A stretch of 64,000 nt of DNA from Bacteroidota bacterium (GTDB lineage: Bacteria; Bacteroidota; Bacteroidia; AKYH767-A; 2013-40CM-41-45), in NCBI GenBank assembly GCA_003389385.1, contig QQVM01000009.1:1-64000 (forward strand). The letters are read 5' to 3'. Positions 1 through 64,000 of this stretch are shown here, piece by piece. Both the position numbers and the translations under genes were made by a program. The notes under the pieces are model-generated. The model was not told the DNA's origin and made no database searches. It saw only the letters and a list, made by a program, of their open reading frames with translations. Numbering within the stretch: position 1 is the stretch's first letter; each line of letters begins with the position of its first letter.

Positions 1-1434
1 AGTATGATTGATTCCGGGAATGTGCAATGAGAATGTTCCCTGAGCAGTGACATTGCTTCTGTTTATAATAGTGAACAAATGCGTTACATTCTGATTGCAT
101 CGCATGAAAGGCTGGGCATATATGAGATCGCAGAAATAGTCAGGCAGATTTGAACGGAATCCAAAATCGAAACCACTCTGTGTTCCGCTGTTCGTGAATG
201 TATATGAAGGAGCGGTTGTAAGTGTCAGGTTTGTTCCATTCGGACTCCAGGAGAGGGTATGATTACCGATGAATGCAGGGAAGCTGAAAATACCTGAGCT
301 GGCATTTGAAAATGCAATGCCGTTTTCCGGAGAAAGCGTGAATCTTTCATTTGCTACCGGTGAATCGCCTGCATCAAACACAGCATTCGAATTGGCATCG
401 AAGAAAGCAATACCTGATAAATAAGAAGGAGGCATTACTACAGTGATGCAGCTATCAAGGAAGTAATAATTATTAAACGTATTTAGGCTTAGCCTCAAAG
501 TATACACTCCGGGAGTGGTGAATTGAGTAGAGGGTATGATGATTTGAATTCTGTTCGGATCAAGTACTGTGATGGCTGCCAGCGCCAGGGCAGAATTAAC
601 AGGTCCAAGGAAAGTGGCTTGTCGTACATTGCCCCATGTGTTTGCGCTTGTTGAGAAAACCGGATGGGCATTCAGGATCGTATTGAGCTGATTGCCGGGG
701 AAGGTGACGCCCGGACTGACGCTTATGAGGGGATCTTCCAGTCCAAAATCCAGTCCGCTGATATTGCCGTTATTTATAGTGATGGTGTAGGTAAGGGAAT
801 CGGAAGAGACTAAATAATTTCTAGCGCTGTTGCCTACGTATGAAATTGTATATGTTCCATTTGAAAGAGCAAAACTGAACATCCCAGAAGCATCAGTATT
901 TGCCGTAACATTCAATGGCATAATTCTGACAGTTTGATTTAGTATTCCGTTTTCACCGGGATCCTGGATACCATTCCGATTTTTATCAGCGTACACCGTT
1001 CCTGTTGCAAATCCGTCAGGAGGAGTTACTGTAAAAGCGGCCGGCAAAGTATAACTTTGGAAAGAGCAGCCCCAGCATGCGTGGTCCGAAGTCCGCAAAT
1101 GTAGGTCGTATGTTCCGGCAGGCTTAGAAAAGCCGATGTTAAAAGTAACATCTGCAATATCATTGCTTGGAACATTTATCGGGCCTGGCCAGATCCACCA
1201 ATGAATGCTGTAATCATATATTTGAATTGTGTCAGCACCCTGTTGAAGGTAAACATCCCAGATGTTTCCATTCTGACTAATGGCTGTCATAACCACATTT
1301 GTACTTGTGATCCTGGTCGTGAGTCCCTGCTGTCCATGAATGCCTGTATTTGGATTCATGCTGTCGAGGGTTTGAGAAATTGAGGAGAGGGAATAAAAAC
1401 AAAAAATCAGGAGCGTAAAAATTTGCTTTTTCAT
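1..1434 (-). CDS. secreted SdrD-B-like repeat protein, N-terminal part (runs off the window)
   Basis: The reading frame opens at the ATG at 1434 and stays open for 478 codons to base 1, so the C-terminus is outside the window. Residues 1-21 (MKKQIFTLLIF..., ending near SISQ) form a Sec signal peptide. Two stretches resemble SdrD B-like (Cna-B-type) domains: around residues 144-205 (GTVYADKNRNGIQDPGENG) and around 330-400 (SGIAFFDANSNAVFDAGD), each with the Asp/Asn-rich calcium-loop opening and a trailing SG.F.F....Y.. strand. Proteins of this make-up in Bacteroidota are usually large cell-surface proteins that end in a T9SS sorting domain, but that end is not visible here. The specific role is unknown. 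Confidence 0.8.
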   Translation of the reverse strand, partial: MKKQIFTLLIFCFYSLSSISQTLDSMNPNTGIHGQQGLTTRITSTNVVMTAISQNGNIWDVYLQQGADTIQIYDYSIHWWIWPGPINVPSNDIADVTFNIGFSKPAGTYDLHLRTSDHACWGCSFQSYTLPAAFTVTPPDGFATGTVYADKNRNGIQDPGENGILNQTVRIMPLNVTANTDASGMFSFALSNGTYTISYVGNSARNYLVSSDSLTYTITINNGNISGLDFGLEDPLISVSPGVTFPGNQLNTILNAHPVFSTSANTWGNVRQATFLGPVNSALALAAITVLDPNRIQIIIPSTQFTTPGVYTLRLSLNTFNNYYFLDSCITVVMPPSYLSGIAFFDANSNAVFDAGDSPVANERFTLSPENGIAFSNASSGIFSFPAFIGNHTLSWSPNGTNLTLTTAPSYTFTNSGTQSGFDFGFRSNLPDYFCDLIYAQPFMRCNQNVTHLFTIINRSNVTAQGTFSLHIPGINHT

Positions 1435-1576
1435 ATAGAGAGTTTTTGATTTATGAATTAAAATTAGATAAAAGCAAATACCATAGAATCAATATTTATT
1501 TTTTCTTTCGATTATTTGTAAACTTTCAGAATATATAGGCAAATTGACAAAAATTCCATGTGAAAATTCCTTGCAA

Positions 1577-2695
1577 TTATCCTGAAATGCTTGTGCAATT
1601 CATTCTGAAAAGTTCAGCATCAGGAATTCTAGCACCAAGACCAATGTCATCAGGAATTTCGATTCTACCCATCTCATGATAAATAATTCCACCTTTTACC
1701 GGGTCATGGCTTTGCATGAGCGGCGTGTCAAAATCAATGAACGGGATCTCTCTGCATGAAAGAGCAAAGTGGGCGGCAGCAGTGAATCCAAGCCTTGACT
1801 CTAGAAAACCACCAACCTGGATTTTAAGATTGTAGGTTTCTGCGATGTCACGAACCAGTGCGGCTTTAAAGAGTCCGGAGGACTTGCCCAGCTTGATGTT
1901 GATGCTGTCGCAGGCATTCATCTTTACAAGATTCAAAGCATCATGATGATCAAAGCAACTTTCATCGGCCATGATGGGAATGTCGCTGGATGCGCGAAGC
2001 TCAGACAACTCCTGAAGGGAATTTCTTCGCAGTGGCTCTTCGCAGTGTTGAATGCCGAGGTCTTTTATTTCATTGAGTACTGCTTCGGCTTCGACAGGGG
2101 TCCAGGCCTGGTTGGCGTCAATTCTTATAGGAATCTCCGGTCCAACTGTAGCACGGATTTTTTTAATTCTTGAAACATCAAGATCCGCATCACCACCAAG
2201 CTTTACTTTGATTACCGGATAGCCACTTCTCAGGATTTCCAATGCCGCTTTGCTCATTTCTTCCGGCTCAGCAACGCTTATGGTATAATCAGTGAACAGA
2301 AGCTGGTTGCTTTTTCCACCCAGAAAACTGTATAATGGTAAGCCGGCATATTGCGCTGCAATATCGTGGAGTGCAATGTCCAATGCGCTTTTGATGCTTG
2401 TGTTTCCATAGATCATTTTGTCCATGCTATGGGATAAATGTGCAATGCCATCATTCTGCGCACTCTCACGAATCAGAATTTTAGCCAATTCTTTTCCAAC
2501 GGCAATGCAGGTTTCAGAAGTTTCACCGTGAATTGTTCTGAACGGGCTGCATTCTCCAAAACCGATCCGCCCATTTTCATCTGTTATTCTCACAAATATA
2601 TTTTCTGCTTCATTCAGAGGTCCGAGTGAAATTACAAATGGCTTAATGAGTGGAATGCGGCTATTGCAGATAAGGACTTCCCTGATGCGAGGCAT
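1577..2695 (-). CDS. dipeptide epimerase (enolase superfamily, MLE subgroup)
   Basis: A 372-residue enolase-superfamily enzyme predicted to epimerise dipeptides such as L-Ala-D/L-Glu released from peptidoglycan; cytoplasmic. The catalytic set is complete: the KxK motif (K163, K165), metal ligands D193 (RIDANQ), E219 (CEEPL) and D244 (ADES), the second base K268 (NIKLGK), and the D321-x-D323 motif (IDFDTP) that binds the substrate ammonium group in Ala-Glu epimerases. The start at 2695 (MPRIREV) was chosen because family homology begins there; a longer frame to 2815 would overlap the next gene and adds unlikely sequence. The neighbouring upstream gene is the small ATP-synthase-linked membrane protein. 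Exact dipeptide specificity cannot be read from sequence. Confidence 0.88.
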   Translation of the reverse strand: MPRIREVLICNSRIPLIKPFVISLGPLNEAENIFVRITDENGRIGFGECSPFRTIHGETSETCIAVGKELAKILIRESAQNDGIAHLSHSMDKMIYGNTSIKSALDIALHDIAAQYAGLPLYSFLGGKSNQLLFTDYTISVAEPEEMSKAALEILRSGYPVIKVKLGGDADLDVSRIKKIRATVGPEIPIRIDANQAWTPVEAEAVLNEIKDLGIQHCEEPLRRNSLQELSELRASSDIPIMADESCFDHHDALNLVKMNACDSINIKLGKSSGLFKAALVRDIAETYNLKIQVGGFLESRLGFTAAAHFALSCREIPFIDFDTPLMQSHDPVKGGIIYHEMGRIEIPDDIGLGARIPDAELFRMNCTSISG

Positions 2696-2756
2696 GAGCG
2701 CGAATTGAAAAGAATTAAAGTAAAGGAAAATAAAATTCTTTAACTGATGCCTGTCC

Positions 2757-3131
2757 TCAGTTGTTTTTCCTGAACTGTTTCCACACCACGCCCACTTCAA
2801 ATGCAGTAAAAACAATATAAAAGATCAGGAATGTAATGATGAACCGCATTGCATCAGGCTTATTGAAGATTGAATAGATGAGGATGACCCCCATATGCAA
2901 AAGCAGTTTGAGTGTGGTGGAAGCCATGTAATACCGAACAAAAACCTGAGGTCTTCCTTCGGAGGATCTCAATAAGCCTACATGAAAAACCAAAGTGGTA
3001 AACAGAAAATACAACAAGATTCCCCAGGTGATTGAATCCACATAACCTCTCGGTAAAAGTACTCCGGCAAGAATGATTGCCGCAAAGATGGACACAATGA
3101 GCACTCCGAGGTAAGTGATATACTTTCTCAT
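2757..3131 (-). CDS. small four-helix membrane protein, AtpI-like, linked to AtpZ
   Basis: A 124-residue integral membrane protein with about four hydrophobic helices (near residues 5-27, 33-52, 68-88 and 95-112) and a basic C-terminus (WKQFRKNN). It follows AtpZ by 38 bases in the same direction. In many Bacteroidota genomes a poorly annotated membrane protein of this size sits between atpZ and atpB, and it is presumed to be the AtpI-like partner that helps assemble the c-ring or supplies magnesium. That role is inferred from context and topology; I see no diagnostic motif. Here atpB does not follow, being about 44 kb away. Confidence 0.6.
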   Translation of the reverse strand: MRKYITYLGVLIVSIFAAIILAGVLLPRGYVDSITWGILLYFLFTTLVFHVGLLRSSEGRPQVFVRYYMASTTLKLLLHMGVILIYSIFNKPDAMRFIITFLIFYIVFTAFEVGVVWKQFRKNN

Positions 3132-3169
3132 TATAACTTTAACGTATTTAGAGCCGCCAAGGTTCGAGA

Positions 3170-3400
3170 TTATTTTTTCAGAAAATCCTTAATGCTGATA
3201 TAAATGGCGACTGCAACAGAAAGCAAACTGAGAACCAGGGTAAAGATCGGAATCTCGAATTCGAGATATTTATCTAAATGATAACCTCCAAAAACACCCA
3301 GCCCGATGATGATGAGCATTTGAGTACCCATGGCTGCGTATTTCATGTAAGAGAAATCAGGCTGTTTTCTCCTGGGAGATTTCTCCTGATTTGTCGGCAT
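3170..3400 (-). CDS. atpZ: AtpZ/AtpI family ATP synthase accessory protein
   Basis: A 76-residue protein with a basic, polar N-terminus (PTNQEKSPRRKQ) followed by two transmembrane helices separated by a short loop; the first helix is Gly-rich (GLGVFGGYHLDKYL), matching the AtpZ family hairpin with its G..GG..LD signature. AtpZ works with AtpI in assembly and magnesium supply of F-type ATP synthase. Its start overlaps the end of the bactofilin gene by 44 bases in another frame, so translation is likely coupled. The atpBEFHAG genes lie elsewhere in the window (47366-52569, plus strand), which is an unusual separation. Confidence 0.8.
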   Translation of the reverse strand: MPTNQEKSPRRKQPDFSYMKYAAMGTQMLIIIGLGVFGGYHLDKYLEFEIPIFTLVLSLLSVAVAIYISIKDFLKK

Positions 3401-3794
3401 GCTTGATGTCTTTGATGACTGGTCCCATGTTGCATGAGCCGGTGAAGGTAGCGCCCACTTCCACCACGAGTTTACCGGTCACAATATCGCCAATCAGCTT
3501 AGCATTAGATTTAAGAAACAAGAGTTCAGAAACAGTAGTCGTTCCTTTCACAGTTCCCGAAACGTCTGCATTCTGGCAGGAGATATCTCCTTCGACAACA
3601 CCCGTAGAACCCACAACCACCTTTGCCTTGGAAATAATTTTTCCATATACAGTTCCGTCGATCCTGATGTCACCGTTGGAGCGAACATCACCTTCAATGA
3701 CGGTGCCTGCCCCTATAAGGTTTATGGAAGTGCCGGTGTTTTCACTGTTCTTGTTGCCGTTGACAATGCTCTTTTTTTCTTTGTTGCTGAACAT
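3357..3794 (-). CDS. bactofilin (polymer-forming cytoskeletal protein)
   Basis: A 145-residue bactofilin. A polar N-terminal tail of about 25 residues leads into the beta-helical core (residues about 25-120), recognisable by the repeating G-x-I-x-G-D pattern (TVIEGDVRSNGDIRIDGTVYGKI, VVVGSTGVVEGDI, LIGDIVTGKLVVEVGATFTG). The charged tail after residue 125 is not conserved. Bactofilins assemble into non-polar filaments without nucleotide and often act at the membrane in cell-shape control. It heads the bactofilin-AtpZ-membrane protein operon, driven by the promoter at 3859-3889. The C-terminal 14 codons overlap the atpZ reading frame. Confidence 0.88.
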   Translation of the reverse strand: MFSNKEKKSIVNGNKNSENTGTSINLIGAGTVIEGDVRSNGDIRIDGTVYGKIISKAKVVVGSTGVVEGDISCQNADVSGTVKGTTTVSELLFLKSNAKLIGDIVTGKLVVEVGATFTGSCNMGPVIKDIKHADKSGEISQEKTA

Positions 3795-3858
3795 GTTTTT
3801 CCTGTTAATAAGTTAGATCAATCCCCCCAGATTTTTCTTGTTTTTCAAAAAAGGAGTA

Positions 3859-3889
3859 CAAAGGTAGAACAAAATCAATGCGTCGCAAA
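3859..3889 (-). promoter_or_regulatory. Bacteroidota-type promoter of the bactofilin-atpZ operon
   Basis: On the minus strand TTTG (3889-3886) is followed after 19 bases by TACCTTTG (3866-3859), a full match to the Bacteroidota -33/-7 consensus (TTG, about 19-21 bases, TAnnTTTG). It leaves a leader of roughly 60 bases before the bactofilin ATG. The remainder of the 3795-4060 gap shows no gene and no convincing terminator for porW. Confidence 0.7.
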
Positions 3890-4060
3890 TTTATTTCCCA
3901 CAGGGAAATCATTACAAACGCCTGAATGTAAAATGATTACAGTTTGATTCAGCGATTCGGCCCCGACCGTATACTGTCAATTCTAAATATAATTCATTAA
4001 AAACTTCAGGGTATAAAATTAACAGGCAAAGATTACAGTGAGATTGAAATGCTATTAAGT

Positions 4061-6742
4061 TCAGCGATAAAAAGAACGGTAGAAATCATCGTAATCTTCC
4101 AGCTTCTTTTGCAAAAGAAGCTCCGGATAGTTGTTTATGCTGATTACAAACTGGCGATAAGCGTTAGGATTGGTATTACCATACACATCATCATTATTAT
4201 AAAGATGTGAGCTGTAAGAAAGCGCATCAGCCTTATTTCGAAACGACTTCACTGTGATAATTTTCTGCCTGTGGTCAAACATTAGGTCAGAGGTGCTGTA
4301 AGATTTAGCACTGTAGTTTTTTCCGTTGAAGTCAGAAATTTTTCTCTTTAGAAGTATGCCATCCACTTCGCCGCCAACGGCCTGGAAAATGATGATCACG
4401 TAATGCATTGTGTCGGGCATGTAATTGAACAAGCGCTTGTTTGCTGCGGTGTCTCTCGCGGGAGGAACAGCTGCGCTTGCGCCGGTTGTATCGCTGCCTG
4501 CCGGCTTCATTGACTTGATATAGTCAAGAATGTTCTGAGCCTCGTCTTTCACCGGATCTGCGCTGTGATTTCGTACGATATCCTGCAAAGAAACTTCGAA
4601 CATGGCAAGTGGCTGTGTCTTTCCGATTGAAAGCGCTCGCAGCATATCAAACTTCGGAGTGAGAATATTTTGTGGAAACTGAATATCAGCCTGAGTTTTT
4701 CTCTGTATTACAGCCTGGTATTCACCATTCATGTATTTGCGATAGGTGTCTTCGTAGAATAGATCAAGGTTCGATTTTTTTCCTGCCAGAGTAGCAGCAT
4801 ATTCAGGGTTTCGGATGATCTCGGCGTATTCGGTGTCACCGTATTTAGATAGTATCAGATTTTTGTAAACATCCGATTTTGCCGTTTCATTCATATCGCG
4901 GTAAACACGATACAGCTGGTAGTATGACTGCAGCTCGTATTTGTTTCCAGGATACTTTTTTAAAAGCGTTTCAAACATTTCCACAGAAGCATTGAGGTCT
5001 TTGATCTGCTCACGGTAAATCATGGCCGCATTATAATATGCATCAATGATTTTCGCTGTGGATTTTTCCAGATCTTCCGGAGTAGAAGGAATGTTTTTCA
5101 ACATATTCTCCTTTTTCTTCTCTGCAAGAAGTTTAGGGTCCTTGATGTCTTTTTCTGATAGCTGCGAAGTATCCTGAGGGTCATCGTCATCCACCAAATC
5201 CTGAAGGACCGTTTCCTTGCTGCTTCTTCTCCAGTTGTCTTCCAGTTTTCTGTTTCCCCATTTCTTTGTAAACTCATTGAATCCAAAGCTTACAGCTTGT
5301 GGATTATAGAAGTACCAGTTGGCTCCGCTGCCCTGGTTAAATGTGTTTGCCTGACTGATTTTGGACGGATCAAAAATCTGATTGACTTGCGAGCCTTCCT
5401 GCTCTTGTGCTTTTTTAAGTGCCGCCGCAGCTTCTTCATCAGAACGAATTTTCTGACTAATCAGAGTGTCCAGCTCCGCTTTGGAAAGTCGTGACAATTG
5501 CTGGAGAGAATCTTCCACCTGAATGGTTTTTAAAAACTTCACCAGTCGGGTCAGACTATTTCTTCTGGTTAGAATATCTGTATAGTCAGGGTGATCATTT
5601 GCGAGATTGACAATGGTGCTGTCGTAATACTGCTGAGCTACCATGTAATCAGGCTTATCGAAATTTATTTTCGCAAGGGCGAGATATGAAAGAGCCTTCT
5701 GGTTTTGGTTACCTGCGCTTGCTCTGAGTGATTTATTTAAAAGATTTACTTCTTCATCAAATTTGCTTTCCATCCGCGCCAAACCCGCAAGCGCATAATA
5801 AATCTGGTCGAGGAATTCCTTGTTCTTCGGATCTTTTTCCATTTTAAGCAACTCCTTCCTCACGGTTTCTCCTTCCTTGCTGTTTGCATCAAAGCACCTT
5901 GCACGATTGATTCTGGCATTGAATGCCATTTCATAAGGTGGGTTTGATTTGATGACTTTGGTGTAGAGCCGAAAAGCCTTTTGGTATTCCGCTTCTTGTT
6001 GATTGAGTTGAGCAAGAATGAAGCTGAATCGAACACGATCTGCGCGCTTTGGGGCAGTAACTGCAGCCCGGGTCAGATGTTCGATGGCCTTCTCGTAATT
6101 TTTTGTCTGTAGGTGATAATCCGCTCTCACAGCATCGTACTCCCATTTCTGCTTTTTAGGATAATCTTTCTGGTTTCTGACGTAGTCAAGCTTGTTTTCT
6201 GCTTCACGAAGCAGCGTCAGCTGAAGATAAGTCTTGGCAATCCACAAAGAAGCCACATGACGTGTAGGTTCTTTTTTATAAGTGGCCTCCACATATTTGA
6301 ATGCTTCAATCGCTTCAAAATATTCTCTCTTGAAAAAAAGCGCTTTTCCGTAAAGCAACCAGTTATCATCAATCCACTTTTCAGAATCAGGCTTTTCGTT
6401 CCCTCTTTTATCCAGAATTGTATGCCTTTGAATCACTGTGCTGAGGCGCTTCATCGCATCATCCATCTGGGGGTAAATTGCTTTTGCCTTTTCTGCATTA
6501 GCATATTTAAATACCGACAGAATCCGGTCGTATTTATCTTCATGAGAAGCTGCCAGACGATCCACACCTTCCTGTACCTTCAGGTTGGCATTATAATATC
6601 CATTATACTGGGCGGATAGATTGTGAAATCTGCGGTTCACCCAGGTGTCTTTGGTGTTTGAACACGAGGTGCTTAAAATCGACAAGCCTGTGAGCAGAAA
6701 CAAAAAGGCATTGGGCCACCGTAGGAAATAGCGGTACTTCAT
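4061..6742 (-). CDS. porW: T9SS periplasmic lipoprotein PorW/SprE
   Basis: An 893-residue tetratricopeptide-repeat lipoprotein of the PorW/SprE family, needed for type IX secretion and gliding in Bacteroidota, where it links the outer-membrane ring complex to other parts of the machine. A signal sequence ends in a lipobox-like LSTSC (Cys about residue 27), followed by the family hallmark NRRFHNLSAQYNGYYNA. TPR-type helical repeats run through the N-terminal half (EAIEAFKYVEATY, YEKAIEHLTRAA, YQKAFRLYTKVI) and again near the middle (SVEMFETLLKKYPGNKY). The ATG at 6742 is preferred over a TTG one codon earlier. The window also encodes at least six T9SS cargo proteins, so this gene provides the matching machinery. 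Confidence 0.88.
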   Translation of the reverse strand: MKYRYFLRWPNAFLFLLTGLSILSTSCSNTKDTWVNRRFHNLSAQYNGYYNANLKVQEGVDRLAASHEDKYDRILSVFKYANAEKAKAIYPQMDDAMKRLSTVIQRHTILDKRGNEKPDSEKWIDDNWLLYGKALFFKREYFEAIEAFKYVEATYKKEPTRHVASLWIAKTYLQLTLLREAENKLDYVRNQKDYPKKQKWEYDAVRADYHLQTKNYEKAIEHLTRAAVTAPKRADRVRFSFILAQLNQQEAEYQKAFRLYTKVIKSNPPYEMAFNARINRARCFDANSKEGETVRKELLKMEKDPKNKEFLDQIYYALAGLARMESKFDEEVNLLNKSLRASAGNQNQKALSYLALAKINFDKPDYMVAQQYYDSTIVNLANDHPDYTDILTRRNSLTRLVKFLKTIQVEDSLQQLSRLSKAELDTLISQKIRSDEEAAAALKKAQEQEGSQVNQIFDPSKISQANTFNQGSGANWYFYNPQAVSFGFNEFTKKWGNRKLEDNWRRSSKETVLQDLVDDDDPQDTSQLSEKDIKDPKLLAEKKKENMLKNIPSTPEDLEKSTAKIIDAYYNAAMIYREQIKDLNASVEMFETLLKKYPGNKYELQSYYQLYRVYRDMNETAKSDVYKNLILSKYGDTEYAEIIRNPEYAATLAGKKSNLDLFYEDTYRKYMNGEYQAVIQRKTQADIQFPQNILTPKFDMLRALSIGKTQPLAMFEVSLQDIVRNHSADPVKDEAQNILDYIKSMKPAGSDTTGASAAVPPARDTAANKRLFNYMPDTMHYVIIIFQAVGGEVDGILLKRKISDFNGKNYSAKSYSTSDLMFDHRQKIITVKSFRNKADALSYSSHLYNNDDVYGNTNPNAYRQFVISINNYPELLLQKKLEDYDDFYRSFYR

Positions 6743-6889
6743 CAATGAGAATAACTGAAAATCAGCAGATTTATTTTAATTCCAAGAGCTGCAAGATAAG
6801 ACTATTTATCAAAGCTTTTAAAATGACTTTAGAGGAAAAAAGTGATCTTTGCAATCGCTGTGAAATCCGGTATCCGGATTTTGAGAAAA

Positions 6890-7771
6890 ATGAAAGAAGA
6901 ACAGGATAAAGTTAAGAAGGCAAAACTCATTCGTCGCCTGAAAAGCAAATACCGGCTGGTGGTAATGAATGATGAGACGCTTGAGGAGAAGGCATCTTTT
7001 AACCTCAGACCGCTAAACGTATTCGTGACGGCAGGTTTGTCTGTGATTTTCCTGATAATCCTCACAATTTTCATCATTGCATTTACGCCTATTCGGGAAT
7101 ATATTCCCGGTTATGCCGATCTGAAAACGCAAAGACGGGTTTATAATCTTGTACTCCGTGCTGACAGCATGGAGAAGGCAATGGCTGCAAAAGACCGTTA
7201 CATTGACAACATCAGGGGAATCATCAGCGGAGAATTGCCGCTTGATACCGCAGCCAGCGCATTTATTCCAATGCAAAAGGGTGACACCGTTCACAGGTTG
7301 AAAAAATCTCAGGAAGATTCATTGCTCAGGGCCGAAATTGAGTCAAGAGATCCTTATTCATTATCCATATACGAAAGCAGTTCCCTTGCGAACTCAATCA
7401 GAGGCTTTTTATTTTTCCCGCCGGTTAAGGGTAAAGTCAGCAGCCGTTTTGATCCGGTGACAAGGCATTACGGAATAGACATTGTTTCCAGGCCCGACGA
7501 GGTAATTAAGGCCACACTTGACGGTACCGTTCTTCTGGCCAATTTCACCTCTGAAACAGGATGGGTAATAGGGATTCAGCATTCAAACAATCTGTTCTCT
7601 TTATACAAGCATAATTCGGCATTGCTGAAAAAAGTAGGTGATTTTGTAAAAGCGGGTGAAGTGATCGCGATCATTGGAAATTCAGGAGAGCTAAGCAGCG
7701 GCCCTCATTTGCATTTCGAACTGTGGCTCAATGGTACGGCATTGAATCCTCTGGAATATATTGCATTCTGA
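6890..7771 (+). CDS. LytM-type M23 zinc metallopeptidase, membrane-anchored
   Basis: A 293-residue envelope peptidase, likely cutting peptidoglycan cross-bridges or activating amidases. The N-terminus is basic and cytoplasmic (KAKLIRRLKSKYRLVVMNDE), followed by one membrane helix (about residues 50-74), a periplasmic helical linker, and a LytM domain (about 180-290). The zinc and catalytic motifs are intact: HYGID (H-x3-D) and PHLHFE (HxH), with an intermediate His in YKHNSALLKKVGDFVKAGE. I use the ATG at 6890; an upstream GTG at 6842 would add 16 residues, but the family starts with the KEE/KK segment. It is divergent from porW, with a 147-base shared control region. Confidence 0.87.
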   Translation: MKEEQDKVKKAKLIRRLKSKYRLVVMNDETLEEKASFNLRPLNVFVTAGLSVIFLIILTIFIIAFTPIREYIPGYADLKTQRRVYNLVLRADSMEKAMAAKDRYIDNIRGIISGELPLDTAASAFIPMQKGDTVHRLKKSQEDSLLRAEIESRDPYSLSIYESSSLANSIRGFLFFPPVKGKVSSRFDPVTRHYGIDIVSRPDEVIKATLDGTVLLANFTSETGWVIGIQHSNNLFSLYKHNSALLKKVGDFVKAGEVIAIIGNSGELSSGPHLHFELWLNGTALNPLEYIAF

Positions 7772-7907
7772 AGCGCATTGGATATCATTAAATTTCCCAA
7801 TGATAACATTTCACAGAAGAGATCTTAATATATTTATGTCTTTAAAGGCAATTATGTATGCGAATTCTAACAATGATTTTTTTTAAATTCCGGAATAAAC
7901 CTAACTG

Positions 7908-9422
7908 ATGGGACTGATTTCTTTCATAAGCAAGGGAATTTCCGGCAGAGCCGCAAGGAAAATCAGCGAATGGAGTAAGAATCCTGTCGCCACTCAGGAA
8001 ACCGTTTTCCGAAAGCTTGTGCATGAGGCAAGAGACACATCCTTCGGAACAGACCACCGTTTCAGGTATATCAACTCTTATGAAGAATTTAAGCAGCACG
8101 TTCCAATCCGCGACTATGAGGATTTTGCTCCCTACATTGAAAGATTAAAGGCCGGAGAGCCAGATGTACTTTGGAAAGGCCGTCCGCTTTATTTGTCAAA
8201 AACATCAGGAACAACATCGGGGATAAAATACATACCAATCAGCAGAGAGTCGATTCCATATCACATCAGTTCAACAAGAAATGCTTTGTTGAATTATATT
8301 CATGAAACAGGGAAATCGGATTTCCTCAATGGCAAACTGATGTTCATTTCAGGAAGCCCTGCACTGGAAAACATGAACGGCATCAAAGTCGGCCGACTTT
8401 CCGGAATAGTGAATCACCACGTTCCCGGATATCTAAAACTGAATCAGTTGCCCGGTTTTCGTACGAACTGCATTGAAGACTGGGAAGAAAAAATTGATGC
8501 CATCATCCGTGAGACAAAGAATCAGAACATGACATTTATCAGCGGCATTCCGCCCTGGGTGCAAATGTATTTTGACAGGCTCATGGAGAAAACAGGAAAG
8601 AAAATCGGTGAACTTTTTCCAAACTTCAATTTATTTGTATATGGCGGGGTAAACTATGAGCCTTACCGGGAAAAGCTGGAAAACAGCATTGGCAGAAAGA
8701 TTGATTCAGTAGAGCTGTATCCGACCAGCGAGGGGTTCATTGCATTTCAGAATTCACAGAAAGATAAGTCGCTTCTTTTGCTTCTTGATGCTGGAATATT
8801 TTATGAGTTTATTCCTGCATCTGAATTTTTTAATCCGAATCCCAGCCGGGTCAATATTCAGGATGTTGAGCTTGGTGTCAACTATGTTATTATACTTAAC
8901 ACCAATGCCGGATTGTGGGGCTATAACCTTGGAGATACCGTTAGATTTGTTTCAAAAAATCCTTATAAGCTTCTCATCACCGGAAGAATCAAACATTTCA
9001 TTTCGGCATTCGGAGAACACGTAATTGGTGAGGAGGTTGAAAGGGCTGTGATGGAAGCAGCTCTTGAACAAAAGGTAGAAATAGTGGAATTCACGGTAGC
9101 GCCAATGGTGAGTCCGGACGGAGAGTTGCCTTACCATGAATGGTTCATCGAATTTCACCGGGCGCCCGCCAATATAGATCAGTTCAGCAGAGCCATAGAC
9201 GAGAGCTTGCAACGACAGAATATATACTACCGGGACTTAATCAGCGGGAACATTTTGCAGCCATTGAAACTGCGTCTTCTGGAGAAAAATTCATTCATTG
9301 AAATGATGCGCACCGAAGGAAAGCTCGGCGGACAGAATAAAGTTCCCAGGCTTTCCAACGACAGGAAAATTGCTGACAGGCTGAAACGATTTGTCCGAGA
9401 AAGTTTGAATGAAAGAAACTGA
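7908..9422 (+). CDS. GH3 auxin-responsive promoter family protein (acyl-acid amido synthetase-like)
   Basis: A 504-residue member of the GH3 branch of the adenylate-forming (ANL) superfamily, full length for bacterial homologues. The ATP P-loop motif SKTSGTTSGIKYIPIS lies near residues 98-113, the adenine-contact segment YPTSEGFIAF near 275-285, and the acid-contacting GYNLGDTVRF followed by the hinge and C-terminal lid (ITGRIKHFISAFGEHV) near 335-380. Plant GH3 enzymes adenylate hormone acids and join them to amino acids; the substrates of bacterial homologues are mostly unknown. dxr begins 2 bases after its stop, so the two are co-transcribed. The M23 gene upstream is 136 bases away. Confidence 0.85.
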   Translation: MGLISFISKGISGRAARKISEWSKNPVATQETVFRKLVHEARDTSFGTDHRFRYINSYEEFKQHVPIRDYEDFAPYIERLKAGEPDVLWKGRPLYLSKTSGTTSGIKYIPISRESIPYHISSTRNALLNYIHETGKSDFLNGKLMFISGSPALENMNGIKVGRLSGIVNHHVPGYLKLNQLPGFRTNCIEDWEEKIDAIIRETKNQNMTFISGIPPWVQMYFDRLMEKTGKKIGELFPNFNLFVYGGVNYEPYREKLENSIGRKIDSVELYPTSEGFIAFQNSQKDKSLLLLLDAGIFYEFIPASEFFNPNPSRVNIQDVELGVNYVIILNTNAGLWGYNLGDTVRFVSKNPYKLLITGRIKHFISAFGEHVIGEEVERAVMEAALEQKVEIVEFTVAPMVSPDGELPYHEWFIEFHRAPANIDQFSRAIDESLQRQNIYYRDLISGNILQPLKLRLLEKNSFIEMMRTEGKLGGQNKVPRLSNDRKIADRLKRFVRESLNERN

Positions 9423-9424
9423 AG

Positions 9425-10588
9425 ATGAAAGAGAGAAGAAAAGGGATAGCAATTTTGGGCAGTACCGGTTCAATCGGAACACAGGCTCTGGATGTAATTC
9501 GATCACAAGCGGAATATTTTTCAGCCGAGATTCTGACATCTTTTAACAATGCAGACTTGCTGATCCGGCAGGCGATGGAATTTATGCCTGATGCTGTTGT
9601 GATCAGCAATGAATCTAAGTATGCAAAAGTTAGAGATGCACTGAGCAGGCTTCCGATAAAAGTATACGCAGGGAGTGATGCCATTTCGCAGGTTGTTAAA
9701 CACGATAATATTGACACCGTGCTCACTGCGATGGTTGGATATTCGGGATTGAAGCCAACACTTAGCGCAGTTGAGGCAGGCAAAAATATTGCATTGGCGA
9801 ATAAGGAAACTCTCGTTGTTGCCGGGGAACTTGTCATGAACAAGGCGATCGAAAGAGGGGTGAATATTCATCCCGTTGACTCGGAGCACAGTGCAATCTA
9901 TCAGTGCATGGCGGGAGAGTGGAGCAATCCCATTGAAAAGATATATCTCACAGCCAGCGGAGGGCCTTTCCGCGGTAAAGACAGGAATTTTCTCAGCACG
10001 GTTAAAAAAGAGCAGGCTCTTAAACATCCCAACTGGGAAATGGGAGCCAAAATCACAATTGACTCCGCAAGCATGATGAATAAAGGGTTGGAGATGATTG
10101 AAGCCAAATGGCTGTTTAATCTGAAACCCGAACAAATTGAGGTGATTGTCCATCCTCAAAGCATCATTCACAGTATTGTTCAGTTTGAAGACGGCTCGAT
10201 GAAGGCGCAAATGGGTCTGCCAGATATGAAGCTGCCCATTCAATATGCATTGGCATATCCTGATAGGTTGAAGTCTGATTTTCCTAGATTCAATTTTGCA
10301 TTATATCCTCAATTGAGTTTCGAAGCACCTGATCTGGAATCATTCCGCAACCTTGCACTCGCCATGGAAGCAATGAAAAGAGGTGGAAATCTTCCTTGCA
10401 TCCTTAATGCTGCAAACGAGGTGGCAGTGAGTGCATTTTTGCATGACAGAATCAGTTTTACTGAAATGAGCTCTTTGGTAGAAGACTGTATGCAGCACAT
10501 TTCATTTCTGGAACATCCGACTTACGATGATTACGTAAGCACTGATTCAGAAACAAGGTCTTTTGCTGAAAAGTGTATTCCTGCCTGA
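9425..10588 (+). CDS. dxr: 1-deoxy-D-xylulose-5-phosphate reductoisomerase
   Basis: A 387-residue DXP reductoisomerase, making 2-C-methyl-D-erythritol 4-phosphate from DXP with NADPH in the MEP route to isoprenoids. The NADPH-binding GSTGSIGTQALDV is at residues 11-23. The metal and substrate motifs are all present: ANKETLVVAG, PVDSEHSAIYQC, TASGGPFRG, and SASMMNKGLEMIEAKWLF. Length and C-terminus (TDSETRSFAEKC) are normal. The start ATG at 9425 follows the GH3 stop by 2 bases. In many bacteria rseP lies close downstream of dxr; here rseP is 9.5 kb away, beyond an island of secreted proteins. Confidence 0.95.
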   Translation: MKERRKGIAILGSTGSIGTQALDVIRSQAEYFSAEILTSFNNADLLIRQAMEFMPDAVVISNESKYAKVRDALSRLPIKVYAGSDAISQVVKHDNIDTVLTAMVGYSGLKPTLSAVEAGKNIALANKETLVVAGELVMNKAIERGVNIHPVDSEHSAIYQCMAGEWSNPIEKIYLTASGGPFRGKDRNFLSTVKKEQALKHPNWEMGAKITIDSASMMNKGLEMIEAKWLFNLKPEQIEVIVHPQSIIHSIVQFEDGSMKAQMGLPDMKLPIQYALAYPDRLKSDFPRFNFALYPQLSFEAPDLESFRNLALAMEAMKRGGNLPCILNAANEVAVSAFLHDRISFTEMSSLVEDCMQHISFLEHPTYDDYVSTDSETRSFAEKCIPA

Positions 10589-10802
10589 AGTTCATCTGGT
10601 GTTTTACCAAGCTAAAAGCAGTTTTTGTAAAACCTTCCATTCGAAATCGATTATTTTAAAGCCAAAAAACGCACAATCATCTGTATCCCGCGCCATTGGC
10701 GTAATTTAATGAGGCTGAGGCAGAATTTTATTATCTTCGTGGAGGCCTAAGGCCTGGAGCTTACAATCAATCTGCGATTCATCAGACTTACAATTAAGGG
10801 AA

Positions 10803-13700
10803 ATGCACGTTTTAAATACTGCCGGATCTTTGCTTCAAATCCGTCATCAGGTAATTTTTTTTTTCTGCGTAGCAAGTTTCCTTCTGGCTTTTCTTGGCCT
10901 AAACAGAACTGTATCTGCACAACAACACGATACAATTAAAGTTGCCACGTATAATTTGCTTAATTATCCAGCGGTAAGCAGTTTCACGTCTGATACAACA
11001 ACTCGTAATCCTCATTTCAGAGTTGTAATGGCCGGGATGCTTCCCGATATCCTTGTAGTCCAGGAGCTCAATTCATCAAACGGACTAAATGGCTTTGTCT
11101 CCAATGTCATGAATAAAGTTTCATCCGGTTATGCAGCCGGAACTTTCATTGACGGGCCAGACACAGACAATGGAGTTGTTTATCGCACTTCAAAATTCCA
11201 ATTTCTTGGAAACACAAGAATAAGAACGGCCTTGCGCGACATCAATGAATTTAAATTTAAGCACATTTTATCCGGTGATACAATCAGAGTGTTTTCGCTG
11301 CACCTGAAGGCAAGTTCGGGAAGCACGAATGAAGCTCAAAGAGCCGCGGAGGTGGACAGCTTAAGAAAATACACTAATGCCCTGCCATTAGGCAGCAATT
11401 TCATTGTATGCGGAGATTTCAATATTTATTCATCTACTGAAAGTGCTTACGTAAAACTACTTCAGGTGACAGCAGGAAATGAAGGTCATGTGATAGATCC
11501 ATACACCCTGACAGGTTCCTGGAACAGTTCCTCTTTCGCAATTCATCACTCACAGTCAACCAGGACAAGAAGTTTCGGAGGAGGATCTACCGGCGGGCTT
11601 GATGATCGCTTTGATTTTCTGCTTCATTCAAAAGCATTGTCACAAAACGGAGGAGTAAAGTATGTTAGTAGTTCCATGAAGGCGTACGGAAATGATGGGA
11701 ATCACTATAATGATTCAATCAATCGTCAGCCAAACACTTCCGTGAGTGCAGCAATTGCCAATGCGCTCCATGACGCTTCGGATCATCTTCCCGTATTTGC
11801 CAAGTATACATTTGAGTACAGTACTGCTGCAATTGTTGATGCAGGTGTAACAGCAATTCTGTCTCCGGGATCGTCCGCTTGTCCGAACCCGGTTCAAAGC
11901 CTTCAGGTACAAATTCGAAATTATGGCAGTGACAGCCTTCATTTTGCAAACAACAATCTCAATGTAGTTTTGAAAATAACCAATCCAACAGCTTCAGTAC
12001 AAACCTTTGTTAAATTACTCAATACAGGAAGTCTGGCCTCAGGTCAATACATGAGCGTGTTGTTCAATTCTACTTATGATCTTGGAATGCCCGGAAATTA
12101 TGTCCTGAACTCCTACACTTCATTCAGCAATGATGTCAACCATAACAACGATACCCTGCCGGCACAAACGGTTACCGTCTTCAGCAGCCCGCTTGCAACA
12201 GTTAATCCTCCGGGGCCATTGACTCTTTGTTCCGGTTCAGTAACCTTGACAGCCAGCACAGGTGTTTCGTATTTATGGTCAACCGGAGCGACTACTCAGT
12301 CAGTTACCGTATCTTTTCCTGGAAGTTATTATGTTCAGGTAAGCAATTCGAATGGTTGTTCATCCACTTCTGACACAGTATTTATCACACAAGGCGGAGG
12401 CACAGTTTCAGGCACTGTATTTACAGAAAGCATGGGAAGCGTGTCTTCCACGACTGCCATCACAACCCATGAAAACAATAACGGCTTCGACAATATTCCG
12501 CTGACCATGGCAGGAAGTGGAGATGTGAGAAATACACAGTCTTCGCTGGGAACATATCCGGGAGCAAGCGGAGGTGCAAATGTCTTTCTTACAAATGTTG
12601 CCGGACGCAATTTCATCATCTCTGATATTGACGCTTCAGGAAAAAATAATTTGGAGCTTTCTTTCGGTGTTTACAAGAGTTCAACGACAAGTAACGGCAG
12701 CGACTTTCAGGTTTTAGTGAGCGATGACGGAGTGAATTATTCACCGTTGAGTTTTGCAGCATTGCCGACAGGAAGCGGTACTGCTCGCTGGGAGTATAGA
12801 ACGGCGATCGGGACAATTCCATCGGCATCTAATTTAAGGATACAGTTTTTGCAATCAGGAACAGCCACGCAATACAGAGTAGATGATGTGCTTCTTACAT
12901 ATAATGGAGTGACACCCCAGATCAGCGCAGGCGGACCATCCAACTTTTGCCAGGGCGACTCTGTTGTTCTTACGGCCAGTCCGGGTTCTGCATACTTATG
13001 GAGTACTGGCAGCACTAACCAAAGTATCACAGTTTACAATTCCGGAAATTATTCCGTAGAAGTAGATTGTTACAGCTCAAATCCATTCAGTGTAAATGTT
13101 CAGGTTTGCGATACTCTGACACTGAATCTGACCGCTTTTCTTGAAGGCTTTTACATTGGAGGAGGTATGATGAGAGCAGTATCTGATCCAATCAGTCACC
13201 CTACGATTTGCGACACTGTTGTGGTGGAGCTTGCTTCAGTAATTGCACCGTATGATGTTATGTTTGACTCCAGATCTACACTCAATACGGATGGCACCGG
13301 TGTATTCAGGTTTCCCGGTGCGCCTCTGAGCGGTTCATTTTATCTTGTAATACGACACAGGAATTCGATTGAAACATGGAGCGCGGCTCCTATTTCATTA
13401 AACGGATCAACTTTTAGCTACAATTTCAGCAGCAGTGCCTTACAGGCTTACGGAAGCAATCTCCAAAATATGGGTGGTGTGTACGGAATTCATACAGGCG
13501 ACATCAGCGATGGAAACATTTCTGGAAACCAGGATGGCCTTGTAGATCCTTTGGACTTATCATCACTGGAAATGGCTTTTGCCCAGTTTTTAACTGGATA
13601 CATAGTTTTCGACCTGAACGGAGATGGAGTTCTTGAGAGTGCGGATTACAGTTTGCTTGAGAATAAACTGAATCAGTTCATCAGTATCATGCGTCCCTGA
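10803..13700 (+). CDS. secreted endonuclease/exonuclease/phosphatase-fold nuclease with Ig-like repeats and a dockerin-like end
   Basis: A 965-residue exported protein. After a signal peptide (about 1-40, ending VSAQ), residues 44-340 form an EEP-family catalytic domain with every active-site motif: N51 (YNLLNY), E88 (VVQELN), HLKA, GDFNIY, DDRFDFLL and the final SDHLPV. This is followed by a CARDB-like domain (about 345-455), two CxG/YLWSTG Ig-like repeats (about 465-520 and 715-765) flanking a jelly-roll-like region, and two EF-hand-type loops at the C-terminus (DGLVDPLDLSSLE and FDLNGDGVLESADYS), which resemble a dockerin or calcium pair. No T9SS sorting domain is visible. It may degrade extracellular nucleic acid for phosphate. 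A TATCTTCG at 10732 is a weak promoter candidate. Confidence 0.85.
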   Translation: MHVLNTAGSLLQIRHQVIFFFCVASFLLAFLGLNRTVSAQQHDTIKVATYNLLNYPAVSSFTSDTTTRNPHFRVVMAGMLPDILVVQELNSSNGLNGFVSNVMNKVSSGYAAGTFIDGPDTDNGVVYRTSKFQFLGNTRIRTALRDINEFKFKHILSGDTIRVFSLHLKASSGSTNEAQRAAEVDSLRKYTNALPLGSNFIVCGDFNIYSSTESAYVKLLQVTAGNEGHVIDPYTLTGSWNSSSFAIHHSQSTRTRSFGGGSTGGLDDRFDFLLHSKALSQNGGVKYVSSSMKAYGNDGNHYNDSINRQPNTSVSAAIANALHDASDHLPVFAKYTFEYSTAAIVDAGVTAILSPGSSACPNPVQSLQVQIRNYGSDSLHFANNNLNVVLKITNPTASVQTFVKLLNTGSLASGQYMSVLFNSTYDLGMPGNYVLNSYTSFSNDVNHNNDTLPAQTVTVFSSPLATVNPPGPLTLCSGSVTLTASTGVSYLWSTGATTQSVTVSFPGSYYVQVSNSNGCSSTSDTVFITQGGGTVSGTVFTESMGSVSSTTAITTHENNNGFDNIPLTMAGSGDVRNTQSSLGTYPGASGGANVFLTNVAGRNFIISDIDASGKNNLELSFGVYKSSTTSNGSDFQVLVSDDGVNYSPLSFAALPTGSGTARWEYRTAIGTIPSASNLRIQFLQSGTATQYRVDDVLLTYNGVTPQISAGGPSNFCQGDSVVLTASPGSAYLWSTGSTNQSITVYNSGNYSVEVDCYSSNPFSVNVQVCDTLTLNLTAFLEGFYIGGGMMRAVSDPISHPTICDTVVVELASVIAPYDVMFDSRSTLNTDGTGVFRFPGAPLSGSFYLVIRHRNSIETWSAAPISLNGSTFSYNFSSSALQAYGSNLQNMGGVYGIHTGDISDGNISGNQDGLVDPLDLSSLEMAFAQFLTGYIVFDLNGDGVLESADYSLLENKLNQFISIMRP

Positions 13701-13881
13701 TTCGTGTTAAAGTTTTATCCAGGGAAAACCTTAAAATTTTAACGTTCGGACAAGTTGCTCAGGCATAATCAACTTGCAGTTTAATTTGTTTAGAATAGAA
13801 TTTTTATTGATCTTGTTTGCGGAGTACGAGATAGAAATCGTCTTTAACAAACCAATTCGCAGACATATAAATTACAAGACC

Positions 13882-15720
13882 ATGAAAAAACAATTACTTT
13901 CATTTTTAATGATTCTGTTTGCCACTTCGATGATGGCACAAACCTCCGGTGGGCCCGACAACTTTGGCTATACATGGAAAAACAGCAATGATCCATCCGG
14001 ACCAACTTACAACTGGATAGACATTACCACTTTACCAAGTGCAGTGCAGGTGACAGGTCTGGGAGACGACAACACTGTCGGATTTTTTCCTATCGGATTT
14101 AATTTCCAGTATTACTGGTACACAGTAAATCAGTTCAAGATAGGATCAAACGGTTATCTGATATTCGGCAGCGGACAACTTGCTCCTAATTTTCCCGTGA
14201 TACCATCACCGGCACAGCCGCATGATTTTCTTGCGGCCATGCTCACCGACCTCAACTTTGCCGGAACAGGCAACGTAGCCGAGTGCTGGTATTGGACTAA
14301 TCAGGCAGATACTCTGGTAGTATCCTTCATCAATGTACCATTCTGGATCAATGCAACTCCTCCATATACCGGATTTAACACATTCCAGTTTATTCTGACC
14401 TCCACTGACAGCTCAATCACTTATCAGTATTTTAACCAGTCAGGAACATCTCCCGGCACAACTTCACCTGTTGTATCTTCCGGATTTGAAAACAACTCAG
14501 GTTCAGACGGACTCACCATTCTGAGCGATGTGTATCCGACAGCGAATACCGCAGTGAAAATTTTCTACCCTGATTCGATCACCGCTGCCATCAATGATGC
14601 TTCCACTGTTTTCAGCGGACTTCCTGCCAGCGGAGCCACTTTCCTTTCCAAGGATGGCAATTCAATTCCTATGCAGGCCAGAATTAAAAACACAGGTAAC
14701 CAGGCCTGGTCACCATTTAATGTGGACATGAGGATCATCGATGAAAACGGTATTGTTCAGATTCAGGAAACACTTACCAGTTCCGCTCTGGCAGCAGGCC
14801 AAACTGAAGACCTTGTTTCAACTACCGTCTTCAATCCCACCACAGCAGGAAGATATACCCAAATTGTCAATACCATGATGCCCGGCGATTTGGTTTCAAC
14901 TAACAATGCGAAGTATCAGGAAATTGTTGTGGTAGATACAACTACAGTAGACATAGCTTTAAGTTATACAGGATCTGTGGCTGTGCCTCCATCAACTGGA
15001 ATTTCATGGTCTGGCGGTAACGCAGGTGTAGGAGTGGAAATCGTTCCTCCGTTTTATCCTTGTTATGTGAGGAAGCTGGAGTTCTTCATTACGTCTAACA
15101 GCGCGGCAACCGGCTTCTATGCTCTAATTTATGATAACGGCGGACCGGACGGAACTCCAGGAAATTTACTTGATTCAATATTTGTATCCGGCGGTCAGGT
15201 GCTGTATCCAAATCTTTGGAATACTGTGTTCCTTGCCAATCCTATTTTGATAGACTCCGGATCGGTTTTCATAGAGTGGAGAATGCAAGGCTCAAACATT
15301 GCACTCGGAACTGATGAAACACTTCCTGTGAGCAACAGGTCTTACGAAACTCTTGGAGGCTGGGCGATCTTCAGAGACCGTGAATTGCGCGACCCTATGA
15401 TTCGTGCTCTAGTGGCGACAAGCCCTACATCCGGCGTGCTGAATGCTAACCTGGTCAATCTCGCCGGTGAATTTTATCCATCACCTTCTTCAGGAAAAAT
15501 GTCTCTGGATATTAACCTCGAGCAGACACGCGCGGATTTAAAATTTGAAGTCTACAATGTACAGGGAAAGAAAGTATACAGCAGAGAGCTGAAAAATTCC
15601 GCACCCAATGGATTTACCAGACTGGATTTTGATTTCACCTCACTTGGAAGCGGACTTTTTGTTTGTAAAATCACTTCTGGTGATGTTCAGATCAATAGGA
15701 ATTTCATTCTTGCTGATTAA
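13882..15720 (+). CDS. T9SS-exported surface protein of unknown function
   Basis: A 612-residue secreted protein. The start at 13882 (MKKQLLSFLMILFATSMMAQ) gives a clear signal peptide; an upstream TTG frame is less likely. Residues about 25-200 have a nidogen-like/beta-sandwich look (DNTVGFFPIGFNFQYYW, FKIGSNGYLIFGSG, FQFILTSTDSSITYQY). A CARDB-like segment follows (about 240-350), then a jelly-roll-like region. Residues about 530-612 are a T9SS type A sorting domain (FYPSPSSGKMSLDI, LKFEVYNVQGKKVYSREL, GLFVCKITSGDVQINRNFI). It is separated from the next operon by a strong terminator. Function cannot be assigned. Confidence 0.8.
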   Translation: MKKQLLSFLMILFATSMMAQTSGGPDNFGYTWKNSNDPSGPTYNWIDITTLPSAVQVTGLGDDNTVGFFPIGFNFQYYWYTVNQFKIGSNGYLIFGSGQLAPNFPVIPSPAQPHDFLAAMLTDLNFAGTGNVAECWYWTNQADTLVVSFINVPFWINATPPYTGFNTFQFILTSTDSSITYQYFNQSGTSPGTTSPVVSSGFENNSGSDGLTILSDVYPTANTAVKIFYPDSITAAINDASTVFSGLPASGATFLSKDGNSIPMQARIKNTGNQAWSPFNVDMRIIDENGIVQIQETLTSSALAAGQTEDLVSTTVFNPTTAGRYTQIVNTMMPGDLVSTNNAKYQEIVVVDTTTVDIALSYTGSVAVPPSTGISWSGGNAGVGVEIVPPFYPCYVRKLEFFITSNSAATGFYALIYDNGGPDGTPGNLLDSIFVSGGQVLYPNLWNTVFLANPILIDSGSVFIEWRMQGSNIALGTDETLPVSNRSYETLGGWAIFRDRELRDPMIRALVATSPTSGVLNANLVNLAGEFYPSPSSGKMSLDINLEQTRADLKFEVYNVQGKKVYSRELKNSAPNGFTRLDFDFTSLGSGLFVCKITSGDVQINRNFILAD

Positions 15721-15739
15721 TAATTTAAAAATTGTTTAC

Positions 15740-15770
15740 AAAAGCCCCTTTATAGGGGCTTTTGCTTTTA
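15740..15770 (+). terminator. Rho-independent terminator after the T9SS cargo gene
   Basis: AAAAGCCCC (15740-15748) pairs perfectly with GGGGCTTTT (15755-15763) around a 6-base loop, followed by a T-rich stretch. It lies 20 bases past the stop of the 13882-15720 gene and isolates the lipoprotein/DUF1501 operon downstream. Confidence 0.85.
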
Positions 15771-15832
15771 ATATGCACCTTGTGGATTGTTTTCATTATT
15801 TTCTGTGAACAGAGTCAGGAGATTAGTAGATT

Positions 15833-15840
15833 TACATTTG
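15833..15840 (+). promoter_or_regulatory. -7 promoter element of the lipoprotein/DUF1501 operon
   Basis: TACATTTG fits TAnnTTTG and ends one base before the ATG at 15842, so transcription would begin at or next to the start codon (leaderless). I find no good TTG at the -33 position, so the call rests on the -7 element alone. Confidence 0.4.
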
Positions 15841-15841
15841 A

Positions 15842-16711
15842 ATGCGAATTCCCGGAATTTTAGTATTTCTGTTTTTCATAACTATCATATCATCCTGTAA
15901 GAAGGACGAGTTATTTGTAGTTGAAGGAAATTTAGCTCCGCCAGACCGGACGATTGAGAGCGTAACGATTGAGACATACATAAACCGCAGTTACATTCTG
16001 GTGCTTGGAAGAGAACCTCTTTTTCAGGAAATGAAATCAGCTTTTCAAACATTGTCAGCCGCGAACGCAGACAGTACATCAAGATATGCTTTTCTTACTG
16101 ACCTATTTAACAAACCAGATTATCTCGTAAACCTATACAATCAAAATAAAATCAATCTGTTAAATAATGTGGATACTTCTGACTTCTCCACATGGATTTT
16201 TCTCTTTCAGTTTTACCTGAACGACAGCAGTTTCATATTTCAGTGGCCGGTGATACAGTATGAACTTGACAGGATGAAAGCCTTGCGAGATGCATTTCCG
16301 CAGTTCACTAACGGCAGTATAAACATTCAGGAGTTGCACAGCCGCATGAGCAATAACTACCTGTATGACCAGATTAATATGGGCTCAGCGAATTTCGTCA
16401 TCTCCACATTTCAGAATCTGCTGATCAGAAATCCCACTTTGTCTGAGCAGTCATCAGGTGTGAGCATGGTGGATGGCTTGAACGCAATCTTGTTTTTGCA
16501 AGCTGGAAATTCAAAAGTTGATTACCTCAGGATACTTACCGAAAGCTCTAATTATTATGAGGCACAGGTGGTGCATATGTATCGCAAGTACCTGAGACGC
16601 GATCCAATAACGATGGAAATGAGTGCAGGGACTGCATTATTCTCCTCCGCAAATGATTATACAGCCGTTCAGAAGCTGATTCTTGCCTCTGACGAATTCA
16701 TTGGACTCTGA
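15842..16711 (+). CDS. lipoprotein with repeated Y-x-(L/F)-x-R-(E/D)-P segments, first gene of the DUF1501 operon
   Basis: A 289-residue predicted lipoprotein: a hydrophobic signal (residues 1-18) ends in IISSC, with Cys19 followed by KKDE. The mature part is helical. Two segments look alike, one near the N-terminus (YINRSYILVLGREPLFQEM) and one at the C-terminus (MYRKYLRRDPITMEMSAG ... KLILASDEFIGL), and both resemble the segments in the next gene product. The pattern recalls the R-x-P/E helical motif of DUF4214 or DUF1549-type proteins, but I cannot make a firm family call. The TGA stop shares its last base with the ATG of the next gene, implying translational coupling. It is probably a structural or binding partner of the DUF1501 protein. 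Confidence 0.7.
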   Translation: MRIPGILVFLFFITIISSCKKDELFVVEGNLAPPDRTIESVTIETYINRSYILVLGREPLFQEMKSAFQTLSAANADSTSRYAFLTDLFNKPDYLVNLYNQNKINLLNNVDTSDFSTWIFLFQFYLNDSSFIFQWPVIQYELDRMKALRDAFPQFTNGSINIQELHSRMSNNYLYDQINMGSANFVISTFQNLLIRNPTLSEQSSGVSMVDGLNAILFLQAGNSKVDYLRILTESSNYYEAQVVHMYRKYLRRDPITMEMSAGTALFSSANDYTAVQKLILASDEFIGL

Positions 16712-17196
16712 TGAGTAAACTGAAAATAATATTCTTTCTGATTGTGCCTGTGATACTGTCGTGCACCAAGGAAAAGAAATACCAATATGAAGTGGATCCT
16801 GTAAGCGTGTCGCAGAGCATTAGCGATAAAACCAATCAGAAAAGCAGCGCGGAGTTTATTTCAATCGCATACGCGGACCTGTTTGGAACAAGCATTCCGC
16901 AGACGAAACTTGTTAACCTCAGCATTGCTTATTCTTCATTTGGAGATCTGAAATTGATTGAAGACCGGATCATCAGAAGCTTTCTGAATGATACAAGCGC
17001 TCAAATACCTGTAACACCTGCGGTTAACGGAGATACAGCGCTGTTCATCAGAAATACGTATATAAAATTCTACAACAGAGAGCCTGGCGAATTTGAGCAA
17101 CAGCAATGGATCAACCTGATCAGGAACAATTCAGCTGTGAATCCGACTACCATCTACTATGCTATAATGACTTCTGATGAATACAGGTTTTATTGA
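16711..17196 (+). CDS. small lipoprotein related to the preceding gene product
   Basis: A 161-residue predicted lipoprotein with signal ending VILSC (Cys18) and a charged KEKK after it. Two segments, FISIAYADLFGTSIPQTKL near residue 50 and FIRNTYIKFYNREPGEFEQQQWINLI near residue 110, match the Y...(L/F).REP..E pattern of the previous protein, and the end (IYYAIMTSDEYRFY) matches that protein's end (KLILASDEFIGL). The two genes therefore look like unequal relatives. It overlaps its upstream neighbour by one base and sits 9 bases before the DUF1501 gene. No known function. Confidence 0.7.
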   Translation: MSKLKIIFFLIVPVILSCTKEKKYQYEVDPVSVSQSISDKTNQKSSAEFISIAYADLFGTSIPQTKLVNLSIAYSSFGDLKLIEDRIIRSFLNDTSAQIPVTPAVNGDTALFIRNTYIKFYNREPGEFEQQQWINLIRNNSAVNPTTIYYAIMTSDEYRFY

Positions 17197-17205
17197 TAAG
17201 GAACA

Positions 17206-18555
17206 ATGAGAAGACGAGAGTTCATAAAGAAATCAGCAGCTGCCACGGCGGGAATGATCATGGCGCCTTACATTTTGCCATCAGGCAGATTATTTGCAGC
17301 CTCCGGTTTACGAAAAGTTAATCATGTGGTTTTTTGTTTATACGCCGGTGGAGTGAGAAATCTGGATTCAATTCACATGAACGACGGTAACCTAATGACG
17401 AATTTGCTGAGCGGAGGCACTTCGGTTTCGCCGGACATTGCCGGAAGAATGGAGCCATTACCTCCATCACCATTACCGATGCCTCTGCAGAATTACGGAA
17501 CTCTCTTCAAGGAGTTCAGATACAGATCAGGACCTACAGGCCACTACAACGGACATACAGTTGCACTCACAGGAAACTATGTAGACGTGGATCTGAACAT
17601 TCGGGAGCATCCGCAGAAGCCTACCATATTTGAATATTACAGGAAGCACAACAGTCCTCAGCAAAGCGCACTGAAGTCCTGGTGGGTTTCCAATACACTT
17701 GGCCCTTATCCTGCACTTAACTATTCCACTGCAGCAGGCTACGGCGCACAGTATGGTGCTAATTTCATATCTCCCACTTCCCTGATCAGTCAACAGGGAT
17801 TTGATGCGCTTGGAAATCCACGCACATTTTCCGGGGCTGAAGAGAACGCGAAGAATGAAATGCACAGATTCGTGAACGGAATGTTTGGCAAATCCTATGT
17901 AGACGGAACCGCAGGGATTGTCAACTCAGAGGCAGACAGAATCGTGTTGCAGCAGTTTATCAGCGACCTCTTCACAAAAGCTCAGAATCCTTCGTTCCGA
18001 AACTCCTGGGGAGCAGCTACTGTCATGAACAACGACATGTATAATATTCTCTTCGCGCAGGAGATTATAAAGACATTTGAACCGGAATTACTTGTAGTGA
18101 ATATGCAGGATGTGGACATCTGCCACTTTAACTTCACCGATTATGCAAACAATTTGCGCAAAGCGGATTTCGCTGTTGCCCACTTATGGAAAACCATACA
18201 GGACACTCCTGGGATGGCGAATGACACGGTTTTGATAGTCGCGCCGGAGCACGGGAGAAATTTTTATCCTAATACTAGTGTAGATGCCTATGGAAGATAC
18301 GCCATAGATCACACAGCGCCTAACGACCCTAACTTCAACGGTGATCCAAACTTGCAGATGGCAAGAGAAATTTTTTGTCTTGTCGCCGGTCCGCCTAATG
18401 TGGTAGTACAGGGTCAGGTAATCAACACATTGATGGGCGAGAGCACCGAAATAGTTCCGGCCATCGCAGAATTGCTAGGGTTTGAGAATTTGATTTCCGG
18501 AAGCAACGGAATGAAGCGATGGATCAACTGTCAAATGCAAGCTGCATTCGTATGA
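17206..18555 (+). CDS. Tat-exported DUF1501 protein (alkaline-phosphatase-like fold)
   Basis: A 449-residue DUF1501 family protein. The N-terminus has a twin-arginine signal (RRREFIKKSAAATAG) with cleavage near residue 31, so it is exported folded, probably with a metal. DUF1501 proteins belong to the alkaline phosphatase/sulfatase superfamily. Likely metal or active-site segments are LYAGGVRNLDS near residue 45, GHYNGHTVALTGNY near 115, NMQDVDICHFNFTDY near 300, VAPEHGRNFYPN near 345, and AIDHTAPND near 362. In planctomycetes such genes pair with PSCyt1/DUF1549/DUF1553 cytochrome genes; here the following gene has a PSCyt1-like C-x4-CH region. The stop overlaps the next ATG by 4 bases (ATGA). 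Substrate unknown. Confidence 0.85.
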   Translation: MRRREFIKKSAAATAGMIMAPYILPSGRLFAASGLRKVNHVVFCLYAGGVRNLDSIHMNDGNLMTNLLSGGTSVSPDIAGRMEPLPPSPLPMPLQNYGTLFKEFRYRSGPTGHYNGHTVALTGNYVDVDLNIREHPQKPTIFEYYRKHNSPQQSALKSWWVSNTLGPYPALNYSTAAGYGAQYGANFISPTSLISQQGFDALGNPRTFSGAEENAKNEMHRFVNGMFGKSYVDGTAGIVNSEADRIVLQQFISDLFTKAQNPSFRNSWGAATVMNNDMYNILFAQEIIKTFEPELLVVNMQDVDICHFNFTDYANNLRKADFAVAHLWKTIQDTPGMANDTVLIVAPEHGRNFYPNTSVDAYGRYAIDHTAPNDPNFNGDPNLQMAREIFCLVAGPPNVVVQGQVINTLMGESTEIVPAIAELLGFENLISGSNGMKRWINCQMQAAFV

Positions 18556-19478
18556 TTAAGATTCGCAATTTATATCTCGTTTGGTGCAGCATAATCATGT
18601 TGTCAATTTTAGCATATTCCTGTACTAAAGACAGCATGCCGGAGAATCCTTATGACAGTGTAGATTATTCTGGCAATACAAACTCTCCTGCAGATCCTGA
18701 TCCCAATTCAATTGCCGGACTTCATCGCAATATCTTTTTTCCTAAATGCGCCAATCCCGGATGTCATGACGGAACATTCGAACCGGATTTTCGAACAGTG
18801 GAATCCAGTTATTACACATTAGTTTATCATCCTGTCATCAAGGTAACACTCGATTCAAATAAGATCTATTCTCACCGCGTCATTCCGAATAATACTGCTG
18901 ATTCCTGGTTAGTGGAGCGGCTCACAACACTTACAACAGAGTACATGCCCTCCAATGCGGTTCGTCTGAGCAGCAATGAGATCAACCGTGTGAAAAATTG
19001 GATCAATGCAGGATGTCCGGATATGAACGGCAATGTGGCAGTAAAACCAAATTTGCAGCCTAACATTCTGGCCTATGTCGCACTTGATTCTGCATTTAAC
19101 AGAATTGATACAATCAGAAAAGATGATTTTCCATTGAATCCCTTCCTTGTGAATGGCGGCTCAACAATGACAATTGCATTCGTGGCAACCGATACGGCTG
19201 ACGGCGATGCTGCAACAGATCCTTCACAATTCACTGTAAAGGAAATTCGTTTTTCTACAGACAAGAATAACTTCAGCGGAGCTACTGTGATTCCTGCTAC
19301 TTTATATGTTGCACAATTCAGCGCATGGTTTGTAACAGTACCGGTCAGCTGGCCTGTAGGACAAACAGTTTATTTCAGAATTTATGTGAATGATGGACAT
19401 CATACGCAGAATGCGGAGTTCCCGAGGAACGAATCGCTTGATTATTACAAGACAATTTTTGCCTTCCATGTTCAGTAG
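18552..19478 (+). CDS. lipoprotein with PSCyt1-like domain carrying a C-x4-CH heme-like motif
   Basis: A 308-residue exported protein. Signal residues 1-23 end at Cys24 (LAYSC), a relaxed lipobox. Residues about 55-157 resemble the planctomycete-type cytochrome c domain (PSCyt1): IFFPKC at 61-66, C66-ANPG-C71-H72, then a helical stretch ending TEYMPSNAVRLSSNEINRVKNWINAGC, where M133 stands at the usual axial-Met position. The heme motif has four residues between the cysteines, not two. The C-terminal half (about 170-308) is a beta-rich domain. The ATG at 18552 overlaps the DUF1501 stop, and the next gene overlaps this one by 11 bases. A redox partner role for DUF1501 is inference. Confidence 0.72.
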   Translation: MIKIRNLYLVWCSIIMLSILAYSCTKDSMPENPYDSVDYSGNTNSPADPDPNSIAGLHRNIFFPKCANPGCHDGTFEPDFRTVESSYYTLVYHPVIKVTLDSNKIYSHRVIPNNTADSWLVERLTTLTTEYMPSNAVRLSSNEINRVKNWINAGCPDMNGNVAVKPNLQPNILAYVALDSAFNRIDTIRKDDFPLNPFLVNGGSTMTIAFVATDTADGDAATDPSQFTVKEIRFSTDKNNFSGATVIPATLYVAQFSAWFVTVPVSWPVGQTVYFRIYVNDGHHTQNAEFPRNESLDYYKTIFAFHVQ

Positions 19479-19923
19479 AAGCACAAGAAATATCATCGCT
19501 TTAATCGTTTTCATTCTAATGCTGAATGGATGCAAAAAGGATGAAATTGAGTTTTCATATGTTCCGATAATAGAAGTCTTGTCAGTCTCTCCGCAAAACG
19601 CCAATGAGTATTCTGACAATGTCATCATCACATTAAGCTATGAAGATGGTGATGGCGATCTGGGTGAGAATGATGCCTCAGTAAAAAATTGCTTCGTCCG
19701 TGACAGTCGAACCGGCGTGGAGGCTTCTTTCAGAATTCAGCAACTCGCTCCTGATAATTCTGCCATACCAATTAAAGGCACAATTAATATTGATCTTGGA
19801 GGATTGGGGATTACAAACAGCAGCAATAGCCAGTCAGCTTACTTTACTGTATATGTTTACGACAGGGCCGGAAATAAAAGCAACGAATCCGAAACACAAT
19901 CCATTACAATTCGCAAACCGTAA
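19468..19923 (+). CDS. small Ig-like lipoprotein, last gene of the DUF1501 operon
   Basis: A 151-residue lipoprotein: a signal sequence (RSTRNIIALIVFILMLNGC) ends at a good lipobox LNGC (Cys22) followed by KKDE. The rest looks like one beta-sandwich domain with the acidic loop ITLSYEDGDGDLGENDAS, common in Bacteroidota surface lipoproteins of cadherin or Ig-like type, and ends YVYDRAGNKSNESETQSITI. The ATG at 19468 lies inside the end of the preceding gene (11-base overlap), so it is part of the same transcript. Function unknown. Confidence 0.7.
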   Translation: MFSRSTRNIIALIVFILMLNGCKKDEIEFSYVPIIEVLSVSPQNANEYSDNVIITLSYEDGDGDLGENDASVKNCFVRDSRTGVEASFRIQQLAPDNSAIPIKGTINIDLGGLGITNSSNSQSAYFTVYVYDRAGNKSNESETQSITIRKP

Positions 19924-20023
19924 AAACATCATTTTTATAGTTTTCGCCCCCTTTATATTCAAAAAATCGAATTTAACAATCATTCTTTAATTTAAAGCAA
20001 GAAATCTGAACCTGCTTTTTTAT

Positions 20024-20031
20024 TACTTTTG
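20024..20031 (+). promoter_or_regulatory. -7 promoter element before rseP
   Basis: TACTTTTG matches TAnnTTTG, 61 bases before the rseP ATG. No clear TTG at -33. It suggests rseP has its own promoter after the secreted-protein island. Confidence 0.4.
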
Positions 20032-20092
20032 CAGGTATAAAACCCTGAAGCATTAATTACGTTACAGGTTTCATCAAATCCCCTGAAGATAC

Positions 20093-21415
20093 ATGTCTGG
20101 ACTGGTAATGGCTGCTCAGCTGATTCTGAGCTTTGCGATTTTAATCACACTTCATGAACTTGGTCACTTTTTGGCAGCCCGAGCTTTTGGTATTCGTGTA
20201 GAAAAATTCTATTTGTTTTTTGATGCCTGGGGATTCAAGTTCTTTTCATTTAAAAGAGGCGACACAGAATATGGTGTAGGCTGGCTTCCGCTTGGAGGAT
20301 ATGTGAAGATTGCCGGAATGATTGATGAGAGCATGGACAAAGAGGCCATGAAGGAGCCACCGAAAGATTATGAGTTCAGGTCGAAGCCGGCATGGCAAAG
20401 ACTGATCGTGATGATTGCAGGAGTTACAATGAATGTAATTTTGGGCATTATCATCTACGCTTTTGTCATTTATAATTATGATAAGCAATACCTCCCAAAT
20501 TCAGCTGTTACGGATGGTATATATGCTTATTCACTCGGAGAAGAAGTCGGACTTCAGACCGGGGATAAAATTATCGCCATCAACGGAAAAAGTTTTGAGC
20601 GATTCGACATGCTGCTCAGTTCAAGAGTGGTTTTTGGTTGCAAACTTACTGTGGAAAGAAAAGGTCAGCTTGTGGATGTTACGATTCCGGATGACTTTTA
20701 TCGCAGGACACTTGAAGCAGGAAAGGGAAATTTCATTGGACCGTATCAGTCAAATTTGCAAGTGGATAGTGTGATCGCAGGGAAGCCGGCAGAAACATCC
20801 GGATTGAAAAGAGGAGACAGGATCATGGCCATCAACGGTAACAGGGTATTCTCCATGGAGAGTGCCAGAAAAATGATTAATGAAAACAGGTCAAAACCAA
20901 TTTCACTGCACGTGATGAGGGGTACCGACTCTCTCCTGATTCAGCCGGTGGTCAGCGATTCAGGAATGATCGGAATTACTTATCACAGTGATTACGGGCC
21001 GTATGCGCTTGAAAATTACACTGCAGGCAAGGCGCTTTCTTTCGGGGCTTCCGATGCATTTGAGGCAATTACTTCCAATATTAAAGGACTCAAACAAATA
21101 TTTGTCGGCAAGGAAAAAGCCAGCGAATCCCTGCAAGGTCCGATTGGAATCGCGAAAATATATGGTGGCATTTGGGACTGGAGAAGATTCTGGACAATCA
21201 CGGGACTTCTTTCCATGGTACTTGCATTCATGAATATGCTTCCGATTCCAGCCCTTGACGGTGGTCACGTGGTATTCCTGCTTTTTGAAACAATCACGCA
21301 GAAGAAACTCAGCGATAAGTTTCTTGAAAGAGCTCAGGTAGTCGGCATGATTATTCTGCTTACGCTGATGGTTTATGCAACCGGAAATGATATCTGGAAG
21401 CATATCATCAATTAG
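20093..21415 (+). CDS. rseP: RIP metalloprotease RseP (site-2 protease)
   Basis: A 440-residue intramembrane zinc protease that cleaves anti-sigma factors and leftover signal peptides within the inner membrane. The zinc motif H21-E22-L-G-H25 lies in the first transmembrane helix and is followed by FLAARAFGIRVEKFYLFF, typical of the family. One or two PDZ domains (about 150-300; GDKIIAINGKSFERF and GDRIMAINGNRVFSM) precede the third zinc-site motif, NMLPIPALDGGHVVF near residue 384. Length and topology are normal. In many genomes it follows dxr; here 9.5 kb separates them. Confidence 0.95.
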   Translation: MSGLVMAAQLILSFAILITLHELGHFLAARAFGIRVEKFYLFFDAWGFKFFSFKRGDTEYGVGWLPLGGYVKIAGMIDESMDKEAMKEPPKDYEFRSKPAWQRLIVMIAGVTMNVILGIIIYAFVIYNYDKQYLPNSAVTDGIYAYSLGEEVGLQTGDKIIAINGKSFERFDMLLSSRVVFGCKLTVERKGQLVDVTIPDDFYRRTLEAGKGNFIGPYQSNLQVDSVIAGKPAETSGLKRGDRIMAINGNRVFSMESARKMINENRSKPISLHVMRGTDSLLIQPVVSDSGMIGITYHSDYGPYALENYTAGKALSFGASDAFEAITSNIKGLKQIFVGKEKASESLQGPIGIAKIYGGIWDWRRFWTITGLLSMVLAFMNMLPIPALDGGHVVFLLFETITQKKLSDKFLERAQVVGMIILLTLMVYATGNDIWKHIIN

Positions 21416-21499
21416 CGGGAGTTCTCATGTTAAATCCGGCTGTTGATAAAAACAGGCTCCGGTTAAAAACCTTTGCATGCGACTCTCGTAAAGGATCGC

Positions 21500-22282
21500 A
21501 TGAATAAACACAGATACTTTATCCAGTCAGTTTACTTTCTCTTTATTTTCAACCTTCCGTTTTTACTTATCGCTGATCAACCAGAGGCAGCAATTGTCGA
21601 AAGAGAAACATCCATACTGATAATTCCATATAATCCAATGATGCATTTGTCCGATGCGGACAACGACATTGCACGATTTTCAGGAATGAATACAGGACAG
21701 ATAAGGGCAGAGTTAAGGAAGAGCCTGATGAAACAACTGAATTCAGACATCAGTTTTGAATATCAAACATTGGCTGCTCACCGTGATTTCGTGCAGTCAG
21801 ATAACAGTGATCTTGACCTGGTATACAAATCTCTCGCCTATGAAAGTGACACCGTTTATTCTGCAAAGAGACCTTATTCGAAAGATTCATCCATTGTTGC
21901 AATTAAGAAAAAGCTAAAGACAGAAGCTCCTAAAAAAGTTGAAAGCAAGTTTTATATCAATGTGGCTTTTTACGACCAGCAGTTGTTGCCGGATCTTGCC
22001 AGACAACATCAAGCAGACTATTTTATTTTTCTCAATGAGCTAGACATTAAAACAAACTACGACGATTGTATGGATCTCGCCATGAAGATTTACCGCCGCG
22101 AATTGAAAGTTCATTATTCAGTCTTCAACAGGAGCGGAAAGCAGGTATATGGAGATGTGGCTATTTCTCACTTCCCTTCCAATTCAAATTATGTGGATGA
22201 AATCGCCGCGCAGAATTTCCCGGAAATATCAAGACAAATTTTAAACAGCGTAAAAGTTATTCAAGGTCATGTCCTGAATTAA
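21500..22282 (+). CDS. secreted protein of unknown function
   Basis: A 260-residue protein with an N-terminal signal (NKHRYFIQSVYFLFIFNLPFLLIAD). The mature part is mixed alpha/beta, with IIPYNPMMHLSDADNDIARFSGM near residue 45, a basic linker (IKKKLKTEAPKKVESK) near 145 and ADYFIFLNELDIKTNYDDCMDLA near 180. It contains no domain I recognise. Related Bacteroidota proteins are uncharacterised. The ATG at 21500 is chosen over a TTG at 21473, because the signal peptide begins there. It is 84 bases downstream of rseP in the same direction and may share its transcript. It ends about 100 bases before the convergent T9SS gene, with no strong terminator between. Confidence 0.6.
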   Translation: MNKHRYFIQSVYFLFIFNLPFLLIADQPEAAIVERETSILIIPYNPMMHLSDADNDIARFSGMNTGQIRAELRKSLMKQLNSDISFEYQTLAAHRDFVQSDNSDLDLVYKSLAYESDTVYSAKRPYSKDSSIVAIKKKLKTEAPKKVESKFYINVAFYDQQLLPDLARQHQADYFIFLNELDIKTNYDDCMDLAMKIYRRELKVHYSVFNRSGKQVYGDVAISHFPSNSNYVDEIAAQNFPEISRQILNSVKVIQGHVLN

Positions 22283-22380
22283 TTCAAATTTTAAATTTAT
22301 AGCCTTTACTTGCAATCTTCCTGAAATCTACTGCCAGATTTTTAGCTGAGCGATTTAAGTTCAGGGCGCATTGAAATAAT

Positions 22381-25062
22381 TTACCTCTTAAGAATTTTCC
22401 TTGTAATACTCTCTTCTCCGCAGTCCACTCTGATAAAATAAGAACCAGGCTTTATGTTCGAAGGTGTGTTGTAAGACCACACTGTTCCGGAAGAGTATAC
22501 ATTTACGCTTTCAGAAGTTATCATTCTGCCGTCAATACTGAATAAGGAAATTTTCACTTCAGTTCTTTCTTCCGTGTGAATGTCAAGATTGATTCTGTCT
22601 TCAAATGGGTTTGGCCATACTGATACACTTTCTTCGGAAAGGATAGACTTTTTGATATTAATTTTCTTTGGATCAAACACTTCAAACCTTCCGTCATAAT
22701 CAGTCTGTCGCAATCGATAATATGAAATTCCCGCAAGCGGAGAATAGTCTTTGTATTCGTAGGTTTTAATCGTACTGGAGTTTCCAGCACCATTCACTCG
22801 TGTCAATGCATTGAATTCCCTTCCATCCGATGACCTTTCAATTGTGAAGTAATCGTTATTCACTTCAGTTGCTGTAGACCAGCTGATCAGCACTCCATTT
22901 CCTTCTGGTTTGACATTGAATGACATCAACTCAATTGGAAGTGCTGAGTATCCCCAGCCAAGTGCGAACTGCTGATATGGACTAATTCCTGTGCGCGCAC
23001 CTACTGGAAATGAATGGGAACCGGTACCGTCGGCATGTGTGCCTGAGAGAATCCATGGTGAACTTGGGTTTGTTCTGGATAAAATTCTTAATTCCTGTGT
23101 GGTTGTGAATCCGCTGAAACCCCTTCCTTCCAAACTGATGCTTGCAATACCTCCGCTAAGTCCGGATGAAGCAGTTATTGTCCAGTAGCCGTTTGTACCG
23201 ATTGAATTTACATTGTATGAATTAGCATCCATCACCGGAATTCCGAATGTTGTCGGGTTGTTGCTGATAAAACTCACTGTGGCAATTCCACCCGAAGATG
23301 GTTGTGATGTATAAGTTTGTGTGAGTCCGTTGTATAACACTCCACCTACAGGAAATAGTATGGGTCCTGTAACCGAAGATGAAATCCATCTGGCAAGATT
23401 TCCGTTCACCCAGCCGTTTGTCCGTGTAATGTTTCCTGTGTTTGTTACTGAACTTCCAATAGTAAGTGTATTCAATCCGGTACTTACAATTCCACTATTT
23501 AAAAATGCACCCTGAGTGACTGTGATATTGGATGAAAGTAGTAATCCCGCACTATTGTCTACTGTGAAATTTGAAATTGATGACGGTAATCCGTTGCCGG
23601 TTACCTGCGCGACGGTTCCGTCATACACATAGTTTGCCTGAGTTGAGTAGCTTCTGATTCCGCTTACTTGTATGTTCCCGCTTGCCGAGGATGCACTCAG
23701 TCCATGCGGACTTCCAATTTTAATTGTTGCACCTGCAGGTAATGTGAAGTTACCGCTTCCTGTGAAAGGAGTAGAATCAAAGTCAATCACAGACCCGGCT
23801 GCAATAATCAGGTGAATTTTTCCGCTGATGCTTCCGGTATTGGTAAAGTTTTGTGCGGAAGTTCCGTTCATATTAATTGTAGCCTGTCCGACAGTAGAAG
23901 ATGAAACTCTTAAGGATCCTCCATTAATTCGCAAATCTCCACGAATATTCACAGAAGATTGTCCCTGGCTGCTATTAGATCCGGTATATTGGTTCAAGTC
24001 AAAAGTTCCGCCGTTTAATTCGAGATTACCGTTGATACTCAATACCGGACTTCCGCTGCCATTGCCTCCACCTGAACTGGTGGCGTTGAATGTTCCAGAG
24101 TTCACAATTAAACTACCACCGATGTTAAATGAAGTATTTCCGGACTCAGTCAGATAAAATGATCCTCCATCCTGAATGAAGCTTCCTCCTATGGTAACAG
24201 CCTGGTTATTCCCTGAATTCATTAAAATGGCTCCGCTTCCGGTATTGACTATATGAAGGTTTCCTATTATAGATTGCAAAGAAGCATTCAGATTTCTAGT
24301 GCCCGTCATGGATGGTGTATTCCAGACAACGCTTCCAAAAGTCTGATTAAGATTTGATGGAGGCGAATTTGTGGTTCCTGTGATCAGACAGGTAGAGCCT
24401 GAATCCCAGTTAGCATTTGGAATTGTTCCGCTGTTGTCTGCATGCTCATAAGTGGATCCGGCATTGAAATTCCATGGGCCGGGATCAGTATCTAATGAAC
24501 CGCCTGAATTTTTAAACACACCTGAGTTGTTTACCTGAATCCTTGCTAAATTTTTAATTGTAAAGCCTCCAGCATTTTTATTTACGGTTCCATTTACAAC
24601 CATAGTTGTTGACGTTTCAAGGGTAAATTGAGATTCAATGGTCAAGGTTCCGTTCACAGTAATATCATCACCGTTTCCTTTTTTAATCTTTAATGTTCCA
24701 TTGTTATGCAGGAGTGTGCCTCCTTGTTCAATGATCAGCTGATCTACATCTTGTCCGTTTGTAGTGGTGACAGAATGGCCATTTCGAACAGTGATCACGT
24801 TGACGGAATGATCCGGAGCACTGCTGGCATTGATCCAAGAGCTTCCGTTGTATCTCTCCCACGTGGAAGCTGCGTTCCAGTTGCCGGATTTTTTAGTTCG
24901 GTAGTCATTCAGTGTTGCAGCACTGATATCAGAATTGCTATTCATGAAAAACCAAAATGTCATCAATCCTGCCAGTAAGAATCCGCAGGAAGCAGCAACT
25001 ACAATTGTTCTTCTTTGTGACACCCGTGTACGCATACGCATACGGCCTGACCTTCTTCTCAT
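22381..25062 (-). CDS. large T9SS-exported beta-helix-like surface protein
   Basis: An 893-residue secreted protein. The N-terminus is unusually Arg-rich (RRRSGRMRMRTRVSQRR) before the hydrophobic signal segment (about 19-40). Residues about 50-450 carry many short repeats of the type VNGTLTIES, INGNLELNGGTFDLN, IRGDLRINGGSLRVSS, which suggest a right-handed beta-helix or a filamentous surface fold. A region near 560-690 is followed by a fibronectin-III-like segment (ELMSFNVKPEGNGVLISWSTATEVNNDYFTIERS, about 715-795), very common before T9SS sorting domains. The C-terminus (VWPNPFEDRINLDI ... SYFIRVDCGEESITRKILKR) is a T9SS type A domain. Function unknown, possibly adhesion. Confidence 0.82.
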   Translation of the reverse strand: MRRRSGRMRMRTRVSQRRTIVVAASCGFLLAGLMTFWFFMNSNSDISAATLNDYRTKKSGNWNAASTWERYNGSSWINASSAPDHSVNVITVRNGHSVTTTNGQDVDQLIIEQGGTLLHNNGTLKIKKGNGDDITVNGTLTIESQFTLETSTTMVVNGTVNKNAGGFTIKNLARIQVNNSGVFKNSGGSLDTDPGPWNFNAGSTYEHADNSGTIPNANWDSGSTCLITGTTNSPPSNLNQTFGSVVWNTPSMTGTRNLNASLQSIIGNLHIVNTGSGAILMNSGNNQAVTIGGSFIQDGGSFYLTESGNTSFNIGGSLIVNSGTFNATSSGGGNGSGSPVLSINGNLELNGGTFDLNQYTGSNSSQGQSSVNIRGDLRINGGSLRVSSSTVGQATINMNGTSAQNFTNTGSISGKIHLIIAAGSVIDFDSTPFTGSGNFTLPAGATIKIGSPHGLSASSASGNIQVSGIRSYSTQANYVYDGTVAQVTGNGLPSSISNFTVDNSAGLLLSSNITVTQGAFLNSGIVSTGLNTLTIGSSVTNTGNITRTNGWVNGNLARWISSSVTGPILFPVGGVLYNGLTQTYTSQPSSGGIATVSFISNNPTTFGIPVMDANSYNVNSIGTNGYWTITASSGLSGGIASISLEGRGFSGFTTTQELRILSRTNPSSPWILSGTHADGTGSHSFPVGARTGISPYQQFALGWGYSALPIELMSFNVKPEGNGVLISWSTATEVNNDYFTIERSSDGREFNALTRVNGAGNSSTIKTYEYKDYSPLAGISYYRLRQTDYDGRFEVFDPKKINIKKSILSEESVSVWPNPFEDRINLDIHTEERTEVKISLFSIDGRMITSESVNVYSSGTVWSYNTPSNIKPGSYFIRVDCGEESITRKILKR

Positions 25063-25292
25063 AAGAAAATATCTTTTAAGATTCTGTAATACATGTACGT
25101 CATTGCATCATATAATTTATTGCAGATTGAAGCTTGATCTTACACTTTTACACTAAATAAATTATTGATAAACAAACAGATGTGCCTAAGCGGCCTTTTT
25201 TATCTAATCTGATTAAGAATATGCTGCCAGGATTAAATCCAGAAAAATCCAGCTGATTATATGATATGCAAAAAGGTGACCTTCAATTGTCT

Positions 25293-25300
25293 TACCTTTG
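25293..25300 (+). promoter_or_regulatory. -7 promoter element of the aldehyde dehydrogenase gene
   Basis: TACCTTTG matches TAnnTTTG and ends 14 bases before the ATG. There is no good TTG at -33. The 25063-25314 intergenic region otherwise holds only AT-rich DNA, with two TTACAC copies 8 bases apart at 25140-25153. Confidence 0.5.
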
Positions 25301-25314
25301 CAAAAAAGTAAAAG

Positions 25315-26880
25315 ATGAAAAACGGAGCCGTGCTTGAAAAAGCATTCAATATTCAGTCGGTATTAAAGACATTAGGAATTAAGCAAGTCAATAATGGCGC
25401 ATCCACCGGTGCTGTTTGGCTTGAAACTAAAGGTGAACGGATTGATTCATACTCGCCTGCAGACGGCGCTCTCATCGGCAGCATTGCACAGGCAACTACA
25501 GAGGATTACGAAGCGGTGATAAAAAAAGCTGAAGAAGCTTTCATCACCTGGAGAATGATGCCAGCACCCAAACGCGGTGAAATTGTGCGTCAGATCGGAG
25601 ACCGCCTGCGTGAATACAAAGAACCACTGGGAAAACTGGTGAGTTATGAGATGGGCAAGATATATCAGGAGGGTCTTGGTGAAGTTCAGGAGATGATCGA
25701 TATCTGTGACTTCGCAGTCGGATTGTCGAGACAGTTGCACGGCTTCACTATGCACAGCGAAAGGCCAAGGCACAGAATGTACGAGCAATATCATCCGCTG
25801 GGAATTGTCGGCGTGATTTCCGCTTTTAACTTTCCTGTAGCCGTATGGTCCTGGAACGCAATGCTGGCAATGGTTTGTGGTGATGTGGTGGTGTGGAAGC
25901 CAAGCTCGAAGGTCATGCTATGCGCCATTGCTGTGCAGAACATTGTTGCAGAAGTATTAAAAGAAAACAAAGTGCCTGAAGGTGTTCTCAATCTCCTGGC
26001 AGGAGGATCAAAATACATCGGAGATAATTTCCTTGCGGATAAAAGAGTGCCCTTGATTTCCGCTACCGGATCTACAAGAGTTGGAAAACGCGTAGGATCC
26101 ATCGTAGGTGAGCGCCTGGGAAGAAGTCTTCTTGAGCTTGGAGGAAACAATGCCATCATCATCACTGAACATGCGGATCTTGAAATGGCATTGAGAGCGG
26201 TCTTGTTCGGAGCTGTGGGTACAGCCGGACAAAGATGCACATCCACAAGACGTCTGATCATTCATGAGTCGGTATATGAATCGTTTAAAAACAAATTACT
26301 CGCAGCATACAAGCACATTCGAATCGGACATCCGCTGGATGAAAAAACACTGGTTGGTCCGTTGATCGATAAGTCGGCTGTGAATGATTACCTGAAAGCG
26401 ATAGAGAGAGTTAAAAAGGAAGACGGTAAAATTATTTATGGAGGAGATGTGCTGAGCGGTGAAGGTTATGAAAGCGGATGTTATGTGATGCCATGCATTG
26501 CAGAAGTAAATAAGAATCTGGATATCGTATGCGAGGAAACCTTTGCTCCACTGCTGTACATGATGACGTATAAAACAATGGATGAGGCCATCGAGCTTCA
26601 CAACGGTGTTCCGCAAGGGCTTTCGTCTGCTATCTTTTCGAGGAACATACTGGAGACAGAAAGATTCCTGAGTCACGAAGGAAGCGATTGCGGAATCGCG
26701 AATGTGAACATCGGAACCAGCGGCGCGGAAATAGGCGGAGCATTCGGTGGAGAGAAAGAAACCGGCGGAGGAAGAGAATCCGGAAGTGATTCATGGAAGA
26801 TTTATATGCGCAGGCAGACGAATACGATCAATTATTCCACTGAACTTCCACTTGCACAGGGAATTCAGTTTGGTTTTTGA
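25315..26880 (+). CDS. ALDH7-type aldehyde dehydrogenase (L-aminoadipate-semialdehyde/piperideine-6-carboxylate dehydrogenase)
   Basis: A 521-residue NAD(P)-dependent aldehyde dehydrogenase whose closest resemblance is to the ALDH7A1/AmaB (Pcd) subfamily, which oxidises alpha-aminoadipic semialdehyde in lysine breakdown. Family features: IGSIAQATTEDYEAVI and EVQEMIDICDFAVGLSRQL at the N-terminus, the cofactor motif FNFPVAVWSWNAMLAMVCGD, SATGSTRVGKRVG, catalytic Glu in LELGGNN and catalytic Cys in GQRCTSTRR, then EETFAPLLYMM and the subfamily end GGEKETGGGRESGSDSWK. It appears to be a single-gene transcript with its own promoter and a strong terminator. Confidence 0.9.
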   Translation: MKNGAVLEKAFNIQSVLKTLGIKQVNNGASTGAVWLETKGERIDSYSPADGALIGSIAQATTEDYEAVIKKAEEAFITWRMMPAPKRGEIVRQIGDRLREYKEPLGKLVSYEMGKIYQEGLGEVQEMIDICDFAVGLSRQLHGFTMHSERPRHRMYEQYHPLGIVGVISAFNFPVAVWSWNAMLAMVCGDVVVWKPSSKVMLCAIAVQNIVAEVLKENKVPEGVLNLLAGGSKYIGDNFLADKRVPLISATGSTRVGKRVGSIVGERLGRSLLELGGNNAIIITEHADLEMALRAVLFGAVGTAGQRCTSTRRLIIHESVYESFKNKLLAAYKHIRIGHPLDEKTLVGPLIDKSAVNDYLKAIERVKKEDGKIIYGGDVLSGEGYESGCYVMPCIAEVNKNLDIVCEETFAPLLYMMTYKTMDEAIELHNGVPQGLSSAIFSRNILETERFLSHEGSDCGIANVNIGTSGAEIGGAFGGEKETGGGRESGSDSWKIYMRRQTNTINYSTELPLAQGIQFGF

Positions 26881-26902
26881 TTAAACCGCTTGTATCAATG
26901 TT

Positions 26903-26931
26903 AAAGGCAGATGTTTCGTCTGCCTTTTTTT
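26903..26931 (+). terminator. Rho-independent terminator after the aldehyde dehydrogenase gene
   Basis: AAAGGCAGA (26903-26911) pairs with TCTGCCTTT (26919-26927) around a 7-base loop, followed by a run of T. It lies 22 bases past the stop codon. Confidence 0.88.
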
Positions 26932-26980
26932 GTTTGTACTCCGGGAATTATTACTTAATCCTAATTCCGTATATTTATCT

Positions 26981-28183
26981 ATGCTCCTGAAATACATATT
27001 GCTTTTGTTACCTGTTCTTTCATTGCAATCAGCACCTGTGTTGAAATCTGGTGTATGGCGCGCTGAACTACTGCTGAACGACAGCACCATCCTTCCCTTT
27101 AATTTTATCTCTGAGAAAAACGAAATCAGAATCCTGAACGATACTGAAGAGCTGACAGTTTCTGACTTACAATTCTCCGGCGATTCGGTCTTCATGGATA
27201 TATTGGTTTTCGATTCTGAGATTCGGGCAAAAATGAGTGATTCCACGTTGAATGGAAATTTCATCAATCACGGAAGGCTCAACAATAAAGTGATTCCTTT
27301 TCGGGCTGAGCATGGAAAAAATTTTCGCTTCACTAAGAATCCTGAAAAACCCTTACAGGACATCAGCGGCAAATGGAAAGTGATCTGGGGTAAGGAGAAT
27401 GGCGAAAGCAAAACAGCGATCGGGGTATTTAAACATAATAATGATAAATTAAGTGGAACGTTTCTGACTGCCACTGGAGATTACCGTTTCCTTGAAGGAG
27501 AAATGAGCGGTAAAAAAATTAAGTTATCCGCATTCGATGGCTCTCACGCTTTTTTATTTCTCGCAGAGCTTGGAGAAGACGGAAAGCTAAACGGAGATTT
27601 TTTTTCAGGCACACATCACCACGATACCTGGATGGCATGGCGTGATGAGAGCGTGGAACTTCCGGATGCGGAGACACTGACTTACCTCAGACCTGGCTAT
27701 GAAAAAATCAGTTTTGCTTTTCCGGATGTGAACGGAGATACGCTCAGTTTCCCCAATGATGATTACAGAAACAAAGTGACCATCATTCAGATCCTGGGAT
27801 CCTGGTGTCCGAACTGCATGGATGAATCAATTTACCTCAGAGAGGTTTATAAGGAATATAAAAACTTCGGACTGGAAATAATCGGACTTGATTATGAAAG
27901 ACAGACCGACACCGCGAGAGCATTTCGTGTTATCAAAAGGATGAAGGAAAGATTGCAGATTCCTTACCCGGTGCTTTTCGCCGGATCTTCCTCAAAAGCT
28001 GAAGCATCCAAATCTCTACCTATGCTCAACCGGATTTTTGCTTACCCAACAACAATCTACATCGACAAAAAAGGAAGAGTGAGAAAAATTCATACCGGCT
28101 TCAACGGACCTGCGACAGGAAAGCTTTATCAGCAATTCGCGGAGGAGACTGACAAGTTCATCAGGGCCTTGTTGGCGGAGTGA
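26981..28183 (+). CDS. TlpA-like thiol-disulfide protein with an N-terminal beta-rich domain
   Basis: A 400-residue exported protein. A signal segment (residues 1-19) is followed by a DUF4369-like beta-rich region (about 22-225), then a thioredoxin-fold domain (about 245-395) with the redox motif W275-C276-P-N-C279 and the downstream cis-Pro segment RIFAYPTTIYID. Proteins of this type in Bacteroidota act in the periplasm in disulfide handling or cytochrome maturation. The ATG at 26981 was chosen because the longer frame starts inside the preceding terminator. It converges with the TfoX-like gene, leaving 5 bases between stops. Confidence 0.83.
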   Translation: MLLKYILLLLPVLSLQSAPVLKSGVWRAELLLNDSTILPFNFISEKNEIRILNDTEELTVSDLQFSGDSVFMDILVFDSEIRAKMSDSTLNGNFINHGRLNNKVIPFRAEHGKNFRFTKNPEKPLQDISGKWKVIWGKENGESKTAIGVFKHNNDKLSGTFLTATGDYRFLEGEMSGKKIKLSAFDGSHAFLFLAELGEDGKLNGDFFSGTHHHDTWMAWRDESVELPDAETLTYLRPGYEKISFAFPDVNGDTLSFPNDDYRNKVTIIQILGSWCPNCMDESIYLREVYKEYKNFGLEIIGLDYERQTDTARAFRVIKRMKERLQIPYPVLFAGSSSKAEASKSLPMLNRIFAYPTTIYIDKKGRVRKIHTGFNGPATGKLYQQFAEETDKFIRALLAE

Positions 28184-28188
28184 GCTTG

Positions 28189-28572
28189 TCAATTCTTCTT
28201 CCTCTTCTTCGCCGGAATTCTTCCTATGGCTTTATCACCATGTAAAATCATTTCGCAGAGTTTATAGACATACTTTTCGAAGTCCGGGTCTTCCTTGCCG
28301 ATCATCTGCCAGTTCGTGACTTTATCTTTACTGCCTCCAAGCACGGATACCGACCTCATCTTTGGAAAAAGTTTTTGAAGATATGCATGATGCATTTTAT
28401 CGGTAGCAATCCAGACACCATTGCAGTCCTCGTGGTCCGCTCTGTCGCGAAGAACCAGCAATATCTTTTCTCCGCCATAAACAGCATGGCAACCGAACAT
28501 GGGCTTTACTTCGGGCTCAATCGATATGAGTGCGTCCAGCACAAACTCAAACGGAATGCTTTTGTTTTTCAA
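28189..28572 (-). CDS. TfoX/Sxy N-terminal domain-like protein
   Basis: A 127-residue cytoplasmic protein with the TfoX N-terminal domain pattern EVKPMFGCHAVYGGEKILLVLRDR, a beta-rich core and a basic tail (KAIGRIPAKKRKKN). The most plausible start is a TTG at 28572, the first codon after the TGA that ends the T9SS gene at 28573; both share the same frame with no bases between. There is no in-frame ATG before residue 25, which lies inside the conserved motif. Small TfoX-like proteins in Bacteroidota are uncharacterised; a competence role should not be assumed. Confidence 0.7.
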   Translation of the reverse strand: MKNKSIPFEFVLDALISIEPEVKPMFGCHAVYGGEKILLVLRDRADHEDCNGVWIATDKMHHAYLQKLFPKMRSVSVLGGSKDKVTNWQMIGKEDPDFEKYVYKLCEMILHGDKAIGRIPAKKRKKN

Positions 28573-31341
28573 TCAGCGGATGACAATCTTTTTGGTTGAT
28601 ATTTTACCTGATGAGTTCTCGGCTTTCAGAATGTAAACTCCTGTTGAGAGATTTTCTCGTTTTACAGTAAACTGATTCAGCCCCGCCATGCTTGTTCCGG
28701 AAAATATCGTGCGACTTTCTTTTCCATCAATACTGAAAAGTCTAATGTGAATCTTTTCACTCTGCGGAGTGTATAGTTTTACCCTAAACTCTATGCTTGC
28801 CGGGTTAGGGAATACTTCAATATCTTTTAAGGAAATTCCAGCGGCAGGAACAGATGTCGTTAAGGTATCCGTAATGTATGCACTGAACACTCCTGCTCCA
28901 TGCGTGGCAACTGCCAGCAATCCATCCGCACTTCTGAAATCCATCATATCTACTACCACTTTCCCGATCTCATTCGGAGCCATTTGTGTCCAAACAGTCG
29001 TCAGTCCGGTTAAATTGTTCGTAGCATACAATCCTGTGCTGGTGCCCACGAAGTACACATTGCCACTGGATGTGGGAACAATCGTTGCCCATCTCACTGA
29101 AGGGCCATTTCCAGTTCCGATGCTGTTAGCTTCAAGGTTTCCTCCGATTTTCTGCCAGGTGGCTCCTGCGTCAGGAGAATAAAACAAACTGTAAATATTG
29201 TAATTCGAAAATGTGACAATGATTTTGTTTCCGTCATTCGGATCAATGGCGATACAGCTCACATAGCCGTTGGTGGGAAAAGATACGCTGCTGATGTCAG
29301 TCATTACCGGTGTGGCTGAGTTGGCGTTTTCAATTCTGTAGATGTTTCTTTTGTTTGTTCCTATATAGACTCTGTTAGCAGGAGTCCTCGCAGCGGCAAT
29401 CGCGCTGATATTCATTCCTGCAACCGTCATGGTATCTGGCATCTGGAACCATCCGGTGCTGATAGTGTCCCACTCCCCGGTAAGCGGAATAATGTTCAGG
29501 CTGTCGTTTCTCCAAAGCTTATTTCCTGCGGCCATGTACATAATGTTATTGTCGTTGGGATCAAGAATGAATGGATTGATAAAAAGATAACCTGAAGCCC
29601 CTATTGGATCAATCCTGCGGAAACCGAGTACATTTCCGTTTGCATCCAGACTTACTTTCGCGGTCTTTCCTTCCTGCCTTGACATGTAATAATTGTTATG
29701 TCCGTCGTCAATTGCGCAATATGCCCCGTCACCCAGGCCGGGATGTACCCATGGGGCTTGTCCATTTGTGGTATTTGTAAACCATGTTCCATAGTCTTGC
29801 AGTCCGCCGATGATGATGTCATTGTTTGCGGGACCGTGATCAATTGCCACTGTGTAGAATTGTGATGTATTGTATCCGTTATTCAAAAGATCCCAGACTA
29901 CAGGGTTGGCTCTGCAGTTGTTTGTGAAGTTCAGTCCGCCGTCGTTCGCCTGCAGCATCACGTCCGGATTCGATGGCATGAAAACAATATTGTGCTGGTC
30001 TGAGTGATGATTTGGATACACCCCGTAAAAAGGAATAGTACTTAATGGATCATAACCTCCTATCAGCGTGGTGTTATTTGATGTACTGAAGCCATCTGTG
30101 GATCTGTAAAGATTAGTGCCACCGATGAAAACCACATTTGTATCTGTCGGATGAACTGCCACAATCAGATTATATCCTCCCTGCGAGTTGAAATTGCCGA
30201 GTTGGCTGCCATCCTGCGGAAGATTCTGTGAGAGGTCTTGCCACATTCCTCCGCTTCCTGTTCCATTACCTGAAATGTATGTGTATTTCCAGAGGCTGTT
30301 CCATTCCGGATCTCCTTTCCAGTTGGTGTTCATCTTTCCGTTGAATGGCGTTTCCCCGAGAAAGTAAATGACATTTTCATTGGAAGGACTGACGCCAATA
30401 ACTACTCTTCCATAGGTGGCAGTATCCCAGCCCGGTGGAGAGACATTGAACCAGCCCAGACTGACATCCTTTCTCCAAACCCCTTTTTGTCCTCCGTCGC
30501 TGTCGAGTGTAGCATATACGGTTCCGTTGGAAGTCACATCTACATCTGAAAAATATGAGTAAGGACTTCCTCCTCTTTCAATAGTCCAGTTTGTGCCGCC
30601 GTTTGAACTTTTATAGATTGAGCCGTAGCAAGCCATGTAAAGCACATCACTCGTTGTGCTGGAAGGGTCACATACGAGTTTGAAGGTGATGTCGTAAGGT
30701 TGATCAAAAGTTTGTGGAGTATTCGTTGCAGTGGAGGGCAATACATTCCATGTAAGTCCGCCGTCAGTTGATTTGTAAATTCCATTACCGAGGAAATAAG
30801 CGCCCGATGCACTGGCTGAAGCTCCGATTCCTTCGCCGGTAGAATAGTACCATTTGTTAGTATGCCCAGGTCTTTTGTCCTGCACTATCCAGGTTACGGC
30901 AGGATTATCATTCAGTGATGACACTCTGGTCCAGCTTGCACCTGCATCCGAGGATCTCCAAAGGCCGCCGTTCACAGAGCCGGCGAACATGATATTCTCA
31001 TTGGTGACATCAATTGCAATTGCTCTTGTTCGTCCACCCACATTGAATGGTCCGCGCGAAACAAAATTGCTTTGCATTCTTGAGATCGGATTTGTTTGCA
31101 TCTGAGGAAGTCCTGCAGCGAAGGCAAGCTCCCTCGCCCTTATTCCTACAGGAATCTCACCGGTTAAAGGATCTGCAAGCCGCATCTTCTCCCATCTTTT
31201 TCTTCCGCCTTCATCATATTTCGCATCTTTCGGCGGACCAACAAAAATCTTTTCGCTGACAATATTTTTATCAACTCCGGTGAAATGCAAAATAGCCAGC
31301 ACAATCACGGTCAATGACAAGAGGGCGTAAACTTTTTTCAT
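28573..31341 (-). CDS. T9SS-exported BNR/VPS10-like beta-propeller protein
   Basis: A 922-residue secreted protein. After a signal peptide (about 1-25) and a short linker, residues about 90-820 hold repeated propeller blades of the BNR/sortilin type, seen as GGLWRSSDAGASWTRV, GIYKSTDGGLTWNVLP, SIYKSSNGGTNWTIE, NLYRSTDGFST and SLFYSPDAGATWQKIGG (the S/T-x-D-x-G-x-T-W Asp boxes). The C-terminus (VFPNPASIEFRVKLY ... GVYILKAENSSGKISTKKIVIR) is a T9SS type A sorting domain. Such proteins are often annotated as sialidase- or xyloglucanase-like; no catalytic residues are evident. It stops directly against the TfoX-like gene. Confidence 0.85.
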   Translation of the reverse strand: MKKVYALLSLTVIVLAILHFTGVDKNIVSEKIFVGPPKDAKYDEGGRKRWEKMRLADPLTGEIPVGIRARELAFAAGLPQMQTNPISRMQSNFVSRGPFNVGGRTRAIAIDVTNENIMFAGSVNGGLWRSSDAGASWTRVSSLNDNPAVTWIVQDKRPGHTNKWYYSTGEGIGASASASGAYFLGNGIYKSTDGGLTWNVLPSTATNTPQTFDQPYDITFKLVCDPSSTTSDVLYMACYGSIYKSSNGGTNWTIERGGSPYSYFSDVDVTSNGTVYATLDSDGGQKGVWRKDVSLGWFNVSPPGWDTATYGRVVIGVSPSNENVIYFLGETPFNGKMNTNWKGDPEWNSLWKYTYISGNGTGSGGMWQDLSQNLPQDGSQLGNFNSQGGYNLIVAVHPTDTNVVFIGGTNLYRSTDGFSTSNNTTLIGGYDPLSTIPFYGVYPNHHSDQHNIVFMPSNPDVMLQANDGGLNFTNNCRANPVVWDLLNNGYNTSQFYTVAIDHGPANNDIIIGGLQDYGTWFTNTTNGQAPWVHPGLGDGAYCAIDDGHNNYYMSRQEGKTAKVSLDANGNVLGFRRIDPIGASGYLFINPFILDPNDNNIMYMAAGNKLWRNDSLNIIPLTGEWDTISTGWFQMPDTMTVAGMNISAIAAARTPANRVYIGTNKRNIYRIENANSATPVMTDISSVSFPTNGYVSCIAIDPNDGNKIIVTFSNYNIYSLFYSPDAGATWQKIGGNLEANSIGTGNGPSVRWATIVPTSSGNVYFVGTSTGLYATNNLTGLTTVWTQMAPNEIGKVVVDMMDFRSADGLLAVATHGAGVFSAYITDTLTTSVPAAGISLKDIEVFPNPASIEFRVKLYTPQSEKIHIRLFSIDGKESRTIFSGTSMAGLNQFTVKRENLSTGVYILKAENSSGKISTKKIVIR

Positions 31342-31352
31342 GGTATTTTTTT

Positions 31353-31802
31353 CTATTTAATATTCTTAATGCGGTACACCGGTTGATTTCTGTTAGGAAC
31401 AATTCTTTCCTGAACCAGCACTTCAACCACTTCTCCGCTGTTTATCTTTTCACTTATCCAGTCTGATTTGCCTTCGTCATACATTATGACAATTAAATCG
31501 CCATCAGCAAGATTCCCTGTCAACCCGGATGATCTTCCGATTACTCTTTTGATCTGGAATTTACATTCGCGATTCAATGTATCGGGTTCTTTTCCGCTGA
31601 AGACTCCGGTCAGTTTCGCTGTTTGAGGAGATAATGACGGCTCATCCGGAAGGGTAACTTTTTCAACCGGAATATTTTCAGTTTTCTGTGGGCTCTTGCA
31701 GGAAACATACATGGCTGTCATGGAAACAACGAATATTCCCATGAAGACAGCGATGTATGAACTTTTGGTATGCAAGAGTTTAAGGATGTTAAATTTATAC
31801 AT
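31353..31802 (-). CDS. small membrane-anchored or lipoprotein, function unknown
   Basis: About 149 residues from the ATG at 31802 (ATG at 31808 is equally possible). A basic N-terminus and one hydrophobic segment (SYIAVFMGIFVVSMTAMYVSC) end at a Cys that may be lipidated, though the lipobox is weak. The mature part has a proline/charged linker, then a small beta-barrel-like region (GDLIVIMYDEGKSDWISEKINSGEVVEVLVQERIV) that resembles an OB-type fold. It lies 11 bases before the BNR-repeat T9SS gene on the same strand, and diverges from the MFS gene. Confidence 0.6.
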   Translation of the reverse strand: MYKFNILKLLHTKSSYIAVFMGIFVVSMTAMYVSCKSPQKTENIPVEKVTLPDEPSLSPQTAKLTGVFSGKEPDTLNRECKFQIKRVIGRSSGLTGNLADGDLIVIMYDEGKSDWISEKINSGEVVEVLVQERIVPNRNQPVYRIKNIK

Positions 31803-31876
31803 TTCCATTTGATTGCAAAAAGCTAATTGACTGGCATATGGTTTTGTCAATTTTCCTTTCAGGCGCATTAAAAAAT

Positions 31877-31884
31877 TAACTTTG
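31877..31884 (+). promoter_or_regulatory. -7 promoter element before the MFS transporter gene
   Basis: TAACTTTG matches TAnnTTTG and ends 9 bases before the ATG at 31894, giving a very short leader. No TTG stands at the -33 position. Confidence 0.4.
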
Positions 31885-31893
31885 CCACTCAGC

Positions 31894-33132
31894 ATGCAGC
31901 GCATACTCTCCCTTTATTACAGCGCTTTTTCCAATCTGCAGTCCAGAATATGGATTCTTTCTTTGGCAATGTTCGTCAACAGAAGTGGATCCATGGTGCT
32001 TTTGTTCACTTCTCTTTATCTCACTAATGAGTTGAAGTTTTCAATTTCGCAGGCCGGATTGGTGATGAGTTTCTACGGAGTGGGCAGCATTATCGGCAGC
32101 TATCTGGGAGGTTGGTACACTGATAAGAAGGATCACAGGGTTGTAATGATCTTTTCACTCATAGCATGTGCGCTTATCTTGCTGTTGATGTTGGTTGTAA
32201 AGTCGCTTTGGATCATTACAGCCGTTGTCTTTACCTATGCTTTGATGGCAGACATGTTTCGTCCTGCCATGTCAGCGGCCATTGTAGAATACAGCAAACC
32301 TGAAAACCGTACACGTTCGGTTTCACTCATGAGACTAGCGAACAACATGGGCTTCACCATTGGTCCTGCCATTGGAGGATTTATCGCACTTCATCTTGGG
32401 TATAAATGGCTCTTCATTCTTGATGCAGCATCCAGCTTTGCCGCCGGTATCATGCTCATTTTTTTCTTCAAGGCAAAAGCGATTACAAACGAATCAATAA
32501 AGAAGAAAGTAAAGCCTCCACCGGAAAGCAGTGCATATCGCGACAAGCACTATCTCTTGTTCATATTAATGACTGCTGTTTATGGCGCCTGCTTCTTCCA
32601 GCTTTTTGCTGGCATGCCGCAGTATTTTAATATTGTGTGTAAATACAGCGAAGACACAATAGGCTTGTTGCTTGGATTAAACGGACTTTTAGTGGTCTTG
32701 GTTGAAATGCCACTCATGGCACATCTCGAAAGGAGAAAGAAAATATTTCCATTCATTGTTTCAGGTGTGTTTCTTTTGCCGATAGCATTCGCTTTTCTTT
32801 TGTTCGGAAAGCAGATGATAATTTTTTCCGTGATCTATACTATTGTAATTACCGCCTCTGAAATTCTTGCTCTTCCTTTCATGATGAATCACGCAATCTC
32901 CCGGCCAATTAAAGAAAGGCAGGGACAATATGCTGCTTTATACAGCATCGCCTTTGGAATTTCGATCACCGCAGCTCCTTACTTTGGATTGGGTGTCGCA
33001 GACAGTTTTGGCTTTCCGACTCTGTTTGTTTTGTTGATGTTGGTGAGCTTATTGCTTGGGGTCGGATTCTGGCGATTGGGAAAGACACAAAACAAATCAG
33101 ATCATCCTGTGTCAGAAAATATTCCTCAGTGA
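31894..33132 (+). CDS. MFS transporter
   Basis: A 412-residue major facilitator superfamily protein with 12 predicted membrane helices. The loop between helices 2 and 3 has the MFS signature GSYLGGWYTDKKDHR (motif A), and helix 5 carries MGFTIGPAIGGFIA (a motif C-like antiporter pattern), so proton-coupled efflux of small molecules or drugs is likely. A central cytoplasmic loop (KAITNESIKKKVKPPPESSAYRD) separates the halves. The substrate cannot be inferred. Start at the ATG 31894 (MQRILSLYY). The end overlaps the convergent DUF502 gene by 7 bases. Confidence 0.88.
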   Translation: MQRILSLYYSAFSNLQSRIWILSLAMFVNRSGSMVLLFTSLYLTNELKFSISQAGLVMSFYGVGSIIGSYLGGWYTDKKDHRVVMIFSLIACALILLLMLVVKSLWIITAVVFTYALMADMFRPAMSAAIVEYSKPENRTRSVSLMRLANNMGFTIGPAIGGFIALHLGYKWLFILDAASSFAAGIMLIFFFKAKAITNESIKKKVKPPPESSAYRDKHYLLFILMTAVYGACFFQLFAGMPQYFNIVCKYSEDTIGLLLGLNGLLVVLVEMPLMAHLERRKKIFPFIVSGVFLLPIAFAFLLFGKQMIIFSVIYTIVITASEILALPFMMNHAISRPIKERQGQYAALYSIAFGISITAAPYFGLGVADSFGFPTLFVLLMLVSLLLGVGFWRLGKTQNKSDHPVSENIPQ

Positions 33133-33731
33133 TCTTTCCCCTTTCCTTCATTCAGGTCCGCGACTCCTCCTGTAACTGCGTATTTCATCGCGTCACCGGA
33201 AGAAACATTGCTGATTTTTTTTACCTTGACTCGGGGAAGTATATATAGTTGTCCGGCGAAATTGTAAGCCTGTGGAACATAGACTGAAACAAATTCATTC
33301 CCCATTTCAAATTTCTGCAATTCATCATCCGTGAGAAAGCCAACAATCCATACATCATCTGAAAACACATTGACAAGCACTGCCTTGTCGAACTTTTTTT
33401 TGTCGCCGGCAAACGCTTCAAAAAAATCTTTAATTGATTTATAAAGAATCTTTACTCCTGGGGCTTTTTCCAGAAGCTGGTCAAAGAAGCGGAGGAAACT
33501 GCTCATCAGGAAGCTTGAGCTGATCCATCCTATGAGAATAACAAATGCGATAATGATTACAAATCCCAGCCCGGGAATATTGAGTATGGGTCGAAGTATT
33601 CCGTCTACTTTCTCAAACAACCAGTAAAGGAAATATGCGGTGATGACAATAGGCGCCAGCACAATGAGGCCTTGCAGGAAAAAATTCAGAAGTGTCTTGT
33701 AGGTTTTCTTTCCCAGTTCGTTTTGATTCAT
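33126..33731 (-). CDS. DUF502 family membrane protein
   Basis: A 201-residue protein with two N-terminal membrane helices (about 15-35 and 55-75) and a soluble C-terminal domain containing the DUF502 pattern PGVKILYKSIKDFFEAF and SVYVPQAYNFAGQLYILPRVKVKKISNVSSGDAMKYAVTGGV. Homologues occur widely in bacteria and plants (LIKE COV) and have no settled function in bacteria. It begins 27 bases after the TolC-like gene stop on the same strand and so may be co-transcribed with the metal-efflux operon, though a functional link is not established. Confidence 0.85.
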   Translation of the reverse strand: MNQNELGKKTYKTLLNFFLQGLIVLAPIVITAYFLYWLFEKVDGILRPILNIPGLGFVIIIAFVILIGWISSSFLMSSFLRFFDQLLEKAPGVKILYKSIKDFFEAFAGDKKKFDKAVLVNVFSDDVWIVGFLTDDELQKFEMGNEFVSVYVPQAYNFAGQLYILPRVKVKKISNVSSGDAMKYAVTGGVADLNEGKGKDH

Positions 33732-33758
33732 ATATTAATGTTTTATGTAATATCCAGA

Positions 33759-34937
33759 TTAGTATTGGTGTTTCTTCAGTTGAATTATCAAAGAATGATA
33801 TTCCGCTTCCAACTTAATTGTTTCTTTTTTTGCCTGATAAAGATAATTCATCTCGGTGAAATACTCAGTGGAGGTCATGTACCCTGACATAAGCGCCTTA
33901 TATAATAGCGTATCACCTTGCATGGACTCGATTGATTTGTTGAAATCCTCCAGAGTTTTCTTAAGCCCCTGCAATCTGGAAATCTTCGATGCTAATTCGG
34001 CCAACTTCAGTGCTCTGTAATCTTCAGCGGCTGCGCCTGTGTAGAGAGCATAAGACTTTTTTTGCTTCACTTTGTTTTTATTCTCCCACAATGGAATTGT
34101 TATACCTGCATGGATGCCTTCAAAGCTTTGTCCCAAAATTCCCTGATAATGATAGCCTGCTTCAAATTTTGGCAAGTTTTCCGCACGTGAAAGCGACAGC
34201 ATTTTTTCGGCTGCCTGTGATTCCTGATTAAAATATTTCAGCATGGGATCTGCCTCCGAATAATTCCGCAAAAACTCCTGCTCGTCCTGAACAAATGCTA
34301 CTGTAGGAAAAAGAGAATCCTGAAAGCCTGGATCAATGCCGCCGTTTAAGGAAGTGATTGTTAAACGGGCTCCAAGCAAATCCGCCATGCACTTATCGTA
34401 CTCATTGTTGATCATGGATCTTTGTAGTCGTGCTTTGTTCAGATCAAGAATGTTTCCTTTCCCTTCGTTGAGAAGTTTTTCAAAATGTTCCGCGATTGTT
34501 TCTGCATTTTGTTTCTGCACTTGCAGAATGTTTGACAGTTTATTCAGTTTTGTAAGCTCCGCACAGAGCAATCCGGTTTCCACCATCAGGTTTTGCCGGT
34601 GGTGATCAAATTCAAGAGCCGACTGACGGATGTGGATTTCGGATAGTTGTTTTTTTCTTGTGTAGACAGTCGGAAATTCGAAACTCTGAGTCACACTGAA
34701 CTCTTTCTGGTTTCCGGCAGAAGCAGGACTCCCTTTCAGGTAATTATATTCAGCAATAGGATCAGGAAGTGATATGCCGCTTTTATGTGAAAACGTTTTG
34801 GCATTTAACAATTCAGCCTCGGCCTTGAGTTTTTTGTTATTCTGCAAGACTTGTTTCTGCACATTTTCAAGAGAAGTCCATGCAGACAATTGTGTTGTCA
34901 TGGCAATTGCAATGATTAGCGCAGGAATGGTTTTCAT
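33759..34937 (-). CDS. TolC-like outer-membrane factor of the metal efflux system (CzcC/CusC-type)
   Basis: A 392-residue outer-membrane efflux protein. A signal peptide (about 1-19) precedes two repeats of the TolC alpha-helical barrel, seen as VQKQVLQNNKKLKAEAELLNA and SQAAEKMLSLSRAENLPKFEAGYHYQGI, with a beta-strand GIHAGITIPLWENK typical of the barrel region. The gene is short compared with E. coli TolC (about 490) but normal for CzcC-type proteins. Its ATG overlaps the RND pump stop by 4 bases (ATGA), so translation is coupled. It forms the exit duct of the tripartite pump encoded upstream. Confidence 0.87.
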   Translation of the reverse strand: MKTIPALIIAIAMTTQLSAWTSLENVQKQVLQNNKKLKAEAELLNAKTFSHKSGISLPDPIAEYNYLKGSPASAGNQKEFSVTQSFEFPTVYTRKKQLSEIHIRQSALEFDHHRQNLMVETGLLCAELTKLNKLSNILQVQKQNAETIAEHFEKLLNEGKGNILDLNKARLQRSMINNEYDKCMADLLGARLTITSLNGGIDPGFQDSLFPTVAFVQDEQEFLRNYSEADPMLKYFNQESQAAEKMLSLSRAENLPKFEAGYHYQGILGQSFEGIHAGITIPLWENKNKVKQKKSYALYTGAAAEDYRALKLAELASKISRLQGLKKTLEDFNKSIESMQGDTLLYKALMSGYMTSTEYFTEMNYLYQAKKETIKLEAEYHSLIIQLKKHQY

Positions 34938-37900
34938 TTGTCAGAAGATGTTTTTGTTATTCTGAGATCATGTTGGCGCATCATGAAATATACAATAGGA
35001 ACGATGATCAGGTTGAGCAATGTCGATGTGAAAAGTCCGCCAAGTATAACTTTTGCCATCGGACTTTGGATTTCATTTCCTGGAAGATCTCCTGAGATTG
35101 CCAATGGAATCAGTGCAAGTCCTGCTGTCAGTGCTGTCATCAAGATTGGACTAAGACGGTCGGTAGATCCTTTGAGAATAATATCTTGCAATTTCATGCC
35201 TTCATTTTCCAGTGTTTGATAATGAGATATCAGCAAAATGCCATTGCGAGTGGCAATTCCAAATAATGTGATGAATCCGATTATTGACGGAATGCTCAAT
35301 ATATTTCCGGTAAAATAAATACTGAAAATTCCTCCGATCAATGCCAGTGGCAGGTTGAGGAGAATGATCACCGAAGTTTTTACCTTTTTAAATTCCTGAA
35401 ACAATATTAGAAATATTGCTATCAAAGATAAAAGCGAAGTGACAAGCAGGGTTTCGGAAGCTTCCTCTTCCGATTGAAACTGACCGCCCAGTTCTACGTG
35501 ATAATTCTCAGGAAGTGAAATTCTTTCTTTAATTCTTTCTCTTATTTCTTTCACTGCGCTGCGCTGGTCTCTTCCGCTGACATTGGCAGAAACCACTGTT
35601 TTACGTTGAACGTTTTCCCTGCTCACACTGCCGGGCCCTGCTGTACTGACTATGTCGGCAACATGATAAAGAGGAACTTTTTTATCATCTCCGGCATCAA
35701 TCAAAGTGTTTCTGATAGACTCAATATCCGATCTGTAGTTCTCTTCAAAGCGAACGACCAGATCATGGCTTCTTCCGCCCTCCTGAATACTTGATACGAT
35801 CTTGCCTCCAAGCGCTGTGCTGATGAACGCATTGAAGTCGCCAACACGAATTCCGTATAAGGCAAGCATTTCTCGTTTCGCCCTGATCTGAATCTGGGGA
35901 ATTTCTGTTTGAAGCTCTACTCCTACGTCCACAAGGCCTTCAAGATCTCCAATGGCAGATTTGATTTCCTGTGAAATCCTGTATAACTGATTTAAGTCAG
36001 TCCCGAAGATTTTAATCGCGATGTTCGCTCTCGTGCCGGATAACATATGATCAATGCGGTGTCCGATCGGTTGACCGATTGTAATGTTTACTCCGGGAAT
36101 GCCGGACAGTTCATTTCTGACTTGTTCCAGAAACTCTTCTCTGCTTCTGCCGTTGAGTTCAAAAGGCGCATCAATCTCTGATGAATTCACCCCCTGTGCA
36201 TGCTCGTCCAGTTCAGCCCTTCCTGTTCTGCGTGTTACAGTGTTTATACCCGGAACAGAAAGCAGTTTTTTCTCGATCAACTTTCCTGTTTTATTGCTTT
36301 CTTCAAGAGATATCCCCGGCATTGTCACTGCGCTGATCACCAAAGAGCCTTCGTTGAACTCCGGAAGGAAACTTCTGCCGAGACGACTGAACATGAATAT
36401 TGAAAAGAGAAACAAAGCCACGGTGGAATACAGCACTTTTTTCTTGTGACGGAAGACAAAATCAAGTGTTGAGGCATAAACAGATTTCAGAAATGAGATC
36501 AGGTGGCTCTCCTTGCTGTGCCTGCTCAACATTTTTTCATTTGCAAGAAGGTATGAGCCTAATACCGGCGTGATGGTGAGAGAAACAAGAAGTGAAGCGA
36601 GCAAGGAAACAATGAATGCGATTCCCAGTGGCTCAAGAAGCTTTCCTTCCATCCCGGATAAAAAGAACAGAGGAATAAATGCTATCACAATTATGATTGT
36701 GGCGTTCACAATGCTGGTGCGTATTTCCATGGACGCATCCAAAATCACGTCGAACTTATTTCTTTTTTGTTCCTCAGGCAGCAAAGAATTTTCTCTCAGC
36801 CGGCGGTAAACATTTTCCACATCAATGATGGCATCATCCACAATTGCGCCGATTGCGATGGCCATACCACCCAGGCTCATTGTGTTAATCGAAAACCCCG
36901 CCCAACTTAATGCGAGTATAGAGACTAACAGTGATACCGGTATGGCTAGTAGGGATATTGCGGTTGCTCTCCAGTTCATGAGAAAGAGGAAGAGAATAAG
37001 CGCCACAAAAAAACTTCCTTCCAGTAAAACTTTCTGGATGTTATCAATGGATGCGTGAATGAAATCAGATTGTCTGAAAATGTCTGAATCGATAAGAATT
37101 CCCGGAGGGAGGTTTTTCCTGATTTCTTCCAGCGCAGCGTCGATTTTTTCGCTGAGATCTATTGTGTTAATACCCGGTTGTTTCTGAACAGTCATAATGA
37201 CCGCTTCTTCTGCATTCAGGGAGGCATCACCTATCTTCGGACCGCCGGCAATTTTTACTTCTGAGACATCTCCGATTCTTACAGGCATCCCATTATTCTG
37301 TTTGATCACTGATGCAGCGATTTCATCAGTTTCAGTTGTACGACCTACTCCTTTAATCACATATTCATTTGAGTACGCATTTAAAAATCCACCGGATGAA
37401 TTTCCTCCTGAATATTCTGCCGCTTCGGTCAGTTCCTTCAGAGAAACTCCATACAGATTCATTTTGTCGGGAGAAGCAAGAATCTGATACTGCAACTTCT
37501 CGCCGCCAAGCACAACCACCTGAGCCACTCCGCCCGTTGCGAGCAAGCGCGGGCGAATATGCCATTCCGCAGTTGTTCGCAATTCACCGGGAGAAATAAT
37601 ATTTTTTCCGCTGCTGTCTTTTTCTGATTTAATTCCGATCAGCATGATTTCACCCATTATAGATGACTGCGGAGCGAGTGTCGGCTGACCAGCCTCAGCC
37701 GGGAGCCGGCTGGCAATTGTTGTCAATTTTTCATTTACGATCTGTCGTGCTTTGAAAACATCCGTGTCCCATTCGAATTCCACCCATACCACTGAAATGC
37801 CTGCAGCGGAAGAACTGCGAACTCTTCTGACACCTGTAGCTCCGTTCACTGCTGTTTCAATGTGAAAACTTACAAGTTTTTCTACTTCCTCCGGCGCCAT

Positions 37901-38065
37901 ACCCGGGGCTTCTGTAAGTACCGCCACAGTAGGTGCCGTCAGGTCCGGAAATACATCCACGTCCATGCGTGTGCTTACATAAGTCCCGAAAACAATCAGC
38001 AACACAGTGAACATGATCACCGCCAGGCTGTTTTCAAGTGAAAAACTTATCAGTTTCTTAAGCAT
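34934..38065 (-). CDS. CusA/CzcA-type RND heavy-metal efflux pump
   Basis: A 1043-residue inner-membrane RND transporter of the heavy-metal (HME) type, which exports divalent or monovalent metal ions with proton input. Features: N-terminal helix LKKLISFSLENSLAVIMF, periplasmic DVDVFPDLTAPTVAVLTEAPGMAPEEVE, the TM4 proton-relay motif IGAIVDDAIIDVENVYRR, KKVLYSTVALFLFSI starting the second half, and the GFITLFGIATRNGILLI motif in the C-terminal half. The D-D-A-I-I-D-V-E-N form differs from the classic CzcA (DGAV) and CusA (DAAI) variants, so the metal cannot be named. The ATG at 38065 was chosen because an earlier frame overlaps cusB and adds non-homologous residues. It lies 7 bases after cusB. 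Confidence 0.9.
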   Translation of the reverse strand: MLKKLISFSLENSLAVIMFTVLLIVFGTYVSTRMDVDVFPDLTAPTVAVLTEAPGMAPEEVEKLVSFHIETAVNGATGVRRVRSSSAAGISVVWVEFEWDTDVFKARQIVNEKLTTIASRLPAEAGQPTLAPQSSIMGEIMLIGIKSEKDSSGKNIISPGELRTTAEWHIRPRLLATGGVAQVVVLGGEKLQYQILASPDKMNLYGVSLKELTEAAEYSGGNSSGGFLNAYSNEYVIKGVGRTTETDEIAASVIKQNNGMPVRIGDVSEVKIAGGPKIGDASLNAEEAVIMTVQKQPGINTIDLSEKIDAALEEIRKNLPPGILIDSDIFRQSDFIHASIDNIQKVLLEGSFFVALILFLFLMNWRATAISLLAIPVSLLVSILALSWAGFSINTMSLGGMAIAIGAIVDDAIIDVENVYRRLRENSLLPEEQKRNKFDVILDASMEIRTSIVNATIIIVIAFIPLFFLSGMEGKLLEPLGIAFIVSLLASLLVSLTITPVLGSYLLANEKMLSRHSKESHLISFLKSVYASTLDFVFRHKKKVLYSTVALFLFSIFMFSRLGRSFLPEFNEGSLVISAVTMPGISLEESNKTGKLIEKKLLSVPGINTVTRRTGRAELDEHAQGVNSSEIDAPFELNGRSREEFLEQVRNELSGIPGVNITIGQPIGHRIDHMLSGTRANIAIKIFGTDLNQLYRISQEIKSAIGDLEGLVDVGVELQTEIPQIQIRAKREMLALYGIRVGDFNAFISTALGGKIVSSIQEGGRSHDLVVRFEENYRSDIESIRNTLIDAGDDKKVPLYHVADIVSTAGPGSVSRENVQRKTVVSANVSGRDQRSAVKEIRERIKERISLPENYHVELGGQFQSEEEASETLLVTSLLSLIAIFLILFQEFKKVKTSVIILLNLPLALIGGIFSIYFTGNILSIPSIIGFITLFGIATRNGILLISHYQTLENEGMKLQDIILKGSTDRLSPILMTALTAGLALIPLAISGDLPGNEIQSPMAKVILGGLFTSTLLNLIIVPIVYFMMRQHDLRITKTSSDK

Positions 38066-38072
38066 GATTTTC

Positions 38073-39596
38073 TTAGTGTGAATGACCGTGATCCGGAATC
38101 GCTCCTGACACGGCTGACATTTTAACCTGATAAGCACCACGAATGACTACAATCTCACCTTCAGCCAATCCTGACAATACCGGTACTTTTATACCGTCAC
38201 CTTTACCTGTTCTGACTTCTCTCTTCTCGTATCTTTCTCCACTCTTCTGTACAAATACATAATGGTATCCCTGTTCTTCTATGACAGAATTTACCGGTAC
38301 AGCAATGAATTCCTCTTCGCTTGTTGTGATAAGATTAACTTCAAGCGCCGATCCCGGAATAAGGGAAGTGTTGTTTTCAATTTCAATGTAAACTGGAATC
38401 ACGTGTCGATGTTCCGAAATGCTTCTTGCGTAACCTATGACTTTTCCGTTGAAGTCTTTTGAGTTTGTAAATTCTTTCATGTCCGGTGTTTTAAAATTTG
38501 CAGAAACAATGGATGATGATTTCGCAAAATCTTTTTGAGATAAGTTTGCCTGAATTAACAGCTTGTTTCCTCCAACCACTTTGGCAAGCCTGTCGCCTGC
38601 TTCCGCAAATTGACCTTCCTGAATGTAGATCTCAGATAAAAAACCGGAAGCAGGAGAACGCACAAATCTTTCATTGGAAGAGTGACCTGAAGAAACAGTT
38701 TCAAATCTCTTTTTAGTTAGCTCATATTCAGTTTTGCTTTGTTCATATGTTTTTTGAGAAATGATTTTGTCCTTAATCAAACTGGTGTTCCTTTTGTATT
38801 CTGCTTCCGCCATTTCAAATCGCGTACGGATTTCTTCATATTCCGTACTTACATTATCACCACTGATATTACCTGACCCAATACGGAAAAGTAACTCACC
38901 TTTGACGGTTTTTTTTCCATTCAGAATGTCCGGACCGGCAAATGAAATTATACCCCGTGCAGAGGCTGTGATATAAGTAGCGTCTGACGGATGTGGAAGG
39001 AGCACTCCGGATGTTTTAATGACTTCGCTGAACTTGCTCCTTTTAACCTTCTGAACAGCAAACTCAGTCCTCCATGCCTGTTCTTTGCTGAAGTGAATGT
39101 CAGATGCTTCTTCAGGTAATATGGAAGCATTCGCTGTTGCCCTGTCAGAATAGACAGTCACGTTTTCTACTTCAAATACTTCATCCTTTTTTCCGTCATT
39201 GATATTAAACACCAGCTTGAATGAATCGCCGGTATCAGAGGGTATCAGCGAACATTGAAATATTCCGGGAGATCTGAGGGAATCGGCATTGTACCTGATT
39301 CCTTTTTGACCTTTAATAAGACTCAGTGTCATTTTCCCGCGTTCAAGAGCCAGCTGATTCTCTTTCTTTTGGCTTACATGCACCAGAAAAACCGACTTTT
39401 CATTTTTCACAAGTGGGATAAATTCCACATAGAGTTCTGTGCTTTCGCTGTGAAGAGTAAGCTTAGTTATGGGTTCTTCATCATGAGAATGTCCGTGATC
39501 GTCTTCATGAATATTTTTGCAAGCGGGCAAACAGAATACCGCATGTATTAATAATGCCAGAATGCTGATTTTAAACCAACTTCTATTAATGCGCAT
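38073..39596 (-). CDS. CusB/CzcB-type periplasmic adaptor, lipoprotein with His-rich ends
   Basis: A 507-residue membrane-fusion protein. The ATG at 39596 gives a signal with a canonical lipobox LPAC (Cys26) and a metal-binding tail right after it (HEDDHGHSHDEE). Then come a beta-rich N-terminal domain (about 40-170), a lipoyl/hairpin region with long helices (about 230-320; TEYEEIRTRFEMAEAEYKRNTSLIKD), and the beta-barrel plus membrane-proximal domain ending with NSVIEEQGYHYVFVQKSG and a His-tail (PDHGHSH). It bridges the RND pump and the TolC duct. Its first codons overlap the end of the His-rich lipoprotein gene by 11 bases. A longer frame to 39647 is an artefact of the neighbour's His codons read out of frame. 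Confidence 0.88.
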   Translation of the reverse strand: MRINRSWFKISILALLIHAVFCLPACKNIHEDDHGHSHDEEPITKLTLHSESTELYVEFIPLVKNEKSVFLVHVSQKKENQLALERGKMTLSLIKGQKGIRYNADSLRSPGIFQCSLIPSDTGDSFKLVFNINDGKKDEVFEVENVTVYSDRATANASILPEEASDIHFSKEQAWRTEFAVQKVKRSKFSEVIKTSGVLLPHPSDATYITASARGIISFAGPDILNGKKTVKGELLFRIGSGNISGDNVSTEYEEIRTRFEMAEAEYKRNTSLIKDKIISQKTYEQSKTEYELTKKRFETVSSGHSSNERFVRSPASGFLSEIYIQEGQFAEAGDRLAKVVGGNKLLIQANLSQKDFAKSSSIVSANFKTPDMKEFTNSKDFNGKVIGYARSISEHRHVIPVYIEIENNTSLIPGSALEVNLITTSEEEFIAVPVNSVIEEQGYHYVFVQKSGERYEKREVRTGKGDGIKVPVLSGLAEGEIVVIRGAYQVKMSAVSGAIPDHGHSH

Positions 39597-39843
39597 GTTT
39601 GTGGTCATGGTCATGGTCGTGGGTATGTCCGTGGTCGTGGTGTTCACCTTGTTTTGGATTTACTGCGACGGAGTCTTCGCCAATGGTTATTTCTTCCTGC
39701 TGATGTGAATGATGTTCGTGTCCGTCGTGGTCATGAGAATGTGTATGTCCGTCATGTGTGTGTTCTTTATTGCTGTTTCCAGAACATGATGCCAGCGTAA
39801 GTGCTGCAGATAATAATCCAATGTGGATGAAGTTGATTTTCAT
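39586..39843 (-). CDS. His-rich lipoprotein, probable metal-binding accessory of the efflux operon
   Basis: An 85-residue lipoprotein with signal ending in the lipobox LASC (Cys20). Nearly all of the mature part is metal-ligand sequence: about 20 histidines in two blocks, EHTHDGHTHSHDHDGHEHHSH and HHDHGHTHDHDHDHKHAH, joined by an acidic linker (QQEEITIGEDSVAVNPK). It probably buffers or delivers zinc, copper or similar ions to the pump or holds them in the periplasm. The ATG at 39843 was chosen because it starts the signal peptide. It overlaps the downstream adaptor gene by 11 bases. The exact role is inferred from composition and position. Confidence 0.8.
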   Translation of the reverse strand: MKINFIHIGLLSAALTLASCSGNSNKEHTHDGHTHSHDHDGHEHHSHQQEEITIGEDSVAVNPKQGEHHDHGHTHDHDHDHKHAH

Positions 39844-39886
39844 AATTGTAATTTTTGATTTTATAGATATATATAATATGCTAAAA

Positions 39887-39908
39887 TGGTGTTTCAAAAT
39901 AAACACCA
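39887..39908 (-). other. intercistronic hairpin in the metal-efflux operon
   Basis: TGGTGTTT and AAACACCA (39887-39894 and 39901-39908) form a perfect 8-base stem with a 6-base loop between the two His-rich genes. On the minus strand it is followed by only four T residues, so it could be a weak terminator or attenuator, or an mRNA-processing stop. Confidence 0.5.
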
Positions 39909-39929
39909 CGCGATAATATTCGCTTATCT

Positions 39930-40328
39930 TCAGGCAAAAGAAGGTGGGGCCCGCAATCCTTTGGAAGATGATTGGGGCCGGATAGGAATCGCGTTTTCTG
40001 GTGGCGCTTTTCCTTTAGAAAATTCAAGATCAAAAAAATAGAATTGACGGTTTGTGCATGGAAGACTATATGGAATGTCCTTGCACCATGCTTTAATCGG
40101 ATCAATCGCTGATATCAGATATGTCAACTCATCATCTGAATGAAACAAATGAGAAAAAAGATCTTTGTCATGAGAATGCTCTTCATGAAGGCCCTCATGA
40201 GTATGATGATGTTCGTGTGCAACATGATTAGTTTGCACATGATGATGATGATGCGGAAAAATGCTGTGTCCAAGCATGATCGCATACGCGATAAGCATTG
40301 TGAAAAAAGCAAAAAGACGCAAAGACAT
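39930..40328 (-). CDS. His-rich exported or membrane protein at the head of the metal-efflux operon
   Basis: A 132-residue protein. One hydrophobic segment (SLRLFAFFTMLIAYAIMLGHSIFP) acts as a signal or anchor and leads into a metal-ligand stretch HHHHHVQTNHVAHEHHHTHEGLHEEHSHDKD, then a neutral region without known motifs (DELTYLISAIDPIKAWCKDIPYS) and a basic tail. Similar small proteins with the GHS-x-x-PHHHHH pattern occur beside metal RND pumps in Bacteroidota. The start is the ATG at 40328; a TTG three codons earlier overlaps the -7 element. Probably a periplasmic metal sensor or buffer; the direct role is unknown. Confidence 0.72.
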   Translation of the reverse strand: MSLRLFAFFTMLIAYAIMLGHSIFPHHHHHVQTNHVAHEHHHTHEGLHEEHSHDKDLFSHLFHSDDELTYLISAIDPIKAWCKDIPYSLPCTNRQFYFFDLEFSKGKAPPENAIPIRPQSSSKGLRAPPSFA

Positions 40329-40334
40329 ATCTCT

Positions 40335-40342
40335 CAAAGATA
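40335..40342 (-). promoter_or_regulatory. -7 promoter element of the metal-efflux operon
   Basis: TATCTTTG on the minus strand matches TAnnTTTG and ends 6 bases before the ATG at 40328. No TTG is visible at -33, which suggests help from an activator or an alternative sigma factor, if it is the promoter. Confidence 0.5.
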
Positions 40343-40382
40343 GAAAGAAATCTGAAGCTTTAAAATGACCTTCTAAACAGCT

Positions 40383-42044
<1,662 letters not shown>

Positions 42045-42071
42045 TTATCAGGCATGAAATAAACTAATATC

Positions 42072-43571
42072 TTAGTTTTCAGCAGCAATGCGGGATTCAA
42101 GAGATTCTATTCTCTTTAGCAGATTTTCAATGATCTCCTGTTGTTCCTTTATTGCCTGAGTCAGCACCGGAATCATCCCAGTATAATTTATCCCGTTATA
42201 TTCAAACCTTTCTTTGTTTTCGCTAACAAACAATTCATCTGTCACCAACTCTGGAAAATTTATTTTCATATCCTCTGCCATGAAACCAAACTGCTTTCCT
42301 TCAGCCAGGTTCATTCCTTTCTTATCAATGAAATCATATGAATAAGTGTTTAGCCCACGGATCTTGGCAAGTGCACCAGAATATTGTTCTATGTTTTTCT
42401 TCAATCTCCTGTCACTTGGATTGCTTAACACTCCCGTTACGGTGACATTGCCTGCAAAATATGCGCTATAAAATGCTCCATTCTCATCCCCGTACACAGC
42501 GGAATGTCCGTTCAGTACGCCGCTTCCATACACCCCGCTGAAATTCCCGATAAATACGCCTCCAAAACCGTAAAACAAATCAGTATTCACCGCCTTTGCA
42601 TAGAGAGCCACTCCGTCATTTTGTGCTGTACCATTGTATTCTGTTCTAAGGCCGGTGGCGAAAGTCCCGTCAATGAATTGCTGAGAGCCTACTCCGCCTG
42701 TTCCTGAAAGTGAGTCATTTTCAAAGTGCGCGCTGATTTGTTTTGAGCTTTTCACTGTCATCAGTGAATTAGGATTGTGTCCGTTTGTTCCAGTGCCAAT
42801 TCCAAAAAGTCCGTTTCCTGTCAGACTCATTATATTTCCGGAGAGACTGTTTCTGAAATTGAGTCTTTCATTCGCATTGTCAAGAGAATTCAAACCTTCA
42901 ATCGCCCAATAGTTGTTGCCAGACACATTTTGAAATGTCAGACGTGCGAAGTCGAAAGGATCAGTTTCAAGAAGTTTCAGATGCGGATTGAAAGAAGCTC
43001 CGTTGTGATTAATTTCAAATTTTGCTGAGGGAATCGTTGTTCCCAATCCAACCGCACCATTGTCTTCGAACAAAACAGAATTGGAGCCACTTACGGAGTC
43101 GGTGAATTTTATCAGGTAACCGGCCTGTCCATTGATGTTTGAATATAAAGTGTCTTGTTCGGTGATTGTATTGCCTGACCAAAGCGCGTATGGAACACTT
43201 AATAATTCAGTTGATCCCATGTCGACATAGGAACTTCCTCCGGCAGGATCCATTTCGGTAAGGATAAATCTTGCACCTTGAATCCAGCCAACGCTGTCCA
43301 TCGAACCTGTGAGTACAGTTCCGTTTCCGATTTCCAAGGTGAACATCCCGAATTGATTTGTGCTGACAAAATGTTCTTCAGAATATTCCACGTTTCCTGA
43401 AACAGCTGCATCCGATATACTGATCCTTACGGATATCAATTGATTGATGATTGCGGACCCACTCATGTCGCGGGCAACAGCCTGGTAATTGAATTTTTTT
43501 GGCACCTGGGCCTCCACGAAAGTGCTTAAACAAAGGATAATTGCACAAATCCTAAACATCTTATTTTTCAT
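42072..43571 (-). CDS. secreted tail-fibre-domain protein with C-terminal S74 intramolecular chaperone
   Basis: A 499-residue protein with a signal peptide (about 1-21, FVEAQ), an N-terminal domain common in Bacteroidota (PKKFNYQAVARDMSGSAIINQLISVRISI), and a long Gly/Asn-rich stalk containing repeats such as NGLFGIGTGTN and GVYGSGVLNGHSAVYGDENG. The C-terminus carries a peptidase S74/endosialidase chaperone domain beginning S386-D-R-R-L-K-K-N-I, followed by FGFMAEDMKINFPELV and a coiled coil (QAIKEQQEIIENLLKRIESLESRI). By analogy with phage tail spikes, the Ser may cut the chaperone off after trimer folding. No T9SS domain is present. It diverges from the lysyl oxidase gene. Confidence 0.85.
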   Translation of the reverse strand: MKNKMFRICAIILCLSTFVEAQVPKKFNYQAVARDMSGSAIINQLISVRISISDAAVSGNVEYSEEHFVSTNQFGMFTLEIGNGTVLTGSMDSVGWIQGARFILTEMDPAGGSSYVDMGSTELLSVPYALWSGNTITEQDTLYSNINGQAGYLIKFTDSVSGSNSVLFEDNGAVGLGTTIPSAKFEINHNGASFNPHLKLLETDPFDFARLTFQNVSGNNYWAIEGLNSLDNANERLNFRNSLSGNIMSLTGNGLFGIGTGTNGHNPNSLMTVKSSKQISAHFENDSLSGTGGVGSQQFIDGTFATGLRTEYNGTAQNDGVALYAKAVNTDLFYGFGGVFIGNFSGVYGSGVLNGHSAVYGDENGAFYSAYFAGNVTVTGVLSNPSDRRLKKNIEQYSGALAKIRGLNTYSYDFIDKKGMNLAEGKQFGFMAEDMKINFPELVTDELFVSENKERFEYNGINYTGMIPVLTQAIKEQQEIIENLLKRIESLESRIAAEN

Positions 43572-43779
43572 AACGGTCTATTTTAACTTGAGTCAAAATG
43601 AACTCAGCTAAATATATCAATTTTCAATGATTTCTCTTACGATTATAAATTATAGCTTCGTTGATTATGCCACTTAGCTATAATCTCTATGATTTAAAAG
43701 GAATAATCATGCGTAAACAATTGAAAATAATGGGAAAGTCCGATATTTTTAATAGATTTCGCCCCCATTGTTGTTTAAT

Positions 43780-45852
43780 ATGAAAAGACTGCTACTTCTA
43801 ATTCTTGTATTGATTTCAATTGGTAATAGGGCTACCTATGCTCAATGCAGCACGACTAATGCAACATCCTGTGTCTGTAAAGATGCCGGACAAACAGATT
43901 GCGACTTGCTCCCGGATATTCAAATCGGACATCCGCCTTTTTTTGACTACGGTGCCACCTACGGGATTATCGAGTATTCACAAACCGGCAACGGAGTCGA
44001 TAATGGCCGTCTCAAAATTACAGTATCAACACCTAACCCGGGCCATGGTCCGCTTGAACTGAGGGCGACAAACATTTTTGTTTGTGATACTGATACTTTC
44101 ATAGGCGCTCCCCCTAGTATTTGTCCTGATGGTATTACCTATCCTGCGATATTGATCAACCAACGTATTTACCACAAAAGCGGAAATACCATGTCGCATT
44201 ATGACCGCGCCGCAGGAACCATGACTTATCACCCAACACACAGTCATATGCACGTAGATGACTGGGGTGTTTATACTCTGCGCACCAGAGATACTTCCGA
44301 GGCAGATCCCAGAAACTGGCCTATAATAGGTGCAGGCTCCAAACTGGCATTTTGTGTAATGGATTACGGTACTTGCGCGGGATATCCTGACCATTGTCTT
44401 GACAGCGTAGGAAATTCACTCAACAGCAATTCGGATTTTCCCAACTATGGGCTGGGTGGTGGAAATTATAGCTGCTCTCCGAATGTGCAGGGAATTTCTT
44501 CGGGATATGTAGACATCTACTGGACAAGTCTTGACGGAATGTGGATTGATGTACCTCCTGGAACCTGCAACGGTGAATACTGGATAGTCACTGAAGTTGA
44601 CCCGAACAATAATTTCCTTGAAGCTGATGAAACAAACAATGTGTATGCTGTTCCGTATAATTTAACAAAACAAGAACCGAATCCGGCAACTCAACAGGTC
44701 AGAGTGAATATTCAGAATTCTGTATTGAATCTTTGTGCAGGAGAAAGTACGGTACTTGAGGTTGACTCTTCCGTTTCCGCTTTATCATATCTCTGGAGTA
44801 ACGGTGATACTACCCGTAGTACTACAGTCAGTGCTGCTGGACGTTACAGCGTTCAGATTTCTAATCAGTGCGGTACCGGTCAGTCAGTTGATGTGGATGT
44901 AAATGTTTTCAGCCCTCCATCAGCACCTGTCGGAACCAATGATACCATCCTTACACCCGGAACGGCAAATCTTACAGCCATAGCACCGGGTAATATCTCC
45001 TGGTACGATTCTCCATCAGGTGGAAGTGCTCTGGGAATTGGAAGCATTTTTACAACACCCTTCATTAATAACACCACTACATTTTATGCTGAAGCTGAAG
45101 TGTTACACCCGGGGGCCAGCATGAATATAGGACCTGCCGATAGCGCAGTTTCTGGCGGCAGCTCTTCGACTACTAATCAGTATCTGATATTTGACTGCTA
45201 TAATCCGTTCACGCTTCACTCTGTTAAAGTCTATGCACAAAGCGCCGGCACCAGGACAATTGAGCTGAGAAATGATCAGAACACCGTGCTTCAGAGCAGG
45301 GTTGTGAGTGTGCTTGCAGGTGAGAATACCGTGATACTTGACTTCAATATCACTCCGGGATCCGCCTATCGTCTTGCCAAAACCGGTGGCGAATTGTTCC
45401 GTAATAACATTGCAAGCGGACTAAGTTTCCCCTATACGATTGACAACTTCTGTTCTATCACCTCTACATCCCAAGGTACCGGCTATTACTACTTCTTCTA
45501 CAACTGGGAAATAAGATTGCCCGGCGCAAGTTGTATCAGTGCCAGAACTCCTGTGACAGCCGTGGTTAATCAACCAAATCTGTTAGGGGATATTGACAAG
45601 CTAAACTCACTGAGTGTATATCCGAATCCTGCTACCGAAAATATTACTGTTGAATTCCGAATCCATCAGATAAAAAATGCGCGCATTAATCTGCTCGATG
45701 CATTAGGCAATGTTGTAAGCACCAGTAAAATTGCTTCAGCTTCCGGTGAATTTAAAGAAAGCGTTGATGTGAGCGGACTTGCAAAAGGAGTTTATATGAT
45801 TCAGATTCTGGCCAGTAATAAAAACTACTACCACAAACTGGTAATTCAATAA
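43780..45852 (+). CDS. lysyl-oxidase-like copper amine oxidase exported by T9SS
   Basis: A 690-residue secreted protein. Signal peptide 1-22 (ending TYAQ). Residues about 42-296 match the lysyl oxidase domain: the copper site H151-PT-H154-S-H156-M-H158 (HxxHxHxH), followed by the aligned segment DDWGVYTLR, then SKLAFCVMD with K188, VQGISSGYVDIYWTSLDGMWID with Y247, and the closing EVDPNNNFLEADETNN. K188 and Y247 align with the pair that forms the lysine tyrosylquinone cofactor in animal enzymes. Later come an Ig-like repeat (CAGESTVLEVD...YLWSNGD), more beta domains and a T9SS sorting domain (YPNPATENITVEF...HKLVIQ). It should oxidise lysine side chains or amines outside the cell. The ATG at 43780 is chosen over a TTG four codons upstream. 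Confidence 0.85.
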   Translation: MKRLLLLILVLISIGNRATYAQCSTTNATSCVCKDAGQTDCDLLPDIQIGHPPFFDYGATYGIIEYSQTGNGVDNGRLKITVSTPNPGHGPLELRATNIFVCDTDTFIGAPPSICPDGITYPAILINQRIYHKSGNTMSHYDRAAGTMTYHPTHSHMHVDDWGVYTLRTRDTSEADPRNWPIIGAGSKLAFCVMDYGTCAGYPDHCLDSVGNSLNSNSDFPNYGLGGGNYSCSPNVQGISSGYVDIYWTSLDGMWIDVPPGTCNGEYWIVTEVDPNNNFLEADETNNVYAVPYNLTKQEPNPATQQVRVNIQNSVLNLCAGESTVLEVDSSVSALSYLWSNGDTTRSTTVSAAGRYSVQISNQCGTGQSVDVDVNVFSPPSAPVGTNDTILTPGTANLTAIAPGNISWYDSPSGGSALGIGSIFTTPFINNTTTFYAEAEVLHPGASMNIGPADSAVSGGSSSTTNQYLIFDCYNPFTLHSVKVYAQSAGTRTIELRNDQNTVLQSRVVSVLAGENTVILDFNITPGSAYRLAKTGGELFRNNIASGLSFPYTIDNFCSITSTSQGTGYYYFFYNWEIRLPGASCISARTPVTAVVNQPNLLGDIDKLNSLSVYPNPATENITVEFRIHQIKNARINLLDALGNVVSTSKIASASGEFKESVDVSGLAKGVYMIQILASNKNYYHKLVIQ

Positions 45853-45868
45853 TATCATATGTTGCATG

Positions 45869-45905
45869 AATCCGGAATATCTCAACAAGGTCTTCCGGAT
45901 TTTTT
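45869..45905 (+). terminator. Rho-independent terminator after the lysyl oxidase gene
   Basis: AATCCGGAA (45869-45877) pairs with TTCCGGATT (45893-45901) and runs into TTTTT. It starts 17 bases after the stop and lies upstream of the 45917 start, which rules out the earlier ATG at 45866 as the next gene's start. Confidence 0.88.
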
Positions 45906-45916
45906 ATTTTACAATA

Positions 45917-47176
45917 ATGAGCTTCAGACCAGATAAGAGAATATGCATTTTTATAATTCTGATATCGGCTTGTCTTTTTAGGACCACTTCTTTTATACAC
46001 GCTCAACAGGCTTTTACTGTATTTAGCCGAAGTAATTCTCCTTTGCCGGACGATCAGTGCCGTTATATCGCGATAGATTCGTACGGTAAAAAATGGTTTT
46101 GCACAGAAGCAGGGCTTGCAATGTTCAATGATACATCCTGGGTAATATTCGACACTTCAAACAGTGGCATTAGCGATAATTCAGTGAAGTATATTAGTTT
46201 CGATTCGAATAATAATGCCTGGATTGCAACACAACGTGGTGGTGTATGCAAATTCGACGGACAAAACTGGACTGTATTCAATACCGGAAACTCTGGTATT
46301 TCATCTGACTTTGTACGAAGCATTGCAATAGACGTAAACAATGTGAAATGGGTAGCCACCGACAATGGTCTGAATATTTTCAATGACAGCACCTGGGTTG
46401 TATACAACATGTTCAATTCAGATTTGCCGGGGAATCACCTGAGCACAATAAAAATTGAAAACGATTCAGTCAGATGGATTGGTACAATCAATTCAGGGTT
46501 TGTGAAGATGACTGACAGTGCATTCACATTCTGGGACTCTTGGAATAATGGCTTTCCTGATAATAGCGTACTCGACATCCTCATTGGAGATGGAGGTTTC
46601 AAGTGGCTGGCTTGTCCTTCCGGCGGACTCATTCGTTTTCTGGGAGCATCCTGGTTTGCATATAATACATTAAGCTCGACTATTCCCAATAATAGCCTGA
46701 CTTCCCTTAGCGAAGATTCACTTGGAAACATGTACATGGGTTCCAGTGGTGGTGGTCTGATAAAGAAGAGTGGAATTGATTTTCAAAACTGGAACACACA
46801 AAACAGTTTAATTCCGGATGATGTAGTTTTTACAGTTGCGATCGAGCGCAATGGAATAATTTGGGGTGGAACAGAATTCAATGGAGTGTTTCGCTTCGAT
46901 GAAAACCTTTGGACCGGAATAGATCTGAATCAAAATATTACTGAAGACCATAAAATTCATCCGAATCCATTTAAAGACCAACTTATCATTGAAAGCACAA
47001 ATGATAATTCAATCACAAATAATGACCTCAGAATTTATACAATTGATATGAAAAGGATTGATCCTGTCATGGAGGTTAATGCAAATAGAATTAAGATCAA
47101 AACTACAGAACTGATTCCTGGGATTTATTTTATCGGCATAGGAAGGACTTTTCACAGAATGGTGAAAGTGAATTGA
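45917..47176 (+). CDS. T9SS-exported Reg_prop (two-component-type) beta-propeller protein
   Basis: A 419-residue secreted protein. A signal peptide (SFRPDKRICIFIILISACLFRTTSFIHAQ) precedes about seven repeats of the Reg_prop blade, each with an N-x-x-W-(I/V)-(A/G)-T core, such as NNAWIATQRGGVCKFDGQNWTVFNTGNSGI, VKWVATDNGLNIFNDSTWVVYN and VRWIGTINSGFVKM. These blades occur in the sensor parts of hybrid two-component regulators, but here no kinase follows. The C-terminus (IHPNPFKDQLIIES ... GIYFIGIGRTFHRMVKVN) is a T9SS sorting domain. The function is unknown, perhaps extracellular binding. The inverted repeat at 47177-47193 after it lacks a T-run, so termination is unclear. Confidence 0.82.
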   Translation: MSFRPDKRICIFIILISACLFRTTSFIHAQQAFTVFSRSNSPLPDDQCRYIAIDSYGKKWFCTEAGLAMFNDTSWVIFDTSNSGISDNSVKYISFDSNNNAWIATQRGGVCKFDGQNWTVFNTGNSGISSDFVRSIAIDVNNVKWVATDNGLNIFNDSTWVVYNMFNSDLPGNHLSTIKIENDSVRWIGTINSGFVKMTDSAFTFWDSWNNGFPDNSVLDILIGDGGFKWLACPSGGLIRFLGASWFAYNTLSSTIPNNSLTSLSEDSLGNMYMGSSGGGLIKKSGIDFQNWNTQNSLIPDDVVFTVAIERNGIIWGGTEFNGVFRFDENLWTGIDLNQNITEDHKIHPNPFKDQLIIESTNDNSITNNDLRIYTIDMKRIDPVMEVNANRIKIKTTELIPGIYFIGIGRTFHRMVKVN

Positions 47177-47303
47177 GGAAGAATAATTCTTCCCCAATTA
47201 TCATTTCAATGAATCCTGCATGATGATTTTTCTCATTTTCCATTAACTAGATGGTATCCAAAGTCTTAGTGCAGTGAAGGGTGGGTAAATTTAACCTTCG
47301 GAA

Positions 47304-47334
47304 TTTGTCAATTCCGCATCTATTAGTACTTTTG
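47304..47334 (+). promoter_or_regulatory. Bacteroidota-type promoter of the atp operon
   Basis: TTTG (47304-47307), then 19 bases, then TACTTTTG (47327-47334): a full consensus promoter with a leader of about 25-30 bases before atpB. It has the same spacing as the bactofilin-atpZ promoter at 3859-3889. Confidence 0.75.
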
Positions 47335-47365
47335 CGCTCTCTTTTACAAAATCAGGGCCGAAAAG

Positions 47366-48526
47366 ATGCTGCAAATTACTCATTCCGTGTTTCTTACAAG
47401 GTTTAGCCGGATAATGGCTGCAATCATCATGCTTCTTACTGTTCCTTTTGCCACCTATGCCGGAGGAAGCGATGGAGGGAAATTTGATCCGGGAAAGTCA
47501 ATTATGGATCACATTGGAGATTCGCACGAATGGCATCTCTTCGGAGATGTTTCTGTACCGCTTCCTGTGATTGTAAAAGGGATGAATGGCTTCACATTAT
47601 TTTCTTCTTCGAATTTTCATCACGATAACAAGGGGATTGAAGTGGTGGAGAAGGGCGCTGACCGTTTTGTTAGACATAACAACACAATTTATTTTGCCTC
47701 TGCAATACAGAATGAGGAGGGAGCCTGGATTGAAAAGAATGAAACTGGTGAAGTGATGAATGACACTCCTCTGGATCTCAGCATAACCAAAAATGTAGCT
47801 TCGCTTTTTTTCAGCCTGATCTTCATGCTCTGGCTTTTCTTCTCTGTTGCAAAAGCATACGCTCGCAGAAAAGGTGAAGCACCGAAGGGTGTCCAGTCCT
47901 TCATGGAGCCTTTGATACTTTTTGTTCGTGATGAGATTGCGAAACCAAGCATCGGAGAAAAGAAGTACATGAAGTTCATGCCTTTCCTGCTGACAGTTTT
48001 CTTCTTCATCTGGATCAACAACCTGCTCGGACTTGTGCCAATCATTCCGGGTGGTGCCAACCTTACAGGTAATATCGCAGTGACGCTCACTCTTTCGGTG
48101 TTCACTTTCCTTATTACCACAGTTGTTGCGAATAAAAATTACTGGCATCACGTATTCGCAATGCCTGGTGTTCCTGTTTGGGTACTCTTCCTGCTCACGC
48201 CAATCGAAATTCTCGGAATATTTCTTCGTCCATTCGTACTGATGATCCGACTCTTCGCGAACATTACTGCAGGACACATTATTGTGCTCTCTTTCTTCAG
48301 TCTGATCTTCATCTTCGGAGAAATGAATCCCGGACTTGGATTCGGAGTCTCTATTCTCTCAGTCGGATTCGTGGTGTTCATGACCATGCTCGAGTTGCTT
48401 GTCGCATTCCTGCAGGCTTACGTATTCACACTGCTTTCGGCGATATACTTCGGAGCGGCGGTGGAAGAGCATCACCATGATCACGATGGAGTGGATGCTA
48501 AAGTGGAAGAAGCCGCGATTATTTAA
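47366..48526 (+). CDS. atpB: F0F1 ATP synthase subunit a
   Basis: A 386-residue a subunit of the proton channel of ATP synthase. It is the long Bacteroidota form, with a signal-like N-terminus (MAAIIMLLTVPFATYAGG), a roughly 110-residue periplasmic region (FDPGKSIMDHIGDSHEWHL) and then the conserved membrane core. The essential Arg lies in MIRLFANITAGHIIV, and NNLLGLVPIIPGGANLTGNIAV and LELLVAFLQAYVFTLLSAIYFG are typical. A His/Asp-rich tail (EEHHHDHDG) ends the protein. It begins an operon with atpE, F, H, A and G; no atpI/atpZ gene precedes it. Confidence 0.95.
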   Translation: MLQITHSVFLTRFSRIMAAIIMLLTVPFATYAGGSDGGKFDPGKSIMDHIGDSHEWHLFGDVSVPLPVIVKGMNGFTLFSSSNFHHDNKGIEVVEKGADRFVRHNNTIYFASAIQNEEGAWIEKNETGEVMNDTPLDLSITKNVASLFFSLIFMLWLFFSVAKAYARRKGEAPKGVQSFMEPLILFVRDEIAKPSIGEKKYMKFMPFLLTVFFFIWINNLLGLVPIIPGGANLTGNIAVTLTLSVFTFLITTVVANKNYWHHVFAMPGVPVWVLFLLTPIEILGIFLRPFVLMIRLFANITAGHIIVLSFFSLIFIFGEMNPGLGFGVSILSVGFVVFMTMLELLVAFLQAYVFTLLSAIYFGAAVEEHHHDHDGVDAKVEEAAII

Positions 48527-48562
48527 ATCAGAAAACCAATTAACCCTTAAATACAAATTACT

Positions 48563-48817
48563 ATGTTAACTTCAATTCTACTGGAAGCAGGTAACCTCGG
48601 TCTTGGCTATGGTGTTGCTGCTTTGGGTGCAGGCCTTGCCGCTCTTGGAGCAGGCGTTGGTATCGGACGTATCGGCGGTTCAGCCCTTGAGGCGATCGCA
48701 CGTCAACCCGAAGTATCTGGCGACATCCGTGCAAACATGATCCTGACAGCTGCGCTCGTGGAAGGAGCTGCCTTCTTTGCGATGGTAGTAGGACTTCTTG
48801 TCACCTTCAAGAGCTAA
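48563..48817 (+). CDS. atpE: F0F1 ATP synthase subunit c
   Basis: An 84-residue c subunit, two helices with the polar loop RQPE (48-51). The first helix is Gly/Ala-rich (AALGAGLAALGAGVGIGRIGGSALEAIA). The ion-binding carboxylate is E67 in ALVEGAAFFAMVVGLL. The sodium-type ligands (Gln in helix 1 and Ser after the Glu) are absent, so the ring is probably proton-driven. It starts 36 bases after atpB and is followed by a 98-base spacer with a large hairpin before atpF. Confidence 0.95.
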   Translation: MLTSILLEAGNLGLGYGVAALGAGLAALGAGVGIGRIGGSALEAIARQPEVSGDIRANMILTAALVEGAAFFAMVVGLLVTFKS

Positions 48818-48825
48818 AATTCCCG

Positions 48826-48860
48826 ATGATCCGGTGCAACGGTTGGTTGCACCAGATCAT
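48826..48860 (+). other. large intercistronic stem-loop between atpE and atpF
   Basis: ATGATC-C-GGTGCAAC pairs with GTTGCACC-A-GATCAT around the 5-base loop GGTTG (48841-48845), giving 14 base pairs with one mismatch. No T-run follows, so it is not a classical terminator. It may protect the atpE 3' end or lower downstream expression, fitting the need for many c subunits per complex. Confidence 0.7.
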
Positions 48861-48915
48861 TGTTGTTACCTGTATGTTGTATTGATTAAAAAGTAAAAGC
48901 CCAAATCAGAATACC

Positions 48916-49410
48916 ATGGAACTCATAAAACCTTCAATCGGACTCATCTTCTGGATGAGCATTTCGTTCCTCACAGTACTTTTCATCCTTGGAAAATTCG
49001 CCTGGCCGATGATCATGAAATCGCTCAGCGAAAGAGAACAGTCAATCGCAGATGCATTGAACTCTGCTAAGAAAGCAAAAGAGGAAATGGCGGCTCTCCA
49101 GGCCAGCAACGAAAAGCTACTTCAGGAAGCACGCGCCGAAAGAGACAACATGCTTCGTGAAGCCAGGGATACCAAAGATGCCATCATCGCTGAAGCTAAA
49201 AATAAAGCACAGACGGAATCTAACAAAATCCTTGCACAGGCTCGCGAAACGATCAACAATGAAAAGATGGCAGCAATCACTGAACTGAAGAATCAGGTTG
49301 CTACCATGTCGATCGATATTGCTGAAAAAATTCTTCGCCATGAACTCAGCCGCGATGAGAAACAGAAATCTCTCATGGCAAACCTCATGAATGATGTTAA
49401 CCTGAATTAA
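48916..49410 (+). CDS. atpF: F0F1 ATP synthase subunit b
   Basis: A 164-residue b subunit, part of the peripheral stalk. One N-terminal membrane helix (SIGLIFWMSISFLTVLFILGKF, about 6-27) leads into a long charged coiled coil (SEREQSIADALNSAKKAKEEMAAL and onward) ending near MSIDIAEKILRHELSRDEKQ, which binds the delta subunit. Length is normal. It follows the hairpin spacer after atpE and precedes atpH by 33 bases. Confidence 0.93.
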   Translation: MELIKPSIGLIFWMSISFLTVLFILGKFAWPMIMKSLSEREQSIADALNSAKKAKEEMAALQASNEKLLQEARAERDNMLREARDTKDAIIAEAKNKAQTESNKILAQARETINNEKMAAITELKNQVATMSIDIAEKILRHELSRDEKQKSLMANLMNDVNLN

Positions 49411-49443
49411 TACCAAGCAACCCCTTCCTGAAAATCTAGGATT

Positions 49444-50001
49444 ATGATAGAGACTCAAGTAGCAAAGCGATACGCTAAATCCCTGCTCGATCTTGCAAAA
49501 GAAAAAGGCAATATAGACGATGTGAACAGGGATATGCAGCTATTCTCCAGCACATGCGCGAACAGCCGTGAACTGAGCTTGCTGCTTTCCAATCCTATTA
49601 TCAAGTCGGACACCAAACTTGAGGTGTTGCGCAAGCTTTTCTCAGAGAAGATGAACAAACTTTCAATTGCATTTTTTGAAATTGTCACTAAAAAAGGAAG
49701 AGAGAAATATCTGGAAAATATTGCCAAAGAGTATTCAGAACAGTTCAAGCTCTTCAAAGGAATACGAACTGCGGAGATTACCACCGCAATCGGACTCGAC
49801 GAAAATCTTCGCGCAGCAGTCTATAAGCTAGTTCGAGAAAACACCAATTCAGATGTGGAACTCAATGAGAAGGTGGATAGGAACCTGATCGGTGGTTTCA
49901 TTTTGAGAATGGGAGATAAGCAATATGACGCTAGCATCTCATCAGAACTGAGAAAACTAGCCCGGGAGTTCTCATCCAATCCATACATCAGTAAGAATTA
50001 A
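49444..50001 (+). CDS. atpH: F0F1 ATP synthase subunit delta
   Basis: A 185-residue delta subunit that joins the peripheral stalk to the top of F1. The N-terminal helical domain opens with IETQVAKRYAKSLLDLAKEKG and continues with LLLSNPIIKSDTKLEVLRKLF. The C-terminal part has the family motif VDRNLIGGFILRMGDKQYDASISSELRKLAREF. Normal size and operon position between atpF and atpA; 55 bases separate it from atpA. Confidence 0.93.
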   Translation: MIETQVAKRYAKSLLDLAKEKGNIDDVNRDMQLFSSTCANSRELSLLLSNPIIKSDTKLEVLRKLFSEKMNKLSIAFFEIVTKKGREKYLENIAKEYSEQFKLFKGIRTAEITTAIGLDENLRAAVYKLVRENTNSDVELNEKVDRNLIGGFILRMGDKQYDASISSELRKLAREFSSNPYISKN

Positions 50002-50056
50002 TCAGAACAGCAATTCAGCTTTCACATAAAAGTTAAAAAATAAAAATCAGAATACA

Positions 50057-51637
50057 ATGGCAGAAGTAAGACCCGACGAAGTATCAGCAATCCTGCGTCA
50101 GCAGCTTGCCGGTTTCAAGACTGAAAAAGAACTCGAAGAAGTGGGAACCGTACTCCAGGTGGGTGATGGTATCGCGCGTATTTACGGATTGACAAAAGTG
50201 CAGTCCGGTGAGCTTATCGAATTCGAAAACGGACTCAGGGGTGTGGTTCTAAACCTTGAAGAAGATAATATCGGAGCGGTATTGCTCGGACCATCCACAG
50301 ACATCCGCGAAGGGTCTGTAGTAAAACGTACCGGTAAAATTGCTTCTGTCCGTGTAGGTGAAGGTCTGCTGGGTCGTGTAGTAAACAGCCTGGGAGAACC
50401 TATTGACGGAAAAGGACCGATCAGTGGTGAACTTTTTGAAATGCCAATCGAAAGAAAAGCGCCTGGTGTAATCTATCGTCAACCGGTAAATGAACCACTT
50501 CAGACAGGTATCAAAGCGATTGATGCCATGATCCCGATCGGAAGAGGTCAAAGGGAGCTGATCATCGGTGACCGTCAGACAGGTAAGACTGCTGTAGCCA
50601 TAGATACTATCATCAACCAGAAAGAATTCTTTGAAAAAGGACAGCCGGTTTATTGCATCTATGTTGCTGTAGGTCAAAAAGGATCTACTGTGGCGCAGAT
50701 TGTAAAAACTTTGACAGATGCAGGAGCCATGGCATATACAGTTGTTGTTTCTGCTTCTGCTTCTGAACCTGCACCAATGCAGTTCTTCGGACCGATGGCA
50801 GGTGCTGCAATCGGAGAATATTTCCGTGATACAGGACGTCCTGCATTGATTGTGTATGATGATCTTTCCAAACAGGCTGTTGCATATCGTGAAGTGAGTC
50901 TTCTTCTTCGCCGCCCTCCGGGCCGTGAAGCTTATCCAGGTGACGTATTCTATCTGCACTCTCGTCTGCTTGAAAGAGCGGCTAAAATAATCAACTCTGA
51001 TTCCATCGCAGCTCAGATGAACGACCTTCCGGAAGTTCTGAAAGGAAAAGTAAAAGGCGGTGGGTCTCTTACCGCGCTTCCAATTATTGAAACTCAGGCT
51101 GGCGACGTATCAGCATACATTCCTACAAACGTGATCTCTATCACTGACGGTCAAATCTTCCTTGAGGCTAACCTCTTCAACGCAGGTGTACGTCCGGCGA
51201 TCAACGTAGGTATTTCTGTATCGCGTGTGGGTGGTAATGCACAGATCAAGTCGATGAAAAAAGTTGCAGGTACCCTGAAGCTCGATCAGGCTCAGTACAG
51301 GGAGCTTGAAGCCTTCTCTAAGTTCGGATCGGATCTGGATGCAGCCACTAAAGCCACTCTCGACAAAGGTTCAAGAAACGTGGAAATCCTCAAGCAGGGT
51401 CAGTATTCTCCACTCACTGTAGAGAAGCAGATCGCAATCATTTACCTCGGTACAAAAGGTATGTTGAAGGAAGTCCCGGTTGCACGTGTAAGAGAGTTCG
51501 AAGCAGAGTATCTCAACCTGCTCGATGCTCAGCAAAAGGACACACTGGAAACTCTTCGAAAGGGAGTCATTGATGAGAAAGTTACTGCTGTACTTGAAAA
51601 AGCCGCAGCTTCACTTATCCCTAAATATAAAGCTTGA
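50057..51637 (+). CDS. atpA: F0F1 ATP synthase subunit alpha
   Basis: A 526-residue alpha subunit of the F1 head, holding the non-catalytic nucleotide sites. Walker A is GDRQTGKT (171-178), Walker B is in the [13 protein letters not shown] segment, and the signature around [14 protein letters not shown] contains the Arg finger. The N-terminal [16 protein letters not shown] contacts the delta subunit. Full length, with atpG 53 bases downstream. The partner atpD and atpC genes are not in the window, in keeping with the split atp clusters of Bacteroidota. Confidence 0.96.
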
Positions 51638-51690
51638 TCCAGGCAACAATTGCCTTCATAGTTGAATCCAATAGGAATTTCTGAAACAAC

Positions 51691-52569
51691 ATGCCCAACT
51701 TAAAAGAAGTCAGAAACAGAATCTCTTCGGTAATCTCTACACAGCAGATTACAAAAGCCATGAAAATGGTGAGTGCTGCCAAATTGCGCAGGGCTCAGGA
51801 TGCCATTCTGCTGATGCGCCCTTACGCAGCCAAGCTCCGTGAGATCATGGAAAACATTTCCGGGACCCTTGATTCAAACGCCGGTGGCGCCTACGCCGCA
51901 GTGAGACCTGTGCAGAAAGTTCTGATTATCGCAGTCAGTTCCAACCGCGGACTCTGCGGTGCCTTCAATGCCAATATCAACAGAACCATCAACCGCATCC
52001 TTCGTGAAAACTATGCGGCACAGGTAAAAGATGAAAATGTGAAAGTGCTCTGTATCGGAAAGAAATCCAGCGAGTTCTTTTCAAAGACCAAGCATTTATA
52101 TTATGGAAATCACAATGATATCTATAATGATCTGAATTTTGAATCCGTTTCCGCAATTGCAGATGAGATCATGAAGGAATTCGCTTCAGGCGCATTTGAC
52201 AGAATCGAACTTGTGTACAACCAGTTCAAAAATGCAGCCGTGCAAATCGTTCAGCACGAACAAGTGCTCCCGATATCACCTCCAAAAGGCAACGAAAAAG
52301 CGAAAGTCAACGATTATATTTTTGAACCCGGAAAAGAAGAATTAGTTCTTGAGCTTATTCCTAAAACCATCAGGATTCAGTTGTACAAAGCGATACTGGA
52401 TTCCAACGCTTCCGAGCATGGAGCAAGGATGACAGCCATGAGCAAAGCGACAGACAACGCAGGAGAACTTCTCAGGGATCTCAAATTGTCTTACAACAAG
52501 GCCCGTCAGGCAGCGATCACCGGAGAAATCCTGGAGATTGTCGCCGGAGCAGAGGCTCTCAACAACTAA
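51691..52569 (+). CDS. atpG: F0F1 ATP synthase subunit gamma
   Basis: A 292-residue gamma subunit, the rotating shaft. The N-terminal helix has the family opening PNLKEVRNRISSVISTQQITKAMKMVSAAKLRRAQ. The middle Rossmann-like domain has VLIIAVSSNRGLCGAFNANI, and the C-terminal helix is SEHGARMTAMSKATDNAGELLRDLKLSYNKARQAAITGEILEIVAGAEAL. It is the last gene of the operon and is followed by a strong terminator. Confidence 0.95.
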   Translation: MPNLKEVRNRISSVISTQQITKAMKMVSAAKLRRAQDAILLMRPYAAKLREIMENISGTLDSNAGGAYAAVRPVQKVLIIAVSSNRGLCGAFNANINRTINRILRENYAAQVKDENVKVLCIGKKSSEFFSKTKHLYYGNHNDIYNDLNFESVSAIADEIMKEFASGAFDRIELVYNQFKNAAVQIVQHEQVLPISPPKGNEKAKVNDYIFEPGKEELVLELIPKTIRIQLYKAILDSNASEHGARMTAMSKATDNAGELLRDLKLSYNKARQAAITGEILEIVAGAEALNN

Positions 52570-52591
52570 GACCACGGATTTATTCGTTTTT

Positions 52592-52619
52592 AAACGCCTC
52601 CTCCGGGAGGCGTTTTTAT
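52592..52619 (+). terminator. Rho-independent terminator of the atp operon
   Basis: AAACGCCTCC (52592-52601) pairs with GGAGGCGTTT (52606-52615) around a 4-base loop, then T residues. It lies 22 bases past the atpG stop. Confidence 0.9.
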
Positions 52620-52624
52620 TTTAA

Positions 52625-52649
52625 TAAATTTGAAGCGGGAGTATCCCGC
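52625..52649 (+). promoter_or_regulatory. -7 element and leader hairpin before the FkbM gene
   Basis: TAAATTTG (52625-52632) matches TAnnTTTG directly after the atp terminator. It is followed by a perfect GCGGGA/TCCCGC hairpin (52635-52649), 8 bases before the ATG at 52658. The hairpin would sit at the start of the mRNA, close to the start codon. Confidence 0.45.
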
Positions 52650-52657
52650 ATTGGACT

Positions 52658-53416
52658 ATGAATATTTTCAAGAGAACCGCTGAAAAACTTCTGGACTTAT
52701 ACCTTAGCCCGCTCAGGACCAATGGCCGGATTTCCCTTGTTGCATCCAACCTGCTAAACCGTTCTTCCTCTCACTTGCACGGTGCCGTGCAGAGCATACG
52801 CAGAGCCACTGATTCAAAGAACTATATAGTCATTGATGTGGGAGCTTTTGACGGCGGAACATGTATTTACTTTGCGAAAGCCTTTCCAGATGCCAAAATC
52901 ATGGGCTTCGAACCCAATCCGTATTCTTTCCGGCTTGCACAGAAAAACTGTCAGACTGAAAGCAATATAGAACTATTGAATCTCGCTCTTGACAAGAACG
53001 CAGGCCTTGCAGAATTTTATATATCCAGCAATTCGGTATCAAGTTCCCTGAATCCAATTCTGGACAATGAAAAATTCGGTTTACAGGAAAAGATTACAGT
53101 GAATGCAGACAATTTGGATCATGTGTTTGCAGAACGGACCGAAAAGATCCTTCTGATTAAACTGGATGCACAAGGCCGTGAGCTTTCAATACTTCAAGGT
53201 GCCCGGAAACTGTTGGATAGAACGGAATTCGTTTTGTCAGAGATGAATTGCCGTAATGAAAGCTATTCTGATGGATGCAGTTACCATGAAGTCGATGAGT
53301 TTCTCAGGAAAGAGGGCTTTGAGCTTATGAATATATTTTCAGCATATATAACAGAAGGCATATCAGAATTTGATGCCTTGTACCGGAAAGTAAAAACGAA
53401 CAGAAAAAAAACATAG
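52658..53416 (+). CDS. FkbM family SAM-dependent methyltransferase
   Basis: A 252-residue methyltransferase. The SAM-binding motif I is VIDVGAFDGGTCIYFAKAFPDAKIMGFEPNP (about 54-85), followed by IELLNLALDKNAGLAEFYIS and the FkbM segment ILLIKLDAQGRELSILQGARKLL ending EMNCRNESYSDGCSYHEVDEFL. FkbM enzymes methylate hydroxyl groups of sugars or small molecules, often in polysaccharide or secondary metabolite pathways. The substrate here is unknown. The MarC-family gene starts 2 bases after its stop, so the two form an operon, although no functional link is known. Confidence 0.85.
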   Translation: MNIFKRTAEKLLDLYLSPLRTNGRISLVASNLLNRSSSHLHGAVQSIRRATDSKNYIVIDVGAFDGGTCIYFAKAFPDAKIMGFEPNPYSFRLAQKNCQTESNIELLNLALDKNAGLAEFYISSNSVSSSLNPILDNEKFGLQEKITVNADNLDHVFAERTEKILLIKLDAQGRELSILQGARKLLDRTEFVLSEMNCRNESYSDGCSYHEVDEFLRKEGFELMNIFSAYITEGISEFDALYRKVKTNRKKT

Positions 53417-53418
53417 AG

Positions 53419-53991
53419 ATGGAAATCGCATTGAATTACAGGGATGTACTCACAGTGAGCGCCATACTTTTTGCAGTGATAGATGTAGTAGGTTCCATTC
53501 CTGTGTTGCTTGAAGTAAAAAAGAGAGTAGGGGTTATCAAGTCGCTGCAGGCAACTCTGGTTTCTCTGGTTATCATGATTGCTTTTCTTTTTCTGGGTGA
53601 AAGCATTCTTAAATTCCTCGGCGTGGATGTTCAGTCTTTCGCGATCGCCGGTTCACTGGTGATTTTTTTCCTGGCACTGGAAATGATACTAGGTATAAGA
53701 CTTTACAAGGATGAAATTCCGGCTACGGCTTCTGTTGTGCCTGTTGCCTTTCCGCTCATTGCAGGTACCGGGACAATGACCACCATTCTATCTCTCCGGG
53801 CGGCATACGATTCCTGGACAATTATTATCGGCATCATGCTGAACCTGGTACTGGTGTATCTGGTACTCAGAAACCTTCCCCGGGTTGAAAAAATGCTCGG
53901 TGCCGCCGGTATCAGCATCCTCAGAAAGGTCTTCGGCATCGTGCTTCTGGCCATCGCCATCAAACTGTTCAGAACCAATGTAGGTTTTTAA
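53419..53991 (+). CDS. MarC family integral membrane protein
   Basis: A 190-residue membrane protein with about six helices and the MarC family pattern: VIDVVGSIPVLLEV at the start, FLFLGESILKFLGVDVQSFAIAGSLVIFFLALEMILG, PVAFPLIAGTGTMTTILSLRA and the closing KVFGIVLLAIAIKLF. MarC proteins have no settled function; an earlier link to antibiotic resistance was not confirmed. It is co-transcribed with the FkbM gene. Confidence 0.88.
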   Translation: MEIALNYRDVLTVSAILFAVIDVVGSIPVLLEVKKRVGVIKSLQATLVSLVIMIAFLFLGESILKFLGVDVQSFAIAGSLVIFFLALEMILGIRLYKDEIPATASVVPVAFPLIAGTGTMTTILSLRAAYDSWTIIIGIMLNLVLVYLVLRNLPRVEKMLGAAGISILRKVFGIVLLAIAIKLFRTNVGF

Positions 53992-54072
53992 GGGGCGAGA
54001 ATGCCATATTTATTGCTGAAATCAGAGGATCATGCTAATGTCAGAATGCTGATCAAATAAGGTTCTTGCGGG

Positions 54073-54102
54073 TTTGTATATGAAAAAAATACTTTACATT
54101 TG
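54073..54102 (+). promoter_or_regulatory. promoter of the CUB/PKD T9SS cargo gene
   Basis: TTTG (54073-54076), 18 bases, then TACATTTG (54095-54102), 28 bases before the ATG at 54131: a near-consensus Bacteroidota promoter. Confidence 0.65.
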
Positions 54103-54130
54103 GAATTGATAAAACCCCAACCAGATTGCT

Positions 54131-57100
54131 ATGAAAAAACTATTACTCAGCGCGTTGGCGTGCCTTGCACTCGTTTTTATTTCTAATACGAATTTGCTGG
54201 CTCAAGGCACCTACACTGCATGTGCAGTATCACAGACATTCGACTCGACAGGTACTTTTTACGATACCGGTGGTCCAACAGGTCCGTATCAGAACAGCGA
54301 AAGCTGCACCCTTCTCATCAACCCACCTTGTGCCACTACAATCACCCTGTCCTTTCAGCAGTTCCGCACAGAAGCGAATTTTGATTTCTTCCGTGTTTAT
54401 GACGGTACCACTACTACTGCCCCTCAGCTTTTGAATGCCAGCGGAGGCACCAGACCCAGCCCGGTGACTGCAACCTCCGGAGCAATGCTCATTGTATGGA
54501 CCTCTGACATTTCAATTACAGACAGCGGTTTTGTAGCGACCTGGACCTCAGTGATCGCACCGGGAGGAACTCCAACAGCTGCAATCGGAGTTGGAAATCC
54601 TAATCCTCCGCTCCTGGTCGATGTGCAGTTCAACGATCTCAGTGCAGGTGGACCTGTTCGCTGGCTTTGGGACTTTGGTGACGGAGACACAGCTATGTCA
54701 CAAAATCCATTGCATGCATATAACGCTCCAGGCACCTACACAGTAACCCTGATCGCTTATACCTGTGCTTCTTCTGATACCGTTACAACTACAGTAACAG
54801 TACAGGCGGCTCCTCAGATCAGCGTGTCACCATTGAACCTTACAGCTAATGCTCTTTGCGGTGACTCGGTATCTTTCAGTCTGGATATCTCAAACATTGG
54901 CGGCGGACAGCTGGTGTACAGCACCGACGGTTCTGTCAGTTCAAACATCAAGGTTCTTGCAATGTCATACGGTACGGATCTCTTTTCCGAATTCCCGAAT
55001 ACTATCGCGGCGATTAACCAACATTTTACAAACTACACTCTTACTACTACTGCCACTACGAATCCTGGAACACTCCAGGGACTACTTGTTGGTAAAAATG
55101 TGTTGCTCATTCCTGAACAGGAAACAGGTAACCCTGCTGTATGGACCACACTTGGCCCAGTGATCAGACAGTATCTGAATAATGGTGGAAGCGTGGTATT
55201 CTGCGGTTCATTCTCTTCTCAGACTGACTGCATGTTTAATACCGGTGTATTCTCCGGCTCTTATGTTGAAGATGGTGTAGGTGGACCACTTACCGTGGTG
55301 AATGCTTCGCACCCGCTTGCAGCGAATGTGGCTGCTACTTTTAATGCTCCTTCAGCGACCTATACGACACAACTCAGTAATGCGGATAAAATTAAAATCA
55401 TTGACGATGCCGGGAATGACGTCGTAGTGACACGTCCATTTGGATCCGGTAAGGCAATCTTCCTCGCTTTCGATTACTATGCTAATAACACGAATAGCGC
55501 CAGAGTAATTGCTAATGCAATTGAGTGGGGTGGACAGAATGGAATCGCTTCCTGGATTTCTCTCAGCAGAACAAATGATACCGTAACAGCGCCTGGGACT
55601 TCAAGTGTAATCGTCACATTCCAGACGACTGGCCTGGCAGCAGGAACTTACATTTCAAGTATAGCTGTTGCCAGCAATGATCCTTCTAACCCTGTTGTGA
55701 ATGTACCTTGCACACTTACTGTAACCGGTGATCCGGCGATCGCGCTTAGCGACACCTGCCTGAACTTTGGCAGCATCATGCAGCACACCACCGGAACTCA
55801 AACGTTCAATATCATCAACAATGGTTGCGATACACTTCATATCAATAGTGTTTCATCAACAACAAGCAACTTTACGGTTTCTTCCGCTGATCCTTTCGTC
55901 CTTCCAGGTGGATTTACGACTGCAACTGTCAATTTCAGCTCATCAACAGTTGGCAATTTCAATGCTTTGATCCGGGTATTCAATAACGACATCGATACTG
56001 TAGTTTGTGTATCAGGAAGCACTTTTGCCGCACCGGTAATGGCGATCAATCCTCCAGGCATTACACAGAATCTTCCAGCTTGCGGCGCAACCGCATCGCA
56101 GACAATGACTATTTCCAATACAGGTGGCAGTGACCTTACTTTCAATGTAGGAACTACTCCTCCATGGCTGACAATTTCACCGCTGACCGGTACAATCACC
56201 CCTGGTAACTCAAGCACTATTACACTGAATTTTAATAGTGGAACAATGGCTGCTTCTAATAATGTGGCAAATGTGAACATCACTTCCAATGATCCGCTGC
56301 AGACGAGTATCGGTTACAGTGTGACTTTGAAAGTGGATTCTAATCCATGCATCAGCTTCACTTATACGCCAAACACATGTACCGGACAGGTTGATTTCAC
56401 ATCTTCATCCATCAACACTCCAAGCACATACAGCTGGGATTTTGGTGACGGACAAACTTCGAATTTACCTAACCCGACAAACTATTATTCTCTGAATGGT
56501 TTGTATACTGTCACTCTGATTGCATGCAACAGCGCAGGTTGCGATACTATGATACAGACTGTTTCTGCTGTAATTACAGGACCACGTGCCACTACCTGCT
56601 ACCCTCAGACAGTTGCTTATTGTTCAGTCTGCGGAATCGGTGTGACCAACGTGAGAATCGGCAACGGAATAAATAAAACCTCCTTTGACGCCATCGATGG
56701 TTATCAAGATTATACGTGTACAGATTACATGACCCTTTATACTCTGGATACATACACTATTTCAATCACAACCGGATTTACCTACGATGAAATTGTAAAA
56801 GTCTGGATCGACTGGAACAATGATGGTATCCTGGATTCCCTTACGGAAGAAGTATTCGGCGACACTGCCCTTACTTTCCATAGTGGTTCATTCACAATTC
56901 CTCCTGGCGCAGTGATCGGTCAGCCTCTCCGTCTGCGTGTTGCTTCTGATTTCAGCGGAAATCCCGGACCTACACCTTGCCTGGATCTGCAGTTTGGTCA
57001 GGTTGAAGACTATTCTGTGTTTGTTGACATCGGCTCTGCCGTACCACAACTTCTTCCGAATGTTCCATTCAGTGTATATCCAAATCCGTTCAGCAAGGAT

Positions 57101-57310
57101 GCCTCAGTTGAATATTCTCTAAATGCCGCTTCACAGGTGAGCATCGAAATATTTAATATGTTGGGTGAGAAGATCCGTTCTGTGGTTTCTGATGAGAAAC
57201 AAAATGCAGGAAAGCATCAGTATTCAGTAGATGGAATGGACAATGGCGTTTATTTCATCCGCCTGAGCGTAAACGGCGCTTCAGCGACTCAGAAAATCGT
57301 GAAGATGTAA
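54131..57310 (+). CDS. large multidomain T9SS cargo (CUB, PKD, ASH-like, GEVED domains)
   Basis: A 1059-residue secreted protein. Signal 1-25 (ending LLAQ). Residues about 27-135 form a CUB-like domain (FYDTGGPTGPYQNSE, FDFFRVYDG, TSDISITDSGFVATW). A PKD domain follows (WLWDFGDGDT, about 175-220), then a region with an alpha/beta flavodoxin/ThuA-like fold (KVLAMSYGTDLFSEFP ... VLLIPEQETG ... FGSGKAIFLAFDYYAN, about 275-455), choice-of-anchor/ASH-type immunoglobulin repeats (about 460-725), a second PKD (YSWDFGDGQT, about 765), a GEVED domain (about 830-965; VWIDWNNDGIL ... GQVEDYSVFV) and a T9SS sorting domain (YPNPFSKDASVEYS ... ATQKIVKM). Likely an adhesin or surface structural protein. Confidence 0.85.
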   Translation: MKKLLLSALACLALVFISNTNLLAQGTYTACAVSQTFDSTGTFYDTGGPTGPYQNSESCTLLINPPCATTITLSFQQFRTEANFDFFRVYDGTTTTAPQLLNASGGTRPSPVTATSGAMLIVWTSDISITDSGFVATWTSVIAPGGTPTAAIGVGNPNPPLLVDVQFNDLSAGGPVRWLWDFGDGDTAMSQNPLHAYNAPGTYTVTLIAYTCASSDTVTTTVTVQAAPQISVSPLNLTANALCGDSVSFSLDISNIGGGQLVYSTDGSVSSNIKVLAMSYGTDLFSEFPNTIAAINQHFTNYTLTTTATTNPGTLQGLLVGKNVLLIPEQETGNPAVWTTLGPVIRQYLNNGGSVVFCGSFSSQTDCMFNTGVFSGSYVEDGVGGPLTVVNASHPLAANVAATFNAPSATYTTQLSNADKIKIIDDAGNDVVVTRPFGSGKAIFLAFDYYANNTNSARVIANAIEWGGQNGIASWISLSRTNDTVTAPGTSSVIVTFQTTGLAAGTYISSIAVASNDPSNPVVNVPCTLTVTGDPAIALSDTCLNFGSIMQHTTGTQTFNIINNGCDTLHINSVSSTTSNFTVSSADPFVLPGGFTTATVNFSSSTVGNFNALIRVFNNDIDTVVCVSGSTFAAPVMAINPPGITQNLPACGATASQTMTISNTGGSDLTFNVGTTPPWLTISPLTGTITPGNSSTITLNFNSGTMAASNNVANVNITSNDPLQTSIGYSVTLKVDSNPCISFTYTPNTCTGQVDFTSSSINTPSTYSWDFGDGQTSNLPNPTNYYSLNGLYTVTLIACNSAGCDTMIQTVSAVITGPRATTCYPQTVAYCSVCGIGVTNVRIGNGINKTSFDAIDGYQDYTCTDYMTLYTLDTYTISITTGFTYDEIVKVWIDWNNDGILDSLTEEVFGDTALTFHSGSFTIPPGAVIGQPLRLRVASDFSGNPGPTPCLDLQFGQVEDYSVFVDIGSAVPQLLPNVPFSVYPNPFSKDASVEYSLNAASQVSIEIFNMLGEKIRSVVSDEKQNAGKHQYSVDGMDNGVYFIRLSVNGASATQKIVKM

Positions 57311-57330
57311 TTACTCACATCACATTCCTT

Positions 57331-57363
57331 AAGGAGGATGGCTTTTCGCTGTCCTCCTTTTTT
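57331..57363 (+). terminator. Rho-independent terminator after the CUB/PKD gene
   Basis: AAGGAGGA (57331-57338) pairs with TCCTCCTT (57352-57359), followed by TTTT. It lies about 20 bases past the stop. Confidence 0.85.
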
Positions 57364-57374
57364 GTTTCTGTCCC

Positions 57375-57405
57375 TTGAAGTTCGCAGGAAGGAATCGTAC
57401 CTTTG
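57375..57405 (+). promoter_or_regulatory. promoter of the ferredoxin gene
   Basis: TTG (57375-57377), 20 bases, then TACCTTTG (57398-57405), a full consensus match. The ATG is at 57410, so the mRNA should be nearly or fully leaderless. The 15 bases 57391-57405 recur at 63738-63752. Confidence 0.7.
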
Positions 57406-57409
57406 GTAT

Positions 57410-57739
57410 ATGAAGTATGACAAGCATGTATTCATATGCACCAACCAAAGAGCAGAAGGAGCCAGAAAATCCTGCGGAGAAGCTTGCGGAATGGAGTTGG
57501 TTGCAGAATTTAAAAAAATACTCAAAGCGAAAAATCTGAAAGGAAGAATGAGGGCGCAAAAAGCCGGCTGCCTGGATACGTGTGATTACGGCCCAAGCGT
57601 AGTGGTATATCCGGAAGGAGTTTTTTATGGCGGAGTAAATACAGAAGACGTGAAAGAAATTGTGGAGCAACATCTGATCAATGATAAACCAGTGGAACGC
57701 TTGATGATCAACTTCAATAATGAGAATCAACCAGCATGA
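57410..57739 (+). CDS. thioredoxin-like [2Fe-2S] ferredoxin
   Basis: A 109-residue cytoplasmic protein of the thioredoxin-fold [2Fe-2S] ferredoxin family (Shethna/HoxE-like). The probable cluster ligands are C10 (FICTNQR), C22 (KSCGEACG), C54 and C58 (KAGCLDTCDYGP); an extra Cys, C26, is also present. The last part (YPEGVFYGGVNTEDVKEIVEQHL) is typical of the family. It probably carries electrons; no partner oxidoreductase is adjacent. The start at 57410 fits the promoter and family; an earlier frame overlaps the terminator. A small gene of unknown function follows 3 bases after the stop. Confidence 0.87.
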   Translation: MKYDKHVFICTNQRAEGARKSCGEACGMELVAEFKKILKAKNLKGRMRAQKAGCLDTCDYGPSVVVYPEGVFYGGVNTEDVKEIVEQHLINDKPVERLMINFNNENQPA

Positions 57740-57742
57740 TCA

Positions 57743-58096
57743 TTGACTATACCTGAGAAATATCGTAAGGATGAAGTTATAATAAGAGAAACTGCGGAAC
57801 AGGTAATTAAAGATTTCGCCAGAGCCGGAATAGGAATAGAATTCAGTGGAAATACGCTCGGCGCTTATGATGAGCTTGTGTTCCAGATTTCACAGGCCCT
57901 TAAAAGTCTTGCGAATTCCCGGTCTGAAAAATTGTTGTCATTGTTATATATAATTGATATTCCAGAAGATGTTTTCAATGACCTTGTCAATGCTAAGGGA
58001 AACGAAGAATATGAAACTGAATTTGCCGGAAGAATTGTCAGAAGGGAATTTGAAAAGGTTATTACCAGAAGATATTTTTCCGGAAAGCAGGAATGA
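57743..58096 (+). CDS. small protein of unknown function coupled to the ferredoxin
   Basis: A 117-residue mostly helical protein (ETAEQVIKDFARAGIGIEFSG, AYDELVFQISQALKSLANS, KLLSLLYIIDIPEDVFNDLV). There is no in-frame ATG; the best start is a TTG at 57743, 3 bases past the ferredoxin stop, with an in-frame TGA two codons earlier. Similar small proteins follow this ferredoxin in other Bacteroidota, but I know no function for them. The tight spacing suggests co-translation with the ferredoxin. It ends 65 bases before the MerR gene. Confidence 0.65.
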   Translation: MTIPEKYRKDEVIIRETAEQVIKDFARAGIGIEFSGNTLGAYDELVFQISQALKSLANSRSEKLLSLLYIIDIPEDVFNDLVNAKGNEEYETEFAGRIVRREFEKVITRRYFSGKQE

Positions 58097-58161
58097 AGCG
58101 TGACATACTTGTCGTATTCAGAATGTAAAATGACTATGCACATGTACAGAAAAACAAGCTG

Positions 58162-59040
58162 ATGGATTTTTTTTCAATCAAAGACATTGAAAGACTTACA
58201 GGAATCAGGGCTCATACCCTGCGAATCTGGGAGCAACGATTCAATTTTCCGCAACCCAAGAGAACAGCTACAAACATTCGCTATTATGATCACCATGATT
58301 TGCAACTTTTGCTGAATGTTTCAACACTGAAAGATAAAGGCATCAGGATTTCATCCATTCTGAGTCTGAGTCCCGAAGAGATTTGCAACAAAGCTGCAGA
58401 GTTCACTCAATCTCTGGATTCTGAAAATACTCCGCGACATATGCTCAGGTGTGCAATGATGAATCTGGATGAAAAAAACTTTGATAAGATTTTATCCAAC
58501 TGCATTATTCAGAAAGGCATGGAGTATGCCATGATGGATGTGGTATTTCCTTTTCTGCAATCAGTAGGTTCAATGTGGCAAACAAATACTGTGAGTCCAA
58601 GCTACGAACACTTTGCCTCAAACATAATCCGGAATAAACTGATTGTTGCCTCTGATACACATCATTCATACCGTATATCGTACACAAGAAACTTTATACT
58701 TCTGCTTCCTGACGGTGAACTTCATGAGATCGGATTGCTTTTCGCTAATTACATGGTCAGAGCTGCAGGACATAAAAGTTTGTATCTCGGCCAAAGCACG
58801 ACTCTTGATGACATACGTGGCTTCATGAATTCATTTCCTCCGGATTACTGGATCATTTCACTCACCAGTACAATTAATACAGATTCCGCCCTCAGATTGA
58901 TCCGAACTATTGAACAGCAGGATGCAGAAGCCAGAATATTGCTGACAGGTAATCTTTTTACGTCAGAACATCCCAAATCCTGGAAATTAAATCATCCTGT
59001 AATACGTCAACCTGAAGATTTAAAAAAACTCCTACACTAA
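58162..59040 (+). CDS. CarH/LitR-like B12-binding MerR regulator, probable light sensor
   Basis: A 292-residue regulator. Residues 1-70 form a MerR-type winged helix (FFSIKDIERLTGIRAHTLRIWEQRF ... RYYDHHDLQLLLNVSTL). Residues about 90-165 are a helical B12-capping domain, and 172-290 a cobalamin-binding Rossmann domain. The light-sensing W-x9-EH motif is exact (W139, E149-H150), and E186-L-H188-E-I-G191 is the (D/E)xHxxG B12 motif, H188 being the predicted lower cobalt ligand. In CarH, dark-state AdoCbl makes the protein a DNA-bound tetramer, and light releases it. Here Q140 replaces the His next to the Trp that ligates cobalt after light in the Thermus enzyme. It precedes an ECF sigma gene, a pairing also seen near carotenoid genes, which are absent here. 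Confidence 0.85.
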   Translation: MDFFSIKDIERLTGIRAHTLRIWEQRFNFPQPKRTATNIRYYDHHDLQLLLNVSTLKDKGIRISSILSLSPEEICNKAAEFTQSLDSENTPRHMLRCAMMNLDEKNFDKILSNCIIQKGMEYAMMDVVFPFLQSVGSMWQTNTVSPSYEHFASNIIRNKLIVASDTHHSYRISYTRNFILLLPDGELHEIGLLFANYMVRAAGHKSLYLGQSTTLDDIRGFMNSFPPDYWIISLTSTINTDSALRLIRTIEQQDAEARILLTGNLFTSEHPKSWKLNHPVIRQPEDLKKLLH

Positions 59041-59297
59041 ATTTTAATTATAAGCGCAAACCCGTTTATCCATATAAGTTGTTGAAAAACAGCGCTATGG
59101 CTTGATTTTTGCTTTATTCTTGACACTGATTTACACCTATCTTTTTAAATGGAATTTCTACTTGATTATCAGCTACTTAGGACAAATAAAATTAAATGTC
59201 TAAATTATGACAATATTATTTGAACAAATACGTAATTATATGAGAATAATGTGTAATTTAGTGTAAGAAAACAATAAAAAAGTTAAACAAAAAAACC
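59041..59297 (+). promoter_or_regulatory. AT-rich control region between the B12-binding regulator and the ECF sigma gene
   Basis: This 257-base gap has no gene. It contains GTGTAA at 59251-59256 and 59261-59266 (10 bases apart), a related CGTAAT at 59231 about two helical turns upstream, a TTACAC at 59131, and an imperfect TGTC-N8-GACA palindrome at 59197-59212. CarH operators are built of short direct repeats at about 11-base spacing, so the phased repeats are candidates. No clean TAnnTTTG promoter was found. Confidence 0.4.
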
Positions 59298-59798
59298 ATG
59301 AGCTCCGAGTTTAAAAATTTAGTTTCAGATGAATCACGTCCTCTCAGGATGTATGCACTCAAGCTGACTCATGATCTTGATGACGCCAATGACTTGGTTC
59401 AGGAAACCATGTTGAAAGCATTTGTTAATGAAGAAAAGTTCAGGAAGGGAACAAACCTGAAAGGTTGGCTTTATACCATCATGAAGAATATTTTCATCAA
59501 TAAGTACCGCAGGGCTATGAAGTCGAATATTTTTAATGACCCTACAGAAAACCAGTACTTCATCAACTCCGGATCGCAAACTCACCGTAATGATGGGGAA
59601 GGAAATTTGGTTATGAAAGAAATCAGCCATGCCTTGAATGAGCTTAAAGAAAATCTGCGGACTCCCTTTCTGATGAGCTATAACGGATATAAGTATGAAG
59701 AAATAGCCAGTAAGCTTGAAATTCCCCTTGGCACGGTTAAGGTTAGAATTCACAATGCGAGAAAAGAGCTCATGAAGAAATTGAAGAGCTATCACTGA
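59298..59798 (+). CDS. ECF-type RNA polymerase sigma factor
   Basis: A 166-residue sigma-70-family factor of the ECF group. Region 2 is seen as RMYALKLTHDLDDANDLVQETMLKAF and KGWLYTIMKNIFINKYRR (about 16-76), and region 4 as LKENLRTPFLMSYNGYKYEEIASKLEIPLGTVKVRIHNARKELMKKL (about 118-164). No anti-sigma gene is adjacent. The family members most like it in Bacteroidota sit beside B12-binding MerR regulators and carotenoid genes, so light-controlled transcription is a reasonable proposal (inference). It ends in a strong terminator that overlaps the purQ promoter region. Confidence 0.85.
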   Translation: MSSEFKNLVSDESRPLRMYALKLTHDLDDANDLVQETMLKAFVNEEKFRKGTNLKGWLYTIMKNIFINKYRRAMKSNIFNDPTENQYFINSGSQTHRNDGEGNLVMKEISHALNELKENLRTPFLMSYNGYKYEEIASKLEIPLGTVKVRIHNARKELMKKLKSYH

Positions 59799-59808
59799 TC
59801 ATCACAAC

Positions 59809-59845
59809 ACGGCCCTGGATTAATGAGTTCAGGGCCGTTCTTTTT
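59809..59845 (+). terminator. Rho-independent terminator after the sigma factor gene
   Basis: ACGGCCCTG (59809-59817) pairs with CAGGGCCGT (59830-59838), followed by TCTTTTT. Its T-run stops 3 bases before the purQ -7 element. Confidence 0.88.
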
Positions 59846-59847
59846 GG

Positions 59848-59855
59848 TATCTTCG
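59848..59855 (+). promoter_or_regulatory. -7-like element immediately before purQ
   Basis: TATCTTCG differs from TAnnTTTG at one base and ends 4 bases before the ATG at 59860, so purQ may have a leaderless mRNA. No -33 TTG is evident. Confidence 0.35.
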
Positions 59856-59859
59856 CAAT

Positions 59860-60552
59860 ATGAAAACAGGTATTGTAGTATTTCCCGGATCCAACTGCGA
59901 TGAAGATATGGTTTATGTGGTGCAGCATATAATGAAGCAGCCTACAGTTAAACTTTGGCATAAAGATCACTCTCTCCAAAACTGTGATCTGATAATTCTT
60001 CCTGGAGGATTTTCATACGGAGATTATCTTCGTTCAGGAGCTATTGCACGCTTCAGTCCGATCATGAATGAAGTTATGGAGTTTGCATTACGTGGAGGAA
60101 TTGTCTTCGGGATCTGCAATGGGTTTCAAATTCTGTGTGAGTCTGGACTGCTGCCCGGAGCACTTATGCACAATCCTTCTCACCAATTCATCTGCAAAAA
60201 TGTATTCATAAAATCCGTGACAGAAAATTCTGAAATCACCAGACACATTCGGGAAGGACAGGTTTTAAAAATTCCTGTTGCACACGGTGAAGGGAACTAT
60301 TATGCGGATGCCTCAACAATTGAGAAATTAAATGTGAACGATCAGGTACTCTTTCGTTATTGTGACGAATCCGGTAATGTCACTGCAGAGTCCAATATGA
60401 ACGGGTCAATTCAAAACATTGCAGGCATATGCAATGAAAACCGGAATGTATTTGGCATGATGCCGCATCCAGAAAGAGCTTCTGACTCACAACTTGGAAA
60501 TACAGATGGAAGGATTATTTTCGAATCGCTTTATAACCTGGTTAATGCATAA
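59860..60552 (+). CDS. purQ: phosphoribosylformylglycinamidine synthase, glutaminase subunit
   Basis: A 230-residue class I glutamine amidotransferase that gives ammonia to FGAM synthase in purine synthesis. The catalytic Cys is C86 (FGICNGFQIL), with His and Glu in H203-P-E205 (MMPHPERA). LILPGGFSYGDYLRSGAIAR and IPVAHGEGNYYAD are typical of PurQ. The separate small PurQ implies a PurL without the fused glutaminase, plus PurS, elsewhere in the genome. No purL or purS gene is adjacent. Confidence 0.93.
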   Translation: MKTGIVVFPGSNCDEDMVYVVQHIMKQPTVKLWHKDHSLQNCDLIILPGGFSYGDYLRSGAIARFSPIMNEVMEFALRGGIVFGICNGFQILCESGLLPGALMHNPSHQFICKNVFIKSVTENSEITRHIREGQVLKIPVAHGEGNYYADASTIEKLNVNDQVLFRYCDESGNVTAESNMNGSIQNIAGICNENRNVFGMMPHPERASDSQLGNTDGRIIFESLYNLVNA

Positions 60553-60570
60553 CCTTGTTAACCAAAAAGA

Positions 60571-60598
60571 AAAGACCGCCTTGTGAGCGGTCTTTTTT
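60571..60598 (+). terminator. bidirectional terminator between purQ and the DUF1761 gene
   Basis: AAAGACCGC (60571-60579) pairs with GCGGTCTTT (60587-60595), with T residues after it on the plus strand and A residues before it, so it can end both purQ and the convergent DUF1761 gene. Confidence 0.85.
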
Positions 60599-60612
60599 AT
60601 GTTCTTTCTTCT

Positions 60613-61113
60613 TCAAGCCCATTGGCAAACGACTCCTCCCATCAACATGATGGTGATGGCCCAATAACCGGTATTGATCCAAACATATTTCCAGCTCTTT
60701 CTCTCAAACATTGCATTTGTGCCAAGTATTGGCAGCACAATGAAAATTCCGGCAAGAAAACCGTGGAATGCTCCGTGTTTAAAGGTGCGGAAATTATTCC
60801 CGTATTTTTCCATGATGCTTGCATGCAACATGCCTACTTCACTCGTAGGGTCTCCGAATCCTTCAGTGCCAAGGAAGATTGATGCCAGATGCGACTGATG
60901 CACAGTTAAAGAATAGAGCGAAAGTGCCAGTAATATGCTGAGCACATACGAAAGCAAGAAGACCTTGCTCATATTGGCTCCCTTGAGTTGCTCCTCAGTA
61001 AGTCCGCATGCTTGCATCCAGGCATTACCAAATAATTTTGGGCTGTACCAAATGAATCCTGTGATCATCGGTATTAATGCTGCAATCAGGAAAATGTACC
61101 AGTTGAATTCCAT
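60613..61113 (-). CDS. DUF1761 family membrane protein
   Basis: A 166-residue membrane protein with four predicted helices and the DUF1761 opening FNWYIFLIAALIPMITGFIWYSPKLFGNAW. A lumenal or cytoplasmic region (FLGTEGFGDPTSEVGMLHASIMEKYGNNFRTFKHGAFHG) precedes the last two helices (GIFIVLPILGTNAMFERKSWKYVWINTGYWAITIMLMGGVV). The family is uncharacterised. It is a single gene between two terminators. Confidence 0.8.
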   Translation of the reverse strand: MEFNWYIFLIAALIPMITGFIWYSPKLFGNAWMQACGLTEEQLKGANMSKVFLLSYVLSILLALSLYSLTVHQSHLASIFLGTEGFGDPTSEVGMLHASIMEKYGNNFRTFKHGAFHGFLAGIFIVLPILGTNAMFERKSWKYVWINTGYWAITIMLMGGVVCQWA

Positions 61114-61215
61114 TTTTTTTGATTTTGATTGTGAGAATAATTAGTGGTCTGAAAAAGTTTATACCTTGACCATGAAAAAATAGTTTCCGTAAATCTTAGG
61201 ATCTGGTAATATTAT

Positions 61216-61243
61216 AAAAAAACGCCCCCAATTGAGGGCGTTT
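61216..61243 (-). terminator. Rho-independent terminator after the DUF4332 gene
   Basis: AAACGCCC (61220-61227) pairs with GGGCGTTT (61236-61243). On the minus strand the hairpin is followed by a run of seven T (61222-61216). Confidence 0.85.
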
Positions 61244-61277
61244 CAGGATGATATCATCCATCAAAATGTTAAGCTGA

Positions 61278-61688
61278 TTAATATTCAACCATAGGCTCCA
61301 GTGTCCTGGCTTCATTCACGAAACCTTCAACCTGGTGAGGCGTAGGCAATGATGCGGTAATCCGATGCAAATTATTCACTTCTGTGATTTTGCTCATCAG
61401 ATTATCCGGATTACGGTTCTTCAATTCATTCACCGTATCCACACCACTAGCCTCAAACAATTCTGAATAGACAGGCCCTACTCCATTAATCCGGGTAAGG
61501 TCTGCCTGATTAACCCATTTTAGAATTTTGGACTCCTCAATTCCTGTTCTGAACGCAAGATCTCTGCGCCCGGATGGAGTCTTACCTTTGGTTAATAAAT
61601 CACTTAGCATTGTAACTCCGGCGTTAACTAATTTATCACCATAAGTCAAGCCAATTCCTCTAAATTCCCGAATTTTCATATCTGTCAT
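61278..61688 (-). CDS. DUF4332 helix-hairpin-helix protein
   Basis: A 136-residue protein made of two helix-hairpin-helix-like units: MKIREFRGIGLTYGDKLVNAGVTMLSDLLTKG and LTRINGVGPVYSELFEASGVDTVNELKNRNP, followed by LPTPHQVEGFVNEARTLEP. DUF4332 proteins are thought to bind DNA or act as small scaffolds, but their role is unknown. The ATG at 61688 is preferred to a TTG three codons upstream. It ends at the terminator 35 bases downstream. Confidence 0.8.
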   Translation of the reverse strand: MTDMKIREFRGIGLTYGDKLVNAGVTMLSDLLTKGKTPSGRRDLAFRTGIEESKILKWVNQADLTRINGVGPVYSELFEASGVDTVNELKNRNPDNLMSKITEVNNLHRITASLPTPHQVEGFVNEARTLEPMVEY

Positions 61689-62020
61689 TTTGTTCAAATT
61701 TTAATACCCTCTTCCTGATAACCATGTGCTGAGCCGGGATTTGGGTAAGTTCAACATTGAAAAAATAAAACACATGGACACATTAAAAATGTATCATTTG
61801 ACAGAATATAAGGAAAACTCCACTAAAAACCAAATTTTTTTAAATAAATCGAGTTTTTTGTTGCAGTTGTTTGATCTTGAGTGAAAAACATGCTTAGATG
61901 AGAGTTCTATACTCATAAGATCGAATAAATAGCCAAAAGCAGATAAATGATTGTTTAAGTCCACTTTTCGCTGAATTGTCTGTGTATTTTAATTTGAACC
62001 CGAAAGATTATTTTTGCGCA
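61689..62020. other. AT-rich intergenic region without a gene
   Basis: About 330 bases with no supported gene. It holds the divergent control regions of the DUF4332 and double-thioredoxin genes, a weak ATGAG/CTCAT hairpin at 61898-61916, and several A/T runs. I see no tRNA, repeat or operator. Confidence 0.6.
62009..62016 (+). promoter_or_regulatory. -7 promoter element of the double-thioredoxin gene
   Basis: TATTTTTG matches TAnnTTTG and ends 4 bases before the ATG at 62021, again placing the expected transcription start at the start codon. No -33 TTG at normal spacing. Confidence 0.45.
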
Positions 62021-63073
62021 ATGAATGTGTTTCGGAACTCCCTAAATAAAATTCTATTTATTCTGATCCTGTGGGCTCAGGATACCGGAGCACAGGATTC
62101 GGAAGGGAGTTTGCTAAACTGGATGGATTGGAAGGAAGTGGCCCAGCGGCTGGAAACTGAGCCAAGGCCTGTGATGCTGAATTTTTATACTGACTGGTGT
62201 GGATGGTGTAAACACATGAAGAAAACAACATTCGCAAACCCCGGCATCGCTTCATACATCAATTCTTTTTTCTATCCTGTTAAGTTTAATGCTGAAGGAA
62301 GGGATACTGTGGAGTTTCTTGGCAAGAAATATTTTCCAGGTCCGGAAGGACAGCGCTCAGCGCATGAACTTGCCGTGCATCTTCTGCAGGGAAAGTTATC
62401 TTATCCCACAACTCTTTTTTTAAATGGCTACGAAAAAGACAAAAAAGAATTCCGGGTCAACATGCTTGCATCCGGTTTTCTCGATGCGCAGAAGATTGAG
62501 CCAATTCTTGTTTTTACACTTGAAAATGTCTCGAGAAATTCCAGCCTCGACGAATTTCGCGATGAGTATGCAGAAGCATTTCAGGATAGCACTCTTAATG
62601 ACAGAATTCAAAAGCTGAAATGGGAGCAGGCCGAAATTTTTTTCAATGGCCGTCCTTCAAATAGTAAGAAAACATTGGTGTTCATTCAGACTGACTGGTG
62701 CAACGCATGTCGTGTGATGCAACGCAGCGGATTTACAAAACCGGATATCAGTTCATATATTGATACTGTATTTAATCTCGTAAACTTCAATGCGGAGATA
62801 AAATCAGATCTTGTTCTGAATGATAAAATTTTCTCATCCGGCTCCATGCACAATGACCGATTTCATCCTCTTGCCTTTTACCTTACCAGAAATTCTATCA
62901 GCTTTCCATCATTGGTTTTACTTTCAGAAGAAGGAGAAGTGCTTGATGCCATTCCATCCTACATTCCTCCTTCAGTGCTTGGAAACATTCTGCGTTTTTA
63001 CGGAGATGATATTTACAAGAGCAAAAGCTGGCAGGATTACATGAAGTTATTAAGCGATGCGAAAAAGCACTAG
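62021..63073 (+). CDS. secreted protein with two tandem thioredoxin-like domains
   Basis: A 350-residue protein with a signal peptide (about 1-24, LILWAQDTGAQ) and two thioredoxin folds in a row. Domain 1 (about 32-168) has W59-C60-G-W-C63 and the cis-Pro segment LSYPTTLFL. Domain 2 (about 200-340) has W226-C227-N-A-C230 and ISFPSLVLL. Both fit the DUF255/SoxW-like group that begins W..V...L....RPVMLNFYTDWC. Two unequal CxxC sites suggest an electron relay or disulfide reductase in the periplasm. The start at 62021 fits the signal peptide and the -7 element. Its stop shares bases with the stop of the opposite HD gene. Confidence 0.82.
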   Translation: MNVFRNSLNKILFILILWAQDTGAQDSEGSLLNWMDWKEVAQRLETEPRPVMLNFYTDWCGWCKHMKKTTFANPGIASYINSFFYPVKFNAEGRDTVEFLGKKYFPGPEGQRSAHELAVHLLQGKLSYPTTLFLNGYEKDKKEFRVNMLASGFLDAQKIEPILVFTLENVSRNSSLDEFRDEYAEAFQDSTLNDRIQKLKWEQAEIFFNGRPSNSKKTLVFIQTDWCNACRVMQRSGFTKPDISSYIDTVFNLVNFNAEIKSDLVLNDKIFSSGSMHNDRFHPLAFYLTRNSISFPSLVLLSEEGEVLDAIPSYIPPSVLGNILRFYGDDIYKSKSWQDYMKLLSDAKKH

Positions 63074-63681
63074 CACGAAGTATAATTCCGAATCTGATTT
63101 TCTATGATAAATCGAATGAGATCATCCAGCGATATTTCGGCTCTTTCGCATGCATCATAAACATCCTCTCTTGAAACTCCTGCAGCAAAGGTTTTATCTT
63201 TGAGTCTTTTCTTCACTCCTTTAATTTCCATACCCTCGTATGCTTCCGGTCTCATCAATGAATAAGCATGAATGAATCCGCTCAACTCATCAAAAGCGTA
63301 CAACATCTTATCTATTTTTGTCACCGGTAGAACACCAAAATAACGAGGTCCGTGTGAGGCAATGGCATGAATGAGATCGGGATCCACTTCGCGTTTTTCA
63401 AGTTCTTCTATGATTCTCCGGCAATGCTCCTCCGGCCATTTCTCCCAGTCGGCATCATGAAGCAATCCGGCTTGCTCCCATGTTTTTTGCTGAAGTTCGT
63501 CAAGCCCCTCCTTCTTATCTGCCCAGATTCTCATCAGATGTGACACCTGCCTCATGTGAAGCCTGAGCTTTTCATTTGGAACCCATGATTCCAGCAGTGC
63601 CTTGGCTTCGCTTTCGCTCAAGATTCGCCCTCGGTTTGACGAATGACCAAATTCAGATCGTCCTAAATTTAAATTTTGCAT
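63070..63681 (-). CDS. HD-domain phosphohydrolase-like protein
   Basis: A 203-residue HD-superfamily protein. Metal motifs are LHMRQVSHLM near residue 45, the HD pair in AGLLHDADWEKW near 74, HAIASHGPRYFG near 105, and a final Asp in YAFDELSGFIHAYSLMRPEA near 130. The subfamily is that of small HDIG/HDIG-like hydrolases with nucleotide substrates unknown. Start at 63681. The stop codon overlaps the opposite gene's stop by 4 bases, and no terminator separates them. Confidence 0.85.
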   Translation of the reverse strand: MQNLNLGRSEFGHSSNRGRILSESEAKALLESWVPNEKLRLHMRQVSHLMRIWADKKEGLDELQQKTWEQAGLLHDADWEKWPEEHCRRIIEELEKREVDPDLIHAIASHGPRYFGVLPVTKIDKMLYAFDELSGFIHAYSLMRPEAYEGMEIKGVKKRLKDKTFAAGVSREDVYDACERAEISLDDLIRFIIENQIRNYTSC

Positions 63682-63744
63682 GATTATTCAGCTAAAGTAT
63701 AAGCCTAATTTACAATGAAAAGTCAATGGCAGTCAAGGGAATCG

Positions 63745-63752
63745 TACCTTTG
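63745..63752 (+). promoter_or_regulatory. -7 promoter element before the last gene
   Basis: TACCTTTG ends 29 bases before the ATG at 63782. The 15 bases ending here (63738-63752) are identical to 57391-57405 in front of the ferredoxin gene. No -33 TTG. Confidence 0.45.
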
Positions 63753-63781
63753 CTGTCCGCCTTTAATCATCTCCGACCACA

Positions 63782-64000
63782 ATGTATAAAATCCGTATTC
63801 TCAAATTCTTGATTTCAACAGGACTTTTAATTTGTCCAGCTTTGCTTCATGGACAAAGCCTGACACTGAATCAGACTCAGCTGAATTTTGGAAGCGTTTT
63901 TGAAAATTCACCAGACAGTCTTTCACTGGAAGTAATTAATAACACAGGCAAGAACATCAACGTAACCGGAATCCGTTTCTATAATACCTATTCAGAACCT
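63782..64000 (+). CDS. secreted ASH/choice-of-anchor-type protein, N-terminal part (runs off the window)
   Basis: The frame opens at 63782 and is open for 73 codons to the window end. A signal peptide (YKIRILKFLISTGLLICPALLHGQ) is followed by LTLNQTQLNFGSVFENSPDSLSLEVINNTGKNINVTGIRFY, which fits the start of an ASH/choice-of-anchor D-type immunoglobulin domain. Such proteins in Bacteroidota are usually large and end in T9SS sorting domains. The rest lies outside the window. Confidence 0.7.
   Translation, partial: MYKIRILKFLISTGLLICPALLHGQSLTLNQTQLNFGSVFENSPDSLSLEVINNTGKNINVTGIRFYNTYSEP

Follow-up and report, generated by a model that had tools for sequence, protein, structure and literature searches.

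The operon and its conservation

Five adjoining genes (g1 to g5) at positions 15842-19923 of the window, by which we mean the whole 64,000-nucleotide stretch of Bacteroidota DNA analysed here, look like a new arrangement of DUF1501 systems, in which a predicted exported protein of the alkaline phosphatase (AP) superfamily with a histidine at the nucleophile position is encoded together with a predicted heme lipoprotein and two helical lipoproteins that may act as scaffolds. The five-gene set is a real module, far beyond chance, since, of the 44 related loci that extend far enough to either side, 39 carry the complete set in the same order while their flanks vary. At the remaining five loci at least one gene has no recognised copy, or the order is rearranged. 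The gaps between module genes are mostly ≤30 bases in relatives, and clustering of the flanking genes, which vary, found no sixth conserved gene. This gene-order survey was one of the checks proposed with an earlier, sequence-only reading of the locus, and it found the order conserved.

All five genes lie on the forward strand. The first, g1 (15842..16711), encodes a lipoprotein (Cys19) with a predicted all-helical fold like that of phycobilisome linkers and DUF4214, and with two or three copies of Y-x-L-x-R-x-P-x3-E; it overlaps by one base g2 (16711..17196), which encodes a short lipoprotein (Cys18) sharing this repeat. After a 9-base gap follows g3 (17206..18555), the product of which is a predicted Tat-exported AP-superfamily protein, distantly related to DUF1501, with His113 at the nucleophile position. 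A 4-base ATGA overlap joins g3 to g4 (18552..19478), encoding a lipoprotein (Cys24) whose PSCyt1-like cytochrome c domain (C66-x4-C71-H72, Met132) precedes an uncharacterised C-terminal region, and g4 overlaps by 11 bases g5 (19468..19923), encoding a small lipoprotein (Cys22, with a CKKDE export-type signal) with relatives in the corresponding position of 54 sequences. The sequence-only reading had described five overlapping or abutting genes, and all of its junction lengths are exact. Its count of four lipoproteins or lipoprotein-like proteins also agrees with the signal peptides on g1, g2, g4 and g5, the lipobox cysteine being invariant among relatives that have that column (54/54, 57/57, 57/57 and 54/54, respectively), as does its single Tat signal with the g3 N-terminus MRRREFIKK, in which the first arginine is kept in 59/59 sequences; the NCBIfam model TAT_signal_seq scores g3 slightly under its cut-off.

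Just 5' of the operon, an intrinsic terminator on the forward strand (15739..15764, an 11-pair stem followed by a T-rich tail) parts it from the upstream gene. A sigma-70 promoter scan, with a model not suited to Bacteroidota, gave nothing above shuffles. Directly upstream lies a gene for a large secreted protein (10803-13700) with weak endonuclease/exonuclease/phosphatase and dockerin-type matches, and between it and the operon one for a type IX-sorted protein (13882-15720).

With g3 as query, 84,980 species genomes yielded 60 clear relatives and one more match, the 61st, which is weak and unrelated to the module. The carriers are all titled metagenome-assembled genomes (loci L031-L090, with no cultured isolate among those hits) and belong to the Bacteroidota except for one labelled Saccharospirillaceae. 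Within the order, g3 occurs patchily, in 18 of 42 genomes, and g1 accompanies it in 17 of these; the 18th holds only a partial g3 match. Several loci depart in individual ways. All five genes are present in the order g1-g4-g2-g3-g5 at L089:4507-8820, and two Saprospiraceae loci (L076:8337-9449 and L084:1775-2965) carry a related extra gene between g3 and g4 that by eye resembles a class V aminotransferase. The g1/g3 pair is present twice in one genome of the order (G428, contigs C174 and C35) and once in each of the other carriers there, fragments aside; with an 80% complete assembly in many contigs, G428 may be of mixed origin. A search of the open-licence literature, in which absence is weak evidence, found no paper describing the operon or a DUF1501 active-site substitution, and none of the papers found naming DUF1501 or DUF4214 describes the operon in its title or abstract.

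Fold and kinship of g3

The AlphaFold2 model of g3 (pLDDT 84) has the fold of the AP superfamily, its best matches being phosphatases and sulfatases. The PafA-type alkaline phosphatase structures 5tj3 and 5too are matched with Z of 26.6-27.1 (Foldseek E of 2e-10), and 304 residues are aligned to 5too with Z of 27.1 and rmsd of 3.5. We rely on the fold for the relation to PafA because profile comparison alone gave just 40%, with an unreliable C-terminal register, and was set aside. A sequence search of solved structures found none with g3 as single query and marginal matches with the g3 profile.

Pfam on g3 alone gives just a marginal phosphodiesterase match; DUF1501 (PF07394) is without a match at E ≤ 1 and its gathering cut-off is not reached. 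Indeed, no protein of the window reaches the Pfam thresholds of DUF1501, PSCyt1, DUF1549 or DUF1553. Among relatives of g3 (n = 55) there are weak matches to Phosphodiest (13), Sulfatase (12) and DUF1501 (8, the best at 3e-5). The g3 profile matched a mixed DUF1501 set at 86% over the whole protein, DUF1501 proteins of the type paired with DUF1800 at 91% and those of the planctomycete type at 44%. Trimmed to match columns, the hhalign comparison with the DUF1800-type proteins reached 94% over 100 columns, with a score of 62 against a block-shuffle maximum of 36. These profile comparisons support g3 as a distant relative of DUF1501, as the sequence-only reading had proposed.

Active site of g3

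The nucleophile of PafA, Thr79, lies within V-T-A-I-G-H-T-S-I-F-T-G, and T79 is named in the title of entry 5too. The corresponding stretch of g3, H113-Y-N-G-H-T-V-A-L-T-G, has the GH at +3/+4 and the TG at +9/+10. H113 was paired by hhalign with the PafA-type nucleophile threonine and, in a second comparison, with the invariant histidine of DUF1800-type DUF1501; the pairing was not recovered with the planctomycete-type DUF1501 profile. H113 is invariant (62/62), and the Ser/Thr/Cys nucleophile of the AP superfamily is absent from g3.

Outside the nucleophile region the PafA profile alignment cannot be relied on, and motifs were therefore used to pair the first strand and the metal site of g3 with those of PafA. 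The D/H/H metal ligands of PafA are kept in g3 as D304 (62/62), H307 (62/62) and H369 (61/61). In contrast, the position of PafA Asp38 is occupied by alanine or glycine in g3 and its relatives, and Asp352 is replaced by Glu348 (61/61), next to His349 (59/61), the counterpart of PafA His353. Thus only the D/H/H site is whole, instead of the two complete metal sites of the AP superfamily. A PEHGRN stretch of g3 is also near-invariant.

Canonical DUF1501 proteins have an invariant histidine as well (22/22 and 9/9 in two families, 31/31 together), with the D, H, E and H residues kept. Of the canonical residue set (His, D and H, E-F-G-R, D-H), g3 keeps His, D, H, E and H, and the phenylalanine of EFGR is histidine: at the His353 position, Phe stands in each of the 31 DUF1501 proteins compared, and H349 in g3. 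The alignments support the view that DUF1501 proteins are probably without the canonical nucleophile.

A PSCyt1-like, predicted heme lipoprotein

The C-x4-CH motif of g4, already recognised in the sequence-only reading, is invariant at C66, C71 and H72 (57/57), as is Met132-Pro in the same 57 sequences. After removal of the signal peptide, the g4 profile matched the PSCyt1 region of PSCyt1-DUF1549-DUF1553 proteins at 97-98% probability over ~90-100 columns, with the heme Cys-Cys-His, the Met-Pro and a C-terminal WI-x2-GA invariant. The Pfam model of PSCyt1 (PF07635) has no match in g4 or 52 relatives at E ≤ 0.1. The profile result supports a PSCyt1-like cytochrome c domain, predicted to bind heme, much as had been suggested from the letters alone; for the C-terminal region of g4, no family was found.

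The genome with the operon also encodes, on the minus strand at L095:5975-6739 and not far from genes that by eye resemble those of a cbb3 oxidase, a lipoprotein with two cytochrome domains, a PSCyt1 domain with C-x4-CH and then a C-x2-CH domain. Since this PSCyt1 domain is recognised by Pfam, the C-x4-CH spacing is no bar to PSCyt1 membership.

The helical lipoproteins and g5

The AlphaFold2 model of g1 has a pLDDT of 93.5. Among solved structures, phycobilisome linker domains make up all of its best matches, with Z up to 10.7 against 4.6 for the next unrelated fold; Z values of helical proteins such as g1 need care, and the sequence evidence agrees. DUF4214 is matched weakly in 43/50 relatives of g1 (best 2e-9) and PBS_linker in 17/50 (best 3e-9), while the window proteins g1 (20.9 bits) and g2 (21.1 bits) fall below the DUF4214 cut-off of 23.2. 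DUF4214 is likewise found in 35/54 relatives of g2, and the g1 and g2 profiles match at 94%. Phycobilisome linkers are assembly proteins. Unlike them, g1 is a Bacteroidota lipoprotein encoded in an operon with a putative enzyme and cytochrome, and with no phycobiliproteins.

The sequence-only reading had g1 and g2 stand in for DUF1549-like parts. For g1 this stands as suggestive: against 60 PSCyt1-DUF1549-DUF1553-type proteins it scored 47, compared with 38 for the best of 180 shuffles, and when the comparison was restricted to single domains, DUF1549 was matched at 87% and DUF1553, over 212 columns, at 61%. A first hhalign comparison with 20 DUF1553 proteins had given 16%, and the repeat comparison with 60 more diverse proteins gave 70%. 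For g2, the match to the DUF1549/DUF1553-type proteins is limited to a 35-residue C-terminal motif. DUF1800 was matched by g1 at 40%, scoring 37 where shuffles reached at most 25. These similarities are suggestive, and fall short of proof, of a linker-like core common to g1, DUF1549/DUF1553 and DUF1800.

No significant Pfam family was found for g5. Both g1 and g5 carry C-x-K-(D/E)2, a surface lipoprotein export signal defined in Capnocytophaga (PMC5080379). This raises a conflict of location: g3 has no lipobox and, in a Pfam search, no recognised type IX sorting domain, so it should stay in the periplasm, while g1 and g5 carry the surface signal.

Comparison with other DUF1501 arrangements

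DUF1501 occurs in 92 of 198 sampled Bacteroidota genomes. In the pair formed by DUF1501 and DUF1800 (PF08811), as in the operon, an exported AP-fold-related protein with an invariant histidine at the nucleophile position adjoins a helical partner. The pair differs in having Phe in place of H349 and, as the partner, one large DUF1800 protein. The genome with the operon contains a canonical DUF1800-DUF1501 pair as well (L094:6032-9323, contig C5), which differs further in the type IX sorting domain on its DUF1501 protein and in having no heme protein directly adjoining. This DUF1501 protein combines an RR-type N-terminus with a Por_Secre_tail match in Pfam, and a Tat-like start with a type IX end is unusual.

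The planctomycete-type system shares with the operon a DUF1501-type protein, a PSCyt1 heme domain and helical domains in neighbouring genes. However, a single protein of 750-1100 aa there combines the heme domain, the helical domains and a further CxxCH motif, whereas the operon encodes separate lipoproteins without canonical DUF1549 or DUF1553. A search for DUF1553 in 42 genomes of the order came back empty; it had no separate positive control, although in another search the same model detected the domain in 28/247 genomes. The operon therefore appears to be a parallel arrangement and not a neighbouring system that has been split up. Of the earlier proposal of a dispersed planctomycete system, the correspondence of parts stands; canonical DUF1549 and DUF1553 are absent from the operon, and DUF1553 did not turn up in the 42 genomes searched. 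DUF1501 clusters form part of the gene set of PVC bacteria and are uncharacterised (PMC4452313), and PSCyt gene clusters in Verrucomicrobia, with carbohydrate-binding modules and near sulfatases, are likewise of unknown function (PMC5615132).

Proposed working of the complex and alternatives

Considering the gene order, the predicted folds of g1 and g3, the residue conservation and the heme motif, the best explanation, which we hold tentatively, is that the products of the five genes form a single complex in the cell envelope, combining a g3 metalloenzyme with the heme of g4. In such a complex, g3 would fold and take up metal in the cytoplasm before Tat export and would be the catalytic subunit, an AP-fold enzyme with one complete metal site (D304, H307 and H369) and with His113 in place of the Ser/Thr/Cys nucleophile. 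The linker-type helical lipoproteins g1 and g2 would hold g3 at the outer membrane, g4 would be a mono-heme cytochrome c lipoprotein passing electrons to or from g3, and g5 would be an accessory lipoprotein. The physical complex, its metal content, electron transfer, substrate and chemistry are all what we infer, and it is the company of g3 in the operon that suggests a redox role.

It is unlikely, yet worth weighing, that g3 is an exported hydrolase or transferase of phospho- or sulfo-groups with His113 as nucleophile, forming an intermediate of the phospho-His type; the cytochrome and lipoproteins would then act in binding or regulation, and the operon would help to scavenge nutrients or modify glycans. 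The phosphatases and sulfatases among the best fold matches and the retention of the D/H/H site with E348 and H349 are in line with this, as are the DUF1800-DUF1501 genes that adjoin chitin synthase genes in certain bacteria (PMC5122149) and the PSCyt genes beside sulfatases (PMC5615132). However, both the canonical nucleophile and the Asp ligand equivalent to PafA D38 are lost, and the invariant heme motif would be left without a role. The same losses could be read as those of a pseudoenzyme whose AP fold has a binding role or is a structural element in an assembly at the surface, built with linker-like lipoproteins, for which the likeness of g1 to the linkers, themselves assembly proteins, would be apt. 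We consider this improbable: the D/H/H site, E348, H113 and PEHGRN are near-invariant among relatives with 38-78% identity to g3 of the window, a pattern that favours catalysis or metal binding.

Just as improbable, in our judgement, is the reading closest to the earlier one, in which the operon would be the planctomycete PSCyt1-DUF1549-DUF1553/DUF1501 machine in split form, all of its parts sharing ancestry and its function unchanged. Every part has a match (g3 with DUF1501, g4 with PSCyt1, g1 with DUF1549 at 87% and DUF1553 at 61%), but the g1 similarities are under the safe threshold, the g3 profile matches the DUF1800 type better (91%, against 44% for the planctomycete type), and H349 is kept where the 31 DUF1501 proteins compared have Phe.

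Returning to the envelope complex with a metalloenzyme and heme, the operon may be a third arrangement beside DUF1501/DUF1800 and DUF1501/PSCyt1-DUF1549-DUF1553, each with a His-substituted AP-fold protein and a helical partner, maybe linker-like; the PSCyt1 heme domain occurs in two of the three. A wider proposal, which we regard as rather doubtful, is that DUF1501-type proteins are a branch of the AP superfamily in which the nucleophile has become a metal-binding or catalytic histidine, forming a heme-coupled redox metalloenzyme of the envelope with phycobilisome-linker-like partners, and that the operon presents its parts separated.

Significance

Exported systems that combine DUF1501 with DUF1800 or with PSCyt1-DUF1549-DUF1553 are widespread and uncharacterised; they have been noted in Planctomycetes and Verrucomicrobia and are frequent in Bacteroidota, and nothing is known of the function of DUF1501/PSCyt systems according to the papers describing them (PMC5615132, PMC4452313). 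The operon offers a minimal version in which every part is a separate small protein, making the biochemistry tractable, and the invariant histidine at the nucleophile position provides one residue by which the group as a whole can be tested.
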